From positions 1 to 36,552 of the forward strand of contig NZ_FOIF01000016.1 of assembly GCF_900111575.1 (NCBI RefSeq): a stretch of DNA of 36,552 bases, read 5' to 3'. Positions 1-36,552 of this stretch are shown in pieces. Every line of letters starts with the position of its first letter. Positions within the stretch are counted from its first letter, which is position 1. The position numbers were made by a program, and so were the translations under genes. The stretch is from Anaerobranca gottschalkii DSM 13577 (lineage in GTDB: Bacteria; Bacillota; Proteinivoracia; Proteinivoracales; Proteinivoracaceae). The notes beneath the pieces are model-generated. The model searched no databases. It was not told where the DNA came from and saw only the letters and a list, made by a program, of their open reading frames with translations.

Positions 1-2
1 TA

Positions 3-290
3 CTATCAAGCCGCTTAAGCAGCCGACCAATGGGTTGGAGTCGTGAAGGACTGCGGGCAATGGCTGAGTTACGAGCATATTTAAGTAGTGGTGGCAAAAT
101 TACACTTAAACATTTAAAATCAGAAGCAAAGAAAAGCTATAGCCTGGAAAAAAATATTGTCCTAAAGATCAAAAATACCTATACCAAGGCACGTGAACTA
201 TTAAATAATGTACCTATATTAAGCAAAGGTAAAGTCATACCAATGTTTAAATGTTTGAAAGATATGCATAATGGAACATTTAATTTATAA
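3..290 (+). CDS. C-terminal end of an ISLre2-family (UPF0236) transposase, cut by the window edge
   Basis: The reading frame is open from the left edge and ends in TAA at 288-290; only about 95 C-terminal residues are visible. The stretch RLSSRPMGWSREGLRAMAEL (from about base 12) matches, from memory, the conserved end of ISLre2/UPF0236 transposases, where a P-x-G-W-S-x-x-G motif precedes M-A-x-L-R-x-Y. The enzyme would catalyse cut-and-paste movement of its own element. An ATG at 30 lies inside the conserved motif and is not a real start. The rest of the tail is Lys-rich with no recognised motif. Whether the upstream part is intact cannot be seen. Confidence 0.75.
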   Translation, partial: LSSRLSSRPMGWSREGLRAMAELRAYLSSGGKITLKHLKSEAKKSYSLEKNIVLKIKNTYTKARELLNNVPILSKGKVIPMFKCLKDMHNGTFNL

Positions 291-323
291 ACCAAAATAG
301 AGTGGTCATCAATTTATAAATAT

Positions 324-341
324 CCTATAAAAAGTTGACAC
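324..341. repeat. Putative right terminus of the ISLre2-like element
   Basis: The segment CCTATAAAAAGTTGACAC, 34 bases after the transposase stop, has the look of an insertion-sequence end (GTGTCAACTTTTTATAGG read inwards). The opposite end lies outside the window, so the inverted-repeat partner and any target-site duplication cannot be checked. If correct, the element stops about 20 bases upstream of the cobalamin operon promoter. Confidence 0.35.
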
Positions 342-361
342 TATCCTAAAATAAAAAGAGA

Positions 362-391
362 TTGACATTTGACTTTAGTATAGAATATAAT
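362..391 (+). promoter_or_regulatory. Sigma-A-type promoter of the cobalamin operon
   Basis: A perfect -35 box TTGACA (362-367) is followed after 18 bases by a perfect -10 box TATAAT (386-391). Transcription would start near 398, about 23 bases before the first paired strand of the B12 riboswitch. Confidence 0.72.
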
Positions 392-420
392 TAATTTAGT
401 TAAATTTTAAAACTAAATAT

Positions 421-616
421 AAATTTCAGGGTGCTTTAGAGATAAAGCTTAAAAGGGAAAGAGGTTAGAATCCTCTACAGCCCCCGCTACTGTATTCAGG
501 GATGAAATCTTCCATAACCACCGGTTTTCCGGGAAGGGGAAGAGAGTAAGATGATCTGTAAGTCAGGAGACCTGCCTTGAAATTTTCCTGTCATAGCTTC
601 GGAGGGAAGTGTATGA
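421..616 (+). promoter_or_regulatory. Cobalamin (B12) riboswitch
   Basis: The leader carries the class signatures in order: AAAGGGAA (452-459), AATCC (469-473), CAGCCCCCGCTACTGT (478-493) and the B12 box AGTCAGGAGACCTGCC (561-576). An 8-bp closing stem is visible between AAATTTCA (421-428) and TGAAATTT (578-585). Downstream, TCATA (591-595) pairs with TATGA (612-616) and CTTC (597-600) with GAAG (606-609). This hairpin presents loop GGAGG (601-605), which can pair with TCCTCT (471-476) including wobbles, as expected for the kissing loop of this class. Ligand binding is expected to favour the terminator at 635-664 and switch off the salvage and import genes. The class is certain; the exact expression-platform pairing is inferred. 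Confidence 0.95.
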
Positions 617-634
617 GGTTTTTTTCTTGCCTTT

Positions 635-664
635 AAACACACAGTAGCTATGCTGTGTGTTTTT
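635..664 (+). terminator. Intrinsic terminator of the riboswitch expression platform
   Basis: AAACACACAG (635-644) pairs perfectly with CTGTGTGTTT (653-662) around loop TAGCTATG, and the run of T continues to 665. The loop segment AGCTATG (646-652) is exactly complementary to CATAGCT (592-598) in the riboswitch 3' hairpin. That pairing offers an alternative fold competing with termination. Confidence 0.8.
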
Positions 665-760
665 ATTATGATTTTCTCAAATACACTTTTATGATCCGAA
701 GTTTATTGAACTCTTTTGACAAGATGGGAAAAATACAAAAACTAAAGAAGGGGATTGAAA

Positions 761-1264
761 ATGAATAGAGAACGAATAATGAAATTAATTTTAACAGGTT
801 TTTTTATTATATTTTCTTATATCGGTTCCTTGGTTAAGTTTTCTGGTTCTATAGCTTTAGATTCGTTGCCTGCATATTTTTCTGCTATTATTTTAGGACC
901 CCTTTTGGGAGGATTCGTAGGACTTGTTGGCCATCTATTGACAGCTTTAACCAGTGGCTTTCCTATGACTTTGCCTATGCACTTATTTATTTCTGTAATG
1001 ATGTTTATTATTGTTTTTCTATTCTCCATAGCTTATAGGAAAGGGAACTTCTTAGGGATTATCTTAGGAATTATTTTAAATGGCCCTGTTGCTGCAACTT
1101 TATCAGCATATATTTTTGCTAATTTAGTAGATATGTCTATATCTTTTTGGAATTTTATTTCTTTAATAATTGTTCCCTTAACATTAGCCTCTAGTGTTAA
1201 TATTATTTTTGCCCATATTCTCTATAAAGCCATACCTAAAAAGTATTATTCTACTTATTGGTAA
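761..1264 (+). CDS. cblT: ECF transporter substrate-binding (S) subunit, probable alpha-ribazole transporter
   Basis: A 167-residue, very hydrophobic protein with about five to six membrane segments and no ATPase motif, the size of ECF S components. S subunits bind the substrate in the membrane and use a shared ECF energising module, which is not in this window. It is the first gene after the B12 riboswitch and is followed by a PurM-like kinase and cobU. This order matches the cblT-cblS pair known in Listeria and Geobacillus, where CblT is the proposed alpha-ribazole importer. The ATG at 761 is chosen because AAGAAGGGG (745-753) is well spaced to it; a TTG at 755 lies too close. Substrate assignment rests on context and could be another B12 precursor. 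Confidence 0.72.
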   Translation: MNRERIMKLILTGFFIIFSYIGSLVKFSGSIALDSLPAYFSAIILGPLLGGFVGLVGHLLTALTSGFPMTLPMHLFISVMMFIIVFLFSIAYRKGNFLGIILGIILNGPVAATLSAYIFANLVDMSISFWNFISLIIVPLTLASSVNIIFAHILYKAIPKKYYSTYW

Positions 1265-1310
1265 AGTTAGAAGGTTAACGGGTAAATTCATAAAAGAAGG
1301 AAGGATTAAA

Positions 1311-2066
1311 TTGAGGGATTTTATGTTTGAAAAATATAGGGATTTAACTTTTTGTTGGCTGAATAGTAATGAGGCTATTGTAATTTCTTGTGATAGTTGT
1401 GGCGGTGTAGGTGCAAAGGAAAAGGATTATATCAAAGTTTCTCCAGAAGTTGTAGGGTATTATACTACCCAGGTTGCTTTAATGGAAATTTTAGCTGTAA
1501 AAGCACACCCCTTCGCTATTATTAATAACTTGGCTGTGGAGATGGATAGTACAGGTAAAGAAATCCTTAAAGGGATTAACAAAGCATTGGTAGCAGCAGA
1601 ATTAAAAGATAAGGTTTATATAACAGGTAGTACAGAAGAAAACTTTCCTAGTTTACAAACAGCTTTGGGAATAACTGTTTTAGGAAAGGTTAATAAAGAA
1701 AACTGGACTTTACCTAAATCATATAGAGGGGACTTTATAGCTGTAATTGGTATTCCCAAAGTGGGAGAAGAAGTGATAATGGATTTTGGGCAAGAAACTT
1801 TACTTTTAGGAAGATATAAAAATTTACTTAAAAACCCTTATATTAATGAAATACTTCCAGTAGGTTCTAAAGGGATTTTATTTGAGTTACAAGAATTAGC
1901 TCAAAGCAATAACTTATCCTTTAGACTATTAGAAAAAATAACTTTAGACTTAAATAAATCTGCTGGTCCTGCAACCTGTGCTTTAATTACTTTTAATGAA
2001 AAAGATCTTTACCAAGTTAGCAAAGATATTTCATTACCCTTTAATATTATTGGGCAGTTTTGTTAG
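1311..2066 (+). CDS. cblS: Alpha-ribazole kinase, AIR-synthase (PurM)-like fold
   Basis: A 251-residue protein resembling the AIR synthase/ThiL superfamily. Its early region has ISCDSCGGVGAKEKDYIKV, where the D-x-x-G-G-V-G pattern is like the ATP-binding N-terminal part of PurM-like enzymes. A Gly-rich segment near the C-terminus (SAGPATCALITF) also fits. In Geobacillus and Listeria such a protein, CblS, phosphorylates alpha-ribazole to its 5'-phosphate, bypassing CobT; no cobT is visible here. The TTG at 1311 is preferred because AAGAAGGAAGG (1294-1304) sits 6 bases upstream; ATG 1323 is the alternative. The neighbours cblT and cobU support the role. The specific function is inferred from context and family. 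Confidence 0.75.
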   Translation: MRDFMFEKYRDLTFCWLNSNEAIVISCDSCGGVGAKEKDYIKVSPEVVGYYTTQVALMEILAVKAHPFAIINNLAVEMDSTGKEILKGINKALVAAELKDKVYITGSTEENFPSLQTALGITVLGKVNKENWTLPKSYRGDFIAVIGIPKVGEEVIMDFGQETLLLGRYKNLLKNPYINEILPVGSKGILFELQELAQSNNLSFRLLEKITLDLNKSAGPATCALITFNEKDLYQVSKDISLPFNIIGQFC

Positions 2067-2079
2067 AAGGGAGTTTCAT

Positions 2080-2643
2080 ATGGGAAAAATAATTATAATT
2101 ACTGGAGGAGCGAGAAGTGGTAAGTCCAGTTTTGCTGAAAAATTAGCAAAAGGGTATGGTCATAAAGTTTTATATATAGGAACTGCTATACCTCTAGATG
2201 AGGAAATGGCTGAAAGGATAAAAAAACACCAATTAATAAGAGATAAGAACTGGGATACATATGAAGGATATCAAAATTTTGGGAAATTGACAGAAATTTT
2301 GGGTGAATATCAATGTGTTTTATTAGATTGTGTGACTGTAATGCTTACAAATATAATGTACAGTTATCCTGAATTTACTGAAGAAAAAACCGAAAGAGAG
2401 GTTTTTGAGAAAATAGAAGAAAAATGTAAAAGGGAATTAGATATTTTAATTGATAATTCAAAGAAAATGAATATACCTTTAATACTGGTTACTAATGAAT
2501 TGGGCTGGGGTATTGTCCCTGAAAATCCTTTAGTCAGGATATTTAGGGATATGGCAGGAAGGATAAATCAATACATAGCTAAAAAAGGTGAAGAAGTTTA
2601 TTTAATGATATCTGGGATTCCGTTGAAAGTGAAGGGAAGATAA
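2080..2643 (+). CDS. cobU: Adenosylcobinamide kinase / adenosylcobinamide-phosphate guanylyltransferase
   Basis: CobU phosphorylates adenosylcobinamide and then transfers GMP to it, giving adenosylcobinamide-GDP, the activated precursor that CobS joins to alpha-ribazole. The P-loop GGARSGKSS lies at residues 9-17, and RIKKHQ with H50 corresponds to the conserved histidine that becomes guanylylated. The 187-residue length is typical. The start is ATG 2080, preceded by AGAAGGGAG; a longer upstream frame overlaps cblS and is unlikely. The stop TAA (2641-2643) overlaps the ATG of cobS, so the two are probably translationally coupled. Confidence 0.94.
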   Translation: MGKIIIITGGARSGKSSFAEKLAKGYGHKVLYIGTAIPLDEEMAERIKKHQLIRDKNWDTYEGYQNFGKLTEILGEYQCVLLDCVTVMLTNIMYSYPEFTEEKTEREVFEKIEEKCKRELDILIDNSKKMNIPLILVTNELGWGIVPENPLVRIFRDMAGRINQYIAKKGEEVYLMISGIPLKVKGR

Positions 2644-3386
2644 TGAAAAGATTTTTGCTGATGGTACAGTTCTTTACTAGAATTCCAATAAATAAAGAAT
2701 TTGAGATAGAAGAAGGGGATTTTCATAAGGGTGTAATTTATCTGCCTTTGATAGGGCTTATTATAGGACTATTTATGGCAGGGATCTATTATATTACTAA
2801 AACTTATTCTGGTGATATTATCGCTATTGTTATGGCCTTATTGTTTGGTTACCTAATAACTGGTGCTTTACACATCGATGGTTTAGCAGATACCTGTGAT
2901 GCCATTTTTACTATGAAAACTAAAGAAAAAATGTTAGAAATAATGAAAGATAGTAGGCTTGGTACCTACGGGACTTTAGCTGTCCTTTTCGACATTTTAT
3001 TAAAAGTGTCGTTATTACTCTCCCTCGATAAAAGTTATAGAGCCATAGCAATAATTGTAGCTCCAGTTATTGGGCGAACCTTTTTAACTGTTTCTTTATA
3101 TAAAGCTGAATATCCTAGGAAGGATGGTACAGGCAATCTTTTTGTAGGCAAAGTTACTTTATTAGATATTGTTTTAACGATGGTTATTTCTCTATTTTTA
3201 ATTTTTTTCATCTTAAGAGTTGAGGGCTTGTTAGTTTTTGCTATAGCAATCCCCTTTACCTTATTAGTAAGAAAATATTTAATAGGAAAAGTTGGTGGGC
3301 TTACCGGGGATATGTTAGGAACAATAAATGAAGTAAATGAAATACTTACCCTCTTTATTTTGATGTTCCTTCAAAATTGGAGGTAA
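2643..3386 (+). CDS. cobS: Adenosylcobinamide-GDP ribazoletransferase (cobalamin synthase)
   Basis: CobS is the membrane enzyme that condenses adenosylcobinamide-GDP with alpha-ribazole or its phosphate. The 247-residue protein is strongly hydrophobic with several membrane spans. It carries the family hallmark GALHIDGLADTCDA at residues 74-87, whose acidic residues bind metal. A second conserved segment, MKDSRLGTYG, follows. Near the C-terminus GGLTGDMLGTINEVNE is another signature. It begins within the stop codon of cobU (TAATG), and cobC follows after 4 bases, as in a standard nucleotide-loop assembly cluster. Confidence 0.95.
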   Translation: MKRFLLMVQFFTRIPINKEFEIEEGDFHKGVIYLPLIGLIIGLFMAGIYYITKTYSGDIIAIVMALLFGYLITGALHIDGLADTCDAIFTMKTKEKMLEIMKDSRLGTYGTLAVLFDILLKVSLLLSLDKSYRAIAIIVAPVIGRTFLTVSLYKAEYPRKDGTGNLFVGKVTLLDIVLTMVISLFLIFFILRVEGLLVFAIAIPFTLLVRKYLIGKVGGLTGDMLGTINEVNEILTLFILMFLQNWR

Positions 3387-3390
3387 AGGA

Positions 3391-3987
3391 ATGAAAGAAA
3401 CTATTTTATATTTAATTCGCCATAGTGAATCAACCTATAATCAAAGGAAAGTTTATTATGGAAGAATAGATTGTCCTTTAAGCGAATTTGGGGTTAGACA
3501 ATCCCAACTTCTCAAAGGAAAATTGAAAAAAGTAAAATTTGATCAGGTAATATCTAGTCCACTTAAGAGATGTCTTCATACAGCAACTATTATTACTGGT
3601 CTTAGAGAACAAGAAATTTTGACAGTCGATGGGTTTAAGGAATTGGATTTTGGACTTTGGGAAGGATTAAATTTTGAAGAAATTGCCGCTAACTATCCGG
3701 ATAATTGGGAGGATTGGAAAAGGGATTGGAAAAGGGCAACTCCAATAAATGGAGAAAATTTTATGGAAATGTACAATAGGGTAACAAAAGCATTGACAAA
3801 CATTTTACAAAAATATCAAGGAAGAAAAATTCTCTTAGTTTCCCATAAAGGGTGTTTACAGATCATCGCCTCTTATCTTTTAATACAAAATGAAAATCTG
3901 TTTTGGAATTTTGATTTTAAACAGGGTAAATACAGTGTCTTTGAAATTATAGATAATTTTTGTGTTTTAAAAAAAATCAACTGTTGA
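3391..3987 (+). CDS. cobC: Alpha-ribazole phosphatase, histidine phosphatase family
   Basis: A 198-residue member of the phosphoglycerate-mutase-like histidine phosphatases. The catalytic motif IRHSEST has R10 and the phospho-acceptor H11, and the second catalytic histidine is H152 in VSHKG. CobC removes the 5'-phosphate from alpha-ribazole phosphate or from adenosylcobalamin phosphate. GGAGGT (3379-3384) lies in the cobS end, 6 bases before ATG 3391. Histidine phosphatases are hard to separate by sequence alone; the position between cobS and cobQ makes this assignment strong. Confidence 0.88.
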   Translation: MKETILYLIRHSESTYNQRKVYYGRIDCPLSEFGVRQSQLLKGKLKKVKFDQVISSPLKRCLHTATIITGLREQEILTVDGFKELDFGLWEGLNFEEIAANYPDNWEDWKRDWKRATPINGENFMEMYNRVTKALTNILQKYQGRKILLVSHKGCLQIIASYLLIQNENLFWNFDFKQGKYSVFEIIDNFCVLKKINC

Positions 3988-3999
3988 TGGGGTGATTAA

Positions 4000-5493
4000 A
4001 TGGAAAGGAAAAGTATAATGGTTCAAGGAACAGCCTCATCTGTTGGTAAAAGTGTAATATGTACTGCAATTTGCCGTATTTTAACAGAAGATGGGAAACG
4101 GGTTGCACCCTTTAAAGCCCAAAACATGTCTTTAAATTCCTATATTACTGAAGATGGTTTGGAAATAGGTAGAGCTCAAGGAATTCAAGGGGAGGCCTGT
4201 AAAATAAAGCCAACTGTAGAAATGAATCCCATTTTATTAAAGCCAACTGCCGATAATAAAAGTCAAATAGTTGTTAAAGGAAAGGTTTTAGCTAATTTGG
4301 AAGCACAGGAATACTATAGTATTAAAGGAAAGCTAAAAAGAATAATAAAAGAATGTTATTTTAAACTATTAAATAACAATGATGTCGTAGTAATAGAAGG
4401 GGCAGGTAGTCCTGCAGAAATCAATTTAAATAAAGATGATATTGTTAATATGGGTATGGCAAAAATGGCTAATTCGCCTGTTCTTTTAGTAGCAGACATA
4501 GATAAAGGAGGAGTTTTTGCATCTATTTATGGGACGGTGATGTTATTAGATGAGGAAGATAGAAAAAGAATTAAAGGAATTATTATTAATAAATTTCGAG
4601 GGGATATTGAAATCTTAAAACCTGGTTTAAAAACAATTGAGAATTTAGTTAATATACCTGTTATAGGGGTTATTCCATATTTTCTGTATAAAATTGAAGA
4701 TGAAGACAGTGTTACAGATTGGGCGAGGTATAAAAGGCAAGGGGATTTTCATATTGCTGTTATAAAATTACCTAGAATATCAAATTTTACAGATATTAAC
4801 CCATTATTACTATATGAAAATATTGATTTAAAGTTTGTTGAGTTACAAGATGATTTAGGAGAAGTAGATTTGATAATTTTACCAGGAAGCAAAAATACTA
4901 TAGAAGATTTACAAGCTTTAAAAAAGACAGGAATGTTTGATAAAATTTTAAAGGCCTATAAAAAGGGTGTTAATATTTTTGGGATTTGTGGGGGCTACCA
5001 AATGTTAGGTAAGGAAATAAAGGATTGTTATGGAGTAGAGAGTTCTATAAAATCTACTAATGGTTTTAATTTACTTCCTATTACCACTGAATTTAGGCAA
5101 GATAAAATAACAACATTATCAGATGGGGAGGATATGCTATTTAATTGTCCGGTGAAAGGCTATGAAATACATATGGGTAAGACAGAATTTGTAGAGAATA
5201 GTATTTATCCATTAATTAAGGTTGAAAAAGAGGGACAAATTTATTTTGATGGTTGTTTTAACGAGGATAAAAATGTATTTGGAACTTATTTTCACGGTAT
5301 TTTTGAAAATCAGGAATTCACTTTAAACCTTTTAAATTTACTTAGAGTAAATCGTGGTAAAAGACCAGAAATAGTAAAAGTCGATTATGAGGAGCATAAA
5401 GAAAAAGAGTATACAAAACTAGCCCAACTAGTGAGGGAAAACTTGGATATAAAAAAACTTTATCAAATTATAGAGGAAGGTCATCGTGATTAA
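4000..5493 (+). CDS. cobQ: Adenosylcobyric acid synthase (glutamine-hydrolysing)
   Basis: CobQ (CbiP) amidates four carboxylates of adenosylcobyrinic acid a,c-diamide, using ATP and glutamine. The 497-residue length is normal. The N-terminal dethiobiotin-synthetase-like ATPase part begins with QGTASSVGKS. The C-terminal class-I-type glutaminase part has GICGGYQMLG with nucleophile C330 and FHGIF with catalytic H432. The Shine-Dalgarno GGGGTGA precedes ATG 4000. It overlaps the downstream cbiB by 8 bases. Earlier corrin-ring genes are absent from this window, so its substrate may come from import or from genes elsewhere. Confidence 0.95.
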   Translation: MERKSIMVQGTASSVGKSVICTAICRILTEDGKRVAPFKAQNMSLNSYITEDGLEIGRAQGIQGEACKIKPTVEMNPILLKPTADNKSQIVVKGKVLANLEAQEYYSIKGKLKRIIKECYFKLLNNNDVVVIEGAGSPAEINLNKDDIVNMGMAKMANSPVLLVADIDKGGVFASIYGTVMLLDEEDRKRIKGIIINKFRGDIEILKPGLKTIENLVNIPVIGVIPYFLYKIEDEDSVTDWARYKRQGDFHIAVIKLPRISNFTDINPLLLYENIDLKFVELQDDLGEVDLIILPGSKNTIEDLQALKKTGMFDKILKAYKKGVNIFGICGGYQMLGKEIKDCYGVESSIKSTNGFNLLPITTEFRQDKITTLSDGEDMLFNCPVKGYEIHMGKTEFVENSIYPLIKVEKEGQIYFDGCFNEDKNVFGTYFHGIFENQEFTLNLLNLLRVNRGKRPEIVKVDYEEHKEKEYTKLAQLVRENLDIKKLYQIIEEGHRD

Positions 5494-6424
5494 CTTTTGG
5501 TTAGCTTTTATCTTAGATATTTTATTAGGGGATCCATATTGGTTTCCCCATCCAGTAAAAGTTATAGGTATGTATATTATTTATTTTGAAAAACTAATAA
5601 GAATGAAAAACTGGAATAAAGAGCTGCTCAGAATATGGGGAATATGTTTAGTTTGTTCAACCATAGGACTAACTTATATAATTGGTTTATTTGCCTTAAA
5701 TTTTTCTAAAAGTATATCTATCTTTCTTTACAATCTACTGAATATATCTTTAATTTGGTTATGTATATCCCCCAAAGGTTTATATGTAGAAAGTATGAAA
5801 GTATACCATGCTTTAAGGTTAGGGGATCTTGAGAAAAGTAGGTATTTATTGTCCCGTATTGTTGGAAGAGATACTGATAATTTACAAGATGAAGATATTA
5901 TAAAGGCCACAGTAGAAACTGTTGCAGAAAATACATCAGATGGAGTTATAGCACCATTATTTTATATAGGAATTGGCGGTCCCCTTTTAGGACTAGTATA
6001 CAAAGCAGTAAATACTCTGGATTCTATGGTTGGATATAAAAATGAAAAGTATCAACATTTTGGGTGGGCATCAGCAAAAATCGATGATTTGTTTAATTAT
6101 ATACCTGCTAGAATAACAGGTTTTTTATACATTATTTCAGCATACATTTGGAAAATGGACTACAAAAACAGCTGGCGAATACTGTTGAGGGATAGAAGTA
6201 AACATGCTAGTCCAAATGCAGGGTGGCCTGAGAGTGCTGTGGCGGGGGCGTTAAAAATTCAGTTAGGAGGACCAAATAGATATTTTGGAAAAGTAGTTGA
6301 TAAAGAATATATAGGAGACAGGATAAAAAAAGTAGAGTATAAAGATATTTTACGGGTGAATAAATTGATGTATACAGCTACAATGATATTTTTAATACTT
6401 ATGTCTGCTATATTTAAAATTTAA
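5486..6424 (+). CDS. cbiB: Adenosylcobinamide-phosphate synthase (membrane protein)
   Basis: CbiB (CobD in Pseudomonas) attaches aminopropanol or its phosphate to adenosylcobyric acid. The 312-residue protein begins with the family motif DILLGDPYWFPHPVKVIG in its first membrane segment. It later has AENTSDGVIAPLFY and SPNAGWPESAVAGAL, all typical. Several hydrophobic spans place it in the cytoplasmic membrane. The GTG start at 5486 lies inside the end of cobQ behind GAGGAAGG, indicating coupled translation. Confidence 0.95.
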   Translation: MINFWLAFILDILLGDPYWFPHPVKVIGMYIIYFEKLIRMKNWNKELLRIWGICLVCSTIGLTYIIGLFALNFSKSISIFLYNLLNISLIWLCISPKGLYVESMKVYHALRLGDLEKSRYLLSRIVGRDTDNLQDEDIIKATVETVAENTSDGVIAPLFYIGIGGPLLGLVYKAVNTLDSMVGYKNEKYQHFGWASAKIDDLFNYIPARITGFLYIISAYIWKMDYKNSWRILLRDRSKHASPNAGWPESAVAGALKIQLGGPNRYFGKVVDKEYIGDRIKKVEYKDILRVNKLMYTATMIFLILMSAIFKI

Positions 6425-6444
6425 AAATTTTTATGGAGGTAAAA

Positions 6445-7524
6445 ATGGATTTTCATGGAGGGAATATTTATAGATATAATAATACTAATTTGATTGACTT
6501 TAGTTCTAATATAAATCCCTTAGGAATACCATATATATTTAAAAAAAAGTTGATAGATAATTTAGATGTATTAACTAGATATCCAGATATACACTATAAA
6601 AAAATGCGGGAAACTATAGGAAGTTACCTAGGAGTTGACAACTTTAATTCAGTTATACCTGGAAACGGTGCAGTTGAAATCATATATAAAACACTTTTGG
6701 CTCTAGATATCGAGGAAGTACTAATTGCTGCTCCGACCTTTGCTCAATACCGTATAGCAGCAGGATTAAAGAAAATACCCTATGAAGAAGTAGTAGTGTA
6801 TATGGAAAATGGTAAATTTCTCAAAGAAAAATTATTAGAAAAGATAAATAATCTTCCAAATAAATCTTTAGTTATAATTTGTAACCCTAATAATCCGACA
6901 GGGACGTTAATACCGTTAGAGACTATAGAGATTATAGCCCAAAAGTTAATAAAGAAAAAGGGTTATTTATTATTAGATGAAGCATTCATTGAATTTACTG
7001 ATAATTATCCTGTAAGTAGTATGGTTAAAAATTTGAAAAATTACCAGAACATAATTATTATAAGGGCTGCAACTAAATTCTTTGGTATTCCTGGGATTCG
7101 TTTAGGTTATGGAGTTTCAGAAAATGAATTATTGATAAATAAAATAAAAGGGATAATGGAACCCTGGAATGTAAATGCTTTAGCGGTATTGGCAGGAGAA
7201 ACTATTTTTTTAGATAAAAATTATATCAAAGATTCCCGAAAATGGATCAGAAAAGAAAAGGTGTTTTTTGAAAGAAATTTAGAAAAGTTATCAAAGGTAA
7301 TTTATCTAAATTCTCAAGCTAATTTTATATTATTAAAGATAAAAGATATGGAAGCACAAAAGGTTAAAAAGATGCTTTTACAAAGAAATATTCTCATCCG
7401 TACTTTGGAGGGATTTACTGGTATAGATCAAAACTATTTTAGGGTTGCAATCAAAGATAGGAGAAACAATGAATATTTTTTTCAAAAGCTAAAAGAGGTA
7501 ATATTCCATGAAAGTAATAGCTAA
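6445..7524 (+). CDS. cobD: L-threonine-O-3-phosphate decarboxylase, PLP aminotransferase fold
   Basis: This 359-residue class-I/II aminotransferase-fold enzyme decarboxylates threonine phosphate to (R)-1-amino-2-propanol phosphate, the partner used by CbiB. Visible features are SSNINPLG near the N-terminus, ICNPNNPTGT, the LLDEAF segment that contacts PLP, and ATKFFGIPGIRLGYG with the Schiff-base lysine K211. ATG 6445 is chosen over the in-frame ATG 6433, because the strong GGAGGT (6435-6440) lies between them and serves 6445. The fold alone would also fit histidinol-phosphate aminotransferase; the cob neighbourhood decides. It overlaps the next gene by 17 bases. Confidence 0.9.
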   Translation: MDFHGGNIYRYNNTNLIDFSSNINPLGIPYIFKKKLIDNLDVLTRYPDIHYKKMRETIGSYLGVDNFNSVIPGNGAVEIIYKTLLALDIEEVLIAAPTFAQYRIAAGLKKIPYEEVVVYMENGKFLKEKLLEKINNLPNKSLVIICNPNNPTGTLIPLETIEIIAQKLIKKKGYLLLDEAFIEFTDNYPVSSMVKNLKNYQNIIIIRAATKFFGIPGIRLGYGVSENELLINKIKGIMEPWNVNALAVLAGETIFLDKNYIKDSRKWIRKEKVFFERNLEKLSKVIYLNSQANFILLKIKDMEAQKVKKMLLQRNILIRTLEGFTGIDQNYFRVAIKDRRNNEYFFQKLKEVIFHESNS

Positions 7525-8401
7525 AGTTCCTGGATCTTGTGGAGAGTTAATTCAAGGACTAATCGGGGGTAAAGAGCTTTTAGTTTCATATCCAGTAAAC
7601 CTTTATTCTACAGTAGAAATTACACTTAAGGAAAAGAATACAACAAGAAAATTAGATTTAACAAAGCATCTGAAGGTATACAAAGTATTTAGATTATTTC
7701 TAAAGAAACTTTCTTTAGAGTATCTTATAGATAAATTTGAAATAAATATTTCTAATCAAATACCGGTAGGTAAAGGGATGGCAAGCAGTACTGCCGATTT
7801 GGCAGGGGTTTTATGGGGAGTATCAACTTTATTAAATTACCCTATAACAGACAAAGAGTTGGGAAAAATATTAGCTCTTGTAGACCCAACAGATAGTACT
7901 ATATTTAAAGATTTAAGTTTATTTGATCCTAAAAAGGGTAAGGTAGTTAAAAACCTTGGTCCTGTACCACATTTTTCTATTTTAGTTTTACAAGGATATG
8001 GGACTATAGATACCAAAAAACTTTATAAAAACAAAAATAACAAAGGCAGAAAAGATTTAAAGGAATTGATAGTTAAACTAAATAGGGCTTTAAAAGAGGG
8101 TAATATTCAAAGTTTAGGGGAAATAGCTACTTTGAGTGCCTTGGAAAATCAAAAAATACTCTATAAACCTTATTTAGAGGAAGTTATAAATTTAGTTTAT
8201 AAATATAATGGCTATGGATTAAACATAGCCCATAGTGGTACGGTATGTGGTGTAATATATGATGAAAAATTTGATAAAGAAAAATTTTTACAAGAACTTA
8301 GTATCAAACATCACCAAACCTTTGAAAAAATTTATCCTCTTCAAAGTATTGATGGTGGTGTTAAAATAAAAATTGAAAGGGAGATGAAAAAAAATGTTTA
8401 A
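7508..8401 (+). CDS. pduX: GHMP kinase, probable L-threonine kinase (PduX-like)
   Basis: A 297-residue GHMP-family small-molecule kinase. The opening PGSCGELIQG is the PduX-type N-terminal motif, and PVGKGMASSTADLAG at residues 86-100 is the Gly/Ser-rich ATP-binding loop. PduX phosphorylates L-threonine to threonine-3-phosphate, exactly the substrate of the adjacent CobD, so both steps of the aminopropanol-phosphate branch are encoded side by side. The ATG lies inside the end of cobD with AGAGGT 7 bases upstream. The specificity is inferred from motif and neighbour; the family is clear. Confidence 0.86.
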   Translation: MKVIAKVPGSCGELIQGLIGGKELLVSYPVNLYSTVEITLKEKNTTRKLDLTKHLKVYKVFRLFLKKLSLEYLIDKFEINISNQIPVGKGMASSTADLAGVLWGVSTLLNYPITDKELGKILALVDPTDSTIFKDLSLFDPKKGKVVKNLGPVPHFSILVLQGYGTIDTKKLYKNKNNKGRKDLKELIVKLNRALKEGNIQSLGEIATLSALENQKILYKPYLEEVINLVYKYNGYGLNIAHSGTVCGVIYDEKFDKEKFLQELSIKHHQTFEKIYPLQSIDGGVKIKIEREMKKNV

Positions 8402-9338
8402 AAGGGTATTGAGTTTGTTTTTAATTTTAGTTTTAGCTTTATTTCTAGTTACAGGTTGTAGTACTAAGGATGAAGGAAAAAACCTTCAGGAAAAAGAGCA
8501 AAAAGAAGCTATTCAAACAGAATATCCATTAACAATTACTGATTCTTATGACAATGAAATTGTTATCAATGAACAACCTAAAAGGGTAATAAGTGTTGCA
8601 CCTAGTATAACAGAAACGATTTTTGCACTAAATAAAGATGTAGTTTTAGTAGGCAGAACAGATTTTTGTGATTATCCTGCTAAAGTATCGGAAATACCAT
8701 CCATTGGTACATTAAGAAACCCAAATATCGAGCAAATAGTTGCTTTAGAGCCAGATTTAGTTATTGCATCAACCCATTTTACAGAAGAAGTTTATAATAA
8801 ATTACAAGAACTAGATATTCCTGTGTTAGTTTTAAACCCTAATGATAGTTTTGAAGGAGTTTATCATGTAATCATTACTTTAGGTAAAGTTTTAGATGCT
8901 AATGAAAAAGCTGAAAAAGTAGTAGAAGAAATGAAAAATACAGTAAAAGAAGTAAAAAATAAAGTGAAAGATTTAGAAAAACCCAGGGTTTATTATGTGA
9001 TTGGTTTTGGAGAGTTTGGAGATTGGACTGCAGGTAAAGGGACTTTTATAAGTGAAATGATTAACATGGCAGGTGCTATAAATGTAGCTGATGACATTGA
9101 GGGTTGGAGTTACAGTTTGGAAAAATTGTTAGAACATGATCCAGATTTATTGATAGTTTCAAATCAATACAATGCTAAAGAAGGTATTATGTCTACAGAA
9201 GGATACAAAGAGTTAACAGCAGTAAAAGAAGGAAGAGTGTATGAAATAGATAACAATCTTTTAGATCGTCAAGGTCCAAGATTAGCTAGTGGTTTAAAGG
9301 AGTTAGCGAAAATTTTTCATCCAGAAGTAATTAAATAG
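8394..9338 (+). CDS. btuF: Corrinoid ABC transporter substrate-binding lipoprotein
   Basis: A 314-residue lipoprotein with a signal peptide and lipobox LVTGC, lipidated at C22, anchored outside the membrane. The rest is a periplasmic-binding-protein fold of the helical-backbone class (BtuF/FhuD/FepB). It includes PKRVISVAPSITETIFAL, an early conserved segment, and VALEPDLVIAS. In B12 binders this family delivers corrinoid to BtuCD. Iron-siderophore binders share the fold; the riboswitch and cob neighbours point to corrinoids. The start ATG overlaps the end of pduX by 8 bases. Confidence 0.88.
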   Translation: MFKRVLSLFLILVLALFLVTGCSTKDEGKNLQEKEQKEAIQTEYPLTITDSYDNEIVINEQPKRVISVAPSITETIFALNKDVVLVGRTDFCDYPAKVSEIPSIGTLRNPNIEQIVALEPDLVIASTHFTEEVYNKLQELDIPVLVLNPNDSFEGVYHVIITLGKVLDANEKAEKVVEEMKNTVKEVKNKVKDLEKPRVYYVIGFGEFGDWTAGKGTFISEMINMAGAINVADDIEGWSYSLEKLLEHDPDLLIVSNQYNAKEGIMSTEGYKELTAVKEGRVYEIDNNLLDRQGPRLASGLKELAKIFHPEVIK

Positions 9339-9356
9339 GAAAAAAGGGATTAAAAA

Positions 9357-10409
9357 ATGAGCTATATAGAAAAAAGGAAGCATTATAAAAGACTATTTTT
9401 AGTTGTTATAGTTGTATTATTATTTGTAATAGTTTATGCTAGCACTTTAGGGGCAGCGAATATAACATTTAATCAAAGTTTAAGGATAATAGCGGAAAAG
9501 ATACCTATTTTGAATAGGTATCTTTTCGACCATTCTATTCCAAATAATTTTAGAATAATTATATGGAAAATTCGCCTTCCTAGAATATTTTTAGCAGGAC
9601 TTGTAGGGATGGGACTTTCCGTTGTTGGGGCAACCTTTCAAGGGATGTTTAAAAACCCTATGGCTGAGCCATATGTTTTAGGCATTTCTTCGGGAGCCGC
9701 TTTAGGGGCAACAATAGGTATAATTTTAGGGTTAGAAAACTATGGAACAGGAATAGGTTTGATCAATATTTTTGCTTTCATAGGAGCAATTTCTACTGTA
9801 ACGTTAGTTTATAATGTTGCAAGAATTGGATTTAAAGTACCAACAATAAGTTTATTACTGGCAGGAATTGCAATAAGTTCTATGATGTCATCTTTAATAT
9901 CTATTTTGATGATTTTCAATAGAGATAAGGTTGAAAATATTGTATTTTGGATCATGGGCAGTGTTTCAGCAGCAAGTTGGCGGCATATTTATATATTAGC
10001 ACCAGTGACTATTGTTGGTAGTGGTGCAATATATTTTTTTGCTAAAAATTTAAATATTTTAATGTTAGGGGAAGAGTCTGCTCAAAATTTGGGGGTGGAA
10101 GTTGATAAAACAAAAAAGTATTTATTAATACTTTCTACTATTATTGTAGCTTTTACCGTTTCAGTAAGCGGTATTATAGGATTTGTAGGTTTAATAGTAC
10201 CCCATGGAGTGAGAATGTTATTAGGGCCCGACCATAGAGTTCTTATTCCTTTTACAGCTTTAATAGGTAGTATTTTTTTAATTATCACCGATACTATTGC
10301 AAGAACAATAATAGCTCCTAGCGAAATTCCTGTTGGAGCAGTTACAGCTGTTTTGGGTTCTCCATACTTTTTATACTTACTATATAAAACAAAGAAAAAG
10401 GTAGGCTAA
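9357..10409 (+). CDS. btuC: Corrinoid ABC transporter permease (FecCD family)
   Basis: A 350-residue polytopic membrane protein with about ten hydrophobic spans, as in BtuC. Family markers are WKIRLPRIFLAGLVGMGLS, FKNPMAEPYVLGISSGAALGA and SGIIGFVGLIVPHGVRMLLGPDHR; the last is the coupling-helix region that contacts the ATPase. It would form the translocation channel as a homodimer. An AAAGGGA site precedes ATG 9357 at good spacing. It lies between the binding protein and the ATPase, making a complete importer. Confidence 0.92.
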   Translation: MSYIEKRKHYKRLFLVVIVVLLFVIVYASTLGAANITFNQSLRIIAEKIPILNRYLFDHSIPNNFRIIIWKIRLPRIFLAGLVGMGLSVVGATFQGMFKNPMAEPYVLGISSGAALGATIGIILGLENYGTGIGLINIFAFIGAISTVTLVYNVARIGFKVPTISLLLAGIAISSMMSSLISILMIFNRDKVENIVFWIMGSVSAASWRHIYILAPVTIVGSGAIYFFAKNLNILMLGEESAQNLGVEVDKTKKYLLILSTIIVAFTVSVSGIIGFVGLIVPHGVRMLLGPDHRVLIPFTALIGSIFLIITDTIARTIIAPSEIPVGAVTAVLGSPYFLYLLYKTKKKVG

Positions 10410-10414
10410 ATAAA

Positions 10415-11218
10415 ATGTCCCAAATTTTGATAAGTGGATTATCTTGGAAATATGAAACACAAAAGATATTAACAGACATAAAATTAAATATAGAAAGAGG
10501 AAAGTTTTATAGTATTATTGGACCAAATGGCTCTGGAAAAACAACATTATTAAAAAATATTTTAAAAATATTACCAGTAGAGAAAAAAACTATTTTTTTA
10601 CAAGGACAAGATATTAATAAAATTTCTATCAAAAATTTAGCAAAAAAAATAGCCCATGTTCCTCAAGATACTAAAATTGATTTTGATTTTACTGTTCTAG
10701 ATCTTGTGATGATGGGAAGGAACCCATATTTAAAACATTTTCAATTAGAGGGAGAAAAGGATTTAGAAATTGTAAAAGGAGCCATGGAAGCAACTGGGGT
10801 GTGGGAGTTTAGAAATAAATCAATTAATAACTTAAGTGGTGGAGAAAGACAAAGGGTTATAATCTCAAGGGCTTTGGCACAACAAAGCGATATTTTGTTG
10901 TTAGATGAGCCAATCTCTAACTTAGATCTTTACCACCAGATTGAAATATTAGATTTAATTCATAAAATTGTTAAGGAGAAGGGGAAAACTGTCATAGCTG
11001 TTCTTCATGACTTAAATTTAGCTGCCCAATATAGTGATTATGTAATATTATTAAATAAAGGTAAAGTTTTTACTGAAGGGAAACCTGAAGAAGTAATAAC
11101 AGAAAAAAATATTTCAGAAGTATATAAAATAAATTGTCGTGTAATTAAAAATCCATGTGATAATACACCCCTTGTAATTACAATTGCAAATAAAGGTGAA
11201 AAGGAGAGAAAAAAATAA
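10415..11218 (+). CDS. btuD: Corrinoid ABC transporter ATP-binding protein
   Basis: A 267-residue ABC ATPase with Walker A GPNGSGKTT at residues 36-44, Q-loop region HVPQD, signature LSGGERQR, Walker B LLLDEP and switch histidine AVLHDLN. The sequence type (HVPQDTKIDFDFTVLDLVMMGRNPY) is that of the FepC/BtuD subfamily partnering FecCD permeases. It powers the transporter on the cytoplasmic face. It starts 5 bases after btuC and its stop is followed at once by the ATG of the adenosyltransferase gene. Confidence 0.92.
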   Translation: MSQILISGLSWKYETQKILTDIKLNIERGKFYSIIGPNGSGKTTLLKNILKILPVEKKTIFLQGQDINKISIKNLAKKIAHVPQDTKIDFDFTVLDLVMMGRNPYLKHFQLEGEKDLEIVKGAMEATGVWEFRNKSINNLSGGERQRVIISRALAQQSDILLLDEPISNLDLYHQIEILDLIHKIVKEKGKTVIAVLHDLNLAAQYSDYVILLNKGKVFTEGKPEEVITEKNISEVYKINCRVIKNPCDNTPLVITIANKGEKERKK

Positions 11219-11746
11219 ATGGAAAAAAGATTTGTTCAAGTTTATACCGGCGATGGTAAAGGAAAAACAACGGCTGCCCTAGGTTTAGCTTTAAGGGCAG
11301 CCGGTTGGGGGTACAAAATACTTTTTGTTCAATTCTTAAAAGGACAACATAGTGGTGAAGTAGAAAGTATTAAGTTTTTAAAAAATATAGAACTGTTAAA
11401 AATAGGGGCAATAGATAAGTTTACTTGGCAGTTGACTGAGGAGGAATATAAAGCTGTTTATGACAAAGTTCAGAGGGAGTGGAGTAATCTCATAAAAACT
11501 TTAAAAAATTCTAATTATGATATAATTGTATTAGATGAAATTTTAGGAACAATTAAGAGTGGTTTAGTAACTGAAGAACAGGTTTGCTCATTAATAGATG
11601 AAAACAGGGATAAGGTAGAAATAGTTTTAACTGGCAGAAATTTGACGGAAAATTTAAAGGATAAAGCTGATTTATTAACAGAAATGAAAAATGTCCGCCA
11701 TTACTATCAAAAAGGAGTAAAAAATAGAAAAGGAATTGAAAAATAA
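11219..11746 (+). CDS. cobO: Corrinoid adenosyltransferase, CobA/CobO type
   Basis: A 175-residue P-loop enzyme transferring the adenosyl group of ATP to cob(I)alamin or cob(I)inamide. The opening VYTGDGKGKTTAA (P-loop about residues 11-18) and KILFVQFLKG are hallmarks of the CobA/CobO/BtuR family. YDIIVLDEILG is the Walker-B-like segment, and LTGRNLTENLKDKADLLTEM is the conserved C-terminal part. It adenosylates imported incomplete corrinoids before CbiB and CobU act on them. The start is directly adjacent to the btuD stop, with GGAGAG upstream. A 68-base gap follows, so this may be the last core cobalamin gene. Confidence 0.94.
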   Translation: MEKRFVQVYTGDGKGKTTAALGLALRAAGWGYKILFVQFLKGQHSGEVESIKFLKNIELLKIGAIDKFTWQLTEEEYKAVYDKVQREWSNLIKTLKNSNYDIIVLDEILGTIKSGLVTEEQVCSLIDENRDKVEIVLTGRNLTENLKDKADLLTEMKNVRHYYQKGVKNRKGIEK

Positions 11747-11814
11747 AAGTAGAATTATTTTCTATAAGATTGGAATAATAATAATTTATAAACTATTATT
11801 GAGGAGGGGGTATT

Positions 11815-12462
11815 TTGATTTCTATTAAAAGTGTAAGGAAAAAGTATGACAATGATAACGATATAAAGTTCAAGGATTATACCTTTGAACCAGGAAAATC
11901 ATATTGTATTTTAGGGCCTTCAGGAAGTGGAAAGTCCACCCTTTTAAATTTAATTGGTGGATTAATAAGTCCCACAGAAGGAATAATCAATATAAATGGC
12001 ACCTGTTTAAATTGTTTATCTCCTAAGGAACTAGACCGATATTGTTTTCAAAATATCGGATTTATCCCCCAAGAACTAAAGTTATTTGCTGAATTTACCG
12101 TTGAAGATAATCTAAGAATTTTAGAAGTGGAAGGAAAACTAGCTTTTAGTATCGATGAAGTCCTTTCGTGGGTAGAAATGATGGACAAAAGGAAAAGTAA
12201 AATTAAAAATTTATCCGGTGGAGAAAAGCAGCGGGTAGCTATTGCCAGGGCATTGATAAAATCCCCTAAAGTAATGTTATGTGATGAACCAACTGCTTCA
12301 TTAAATACAGCTAAAGGGATACAAATAATAGAGCTAATTACCAAATTACATAAAGAACAGGATAATACATTGCTAGTAGTAACCCATGATGATAGGTTGA
12401 CGGGATATTTTGATAATACTTTAAACATAAGGGACCTTTTAGGGGGTGGCCATTATGTTTAA
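11815..12462 (+). CDS. ABC transporter ATP-binding protein, LolD/MacB type
   Basis: A 215-residue ABC ATPase with Walker A GPSGSGKST at residues 34-42, FIPQ in the Q-loop region, signature LSGGEKQR, Walker B VMLCDEP and VVTHD. The short length and sequence type fit the LolD/FtsE/MacB class, which energises FtsX-like mechanotransmission permeases rather than ordinary channels. The start is TTG 11815, right after a very strong GAGGAGGGGG (11801-11810). It overlaps the next gene, an FtsX-like permease, by 8 bases. No terminator separates it from the cobalamin genes, so it may share riboswitch control; the 68-base gap could hide its own weak promoter. Confidence 0.88.
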   Translation: MISIKSVRKKYDNDNDIKFKDYTFEPGKSYCILGPSGSGKSTLLNLIGGLISPTEGIININGTCLNCLSPKELDRYCFQNIGFIPQELKLFAEFTVEDNLRILEVEGKLAFSIDEVLSWVEMMDKRKSKIKNLSGGEKQRVAIARALIKSPKVMLCDEPTASLNTAKGIQIIELITKLHKEQDNTLLVVTHDDRLTGYFDNTLNIRDLLGGGHYV

Positions 12463-13666
12463 ATATATCTTAAAGAGTATATGTGGTAGAAAAATAGAAA
12501 CGATTCTATTTATTATTGCCATAGTAGTATCTTTATCTGTCTCAATGGGGGCAGTTAATATTTCTTCTGGGATCAGAGAAGGGATAATTAAAGTTGATGG
12601 AGAGTACGATATTATTATTGGGCCTAATGGCAGTGATACTCAACTTCTCCTTTCTACTTTGTTCTTTAGTGAACATCCTTTAGGAGTTATTAGTTATAGT
12701 AATGTAGAAAAACTTAAAGAAAGGGGAGATTTAGAGGTCGTAGTCCCCCTAGCTTTAGGAGATAACTTTAGAGGAAATAATTTAGTAGGAACAAGTCCCT
12801 TATTTTTACGGAATAAAGAAATTAAGGAAGGAAGATTTTTTGAAAAGCCCTTTGAAGTAGTTGTAGGATACAATGTGGCAAGAAAGCATGGTTTAAAAAT
12901 TGGGGATAAAATCGTTACATCCCATGGTATAGCAGATCATAGTATTAATAGCTTAGCATGTTTGTTCCACAGTCACGGAAAAGATGACCATTTGTTTCAT
13001 CATGATGATCATCCTTATACAGTTGTAGGAATTTTAGCTAGAGATTATAGTGCCTTTGATAACGCTCTTTTTACCGGCATAGAAAGTATTTGGCTTGCCC
13101 ATAACTATACTGGGACATTAACACCGGAGGAAAAATTAGTTACCTCCATAGTAATCCGTTCAGGAAATCAAAGGGCAGCTAGGGAAGTGGTTAATGAATA
13201 TAATGAAAAAGGGGAATATCAAGCTATTCATCCAACGGAAATATTGAGGAAACTTCTTAACACTTTAGATTTAAGTAAACAAGTAGCCTTTTTATTATCT
13301 AGCATTATAGTTGTTTTAGCTTTAATTATTGTTTTTATTATGGTTACATTAATGGTTAATAGCCTTGAAAAGGAAATTGGGATTTTGAGATTCATCGGTT
13401 GGAGTAGGGGAAATATAACAAAATTTGTTTTGTATCAGTGTCTTTTACTAGGATTTATTAGTTTTGTAATTTCTAGAATCTTTACCTATCTAGTATTGTA
13501 CTTTGCCAATAAACTTTCTTCTTCAATGGGAATAGTTTTAGATATAAGCAAAATTTATCCATTAGAATATATTATTGCCTTTACTATCTTGCTTGCATCT
13601 GTAACTCCTATTATAGTTTACTTAACCTTAATTTATCGAAAGGAGTTATTAAAAAATGGAAACTAA
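12455..13666 (+). CDS. FtsX/MacB-like ABC permease with His-rich extracellular loop
   Basis: A 403-residue protein with one N-terminal membrane helix (IETILFIIAIVVSLSVS), a long extracytoplasmic MacB-core-like domain, and three C-terminal helices, the FtsX-family layout. Residues 172-188 (HSHGKDDHLFHHDDHPY) contain six histidines and four aspartates just before the conserved YTVVGIL segment, with C169 nearby. This could bind a divalent metal. ATG 12455 is chosen because AGGGGG (12441-12446) is well spaced; GTG 12446 lies inside that site. Related His-rich permeases occur beside zinc-regulated lipoproteins in other bacteria, as far as I recall, but the transported substrate is unknown. Confidence 0.82.
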   Translation: MFKYILKSICGRKIETILFIIAIVVSLSVSMGAVNISSGIREGIIKVDGEYDIIIGPNGSDTQLLLSTLFFSEHPLGVISYSNVEKLKERGDLEVVVPLALGDNFRGNNLVGTSPLFLRNKEIKEGRFFEKPFEVVVGYNVARKHGLKIGDKIVTSHGIADHSINSLACLFHSHGKDDHLFHHDDHPYTVVGILARDYSAFDNALFTGIESIWLAHNYTGTLTPEEKLVTSIVIRSGNQRAAREVVNEYNEKGEYQAIHPTEILRKLLNTLDLSKQVAFLLSSIIVVLALIIVFIMVTLMVNSLEKEIGILRFIGWSRGNITKFVLYQCLLLGFISFVISRIFTYLVLYFANKLSSSMGIVLDISKIYPLEYIIAFTILLASVTPIIVYLTLIYRKELLKNGN

Positions 13667-14447
13667 AAAACTTCTGATATATATTTTTCTTCTTTCCTTT
13701 ACAATTGGAGGATGTTTTTCTTCTGTGGAAGTTTCTAGTGAAGTTGTAGAACTTTCCTTTTCTGACACGTTGTCTTTTGAAGAGATAAAAAAATTAGATG
13801 GCAAAAAAGTTAGTATAGTAGGGTTTATGTCAACGACCTCCCCTTTAGATGGTAGTTATATTTATCTTCAAAACATGCCTTATCAATCATGTCCTTTTTG
13901 TGTTCCTAATACCAATGTTTTGGCAAACACTATAGCAGTTTATGCCCCTAAAGGACAATCCTTTAAATTCACAGATTTGCCTGTCAAAGTTACTGGGAAA
14001 CTAATAGTTGAAGATATTACCGATCAGCTCGGATATTTTTATAATTACCGGATAGTCGATGCCGATATAGAAAGGGCTAATGTTCAGAGTTTAAGTAGGG
14101 AAATTAGGATTTATACAGAATTAGTAGAGAAGGGTTTTGTTGACCTTTTTATAGATATTTTAGAAAAAGTAGACAGGGCAGTAGGTCATCACAGATATAA
14201 CATAGACAGAGGGGAACTTGAAACAATAGATATAGAAAGATTTTCTGAGATAGAAGAAATGTTCATAGGATTAAATAAAGATGATTATAGGGATATTTTA
14301 GATGTGATAGATCAACTAAAAAATATTGCAGAAAAGGTTAATGGATTTATCGAAGAAGAAAATTGGGGTGAGTTAATTCTTTTATCAAGAAGTTTAGAGG
14401 ATATTTTTGTAGGATTTTTAAATTGGCTAACTAAACCATCTTTTTAA
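13656..14447 (+). CDS. Putative lipoprotein with CxxC motif, partner of the FtsX-like ABC transporter
   Basis: A 263-residue protein with an N-terminal signal and lipobox IGGC (lipidation at C20). The first half has a small beta-rich domain: KKVSIVGFMSTTSP, then QSCPFCVPN with C79 and C82, then AVYAPKG. This resembles, from memory, the DUF3299-like lipoproteins found near ABC permeases in metal-related loci. The second half is mostly helical and acidic, with no motif I recognise. The start overlaps the permease gene by 11 bases, and a strong terminator follows the stop. The two cysteines could bind metal or be redox-active. Function is not established. Confidence 0.75.
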   Translation: METKKLLIYIFLLSFTIGGCFSSVEVSSEVVELSFSDTLSFEEIKKLDGKKVSIVGFMSTTSPLDGSYIYLQNMPYQSCPFCVPNTNVLANTIAVYAPKGQSFKFTDLPVKVTGKLIVEDITDQLGYFYNYRIVDADIERANVQSLSREIRIYTELVEKGFVDLFIDILEKVDRAVGHHRYNIDRGELETIDIERFSEIEEMFIGLNKDDYRDILDVIDQLKNIAEKVNGFIEEENWGELILLSRSLEDIFVGFLNWLTKPSF

Positions 14448-14448
14448 T

Positions 14449-14482
14449 AAAACTTCCTCTTGGAGGGAGTTTTATTATTTTT
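14449..14482 (+). terminator. Strong intrinsic terminator ending the cobalamin/ABC transcription unit
   Basis: AAAACTTCCTC (14449-14459) pairs with GAGGGAGTTTT (14463-14473) over 11 bp with one G-U wobble and a 3-base loop, followed by ATTATTTTTT. It begins two bases after the lipoprotein stop. Confidence 0.88.
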
Positions 14483-14501
14483 TAAAGAATATCACTCAAT
14501 A

Positions 14502-14510
14502 TGGTATAAT
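14502..14510 (+). promoter_or_regulatory. Extended -10 promoter before yjbQ-metH
   Basis: TGGTATAAT has a perfect TATAAT (14505-14510) with an upstream TG extension. The -35 region at 17 bases spacing (TTAAAG, 14482-14487) is weak. It sits just after the terminator and 46 bases before the yjbQ start. Confidence 0.55.
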
Positions 14511-14555
14511 ATTAACATAACTTTGATATTTCCAAAAAGATATGGAGGGATTTTC

Positions 14556-14972
14556 ATGAAAAGCTATAGAAAAGAACTTTGGTTTAATACACCTACCAGG
14601 AGGGCTTTTATCAATATTACTGGTGAGTTGGAAAAATGTTTAGCAGAAAGTGGAATTAAAGAAGGTTTGCTCCTATGTAATGCCATGCATATTACCGCAA
14701 GTGTCTTTATTAATGATGACGAACCGGGCCTACACCATGATTTTGAAGTATTTTTAGAAAAATTAGCACCAGAAAAGCCATATAGTCAATATGCCCACAA
14801 TGGCTATGAAGATAATGCCGATGCTCACTTAAAAAGAACTATTATGGGTAGAGAAGTAGTGGTAGCTATAACTAATGGTAAACTAGATCTAGGGACATGG
14901 GAACAAATTTTTTATGGAGAGTTCGATGGAAAAAGACGTAAGAGGGTTTTAGTAAAAATTATAGGGGAATAG
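14556..14972 (+). CDS. YjbQ/UPF0047 family protein
   Basis: A 138-residue protein matching the UPF0047 family almost along its whole length. Markers are [20 protein letters not shown], then [20 protein letters not shown], then [20 protein letters not shown]. The conserved histidines, aspartates and glutamates lie in a compact beta fold. Family members have been annotated as secondary thiamine-phosphate synthase because they complement thiE mutants weakly; the physiological role is unresolved. ATG 14556 follows ATGGAGGG (14542-14549) at 6 bases; an upstream in-frame start would lie in the terminator. metH begins 10 bases after its stop, so they are probably co-transcribed. Confidence 0.88.
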
Positions 14973-14982
14973 GGTTGATAAA

Positions 14983-17355
14983 ATGAGGAATAAACTACAA
15001 AAATTGCTAGAAAGGAAAATCCTCCTCTTCGATGGAGCTATGGGTACCCAGTTAAACTTACAATACCCTGAAGAAGGGAATTTAGAATATCCCCATCTTG
15101 TAAAAGAAGTCCATCAAAGCTATAAAGACAAGGGTTGTGATGTAATCGGAACAAATACCTTTGGAGCAAACAGGGCTAAATTAGCCCAAAGGTTAGCTTT
15201 AGATAAATTGGTAGAAATCAATAGACAAGGGGTAAAACTAGCTAAAGAAATAGCCGGAGACCAACTTTTGGTAGCAGGGATTATAGGTCCTACGGGGAAA
15301 TTGCTAAAACCCTATGGAACACTATCCTTTGACGAAGCAAAAGAAATCTTTGCTGAACAAGGGAAAATATTAATTGAAAGTGGAGTAGACTTTATTTTAA
15401 TTGAAACAATGTCAGATATACTGGAGATGAAGGCAGCGGTGGTTGGTATAAAGGAAATAGCTGATATTCCAATCATTTGTACTGCTACCTTTGACCAAAA
15501 GGGAAAAATTTTAACAGGAGCAGATGCTCAAACGGTGGCGACGGTATTAGAAAGTTTAGGAGTTACAGCCATTGGGGCAAATTGTGGCGTTGATATCCCT
15601 TCTATGATTGAAGTAATTAAAGGGATGACGGAAGTGACTAATTTACCACTAATTGCTCAACCTAACGGAGGTCTACCAAAGTACATAAATGGAAAAACTG
15701 AATATCTAATGGATCTTGATAGGTTTAAAATAGAGGTGGAAGGGTTGTTGGCAGCAGGGGTACAGGGAATTGGTGGTTGCTGTGGTACCGATCCTCACCA
15801 TATAGAAATATTAAAAAAGTTAACAGAAAAGAGAAAACCTATTCTTCCTTCAGATTTTTCCCTTTCAAAATTAGCTGGAGCTAGAAAGACCGTAGTTTTT
15901 ACAGAAAAAAGTCCTACTAAGGTTATAGGGGAAAGGCTTAATACAACGGCTCAACCTAAATTAAAAGAAGCTGTAACAAGGGGAGAAATATCCCCTTTTA
16001 TCGAAATGGCTTTGAAACAAGTAGAAAAAGGGGCAGCATTGTTAGATGTAAATATTGGTATTAGTCTAGAAAAAGAATTGGAAATGATGCCAAAGGTTAT
16101 AGAAGGATTACAGCAAAGTATAGATATACCTTTAGTTATAGATACTACCTATCCTCAGGTTATGGAAGAGGCATTGAAGGTATATCGGGGTAAACCTTTA
16201 TTGAATTCCACCACTGGTGATAGAAAAAATTTAGAGAAAGTAATAGAACTTGCACAAAAATACGGAGGGGCTATAGTAGCCTTAACGTTAACGGAAAAGG
16301 GATTACCTAAAAGGGCTGAAGAAAGGGTGGAAATAGCAAGGGAAATTTTGGCTATCGCTCAAGAAAAGGGTTTTGGAAAAGAAAATATTTGGATAGATCC
16401 TTTAGTTTTAACAGCGGGAGCAAATGGAGATTTAGTTTTAGAAACAATTAAAGGGGTAAAAATGATTAAAGAAGAACTAGGGGGACAAACATTGTTGGGA
16501 ATCAGTAATATTTCATACGGATTACCTAACAGAAGTTGGCTTAATAGCCATTTCCTCACCCTTGCTTTGACAGCAGGGTTAGATCTGCCTATAGTAAATC
16601 CAGAAGACCCATTGATTTGGCAAAGTATAAAGTGTGCCGATGTTTTTACAGGTAAAGATAGTGGGGCAAAGAACTATTCTTTAGAAAAAATCCCTAATGA
16701 AAAAGGGGAAAGGATAGCTCTAGGGGAAAATATAACTTTAGAAGATTTTGAAAGGCTTATAATCTATGGCTTAAAAGAAAAAATCCCCCAAGGGATAAAT
16801 TTATTAAAAAAACAAGGGTATAGTGGTAAAGAAATTTTAGAAAAAGCTTTACTAAGGGCTATGGAGAAGGTAGGGGACTATTACGAAAAAGGAATTTTCT
16901 ACTTACCCCAATTGTTAGGGGCAGGGGATGCAGCAAAACAGGTATTTGAAGAGCTAGCAACAGATCTTCAAAAAGAAAGGATAGAGGATAAGGGCACTGT
17001 TTTGCTAGCTACCGTAGAAGGGGATATCCACGATATAGGGAAAAACATTGTTTCATTAGTCTTGCAAAATAATGGGTATAAAGTCCTGGACTTAGGTACT
17101 GATGTACCTCCCTTACATATAGTGGAAAAGGCAGAGGAGGTCAAAGCAGATGTCATTGGATTAAGTGCCCTTTTAACTACGGCAATCCCTAAAATGGCGG
17201 AAGTGGTAGAATTGTTAAAGGAAAGGGGACTATCTATACCGGTAATGATAGGGGGAGCAGTGGTCAGTGAAGATGTAGCAAAATCCATTGGAGCATATTA
17301 TGCTGCCAACGGAGTGGAAGGGGTAAAAGTTTTAAAGAAAATTTTAGAAAGTTAG
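14983..17355 (+). CDS. metH: Cobalamin-dependent methionine synthase, short form without reactivation domain
   Basis: A 790-residue enzyme that transfers the methyl group of methyltetrahydrofolate to homocysteine through cobalamin. Domains in order: homocysteine/zinc domain (about 1-295) starting ILLFDGAMGTQL, with zinc ligands C201 (GANCG) and C266/C267 (GGCCGTD); pterin-binding domain (about 305-560) with VIGERLNTT; cobalamin cap (about 575-660); cobalamin-binding domain (about 665-790) with DIHDIGKN, whose H683 is the lower axial cobalt ligand. The roughly 350-residue C-terminal AdoMet-binding activation domain of E. coli MetH is absent. Short MetH forms occur in other anaerobes and Thermotoga. 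The stop is a clean TAG, with no sign of truncation by mutation. Confidence 0.93.
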   Translation: MRNKLQKLLERKILLFDGAMGTQLNLQYPEEGNLEYPHLVKEVHQSYKDKGCDVIGTNTFGANRAKLAQRLALDKLVEINRQGVKLAKEIAGDQLLVAGIIGPTGKLLKPYGTLSFDEAKEIFAEQGKILIESGVDFILIETMSDILEMKAAVVGIKEIADIPIICTATFDQKGKILTGADAQTVATVLESLGVTAIGANCGVDIPSMIEVIKGMTEVTNLPLIAQPNGGLPKYINGKTEYLMDLDRFKIEVEGLLAAGVQGIGGCCGTDPHHIEILKKLTEKRKPILPSDFSLSKLAGARKTVVFTEKSPTKVIGERLNTTAQPKLKEAVTRGEISPFIEMALKQVEKGAALLDVNIGISLEKELEMMPKVIEGLQQSIDIPLVIDTTYPQVMEEALKVYRGKPLLNSTTGDRKNLEKVIELAQKYGGAIVALTLTEKGLPKRAEERVEIAREILAIAQEKGFGKENIWIDPLVLTAGANGDLVLETIKGVKMIKEELGGQTLLGISNISYGLPNRSWLNSHFLTLALTAGLDLPIVNPEDPLIWQSIKCADVFTGKDSGAKNYSLEKIPNEKGERIALGENITLEDFERLIIYGLKEKIPQGINLLKKQGYSGKEILEKALLRAMEKVGDYYEKGIFYLPQLLGAGDAAKQVFEELATDLQKERIEDKGTVLLATVEGDIHDIGKNIVSLVLQNNGYKVLDLGTDVPPLHIVEKAEEVKADVIGLSALLTTAIPKMAEVVELLKERGLSIPVMIGGAVVSEDVAKSIGAYYAANGVEGVKVLKKILES

Positions 17356-17362
17356 GTGGGAA

Positions 17363-18334
17363 ATGGTGAAAGAAGTTTATGCTAATATTTATCAAATTGA
17401 AGTACCTTTACCTGATAATCCATTAAAAAAGATCAATACATACTTGATTAAAGGGGCTGAAAAAAGTCTATTAATAGATACTGGATTTAACCATATCCTT
17501 AGTCAAGAAATACTAATGGAAGGATTAAATGAGCTAGGAATAAAGTTAGAAGACTTAGAGTTATTTATAACCCATCTCCATTCTGATCATTCGGGATTGG
17601 CTGCTTTTTTCGATAGTCAAGGGGTAAAGGTTTATACCAGTGAAATAGATGGATTACTTATCAATGAAATGACAGGGAATAGTTACTGGGAAAGATTGAT
17701 GGAAAAAGTAAGGATGTATAATTTAGATCTAGACAATATTACATATATGGATAATCCAGGGTATAAGTACTGTCCTAAAGAGGCTATAGAATTCCAATTG
17801 TTAAAAGAAGGGGATCAGTTAAAGGTTGGGGATTATACTTTTGAAGTGATTGATATATCAGGGCATACACCAGGGCATATAGGGCTATATGAAAGGGAAC
17901 ACAAGTTGTTTTTTGGTGGAGATCATATTTTAGATCAAATTACTCCTAATATTGCTTTTTGGGGTTTTCAGTATAATAGTTTAGCAGTTTATCTAAACAA
18001 TTTAGGTAAAATATCACAATATAATATAGACTATCTTTTTCCTTCCCACAGAAATATAATTAGAGATCATCAGAGGAGGATTGGAGAGCTGATTAGCCAT
18101 CATGGAAAGCGATTAGAGGAAATTTTGAATATTTTAAAAGGGAATGAAAAAACCGTTAGGGATGTGGCTAAGGAAATGAAATGGAGTTTAAAAGAAAAAA
18201 ACTGGGAGGATTTTCCCTCGCCTCAAAAGTGGTTTGCAGCAGGAGAAGCCATGTCCCATTTGGAGCATTTGGTTTTGGTTGGGAAGGTAGAGAGAATAAA
18301 TAAAGAGGGAGTTTTATATTATAGATTAAATTAA
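17363..18334 (+). CDS. Metallo-beta-lactamase-fold hydrolase
   Basis: A 323-residue metallohydrolase. The dinuclear metal motif THLHSDHSG provides H71, H73, D75 and H76. GHTPGHIG and FGGDHILD give further ligands, and FPSHRN the last histidine. The C-terminal 90 residues form a winged-helix-like tail seen in the MBL subgroup annotated with lactonase or glyoxalase-II-like functions. Substrate is not predictable. The start could be ATG 17363 or GTG 17366: AGGTGG (17354-17359) overlaps the metH stop and is better spaced for GTG. It probably shares the metH transcript. A piece of this gene is repeated downstream at 18589-18741. Confidence 0.87.
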   Translation: MVKEVYANIYQIEVPLPDNPLKKINTYLIKGAEKSLLIDTGFNHILSQEILMEGLNELGIKLEDLELFITHLHSDHSGLAAFFDSQGVKVYTSEIDGLLINEMTGNSYWERLMEKVRMYNLDLDNITYMDNPGYKYCPKEAIEFQLLKEGDQLKVGDYTFEVIDISGHTPGHIGLYEREHKLFFGGDHILDQITPNIAFWGFQYNSLAVYLNNLGKISQYNIDYLFPSHRNIIRDHQRRIGELISHHGKRLEEILNILKGNEKTVRDVAKEMKWSLKEKNWEDFPSPQKWFAAGEAMSHLEHLVLVGKVERINKEGVLYYRLN

Positions 18335-18375
18335 GTTTTATATAATATAAACGATTTTTAAGGGGGAATTTTAAA

Positions 18376-18576
18376 ATGAGAAAAGAAGCAAAAGAGGTAA
18401 AAATTGGGGAGAAAATATTAGAATGTCCTATATGTAATCACAAAAAATTTTGGAAAAGGCAAACCTTGATGAATACTGCAGGTGCAACTTTTTTTGGATT
18501 TGATTGGGCTAACAAAGAAGCTGTTAATTTTATTTGTAACAGTTGTGGATACATTATGTGGTTTTGGGTGGGATAA
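18376..18576 (+). CDS. Small zinc-ribbon protein (DUF2082-like)
   Basis: A 66-residue protein with two cysteine pairs, CPIC (C18, C21) and CNSC (about C55, C58), forming a zinc ribbon. Between them lies MNTAGATFFGFDWANKEAVNF and after them GYIMWFW. The layout is like the short nucleic-acid-binding zinc-ribbon proteins grouped as DUF2082, from memory. Target is unknown. AAGGGGG (18360-18366) precedes ATG 18376. It sits between the intact metallo-hydrolase gene and that gene's broken copy, and its reading frame continues past the stop into the copied segment. Confidence 0.75.
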   Translation: MRKEAKEVKIGEKILECPICNHKKFWKRQTLMNTAGATFFGFDWANKEAVNFICNSCGYIMWFWVG

Positions 18577-18588
18577 TATCAGAAACCT

Positions 18589-18741
18589 GACTATCTTTTT
18601 CCTTCCCACAGAAATATAATTAGAGATCATCAGAGGAGGATTGGAGAGCTGATTAGCCATCATGGCAAGGGATTAGAAGAAATTTTGAATATTTTAGAAG
18701 GGGGAGTTTTGTATTATAAAAAAGTAGACAAAAATCAATGA
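18589..18741 (+). pseudogene. Degraded partial copy of the upstream metallo-beta-lactamase gene
   Basis: Bases 18589-18710 repeat 18029-18150 of the hydrolase gene at an exact offset of 560, with only about five mismatches; the copy then jumps to the equivalent of the gene's last codons. Its readable frame is DYLFPSHRNIIRDHQRR and on through an LEGGVLYY segment, ending TGA at 18739-18741, against KEGVLYYRLN at the end of the intact gene. The 5' two-thirds, with the HxHxDH motif and start codon, is missing, and an internal in-frame deletion removes about 50 codons. It cannot encode a working enzyme. Confidence 0.85.
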
Positions 18742-18756
18742 AATTTTTAAAAAGTA

Positions 18757-18785
18757 TTGAAAAAAATGTGACGATAGACTATACT
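18757..18785 (+). promoter_or_regulatory. Promoter of the GntR-PTS operon
   Basis: TTGAAA (18757-18762), 17 bases, TATACT (18780-18785). Transcription would start near 18792, directly at the TGTATATACA dyad. Confidence 0.68.
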
Positions 18786-18795
18786 TAAAATAAGA

Positions 18796-18805
18796 TGTAT
18801 ATACA
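18796..18805. promoter_or_regulatory. Probable GntR operator
   Basis: TGTATATACA is a perfect 10-bp palindrome at the predicted transcription start of the gntR-type gene. GntR/HutC regulators commonly bind short dyads with a GTATATAC or GTCTAGAC core, so autorepression here is likely. Only one copy is seen; the gap before the EIIC gene has no second copy. Confidence 0.5.
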
Positions 18806-18833
18806 ACATATTATCTATACAGGAGTTGATTTA

Positions 18834-19565
18834 ATGAAAAAAGTTTGTCATAAAAGTCCAATTCCATTATATTATCAACTTAAAGAAATTATTCAAGAAA
18901 TGATAGAAAATGAAGAAATAAAGGCAGGAGAACCGATACCGTCAGAAAATGAACTTTGTGAATATCATGGAATAAGTAGAATGACAGTCAATAAAGCTAT
19001 TAACTCCCTTGTTTACGAAGGGTTAGTATATAGGTTAAAAGGAAAAGGGACATTTGTCTCAGAGAATAAAAAAATGCATGAAATAAATAGTTTAAAGGGA
19101 TTTACTGAAGAAATGGAAGAAAAGGGTTATAAAGTAAAAACAAAGATATTATCTTTTAAAATTGTGAAAGCGACAATGAGTAAAATGAAGCATTTAAAAT
19201 TAGATAATCCTGAAAATTTGATAGAAATAAAAAGGTTAAGATTTTTAAATGATGAACCACATAGTATTGAGACAGCCTGGATTCCAAAAAAGTTTTGTTC
19301 TGATTTAACAGAGAATCTATTAAAAAATAATTCTTTGTATTGGTTATTTAGAAATAAATATAATTTGAATTTAAAATATGGAAAACAAGTAATTGAACCT
19401 ATCTTAATTAATAGTTATGAGAGTAAATTGTTGGGAATAGCTGAAAAGTCTTTAGCCCTTTTATTTAGAAGAACTACAATGTTAGATGATGACAAAGTGA
19501 TCGAATACACAAAAGCTATATACCGTACAGATAAATTTAAATATGAATTGGAATTGAGGCCGTAA
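18834..19565 (+). CDS. GntR-family transcriptional regulator, HutC/UTRA subgroup
   Basis: A 243-residue regulator. Residues about 8-75 form the winged helix-turn-helix: PLYYQLKEIIQEMI, then GEPIPSENELCEYHGISRMT, then GLVYRLKGKGTFV, the standard GntR pattern. The rest is a UTRA effector domain, beginning INSLKGFTEEMEEKGY and ending with a conserved Arg/Tyr-rich strand. UTRA domains sense small ligands, often phosphorylated sugars such as GlcNAc-6-P. It is the first gene of the PTS operon and probably its repressor. ATG 18834 follows AGGAG (18821-18825); an in-frame ATG at 18795 coincides with the transcription start and lacks a ribosome site. Confidence 0.9.
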   Translation: MKKVCHKSPIPLYYQLKEIIQEMIENEEIKAGEPIPSENELCEYHGISRMTVNKAINSLVYEGLVYRLKGKGTFVSENKKMHEINSLKGFTEEMEEKGYKVKTKILSFKIVKATMSKMKHLKLDNPENLIEIKRLRFLNDEPHSIETAWIPKKFCSDLTENLLKNNSLYWLFRNKYNLNLKYGKQVIEPILINSYESKLLGIAEKSLALLFRRTTMLDDDKVIEYTKAIYRTDKFKYELELRP

Positions 19566-19570
19566 TAAGT

Positions 19571-19587
19571 TTGCGGTAAAACCGCAA
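19571..19587 (+). terminator. Short hairpin between the regulator gene and the PTS genes
   Basis: TTGCGGT pairs with ACCGCAA around AAA, followed by TAAAAT rather than a T run. It is six bases after the regulator stop. It may be a weak attenuator or an mRNA processing and stabilising hairpin that sets a different level for the PTS genes; it is not a convincing full terminator. Confidence 0.4.
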
Positions 19588-19613
19588 TAAAATATATTTA
19601 AGGGGGTTTTTAA

Positions 19614-20879
19614 ATGGAAGTTATAATGTTTTTTATCAATCAAATCTTCCGAGAAGCATCTCTATTTTTAGGTATTATTGCTTTAGTAGGATTATTGCTA
19701 CAAAGAAAATCTTTCTCAGAAGTAATTCAAGGAACATTTAAAACAATTATTGGTGTAGTAATTTTAACACAAGGGGTTAATATTATTGTCAATGCTATGT
19801 TGCCTTTAAGTGGTGGTTTTGAGTTTTTATACGGGATTGAAGGTGATAAAGTGTTAAGGCCTATGGGCTCAGATGCTTTAATTTCCAATTTTGGTTCCCA
19901 GATTGGTTTGGCAATGTTGTTGGCGTTTTTACTAAATGTTGTTGTTGCAAGATTTACCAAAATTAAAAATGTTTTCCTTACTGGTCATCATCTTTTCTGG
20001 TTTGCATTTATTTTTGTAGCAGTGGGTGTGGAAGCAGGTTTTGAAGGTATAAGTTTAATTCTTTTCAGTACATTATTTTTAGCTTTATACATCATATTAG
20101 TACCGGCTATTATAAAACCGTATGTTAAAAAAGTAATTGGAGATGATTCTTTTACATTAGGTCATCCTACTGTAATCCTTTCATTGGTTTCTGGATTTGT
20201 AGGTAGTATTGTTGGAGATAAGTCAAAGTCTACAGAGGAAATAAAATTTTCACCTAAACTAAACTTTTTAAGGGAAATCACAATTACATCTTCTTTAGTT
20301 ATGTTTATAGTATATGTTGTAGTAGGATTACTAGGAGCAAAAGAAGTTTATAGTACTGATAAAAATCTTATTATATATTCGTTAATGCAAGGGATATTAT
20401 TTGGTGCTGGTCTGACAATTTTATTAAGTGGAGTAAGAATGATGTTAGCAGAAATTATCCCAGCTTTTAAAGGTATATCTGATAAAGTAATACCTAATGC
20501 AGTTCCAGCATTAGATTGTCCTATAATTTTCCCTTATGCACCAAATGCAGTATTGATCGGTTTTATAGTTTCTATGGTTACTTCAGTAATAACTATTATT
20601 TTATTGGGTGCAACGGGATTTTTCCCTTACGCAATTTTGCCATTAACTATAACCTGTTTCTTTGAAATTGGTACTGCTGCAGTTATCGGTAACGGTACTG
20701 GTGGTGTAAGAGGGGCAGTTATTGGTTCAGCTGTAGCAGGAGTAGTAATGATTTTCTTAGTAGGTTTTTCAATACCTTTCTTAGCAAATACAGTATCAGA
20801 TTGGATAGTAATATTTGGTGGTAATGATTTTTCCCTTTGGGCAATAATATCTGGATTATTCTCAAAAATATTTGCATAA
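19614..20879 (+). CDS. PTS sugar transporter EIIC, ascorbate (UlaA/SgaT) type
   Basis: A 421-residue polytopic membrane protein with about ten to eleven spans. The sequence type (TQGVNIIVNAMLPLSGGFEFLYGI, then FLTGHHLFWFAF, then LDCPIIFPYAPNAVLIGF, then GGVRGAVIGSAVAG) is that of the ascorbate/galactitol-superfamily EIIC UlaA. It forms the translocation channel; phosphate comes from the separate EIIB. A strong AAGGGGG precedes ATG 19614. Ascorbate is not a safe substrate call: the operon lacks the UlaD/E/F/G catabolic enzymes and instead has a SIS-domain protein, which suggests another sugar. Confidence 0.86.
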   Translation: MEVIMFFINQIFREASLFLGIIALVGLLLQRKSFSEVIQGTFKTIIGVVILTQGVNIIVNAMLPLSGGFEFLYGIEGDKVLRPMGSDALISNFGSQIGLAMLLAFLLNVVVARFTKIKNVFLTGHHLFWFAFIFVAVGVEAGFEGISLILFSTLFLALYIILVPAIIKPYVKKVIGDDSFTLGHPTVILSLVSGFVGSIVGDKSKSTEEIKFSPKLNFLREITITSSLVMFIVYVVVGLLGAKEVYSTDKNLIIYSLMQGILFGAGLTILLSGVRMMLAEIIPAFKGISDKVIPNAVPALDCPIIFPYAPNAVLIGFIVSMVTSVITIILLGATGFFPYAILPLTITCFFEIGTAAVIGNGTGGVRGAVIGSAVAGVVMIFLVGFSIPFLANTVSDWIVIFGGNDFSLWAIISGLFSKIFA

Positions 20880-20891
20880 GGATGAGTAATA

Positions 20892-21635
20892 ATGCTTAAA
20901 TACACAAAACTATATTTTAATAAAATAGCTGAAATTTTAGAAGATGTCGAAAGAACACAGGGAGAAAAAATTTACAAAGCTGCTTTGAAAGTGGCAGAAA
21001 CCTTTGAACAAGGCAAATCAACTTTTGTTTTTGGTTGTTCCCATGCTGGTATCATTGCGGAAGAATTATTTTATAGGACAGGTGGATTAGCAATTATTAA
21101 TCCTATCTTTAATCCAACATTGATGCTAAATACAAGACCAGTAACACTAACGACAAAGATAGAAAGGATTGTAGGTTTTGGAAAAGTAATTCTTGAATCA
21201 TCACCAATTAATAAAGGTGATGTATTGATAATCCACTCTGTTTCTGGTAGAAATAATGTTCCTGTTGAAATGGCAATTGAAGCAAAGGAAAGAGGTATTT
21301 ATGTTATAGCTATCACAAACTTATCTTATTCTACAAATGTAAGTTCAAGGGATGAAAGTAACAAAAAATTGTATGAAGTTGCTGACTTAGTAATTGATAA
21401 TTGTGGAGTTTATGAAGATTCAATAGTAGAGATAGAAGGATTGTCTCAAAAAGTTGGTCCAACATCGACAATTATTGGGGCTGCCATTGGTCATTCTATA
21501 GTAATAGAAACAGCTAATATTTTGTTGGAAAAGGGAATTCAGCCACCTATATTTCATAGTGCTAATATAGATGGTGGAGATGAATTTAATAAAAAAATTC
21601 TAGAAAAACATAAAAACTTAATCCATTATCTGTAG
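20892..21635 (+). CDS. SIS-domain protein, UPF0309 family
   Basis: A 247-residue protein with one sugar-isomerase (SIS) domain covering most of its length. Conserved UPF0309 markers are EELFYRTGGLAIINPI, then VLIIHSVSGRNNVPVEMA, then LYEVADLVIDNCGV, then EGLSQKVGPTSTIIGAAIGHS, and SANIDGGDE. SIS domains bind phosphosugars and often isomerise, deaminate or cleave them, so this is the probable cytosolic enzyme acting on the phosphorylated product of the neighbouring PTS. The exact reaction is not known for the family. AAGGATGAG (20878-20886) precedes ATG 20892. EIIA begins 11 bases after its stop. Confidence 0.85.
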   Translation: MLKYTKLYFNKIAEILEDVERTQGEKIYKAALKVAETFEQGKSTFVFGCSHAGIIAEELFYRTGGLAIINPIFNPTLMLNTRPVTLTTKIERIVGFGKVILESSPINKGDVLIIHSVSGRNNVPVEMAIEAKERGIYVIAITNLSYSTNVSSRDESNKKLYEVADLVIDNCGVYEDSIVEIEGLSQKVGPTSTIIGAAIGHSIVIETANILLEKGIQPPIFHSANIDGGDEFNKKILEKHKNLIHYL

Positions 21636-21646
21636 GAGGAAATTTT

Positions 21647-22084
21647 GTGGAAAAAATAATAGAGTTAAAAAATATTAAAACCAAAGTGGAATGTGCTAAT
21701 TGGCAGGAAGCAATTAGAGAAGCTGGAAATCTTTTAGTTAAAAGTGGTTTTGTTAAAAAAGAATATGTTGAAGAAATCATAAAAACCGTCGAAAATTTAG
21801 GACCATATTTTGTAATTATTCCCCATATAGCTTTAGCCCATGCAAGGCCTAGTGAGCAAGTGTTAAAAAATGGTTTGAGTCTAATCACATTAAAAGATCC
21901 AATAGATTTTGGAAAAAAAGAAAATGATCCAGTAAAAATAGTTATTGCCTTTGGTGCTAAAAGTGGAGAGGAGCATTTGGAGAGTTTAAGAAAAATAGCA
22001 TTATTATTTGAAAAGCCTGATATTATAGACGAGATAATTAGGGAAGATAAACCAGAAATAATTTATCAAATTTTGAATAGGTGA
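21647..22084 (+). CDS. PTS EIIA component, mannitol/fructose/ascorbate type
   Basis: A 145-residue EIIA domain that takes phosphate from HPr and passes it to EIIB. The phospho-acceptor is likely H65 in ALAHARPSEQ, equivalent to the PHARP histidine of UlaC; H60 in IPHIA lies close by. The segment LITLKDPIDFGKKENDPVKI is typical of this family. The start is GTG 21647 behind a strong AGGAGGA (21634-21640). Confidence 0.9.
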   Translation: MEKIIELKNIKTKVECANWQEAIREAGNLLVKSGFVKKEYVEEIIKTVENLGPYFVIIPHIALAHARPSEQVLKNGLSLITLKDPIDFGKKENDPVKIVIAFGAKSGEEHLESLRKIALLFEKPDIIDEIIREDKPEIIYQILNR

Positions 22085-22100
22085 CAGGGAGATGATTACT

Positions 22101-22397
22101 ATGGGCAAAGAACTTAAAATTTTAGCTGTTTGTGGTTTTGGAGTAGGTTCTTCAATGATTTTAAAAATGAAAATAGATGAGGTATTAAAAGAAAATAATA
22201 TTAAAGCAGAGGTTTTTACTACTGATGTTGGGACTGCGACATCTACACCATGTGACATTATTTTTACATCTAGCGAATTAGGGGAAACCTTTAAAGGTAA
22301 AGTTTCAGTTCCTGTAGTTATAATAAATAATTTTATTAATAAAAAGGAAATTGAAGAGAAAGGAATTAGTGTAATAAAAGAATTACTTCAGAGTTAA
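22101..22397 (+). CDS. PTS EIIB component, ascorbate/galactitol type
   Basis: A 98-residue EIIB whose phosphocysteine C11 lies in the P-loop-like motif VCGFGVGSSM. It receives phosphate from EIIA and phosphorylates the sugar as it leaves EIIC. ATG 22101 is preferred over ATG 22092, because AGGGAG (22086-22091) is correctly spaced only for 22101. With EIIA, EIIC and the SIS protein it completes the operon, and a terminator follows 16 bases after the stop. Confidence 0.9.
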   Translation: MGKELKILAVCGFGVGSSMILKMKIDEVLKENNIKAEVFTTDVGTATSTPCDIIFTSSELGETFKGKVSVPVVIINNFINKKEIEEKGISVIKELLQS

Positions 22398-22412
22398 TTA
22401 TAGTAAGGAGTG

Positions 22413-22450
22413 AGTGTTGGTTATACCAGGGTATACCAACACTTTTTTTA
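22413..22450 (+). terminator. Intrinsic terminator of the PTS operon
   Basis: AGTGTTGGT (22413-22421) pairs with ACCAACACT (22435-22443), with a further ATAC/GTAT helix inside after a one-base bulge, followed by TTTTTTTA. Confidence 0.88.
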
Positions 22451-22540
22451 GTGTGATAAAAAAGGAATTGAAAAATAATTATAGAATATAAAAAATATGA
22501 TTGACTTTAATTAATATCGATTTATTAGAGAAAGGAGAAA

Positions 22541-23236
22541 ATGATGATACCATTAAGGGATATAAACCCAACGAGAAGGACCCCTATTTTAACTGTTTCA
22601 TTAATTATTATCAATGTAGGGATATTTATTTATCAAATGGGTTTACCACATGATCTGACAATAAGGTTTCTAAAAACCTTTGGTTTTATACCAGAACAGC
22701 TAACAAAAGCCATAATACTTGGGAATTTTGAGTATTTATGGGTTAATCTTTTTACTATTTTTTCTAGCATGTTTTTACATGGGAGTTTTATGCACCTTAT
22801 AAGTAATATGTGGGCATTATGGTTATTTGGAGATAATGTTGAAGATAAATTAGGACATTTTAAGTTTTTATTTTTTTACCTGTTAAGCGGAGTTTTTGCT
22901 TCCTTTACCCATTATCTTTTTTATTTTAATTCTCCAGTAGTAACAATTGGAGCATCTGGGGCTATAGCAGGGATAATGGGAATATATTTCATTTTATTTC
23001 CATATGCAAAAATTAAGACACTTTTTTTAGTTTTATGGTTACCCTTTTTTATCCACGTCCCCGCCTTTCTTTATATAGGATTATGGTTTATTTCGCAAAT
23101 TTCTAACGGTATATTGAGTCTTTTTGGTCCTATCTATGGTTTTGGAATTGCCTGGTGGGCCCATATAGGAGGATTTATTTATGGATTGTATATTGGTAAA
23201 AAGTATAGAAAAAGAATGTATTTTTTTTGGAAATAA
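22541..23236 (+). CDS. Rhomboid-family intramembrane serine protease
   Basis: A 231-residue membrane protein with about six helices. The catalytic dyad is S139 in TIGASGAIAG (the GxSG motif) and H208 in WWAHIGGFIYG. HGSFMHLISNMWALWLFGDNVED is the conserved loop and second helix. Rhomboids cut substrate proteins within the membrane; the substrate is unknown. The protein starts with IPLRDINPTRRTPI, a common rhomboid opening. Two adjacent ATGs (22541 and 22544) are possible; AAAGGAG (22531-22537) suits the second slightly better. It stands alone between the PTS terminator and the antiporter. Confidence 0.9.
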   Translation: MMIPLRDINPTRRTPILTVSLIIINVGIFIYQMGLPHDLTIRFLKTFGFIPEQLTKAIILGNFEYLWVNLFTIFSSMFLHGSFMHLISNMWALWLFGDNVEDKLGHFKFLFFYLLSGVFASFTHYLFYFNSPVVTIGASGAIAGIMGIYFILFPYAKIKTLFLVLWLPFFIHVPAFLYIGLWFISQISNGILSLFGPIYGFGIAWWAHIGGFIYGLYIGKKYRKRMYFFWK

Positions 23237-23267
23237 ATTTTATATAAGGGGGAATTTCAAAATAAGA

Positions 23268-23396
23268 ATGTATAGCGGTATTGACCTTGTGGAAGTAGAT
23301 AAATATATGGTAGGTGTAAGAGAAGCTATTAGGTATGTGAAAAAAGTATATCAAAGGCAGTTATTCAAAGTTTATTATGAAATATCTTTAAAATAA
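23268..23396 (+). CDS. Doubtful 42-residue ORF, possibly a gene with a lost start codon
   Basis: A short frame, MYSGIDLVEVDKYM and on to a TAA at 23394-23396, with no recognised motif. A strong AAGGGGGAA (23246-23254) lies 14 bases upstream of the ATG, too far for good initiation, but an in-frame ATA at 23262 sits at ideal distance. The 26 bases around it match the leader of the zinc-ribbon gene (18358-18383) at about 22 positions, with ATA where that gene has ATG. It may be a dead gene or a chance frame. Confidence 0.25.
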   Translation: MYSGIDLVEVDKYMVGVREAIRYVKKVYQRQLFKVYYEISLK

Positions 23397-23484
23397 TAAA
23401 ATATTGTAAAAAGATTTTATAATACAGATAAATTTAGATTAAATTATAGAGATAAACGGGCTTGGAAAATTTGGAGGAAAAAGG

Positions 23485-24861
23485 ATGAAAAGGTATTTTT
23501 CTCATATCATTTTAGGTTTTATATTATTTTCTATTTTTTCTGCAGTTCTATTAAAGATTTCTTTGTTATATCCCTTTTTAGTATCAATTCTATTTAGTTT
23601 TTTAATCCTATGGAAGGCTGGTTTTAAAATAGGTGATTTATTTAAAAGTTCCCTTTCTGGACTGATAGAATGTAAAGGGTTATTTTTATTGATTATCTTA
23701 ATTGGGGCTAATATTTCTCTGTGGATGGCATCGGGGATTGTGCCAGGCATAATGTACTTTGGATTTAATTATCTAAATGGATTAAACTTTATCCTTACCG
23801 CTTTTTTATTTACTTCATTAATGGCTGTTTTTACTGGAACTGCTGTAGGAACAATTAGTACTTTAGGGATTGCCCTTTTAGGAATAGGTAGGGGGTATGG
23901 TATAGATGATGGTATATTACTGGGGGTACTAGTTTCAGGGGCATTTATAGGGGATAAAATTTCCCCTTTATCTGGATTATTAAATTTAACATTAAAGACA
24001 ACGGAAACTAATTATAGGAAAGTAATAAAATCTATGATGCAAACATTTATTCCGGTCTTTATTACTACGTCTTTGATATATTTAATAATTGGTATAACTA
24101 ACAGTCAAGGGGTTGATAGTAAATTAATTGAAGAATTTCAATATGCCATTAACTATTCCTTTTCGGTATCCCCTTTTATTCTTTTATTTCCTGTTTTTAT
24201 AATCTTCCTTCCGCTATTAGGTCTAAAAATAATTCCCACTATTGGCATTGGGTTATTAGGGGGCATTTTTTTAAGTATTTTTCTACAAGGATATTCTCTG
24301 ACTTCTGTTTTAGAGTATATCTTATTTGGCTTTAGAGGGGAAACTCCATCTGCAATGTTAAATAGTATATTAATAAGTAGTGGAGTTAAAGGAATGGTAG
24401 AAGTAGTTTTCATTGTTGCTGCTATTATTGCTCTAAGTAGTCTATTAGAAGGGGCTGGAATTTTAAAAAATTTAATAGATATTTTATTAATTAATGTAAA
24501 AGGGACAGGAGAATTGATTTTTCGAACGGGAATTTTAGCAAGTCTGTTAACAGTAGTTACTTGTGATCAAACTGCGGGGATCGTTCTTCCAGGGCGATTG
24601 TTTAAAGAAAAGTATGACAAATTAGGAGTAAAAAGGGAAAATTTGGCTAGAACTATTTCTGATACCGGTACTGTAATAGCTCCAATTATACCTTGGAACA
24701 TAAATGCAATTATTATTTCCCTTATCACTGGTATTTCCCCTTTAAGATATTGGCCTTATGCTGTTCTTTGTTACCTTTTCCCATTAACGGTAATTGCTAT
24801 TTATTTACTAGAAAGGCTAAATAATAGGGGACACTCTTTAAAAAATAGAGTTAGCAATTAA
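23485..24861 (+). CDS. nhaC: Na+/H+ antiporter, NhaC family
   Basis: A 458-residue membrane protein with about eleven or twelve hydrophobic spans. It has the NhaC markers SGAFIGDKISPLSG, then MMQTFIPVFITTS, and TCDQTAGIVLPGRLFKEKY followed by ARTISDTGTVIAPIIPWN. The family exchanges Na+ for H+ (some members couple malate/lactate or amino acids) and helps in alkaline or saline surroundings. GGAGG (23472-23476) precedes ATG 23485. It ends 15 bases before the first MutS-like gene, so they may share a transcript. Substrate within the family is not decidable here. Confidence 0.86.
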   Translation: MKRYFSHIILGFILFSIFSAVLLKISLLYPFLVSILFSFLILWKAGFKIGDLFKSSLSGLIECKGLFLLIILIGANISLWMASGIVPGIMYFGFNYLNGLNFILTAFLFTSLMAVFTGTAVGTISTLGIALLGIGRGYGIDDGILLGVLVSGAFIGDKISPLSGLLNLTLKTTETNYRKVIKSMMQTFIPVFITTSLIYLIIGITNSQGVDSKLIEEFQYAINYSFSVSPFILLFPVFIIFLPLLGLKIIPTIGIGLLGGIFLSIFLQGYSLTSVLEYILFGFRGETPSAMLNSILISSGVKGMVEVVFIVAAIIALSSLLEGAGILKNLIDILLINVKGTGELIFRTGILASLLTVVTCDQTAGIVLPGRLFKEKYDKLGVKRENLARTISDTGTVIAPIIPWNINAIIISLITGISPLRYWPYAVLCYLFPLTVIAIYLLERLNNRGHSLKNRVSN

Positions 24862-24876
24862 AGTGGGGTGTTTTCT

Positions 24877-26427
24877 TTGTTTTACAGTATTTTGTTTAAG
24901 ACAAAAAATGAGTATGAAAGGGAAAGATTTAGAAATGTACCGGAATGTTTCAAGGATTTAAATCTCCACAAGATTTTTGAGGTTATTTTAAAAGACAAAG
25001 AAGAGTTTGAACTAGAGGGGTTATTTTATACACCATTACAAGATGAGGAAACTATAATTTATCGTCAGGAAATAATGGCTGATTTAGAAGATGATGATTT
25101 TAGAAAGGTAATAACTAGTTTTTCTAAAACAATTTACAAGTTAAATAAAATTATGGAGAAAATAGATAGGCAACTTATATCAATAAAGAGTTATGAAAAT
25201 AATTATTTAACCTGTGGCCGAATGTTAGATTGTGCCGATGTATATTGTAGAGAGATTTATAATTTATTAGAGATATTAAAGGGAAAAAAATTCTATTCCC
25301 AGGGATTAAATGCTTTTAAAGAATATATAGGGGAATATATTAAGTCAGATAAATTTCAGGAACTTAAAAATCACGTTCTCCAGCTAAGAAAAGATCTTTC
25401 TTCTGTGGAGTATTGTATGTTCATTAAAGGTGGAACAATTCGTATCCGTAAATATCAGGGGGAGATCGATTATTCAAAAAAGATATTGGACTGTTTTGAA
25501 AAATTTAGGCAAGGGAAAGTTAAAGATTATCGTAAAAAATTAGATGAAGAACCTGTTGCAGCCCATGTTGAAAATGGGGTATTAAACATACTTGCCGATT
25601 TATATAAGGATATTTTTGCTGATTTAAGGTCTTTTTGTGAAAAACACAGAAAATTTTTAGACCATACTATTATAAGATTTGCAGTGGATATACAGTTTTA
25701 TTTATCTTGGTTAGAATATGTTCAACGGTTAAAAAAAGTAGGGCTTCCTTTCCATTATCCCAAGTTTAGTAAAGGTAATGATGCTATTTTTGTTCGAGAT
25801 ACTTTTGATCTAGCCCTTGCTTATTTAATAGGTGAAAAAACAATTACCAATGATTTTATATTAAATCCACAGGAACGGGTTATTGTCGTTACTGGTCCTA
25901 ATCAAGGGGGAAAAACTACATTTGCTCGGGCTATTGGTCAAATCCACTATCTAGCTTCCCTTGGACTTTCGGTACCAGGAAGGGAAGGGAGACTTCCCAT
26001 TTCTGACCAAATATTAACCCATTTTAATAGGGAGGAAGACCTATCAACTTTACAGGGGAAGTTACAAGATGATCTAGTTAGGCTAAAAGACATCCTTAAA
26101 AAAGCTACTGAAAGAAGTATTATAATAATCAATGAAATATTTGCTTCAACAACTTTATCCGATGCCATCATATTAGGTCGGAATATGCTTAAGGATATTT
26201 CAGTTTTAGGATCCTTTGCTGTAATTGTAACCTTTATTGAAGAATTAGCTACAAATAATTATGAGATAGTTAGTATGGTAGGTGTTGTCGATAAAAATGA
26301 CCCTACCCAAAGGACATATAAATTTGTTAGAAAGCCACCAGATGGCCTTGCCTATGCCCTTCATATTGCTAAAAAATATAACCTCACTTATGAAGATATT
26401 TGCAGGAGGTTAAAAAATGAAAGTTAA
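24877..26427 (+). CDS. MutS-like ATPase, first of a tandem pair
   Basis: A 516-residue protein with a MutS-type core but no mismatch-recognition domain I. The N-terminal 300 residues are helical, as in the MutS lever/clamp region. The ATPase domain has Walker A GPNQGGKT (residues 340-347), followed by IHYLASLGLSVPG, then THFNREEDLS with TLQGKLQDDL, and the Walker-B-like IIIINEIFASTT. Proteins of this layout are annotated as MutS-related ATPases, and their function is unknown. TTG 24877 is preferred, spaced 6-7 bases from GTGGGGTG; GTG 24868 is possible. It overlaps the second MutS-like gene by 11 bases. Confidence 0.84.
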   Translation: MFYSILFKTKNEYERERFRNVPECFKDLNLHKIFEVILKDKEEFELEGLFYTPLQDEETIIYRQEIMADLEDDDFRKVITSFSKTIYKLNKIMEKIDRQLISIKSYENNYLTCGRMLDCADVYCREIYNLLEILKGKKFYSQGLNAFKEYIGEYIKSDKFQELKNHVLQLRKDLSSVEYCMFIKGGTIRIRKYQGEIDYSKKILDCFEKFRQGKVKDYRKKLDEEPVAAHVENGVLNILADLYKDIFADLRSFCEKHRKFLDHTIIRFAVDIQFYLSWLEYVQRLKKVGLPFHYPKFSKGNDAIFVRDTFDLALAYLIGEKTITNDFILNPQERVIVVTGPNQGGKTTFARAIGQIHYLASLGLSVPGREGRLPISDQILTHFNREEDLSTLQGKLQDDLVRLKDILKKATERSIIIINEIFASTTLSDAIILGRNMLKDISVLGSFAVIVTFIEELATNNYEIVSMVGVVDKNDPTQRTYKFVRKPPDGLAYALHIAKKYNLTYEDICRRLKNES

Positions 26428-27883
26428 TTTAATGTTTGCCGATAAAGATTTTGTTATAGAATCTGAGTCCTGTTTTCATAGGGAAAACCTACTTAAGGAT
26501 CTTGGACTAAAGTATATTATTTCTGCTATGGCTCAGGGAGATGAAATTATCAGCCAGTCCTGTAGCACTGCTCTCTTAAATCCATTGGTATCAATAGAAA
26601 CTATTCGTTACCGTCAAGAAATTTTAAAGGATACATTAAATAACCGGGAGACAGTTTTGGAGCTATATCAAGTAGCAATTGAAACAGAAAAGAAAGTCAG
26701 GGAATCGTGGTATTGGCTATCAACCGCCTATTTGTCCAGTACTATGGCAAATGCCATTGGTCTTTTGAAAATATATATCGAAATGCTAATGAAACTTAGG
26801 AAAATAGCAGATAATAATTTATCAAAATTCCAATCTTCCGGGTTTAAAAATTTTTTTTCTACCCTTCAAAGGGAATTAGGTGATCATTACTTTAATGAGG
26901 TTAATGAATATTTAAATAACTTGAGTAAAAAAGAAGGTGTATTAGTAAGTGCTAGTTTAGGTAGTTACCTTCAAGGGGTTAGATATGTCTATCGCTATCC
27001 TAAAGCTAAGGGTTTTTGGCGGCGCTGGGCCTTTGCTCCAGCCTATACTTTAGACCCCCGGGATGAATTAGGAGCCATAGATCTTGGGAAACGGCGGGAT
27101 CGGGCGATAAATGAGGTGGTCAATGGATTGGCTCAGGCAGCTGAACATTTGCAAAGTTTTTTTGCTTTATTGCAAAGGGAATTGGCCTTTTATGTAGGGT
27201 GCATTAACTTAGCTAGTATCCTTGAAGGGATTAAAATGCCCATTTGTATCCCTGAGCTTTTGCCAATGGATAGGAATGAACGTAGTTATACTGGACTTTA
27301 TGATGGTGGTCTGGCATTAACCAAAGGAGAAATTGTAGTTGGAAATGATTTAGATTCTATAGATAAGTTATTATTTATTATTACAGGGGCTAATCAAGGG
27401 GGAAAGACAACTTTTCTTCGGAGTATAGGTCAAGGGCAGTTAATGGCCCAGTGTGGAATGTTTGTTTGTGGTGAAAAATTTATAGCACCTATAAGAAGTG
27501 GGGTATTTACCCACTTTAAGAAGGAAGAGGATGGATCATTAGAAAAAGGTAAATTAGATGAAGAACTTTCCCGAATGAATAGGATAATTGAAGAAATACA
27601 TGGGGGAGCATTAATGTTGTTTAATGAATCCTTCGCTTCTACCAATGAGTATGAGGGTTCAGAAATCTCAAAACAAATTACAAAGGGATTAACACATAGT
27701 AATGTTGAGGTGTTTTTTGTAACTCATTTTTACACTTATGCCACAGCCTTTTTAAATGACCCCAAAACTGAATTTCTAAAGGCAGAACGATTAGAAAATG
27801 GCGAAAGAACCTTTAAAATCATTCCCGGGAAACCTGAAAGGATTGCATTCAGTGAAGATATATATCGAAAGATATTTTTTTGA
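26417..27883 (+). CDS. MutS-like ATPase, second of a tandem pair
   Basis: A 488-residue paralogue-like partner of the previous protein. It has a helical N-terminal region and an ATPase domain with Walker A GANQGGKTT (residues 324-332), then GQLMAQCGMFVCGEKF, then THFKKEEDGSLEKGKLDEEL, and FNESFASTNEYEGSE as Walker B/D-loop. VFFVTHF is the switch histidine. Like its neighbour it lacks MutS domain I, so it is not a classic repair MutS. AGGAGGT (26404-26410) precedes ATG 26417, within the end of the first gene. The pair is distinct enough in sequence to suggest a heterodimer. Function is unknown. Confidence 0.84.
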   Translation: MKVNLMFADKDFVIESESCFHRENLLKDLGLKYIISAMAQGDEIISQSCSTALLNPLVSIETIRYRQEILKDTLNNRETVLELYQVAIETEKKVRESWYWLSTAYLSSTMANAIGLLKIYIEMLMKLRKIADNNLSKFQSSGFKNFFSTLQRELGDHYFNEVNEYLNNLSKKEGVLVSASLGSYLQGVRYVYRYPKAKGFWRRWAFAPAYTLDPRDELGAIDLGKRRDRAINEVVNGLAQAAEHLQSFFALLQRELAFYVGCINLASILEGIKMPICIPELLPMDRNERSYTGLYDGGLALTKGEIVVGNDLDSIDKLLFIITGANQGGKTTFLRSIGQGQLMAQCGMFVCGEKFIAPIRSGVFTHFKKEEDGSLEKGKLDEELSRMNRIIEEIHGGALMLFNESFASTNEYEGSEISKQITKGLTHSNVEVFFVTHFYTYATAFLNDPKTEFLKAERLENGERTFKIIPGKPERIAFSEDIYRKIFF

Positions 27884-27978
27884 TTTTAAATTAGTTGTAA
27901 CTTTTTTCTTTTTTTTTCGTCTAATAATATAAAGATTAAGTGTTAAAGAAAAAAGCTAAAATTTAAGGGGGAGTATTT

Positions 27979-28917
27979 GTGGATTTTACTAAAGTTAGGG
28001 AAATGAGAGAAAATTTAAGTAAAGTATTGTTAGATAAAGGGGAAACGGTAGACGATATCTTAGTAGCCCTTTTAGCAAAAGGCCATGTTTTATTAGAAGA
28101 CGTTCCTGGAGTAGGTAAAACGGTATTGGTAAAAGGTTTATCTAAATTATTGGGCTGTAAGTTTAAGAGGATTCAGTTCACCCCAGACCTATTACCTTCC
28201 GATATTACTGGAATTTCTATTTATAACCAAAAGACAGGGGAATTTGAATATAAGAAAGGCCCTATTATGGCAAACATTATCTTAGCAGATGAAATCAATC
28301 GGACCTCTCCTAAAACCCAATCTAGTTTACTAGAGGGAATGGAGGAAGGACAAGTTACTATTGATGGAGAAACTTATCCTTTACCGGAACCTTTTTTAGT
28401 TTTTGCAACCCAAAATCCTATAGAATATGAAGGGACTTATTCTTTACCGGAAGCCCAATTAGACAGGTTTCTGATGAAATGCCATATCGGTTATCCAAGC
28501 TTTTTAGGGGAGAGGGAAATCCTCCTTTCTCAGATGGATGGTACCCATCCCTTAGATAAATTAGAGCAGATTTTAGATATTGAAGGATTGAAAGAGTTGC
28601 AGCAAAAGGTAACAGAAGTTAAAGTAAGTGAACCTATTTTAAACTATATTTTAGAAATAGTCCGCTCTACCAGGACTTACCCTTCTGTCTATTTAGGGAG
28701 CAGCCCTAGAGGGGCATTAGCCTTAACTAAAGGAGCGAAAGCTAAGGCCTTTATCAATGAAAGGGATTATGTCATCCCCGATGATGTTAAAGAAATAGCT
28801 GTTAAAGTATTAGCCCATCGGATTATCATAAAACCAGAGGAAGTTATGCAAGGGGTAACGGGGGAAAAGGTAATTGAAGATATCTTAAAGGGTGTAGAAG
28901 TACCTATAGGGAGATAG
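27979..28917 (+). CDS. MoxR-family AAA+ ATPase
   Basis: A 312-residue AAA_3 ATPase with Walker A VPGVGKT (about residues 41-47), FTPDLLPSDITG, Walker B IILADEINRTSP, then ATQNPIEYEGTYSLPEAQLDRF (sensor and arginine-finger region) typical of MoxR. C-terminal SSPRGALAL matches the lid. MoxR proteins act as chaperone-like remodellers together with DUF58/VWA proteins. GTG 27979 follows AAGGGGGAG (27965-27973). It is the first gene of a three-gene operon with DUF58 and transglutaminase genes. No convincing promoter is seen in the 95 bases upstream. Confidence 0.92.
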   Translation: MDFTKVREMRENLSKVLLDKGETVDDILVALLAKGHVLLEDVPGVGKTVLVKGLSKLLGCKFKRIQFTPDLLPSDITGISIYNQKTGEFEYKKGPIMANIILADEINRTSPKTQSSLLEGMEEGQVTIDGETYPLPEPFLVFATQNPIEYEGTYSLPEAQLDRFLMKCHIGYPSFLGEREILLSQMDGTHPLDKLEQILDIEGLKELQQKVTEVKVSEPILNYILEIVRSTRTYPSVYLGSSPRGALALTKGAKAKAFINERDYVIPDDVKEIAVKVLAHRIIIKPEEVMQGVTGEKVIEDILKGVEVPIGR

Positions 28918-28927
28918 GGGATAGGTT

Positions 28928-30088
28928 ATGGAGATAAAATTTAAAAGGGAAATTTATCTATTAATTTTAGCTGTAATTTTATTGTTTTTTTGGGCAGGGA
29001 TAATGGAAGATCCTAGAGTTGCCAACCTTTTTTGGTTAGGATTATTAATGACCTTAACTCCTTTTTTAACTATAATGAGAGGTTGGCGGGGCATAAAGGT
29101 AGAGAGGATATTGCCGGAAGGTAGGGTTTTCAGTGGTGATAGATTGAGGATTAAGTTAAATATTAAGAATAATAGCTTAATCCCTATTTTGTGGCTTAAA
29201 GTGTTAGAAAAATACCCTTTAAAATATTCCATTAAACATCACCTTTTTTCTGAAATAACTATTCCAATCCATTTTTTGACCAAAAAGGGTACAAAACATG
29301 AGTATCTATTACAAGACGTACCCCGGGGAAAATTGAAATGGGATAAAGTAGAACTTTATAGGACAGACCTTTTAGGTTTTGTAGAAACTAAAAAAGAATT
29401 GCCTTTATCCGACGAAATTACAGTTTATCCTCGATTTGTCTATATACCTATAGATAATCTCTATAACAGGGATGATGAAAAACAAGGGGTAACTAAATTG
29501 ATAAAAGGTAATGACTACTCCCAAATCAGTGGTGTCAGGGAATATCAGAGGGGAGATAAATTAAGTTTAATTCACTGGAAAGTAAGTGCTAAGAAAAATA
29601 CTTTGATGAGTAAGGAATTTTATCCTTTATTAAATCAAGAAAACCACATCATTTTAGATTGTTATAGCAAAAATTATCAAGAAAATTACGACCCCCAATT
29701 TGAATTGGCGGTATCAGTTGCTGCCAGCTTAATTAATAGTCTAGGAAGGTTTGATAAAAACTTAACCTTAAAGTTCAATAATAAATCAGGAGATGTGGTG
29801 ACATATAAAAATAAAACTTATTTTATTAAAGAGGCAATGGAAAAACTGGCTTTAGTGGAACATAATGGTTATCAAACTTTAGAAAAAATGTTAAATGAAC
29901 AATACAGTTATTGGCATAGAGGGGTAACGTTATTTATTATCACCAATAGATTAGATGAAAAACTGATAGGTAAATTCTATCAAGGTAATGGAAAGGGTCG
30001 GATCAAAGTCTTTTTAGTTGGTGGAGAAAAAATTGGTGATTATGATTTCATTAAAGGGGTTAAATCCCTTAAAGATTTATCAGGCTAA
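28928..30088 (+). CDS. DUF58 domain-containing membrane protein
   Basis: A 386-residue protein with two N-terminal membrane helices (about residues 8-45) and a cytoplasmic DUF58 region. The hallmark REYQRGDKLSLIHWKVSAKK is followed by a basic stretch and an incomplete VWA-like fold (NHIILDCYSKN). The family regularly sits between moxR and a transglutaminase gene, as here, and is thought to be remodelled by MoxR; its molecular role is not established. The ATG follows a GGGGATAGG sequence overlapping the moxR stop. Confidence 0.88.
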   Translation: MEIKFKREIYLLILAVILLFFWAGIMEDPRVANLFWLGLLMTLTPFLTIMRGWRGIKVERILPEGRVFSGDRLRIKLNIKNNSLIPILWLKVLEKYPLKYSIKHHLFSEITIPIHFLTKKGTKHEYLLQDVPRGKLKWDKVELYRTDLLGFVETKKELPLSDEITVYPRFVYIPIDNLYNRDDEKQGVTKLIKGNDYSQISGVREYQRGDKLSLIHWKVSAKKNTLMSKEFYPLLNQENHIILDCYSKNYQENYDPQFELAVSVAASLINSLGRFDKNLTLKFNNKSGDVVTYKNKTYFIKEAMEKLALVEHNGYQTLEKMLNEQYSYWHRGVTLFIITNRLDEKLIGKFYQGNGKGRIKVFLVGGEKIGDYDFIKGVKSLKDLSG

Positions 30089-30109
30089 GGTGTATTGGAG
30101 GAATTTTTT

Positions 30110-32227
30110 ATGATAAAAAAATGGGTAGTTAAACTTTGGTATTTAACTTTTATAATAGGTTTAATATGTTATGGGATGGAACAGCCTACAAAGGGACTTT
30201 TCCTTTTAGGCTTATTATGGATTTCTTTTTTAGGGATAGATTATTTTTTCGAAGACTCCCCGTTAAATTTAATTACCAAAAGTATTTTAACCTTAGCTAT
30301 AATTTACAGGTCGGGGCAATACAGCAGTTTAATTAACCCTAGATGGCTCCAGGAAGTATTTTTACAATTACAAGGAGATATCACCCACTTTTATTATGGA
30401 CGGCTCCAAAGGATGGTGGCACTACCTATTGTTACTATAGCTCTCCTTAACTATGCCTTCCAGCAAATTAAATTTTTTCAAAGGGTAGGAAAAACCTTTA
30501 TAGTTTTATTATTATTTGGAGGGAGTAGTGCCTTACTAGGACTTCATCTATATACCGGTTATAGTACCCTTAATCCTTTACTCCTTTTTATTTTTTTAGG
30601 AATGACCCTTCTTTTTATTGAGAATATGGAAAGCTCCGCCCTTTATAAAAATAACTTTAAATTACCAATAGCTGTAATGATAGTTTTCTTGATAGTATTA
30701 AATACTATTTGGAGTTTTGAAAGGACTATAGAAGTTGCTCAAGGCCTTGAAGAAATTAAAACTTTCTTTACCGGTGGATATTCTCCAGTAGGTGAAAATG
30801 GTGAAGAAGGGGATAATGTGGAAAGGGCAAGGGTTAAGAGGACGGGCTATAGTTCCAATGACAAGATATTGGGAGGGCCTATTGTTCCTAGCTATCAGCC
30901 AGCCTTGAGGGTTAAAACGGAAAAGCCGGTATACCTTAGAGGAGAAAGTAGTTCATTCTACACCGGTAGAGGTTGGCATAGGGACATTTTAAGTTATAGT
31001 AGTTACCATCTATCTACTATTCCTGTCAAGAAATATCCAGGGGTAGATTATCAAGAGGTAACCATAGAGGTAGAGGTTCTAAATAACTCATATAACGTAA
31101 TTTTTGCTGGCTTAAATACTAAAGAAGTGATTTTGCCGGGGAAAAACTCTGTTATGTTAATTAACGACAGTGATATCCTTATCAATGGTTCTATAGGAAG
31201 GGGAGATACCTATCAGGTAGTAATGGATTACCCCACTTTTTCTCCAGACCTTCTCCGTCAAGGAGGGGATTACAGTGATGATTTTCCTTTGGAAAAGTAT
31301 ACAAATTTACCCTTTTATTTTCCTTCAAAGATAGTTAATTTAGCCCAAGAACTGACAAAGGAATACGATAACAACTACGATAAAGTAATAGCCCTTAAAA
31401 ATTATCTGCTAAGGGGTGGATTTAAATATAACTTAAATGTTCCTTATCCTCCAGGGGATATGGATTTTGTAGAACATTTTTTAGAAATTAAAGAAGGATA
31501 TTGTGTTCACTTTTCTACAGCCTTTGTAATGATGGCCAGAAGTTTAGGGATACCAGCCCGGTGGGTAAAAGGGTTTGCTCCGGGAACACCTCAAGGGGGT
31601 GGGTATTATTTGGTTACAGATGAAAATGCCCATGCTTGGGCAGAAGTATATTTTCCCAATGCCGGATGGGTACCCTTTGAGGTTACTCCAGGGTTTAGCA
31701 GTACCGGAACAGGTAACGGCGAAAGACGGAGTGAAGATGATATTGATGCTGGGGAGAGGGATGAAACCCCAATAGAAAATCAACCTGATCTAGATAAAGG
31801 TGAAAATGGAGTTGGAAAAGAAGAGCCGGATAATAACGAATCAGAAAAAACAAGAAATAATCTGTTTTGGTTCTTTTTAGGAATAGGTACTTTAATATCT
31901 TTTCCTTTAGTGATAAAACATAAAGAAAGTAAATTATCAACAAAGGAAAAAGTTGTTAGGCTTTACAACAAAATTTTAAGTAATTTTAAATTAGTTGGTT
32001 GGGGAAAGGGAAAAGGAGAAACACCAAAGGAATATGTTGAAAAGCTAAAAAGAAAGGGAAAAATATCGACAAAAGTTTTAGATATATTGACAAATGAATT
32101 TCAATCTGTATATTATGGTAATAATAACTTTGAAAACAGGGAATATATAAATTTACAGAAACAGGGAAAAGAATATTCCTTAATAAAACTTCTCTCAGCC
32201 AAATGGAAAAATAGGTCCAATGGGTAA
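30110..32227 (+). CDS. Transglutaminase-like membrane protein (TgpA/DUF3488 type)
   Basis: A 705-residue protein with N-terminal membrane helices (roughly residues 8-215), an extracytoplasmic region holding a transglutaminase core, one helix near residue 590 and a C-terminal DUF4129-like cytoplasmic tail. The core has EGYCVHFSTAFVMMARSLGIPARWV with catalytic C465 and DENAHAWAEVYF with H508. The third position, usually Asp, is E524 in PFEVTPGF. The family may cross-link or cleave cell-surface proteins. ATG 30110 follows GGAGG (30097-30101) at 8 bases. It closes the MoxR-DUF58 operon. Confidence 0.88.
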   Translation: MIKKWVVKLWYLTFIIGLICYGMEQPTKGLFLLGLLWISFLGIDYFFEDSPLNLITKSILTLAIIYRSGQYSSLINPRWLQEVFLQLQGDITHFYYGRLQRMVALPIVTIALLNYAFQQIKFFQRVGKTFIVLLLFGGSSALLGLHLYTGYSTLNPLLLFIFLGMTLLFIENMESSALYKNNFKLPIAVMIVFLIVLNTIWSFERTIEVAQGLEEIKTFFTGGYSPVGENGEEGDNVERARVKRTGYSSNDKILGGPIVPSYQPALRVKTEKPVYLRGESSSFYTGRGWHRDILSYSSYHLSTIPVKKYPGVDYQEVTIEVEVLNNSYNVIFAGLNTKEVILPGKNSVMLINDSDILINGSIGRGDTYQVVMDYPTFSPDLLRQGGDYSDDFPLEKYTNLPFYFPSKIVNLAQELTKEYDNNYDKVIALKNYLLRGGFKYNLNVPYPPGDMDFVEHFLEIKEGYCVHFSTAFVMMARSLGIPARWVKGFAPGTPQGGGYYLVTDENAHAWAEVYFPNAGWVPFEVTPGFSSTGTGNGERRSEDDIDAGERDETPIENQPDLDKGENGVGKEEPDNNESEKTRNNLFWFFLGIGTLISFPLVIKHKESKLSTKEKVVRLYNKILSNFKLVGWGKGKGETPKEYVEKLKRKGKISTKVLDILTNEFQSVYYGNNNFENREYINLQKQGKEYSLIKLLSAKWKNRSNG

Positions 32228-32238
32228 CCTTTGGACCT
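32213..32238 (+). terminator. Hairpin at the end of the MoxR operon
   Basis: AGGTCCAA (32213-32220) pairs with TTGGACCT (32231-32238) across the stop codon of the transglutaminase gene. Only a TAAATAATATT tract follows, so termination may be weak. Confidence 0.5.
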
Positions 32239-32271
32239 TAAATAATATTAAATTATAAAGGAGTTGTTGTA

Positions 32272-33804
32272 ATGCCACACAGTAAAGTACTTATTTTAGA
32301 CTTTGGAGGTCAATACAATCAGTTGATTGCCAGAAGGGTAAGGGAACAGCAGGTCTATTGTGAAATTAAACCTTATAACATTTCTTTAGAAGAAATCGAA
32401 AACTTTAATCCATCTGCCATAATTTTATCGGGAGGTCCATCTAGTGTATATAAAGAAGATGCACCTAAGTGTACCCGGGAGGTTTTCAGCGGCAAATGGC
32501 CGGTACTAGGGATTTGTTATGGTATGCAACTGATGGTACAAGAATTAGGTGGAGAAGTTAAAAGGGCTAATCACCGGGAATATGGTACAATTTCAATGAA
32601 CATTTTAGATCATGGGGGACTATTTCAAGGTTTAGGAGAAAAAACAGAAGTTTTAATGAGTCACAGTGATTATGTAAGTATTGCACCAACAAATTTTATA
32701 GTTACCGCTAATAGTGAAAATACACCGGTGGCAGCTATAGAAAATCATAAGGAAAAGTTGTATGGAATACAATTTCACCCAGAAGTTATTCATACTGTTG
32801 AAGGAAAAGAGATAATCGGAAATTTCTTGTTTAATATTTGTGGATTAAGTAAGGATTGGACTATGGAGTCCTTTATAGAAAGGACAGTAGAAGATATTAA
32901 GAAACAAATCGGTGATAAAAAGGCTGTGTGTGGGTTGAGTGGTGGAGTTGATTCTGCCGTTGCCGCATTACTTGTTCACCGAGCCATTGGTGATAATTTA
33001 ACTTGTATTTTCGTAGATCATGGTTTGTTGAGGAAAAATGAAGCTGAAGAGGTAATGGAAGCCTTTGAAGGAAAGTTAGGCCTAAAAGTCGTCAAAATAG
33101 ATGCAAAGGATGAATTTTTAAGTAAATTAAAGGGGATAACAGATCCAGAACAAAAGCGGAAAATTATTGGTAATGAATTTGTAAGGATTTTTGAAAGGGA
33201 AGCGGTTAAGTATGGAAATGGAGAATTTTTAGTTCAAGGTACCCTTTACCCTGATGTAGTAGAGTCGGGTACCGATACTGCAACAACAATAAAAACCCAC
33301 CATAATGTAGGTGGTTTACCAGAAGATATGAAATTTGAACTATGTGAACCACTGAGAAATTTATTTAAAGATGAAGTTAGGGAAGTGGGTCTTAAATTGG
33401 GGTTACCAGAACATCTAGTGTGGAGACAGCCTTTCCCAGGACCGGGTTTAGGTATTAGGATTATGGGTGAAGTAACTGAAGAAAAATTGGAAATACTGAG
33501 AAATGCCGATGCCATAGTAAGGGAAGAAATAATAAATTACGACAAAGAAAGAAAGGTTTGGCAGTTCTTTGCAGTTTTACCTGGGACATATAGTGTAGGG
33601 GTTATGGGTGATGATAGAACTTACAGTCAAGTAGTTGCCGTAAGGGCAGTGGGTAGTGAAGATGGAATGACTGCAACCTGGTCTAGACTACCTTATGAAT
33701 TATTAGACAAAATCTCTAAAAGAATTGTTAATGAAGTAGATGGTGTAAACCGGGTTGTTTACGATATCACCTCCAAACCTCCAGGAACTATCGAGTGGGA
33801 GTAG
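32272..33804 (+). CDS. guaA: GMP synthase (glutamine-hydrolysing)
   Basis: A full-length 510-residue GMP synthetase converting XMP to GMP with ATP and glutamine. The N-terminal class-I glutaminase has [18 protein letters not shown] with nucleophile C82, and IQFHPEV with the catalytic His-Glu pair. The ATP-pyrophosphatase domain has the PP-loop [12 protein letters not shown] (S223-S228 region). The C-terminal dimerisation domain ends in the invariant [14 protein letters not shown] (32258-32263) precedes ATG 32272. No purine riboswitch fits in the 44-base upstream gap. It is the last housekeeping gene before the mobile region. Confidence 0.97.
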
Positions 33805-33863
33805 GGTTTAGAACCTATAAATGTTGATGTAACAAGGTTTATAATGATTTAGTGTATTTGAGT

Positions 33864-33912
33864 GGTGGTTATGATTCTTGCCTGTTTTAGGTGAAATCAC
33901 AGCCACCTTTTT
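33864..33912 (+). terminator. Intrinsic terminator after guaA
   Basis: GGTGGTTATGATT (33864-33876) pairs with AATCACAGCCACC (33895-33907), with one wobble and one A-C mismatch, followed by TTTTT (33908-33912). It lies 60 bases after the guaA stop; the intervening bases hold nothing recognisable. Confidence 0.72.
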
Positions 33913-33914
33913 GA

Positions 33915-33945
33915 TTACCAACTAAAAACAAAAAGGAGTTGGTAA
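33915..33945 (+). repeat. 9-bp inverted repeat enclosing a ribosome site
   Basis: TTACCAACT (33915-33923) and AGTTGGTAA (33937-33945) pair perfectly around an A-rich loop. AAGGAG (33933-33938) lies at the loop-stem junction, and ATG 33949 of the recombinase remnant follows. It could have limited translation of the recombinase, or be part of an attachment-like dyad. Confidence 0.5.
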
Positions 33946-33948
33946 CAA

Positions 33949-34180
33949 ATGAAGTCAAAGAATGGGTTGAAAAAGATGCAGATGAATAAAGGGAGTGATT
34001 TAACTTTTCAGATTTACAGGAACAATAGCTAAAGAAGTGTGTTGTAAATAATCTATCTGAATACACAATTAGATTTTATTAAGTGAGTTGCCGAACGTTT
34101 GATAAATTTATTACTTTAACAGAATTAAAAGCTGAAGATATAACAAGAGATTTGATTGATGATTACTATATAGCCCCCTA
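33949..34180 (+). pseudogene. Remnant of a tyrosine recombinase/integrase N-terminus
   Basis: Reading with one frame change gives SDLTF, then a frame with FSDLQEQ (stop) LKKCVVNNLSEYTIRFY (stop) VSCRTFDKFITLTELKAEDI, then TRDLIDDYY. This resembles the SAM-like core-binding domain of phage-integrase-type recombinases, where NLSEHTIxxY, FxKF and ITRxDI recur. In-frame stops near 34026 and 34079, a frameshift and the loss of the whole catalytic domain show it is dead. It stops where the IS3-like element begins, which suggests the element landed inside it. Confidence 0.6.
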
Positions 34181-34238
34181 ATAAATTTGGAGTAAATCCT
34201 TGTATATGCTAAAATTAATAACAGGGGGTAGATAACAT

Positions 34239-34551
34239 ATGAAAAAAAGACAATATAGTGATGAATTTAAAGAGCAACTAATAAAAGAATGTCAGGAAAC
34301 GGGAAATGTAGCGTTAAGTAGCAAGGCGTCATGAAATTTCACCCAACACCATTCATACCTGGATCAGTAAATACCGCAATAGAGGAACCGTAAAATCCTT
34401 ACCCAAAACAAAAGAGAACTGTTATAAAGCAATATAAAAGCAGTTAATAGAAGTAAGTACCGAAAATGATAGATTAAAACGTCTTTTAGCAGAAAAAGAA
34501 CTTGAGCTTGCGATATTGAAGGAGTTGATGGATTATAAAAACCCTCGGTAG
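34239..34551 (+). pseudogene. IS3-family orfA (helix-turn-helix protein), frameshifted
   Basis: The start MKKRQYSDEFKEQLIKECQE and the continuation RRHEISPNTIHTWISKYRN, then a leucine-zipper-like DRLKRLLAEKELELAILKEL, are typical of IS3 OrfA, which binds the element ends. An extra A near 34315-34318 shifts the frame (GCGTTAAGTAGC where GCGTTAGTAGC is expected), and a TAA interrupts the AI-KQLIEVS region near 34429. The ATG follows AGGGGG (34223-34228). Confidence 0.8.
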
Positions 34552-35235
34552 CCGACAAAGTTGCCATTGCCAAGAGGTGGATTGAAAAAGGATATAATCC
34601 TAATAAAGTTTTAAACTCTGTCGGCCTGGCTGCATCCACCTATTATCATAACACTTCGAGCAATACTGGAAAAGTTGATCAAAAAACAAAAAACAGCGTT
34701 GGGCGTAAAATACCGGGATACTCAATGACCAGAACAGGTGAAAAAGTATCAGATGAGCAAGTAAAAAGAGAGAAAGTAACTGCTCCAAATCAACAGTGGC
34801 AGGCAGATGTAAAATACGGCTATATTACTGGTACAGATCAGTTTTTTTCCAGCTATCATTGATAGATGTATTTGACAGAACAATTATCGATTATTATATA
34901 GGATTAAACTGTAAAGCACTAGATGCCTGTAACGTGCTTAAAAACACTATCAGAAAAAGAGGTTTAGTTCCCGGGATGAAAATACCGGTGATAAGAACTG
35001 ACAACGGTCCGCAGTTTACCACTAAAATATTTGCTGAAACCTGTGAGAAGTTAAACATAGAACATGAACGCCTATATTGAATCATTCCACGTTATTTTAG
35101 AAGATGAATGCTATAGTCGTAATGAATTTAGAGATTTCGCTGAAGCTTACCAGGTAATTGCTGAATATATGGACTATTACAATACTCGTCGCATACATAG
35201 CAGTATAAACTATATGGCATATGAAGCGGGCGACC
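34548..35235 (+). pseudogene. IS3-family orfB (DDE transposase), multiply broken
   Basis: Three frames together give an rve-type transposase. Frame one starts VADKVAIAKRWIEKGYNP and reaches QQWQADVKYGYITGTDQFF with the first catalytic Asp. About 45 codons seem deleted after SDEQ, near 34757. One T is missing from the run at 34842-34848, moving to LSLIDVFDRTIIDYYIGL and RTDNGPQF (second Asp). A further deletion near 35063-35070 leads to NAYIESFHVILEDECY (catalytic Glu) and YNTRRIHSSINYM. The catalytic DDE residues are all still present but split over frames. Confidence 0.82.
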
Positions 35236-35238
35236 GCA

Positions 35239-35287
35239 ATGGTGTCAAGGGTGCGAAGCAGGCGCCAGCCCTTGCCCTTGACACCAT
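35239..35287. repeat. GC-rich 13-bp palindrome at the end of the IS3 remnant
   Basis: ATGGTGTCAAGGG (35239-35251) is the exact reverse complement of CCCTTGACACCAT (35275-35287). The loop contains a second CCCTTG, permitting a slipped alternative fold. The surrounding 75 bases are far richer in G+C than anything nearby. Confidence 0.75.
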
Positions 35288-35381
35288 AAGGGAGCCAGCT
35301 AGAATTAATGCAGGGTTGTGGGAAGTTGAAATCTTTAGGATTTGTTTGAATGCTTATGAGGGTTCAAGCCGACTATTACTG

Positions 35382-36170
35382 CTATTTGTTTAAGGAATTG
35401 TGATTCCTGTGAAAAAGGCAACTTAAATCAACTAAATGTTCCAATTTAATTTGATTTATAGCAATTGCAGTAACAAAACTGTTAAGTATTGTAGTTCCAA
35501 GTATAGTCAATTCTTCATTTACATTTATACCTTTTAAGTTAATAGATATAAAGATTGCTATATATATGACGTTTAAATGTGTAATTACTACTTCTCTTTC
35601 AAACTTCCTTGCCTCTTCTTCCCCTTTTAAACCTTTTATCATTATTCTTGATATTATTACACCTACATAACTATTAAGAAGTAGAAATAATGTTAGTGCT
35701 ATATATAGATTAAAATTTATTCCCAAAAAGTGATGTATTGTTTGAGTAGCTAATATATAAAGACCTGAAAGTATAATCATAGTGACTAATGTGGCTATGG
35801 GACTATATAGATATACTAAAAAAATAACTGCTAAGAAAAAAGAAGTTAATGATACAAGCAAGAAAAAGCTATCATTAATTATTATTAATCCCAGTGCAAT
35901 TAAGCAAATAATTATAATACTCAGCACTATTTGCACAGATTTCACCTTTAGATTAAAGTTTAATGTTAACATTACCACTCCAGTTAATCCTAAAAATAAT
36001 AGCATACCTACCATTATATATTTTGGTATAAATAAATCTAATTCACTACTAAAATGCTCAATAAAAATATTGACTTGCTGATAAGCTAGTAAAACCATTC
36101 CAAGACCAAATAAAGTTGAAAAAAAATGCTGTTTTCTACTAAAATATGGGTTGAAATATTTTTTTAACAC
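35382..36170 (-). CDS. Polytopic membrane protein of unknown function
   Basis: A 262-residue protein dominated by about seven or eight hydrophobic segments separated by short loops. One longer cytosolic-looking charged stretch, MIKGLKGEEEARKFEREVV, lies near residue 190. I recognise no family or motif. The start is GTG 36170 (reading leftwards), preceded by a very good AAAGGAGGT (36186-36178 on the minus strand), so it is likely translated. It is the only minus-strand gene in the window and stands alone between a dead IS3 element and a fresh transposase, which suggests accessory or transferred DNA. Its 3' end overlaps by 12 bases the frame running out of the IS3 remnant. Confidence 0.7.
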   Translation of the reverse strand: MLKKYFNPYFSRKQHFFSTLFGLGMVLLAYQQVNIFIEHFSSELDLFIPKYIMVGMLLFLGLTGVVMLTLNFNLKVKSVQIVLSIIIICLIALGLIIINDSFFLLVSLTSFFLAVIFLVYLYSPIATLVTMIILSGLYILATQTIHHFLGINFNLYIALTLFLLLNSYVGVIISRIMIKGLKGEEEARKFEREVVITHLNVIYIAIFISINLKGINVNEELTILGTTILNSFVTAIAINQIKLEHLVDLSCLFHRNHNSLNK

Positions 36171-36224
36171 AAAGAATACCTCCTTTATTATAGAAACATT
36201 TGTTTAGATGTTGTCTTAGATATT

Positions 36225-36253
36225 ATATTAAATGAGGAAATTGCATAATTCAA
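36225..36253 (-). promoter_or_regulatory. Possible promoter of the minus-strand membrane protein
   Basis: On the minus strand, TTGAAT (36253-36248), 17 bases, TAATAT (36230-36225), lying about 55 bases before the GTG start. Both boxes differ from consensus. Confidence 0.35.
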
Positions 36254-36289
36254 AGAGGCTGATTTTATTAAATTTATTTAAAGCAAAAA

Positions 36290-36374
36290 AGAGGTTTCAC
36301 CCCAAAATGTCGAATATATTAAGTAGCACCAAAATAATCCGAAAGGAGTGAAACCTCTAAATGTATATTCGACA
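36290..36374 (+). repeat. Two interleaved 11-bp inverted repeats in a transposase leader
   Basis: AGAGGTTTCAC (36290-36300) pairs with GTGAAACCTCT (36348-36358). TGTCGAATATA (36308-36318) pairs with TATATTCGACA (36364-36374). The order A-B-A'-B' is that of a pseudoknot or of two competing hairpins. The ribosome site AAAGGAG (36342-36348), the ATG (36361) and codons 2-5 are within or beside these strands. Confidence 0.85.
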
Positions 36375-36552
36375 AATGAGCATAATTTCCTTTGAAGAAA
36401 TTATAAAATTTCAACAAGAAACTAAGCTAGAAATGATTTTATCGCAATTAGACATTTCTAAAATAGCCTATAGTTTAAGAAAATCTGGTTATTCAAAAGG
36501 CCCAAAAGGTTATGAAGTAACATCAATGATTTATGCTTTAATAGCTATGCAA
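36361..36552 (+). CDS. N-terminus of a DDE-type transposase, cut by the right edge
   Basis: Sixty-four residues are visible, starting MYIRQMSIISFEEIIKFQ, then TKLEMILSQLDISKIAYSL, then GPKGYEVTSMIYALIAMQ. The pattern of a short helical N-terminus, G-P-K-G-Y and then a hydrophobic S-M-I-x-A-L-x-A-M-Q helix is common to IS4/IS5/IS1182-like DDE transposases; I cannot choose the family. AAAGGAG (36342-36348) is 12 bases upstream, with inverted repeats around it. The frame is open to the edge and shows no damage, unlike the neighbouring IS3 element, so it may be an active copy. Confidence 0.72.
   Translation, partial: MYIRQMSIISFEEIIKFQQETKLEMILSQLDISKIAYSLRKSGYSKGPKGYEVTSMIYALIAMQ

Follow-up and report, generated by a model that had tools for sequence, protein, structure and literature searches.

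The conserved mRNA leader of an IS1182-like transposase gene of Anaerobranca gottschalkii probably acts in cis to mask the site at which its own translation begins. From sequence comparison and structure modeling, we put the probability of this reading at roughly 0.7. Arm A of the leader would pair with the Shine-Dalgarno region (arm A'), and arm B, together with a further arm, D, in most relatives, would pair with the start codon region and codons 2 to 5. Because each of the predicted folds would bury the ribosome site or the start codon, the transposase would be made rarely.

Two interlocked repeats at the start of a transposase gene

The window that we analyzed is the entire contig C16, 36,552 nucleotides long, of a genome comprising 110 contigs. 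A preliminary description of this DNA had reported two perfect 11-bp inverted repeats in the order A-B-A'-B' at the ribosome site and start codon of a transposase gene, with A' at the ribosome site and B' on codons 2 to 5. Both repeats are present exactly as described and occupy these positions (Table 1). None of 3,000 dinucleotide-preserving shuffles of the 101-nt segment contained a perfect inverted repeat of 11 bp, and an interleaved pair of repeats of at least 8 bp was equally absent (0/3,000).

If one C-A mismatch is allowed, helix A spans 14 positions (36290-36303/36345-36358) and includes the Shine-Dalgarno GGAG. The CCC at 36301-36303 that continues arm A lies opposite the ribosome-site bases GGA (36345-36347), one position being mismatched. 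The putative small hairpin C, read from the sequence, has a counterpart of the form CCC-GAA-GGG in the relatives L054 and L055. Folding of the window leader gave a z score of -3.2. The pairing of D is mostly lost in this copy, for which duplex energies of -18.0 kcal/mol for A and -16.0 kcal/mol for B+D were calculated, A being somewhat stronger.

Table 1. Positions of the leader, gene and element features in the window
Feature	Sequence	Positions	Strand	Basis or remark
Left terminal inverted repeat	TGAGGAAATTGCATAATT	36233-36250	+	Similarity edge of copies and inverted match in contig C54
A-run		36285-36290	+	Immediately upstream of arm A, the final A of the run doubling as the first base of arm A; kept in the family
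Arm A	AGAGGTTTCAC	36290-36300	+	Repeat search; pairs with A'
Arm B	TGTCGAATATA	36308-36318	+	Repeat search; pairs with B'
Arm D position	TTAAGTAGCA	36319-36328	+	In relatives, pairs just before and over the start codon
Small hairpin C	TCC-GAAA-GGA	36338-36347	+	Read from the sequence; 3' side within the Shine-Dalgarno
Shine-Dalgarno	GGAG	36345-36348	+	Sequence
Arm A'	GTGAAACCTCT	36348-36358	+	Three conserved bases also in arm D' in relatives
Start codon	ATG	36361-36363	+
Transposase reading frame		36361-36552	+	64 codons, then truncated at the contig edge; classed as IS1182-like from full-length relatives
Arm B'	TATATTCGACA	36364-36374	+	Codons 2 to 5 (Y-I-R-Q)
Ser codon of the F-S-F-E motif	TCC	36388-36390	+	Nucleotide-level constraint across the family

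The arms lie inside an IS1182-like element

The similarity between copies of the element in the same genome ends at or just outside position 36233 (query 34, 29, and 21), and the copy on contig C54 carries the same 18 bp, TGAGGAAATTGCATAATT, inverted at its right end. The motif TGAGnnnnTT(G/T)CATA is found at an equal distance in copies of the family. The element therefore has terminal inverted repeats, as members of the IS1182 family do.

The preliminary description had offered end or subterminal binding sites as an alternative role for A and A'. Since arm A begins approximately 40 bp past the end of the terminal repeat, the arms are not the ends of the element, and that part of the proposal is ruled out. 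Its other part stays as a rival, in which the arms would be DNA sites for the transposase or a repressor, co-evolving because one protein reads both. We regard this as very unlikely. The perfect inverted symmetry near the left end and the roughly equal avoidance of G-U and A-C oppositions (see below) would suit such sites. However, the terminal repeat is separate from the arms and unlike them. Moreover, arm length varies among elements and the pairing crosses the start codon in several (L059, L072, L116), which would not be predicted for protein sites. The composition of the loop between D and A' also fits RNA.

The preliminary description took the transposase to be apparently intact; in the window, its frame runs for 64 codons up to the contig end. 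Those 64 codons share 72% identity with the N-terminal part of a 405-amino-acid transposase from an Alkaliphilus metagenome-assembled genome. An N-terminal DUF772 domain (PF05598) and a DDE_Tnp_1 catalytic domain (PF01609) were found in two full-length relatives. Their best match is NF033551 (NCBIfam, IS1182), but as the scores of 191 and 261.9 fall below the cut-off of 270, we call the element IS1182-like rather than filing it as an IS1182 member.

Three left ends and five right ends of the element were identified in this genome, together with a copy that carries an internal deletion. Apart from this copy, contig ends also truncate the others. Where a right end extends to the end of the gene, the encoded C terminus is intact. 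The internally deleted copy lies at 9480-10240 of L009 (contig C54). An older, strongly decayed copy of the leader, 77% identical, is present at 1087-1174 of L009, and contig C54 also contains genes that, judged by eye, resemble a type III CRISPR (Cmr) set. In the window, broken reading frames at 34083-35393, adjoining the element, resemble the remains of another transposase.

Both stems are kept with compensatory changes

We gathered other copies of the leader and tested both stems for covariation, the check proposed in the preliminary description. Both were kept with compensatory changes among 54 to 62 distinct leaders, which bears out the claim that the leader is base paired across the ribosome site and the first codons. 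The alignment used for counting had 62 distinct rows. For helices A and B together, 85.9% of the cells formed standard pairs, compared with at most 49.1% for slid partners, and 54 cells were double changed, against 15.9 in shuffles (0/500). For B+D, the corresponding values were 87.9% paired cells (at most 52.1% for slid partners) and 63 double-changed cells (20.5 in shuffles). Helix A was absent from the model behind the alignment and helices B and D were included, so that the B and D counts lean toward the structure; moreover, the leaders are kin and partly constrained by the protein, so that the comparisons with shuffles overstate their independence.

The same helices were found by alignment-free duplex scans. 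The mean duplex energy of helix A was -13.9 kcal/mol versus -5.0 kcal/mol in shuffled sequences, with the native pairing stronger in all 54 leaders, and that of B+D was -20.6 versus -7.7 kcal/mol (stronger in 53 of 54). Compensation in helix A is exemplified by GACTTC/GAAGTC, GGTTTC/GAAACC and GATTTC/GAAATC, in helix B by TTGTCGAA/TTCGACAA, TTGGAGAA/TTCTCCAA and TGTAGAAG/CTTCTACA, and in helix D by TTAGCGA/TCGCTAA and TTAGTGA/TCACTAA. Mapping of independent changes on a transposase tree yielded approximately 13 compensatory and 1.5 opposite ones over 13 column pairs, a test that comprises few events and in which pairs within one helix are not independent. Shared ancestry alone would not explain such an excess of compensatory changes in the aligned sequences. 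An RNAalifold consensus retained helix B alone, as expected because the helices cross and the set is divergent.

Comparison of the leaders supports the pairings as such, shows them to be conserved and places them over the ribosome site and start codon. Conserved pairing over either of these two sites is what would characterize a transposase mRNA that masks itself. Given conservation and compensation in dozens of elements and the outcome of the 3,000 shuffles, it is hardly credible that the repeats are coincidental or decaying and devoid of function.

Codon choice at the start of the gene

Constraint was also seen at synonymous codons within the coding sequence. The Arg codon of the IRQ motif tracks the leader base, CGA occurring with T in 24 cases to 4 and CGG with C in 7 to 0; these codon changes are silent at the protein level. 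Among 108 conserved codon columns, the two strongest synonymous constraints are on the Ser codon TCC, followed by the Ile codon ATT inside B'. The Ser residue of the F-S-F-E motif is encoded by TCC in 36 of 36 elements (P = 8.5e-21), and TCC accounts for 12% of the Ser codons elsewhere in these genes. We found no clear RNA pairing partner for this constrained codon.

Helices A and D share a strand

In most relatives, a third helix, D/D', extends B/B' through the start codon, giving an average of approximately 19 pairs. Arms A' and D' have three bases in common, and in 27 of 56 leaders all three are complementary to both A and D. Because of this overlap, the A hairpin competes with the full B+D hairpin. 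Geometric reasoning suggests that full A and full B+D would not stack in line simultaneously. The preliminary description had proposed either an H-type pseudoknot or two mutually exclusive hairpins. The second proposal would apply to A against B once B is extended by D, and the first retains its place for A with B alone: here an H-type pseudoknot is feasible, whose third loop of 9 to 13 nt would contain the start codon. A switch between two hairpins is equally possible. The folding programs used do not model crossed helices, so that the step from the helices to a pseudoknot or a switch is our interpretation.

As A and D compete for the three A'/D' bases in most relatives, the RNA of those elements most likely alternates between the A hairpin and the B+D hairpin, or else forms the A+B pseudoknot with D open. 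Both folds appear repressive. It may be that the leader is a two-state RNA switch, in which the A'/D' strand has been selected for its alternative partners A and D and a signal could choose the fold, but we hold this view only tentatively. Candidates for such a signal are the transposase, an antisense RNA, a host factor and transcription itself. If it exists, this switch would set the transposition rate for a large family of elements.

The active strand and the origin of the transcript

The loop between D and A' is composed of 56% A, 29% C, 5% G and 9% T, a composition that would suit a stretch left unpaired in the sense RNA. Depletion is about the same for G-U as for A-C cells, with G-U not favored over A-C, and thus base-pair statistics alone do not single out the sense RNA. 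The composition of the loop and the placement of the arms exactly on the ribosome site and start codon favor the sense mRNA as the active strand.

We also considered that an antisense transcript might be the functional RNA, with arm A and the A-run forming its terminator on the minus strand, and that it would regulate the transposase mRNA in a manner comparable to Asr9 of ISPpu9. At least five A residues adjoin arm A in 50 of 56 distinct leaders, a pattern that on the minus strand looks like a stem arm with a U-run after it; a terminator-like site was scored there on that strand, and A-C mismatches, which would be G-U pairs in the antisense RNA, are no rarer than G-U pairs. Nevertheless, the long-range stem would need a loop of approximately 45 nt, the D-A' loop is A/C rich in the sense strand, and the positions of the arms coincide precisely with the Shine-Dalgarno and start codon in the sense mRNA, making this alternative improbable compared with a self-masking sense leader.

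The A-run was examined as a frameshift slippery site and rejected, as the upstream open reading frame (36232-36351) stops before the gene and is not kept in relatives inspected by eye.

The idea that one of the folds would be restricted to transcripts coming in from outside the element, put forward in the preliminary description, found no support: in a sigma-70 scan, neither the region upstream of A nor that between A and the start codon contained a promoter scoring above shuffles. A read-through gate like those of IS10 and IS50 would place the element's own promoter inside the A-B-D region, such that only transcripts from outside carry A and B and are silenced. Arms A and B indeed lie well upstream of the start, a transcript initiated after D would have an ordinary short leader, and the best internal -10-like sites are concentrated where B meets D. 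However, internal promoter scores are no higher than those of shuffles (means of 3.95 and 3.99, respectively), -10-like letters arise at that junction anyway from complementarity to the start region, and transcription might equally start upstream of A. We consider the gate unlikely, albeit the least so of the alternatives to self-masking by the sense mRNA.

Between the terminal repeat and the A-run, a subset of relatives, including L110, L088, L096 and L160, have a small CCC..GGG hairpin (E), which is weakly supported across the set (Wilcoxon P of approximately 0.01), clear in about 15 of 63 and terminator-like in some (e.g., L110 and L160). Together with the T-runs that follow it in some relatives, it could stop transcripts coming from outside. 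No hairpin E was seen in the window.

Distribution of the leader

The leader, approximately 100 nt long, belongs to IS1182-like transposase genes of the DUF772 plus DDE_Tnp_1 type. A covariance model built from 17 leaders had matches in 41 of 398 sampled Bacillota genomes and, within one class in which such elements are abundant, in 20 of 63 genomes. Arms A and B are separated by a spacer of 3 to 8 nt. Distant relatives, with approximately 29% protein identity, were found on plasmids of Priestia, Enterococcus, Alkalihalophilus and Planococcus. In these, the A-run is retained, arm A ends in CCTCCCC and a matching A' lies near the start; a TAGT(G/C)ACCA-like segment is present in most, and helix B is less clear. 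No Rfam family matched the leader of the window or those of ten relatives. In L133, a c-di-GMP-II riboswitch (1260-1342, minus strand) lies beside a copy of the leader.

Discussion

The conserved leader would represent a concrete, testable brake on transposition for a large and little-studied group of insertion sequences, partly encoded in the transposase codons. We infer that the sense RNA is active, that it lowers translation and that the folds exchange; a signal might open them. Control of translation by a conserved leader whose helices cross and share a strand would be unusual for a mobile element, and the covariance model offers a means to find further elements of this type.

Leaders that hide the ribosome site of a transposase gene are already known from ISPpu9, IS10, IS50 and IS200. 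In the latter three, the structure of the mRNA, or an obstruction at the ribosome site, holds transposase translation down, and the inhibitory hairpins of IS10 and IS50 are tied to read-through transcripts. Those elements belong to other transposase families and have inhibitory hairpins, whereas the leader described here has two crossed helices, with D over the start codon. Hfq is described as acting at the IS10 ribosome site (PMC5006887).

We found no description of this IS1182-like leader in the open-access literature, in which the "Transposase-resistance" candidate RNA motif, listed as present in "several phyla" (PMC2864571), was considered by name. The likeness to that motif is by name, which suggests a structured candidate tied to transposases. 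IS1272, of the IS1182 family, shares the transposase superfamily, as judged from the best match of full-length relatives to NF033551, below its cut-off. In the IS1272 paper, the parts covered treat stem-loops as insertion targets, and a term search of its text returned no account of a transposase mRNA leader (PMC5678879).

There is also a likeness in mechanism to ISPpu9, of the IS110/IS492 family. The 5' untranslated region (UTR) of its transposase mRNA can likewise adopt a fold that covers the ribosome site, and translation increased in mutants in which this fold was weakened, according to the passages covered (PMC8450116). In that element, the transposase is an unrelated DEDD enzyme, the long UTR is under the control of two small RNAs, and the interlocked A-B-A'-B' plan is not described in the same passages (PMC8450116).
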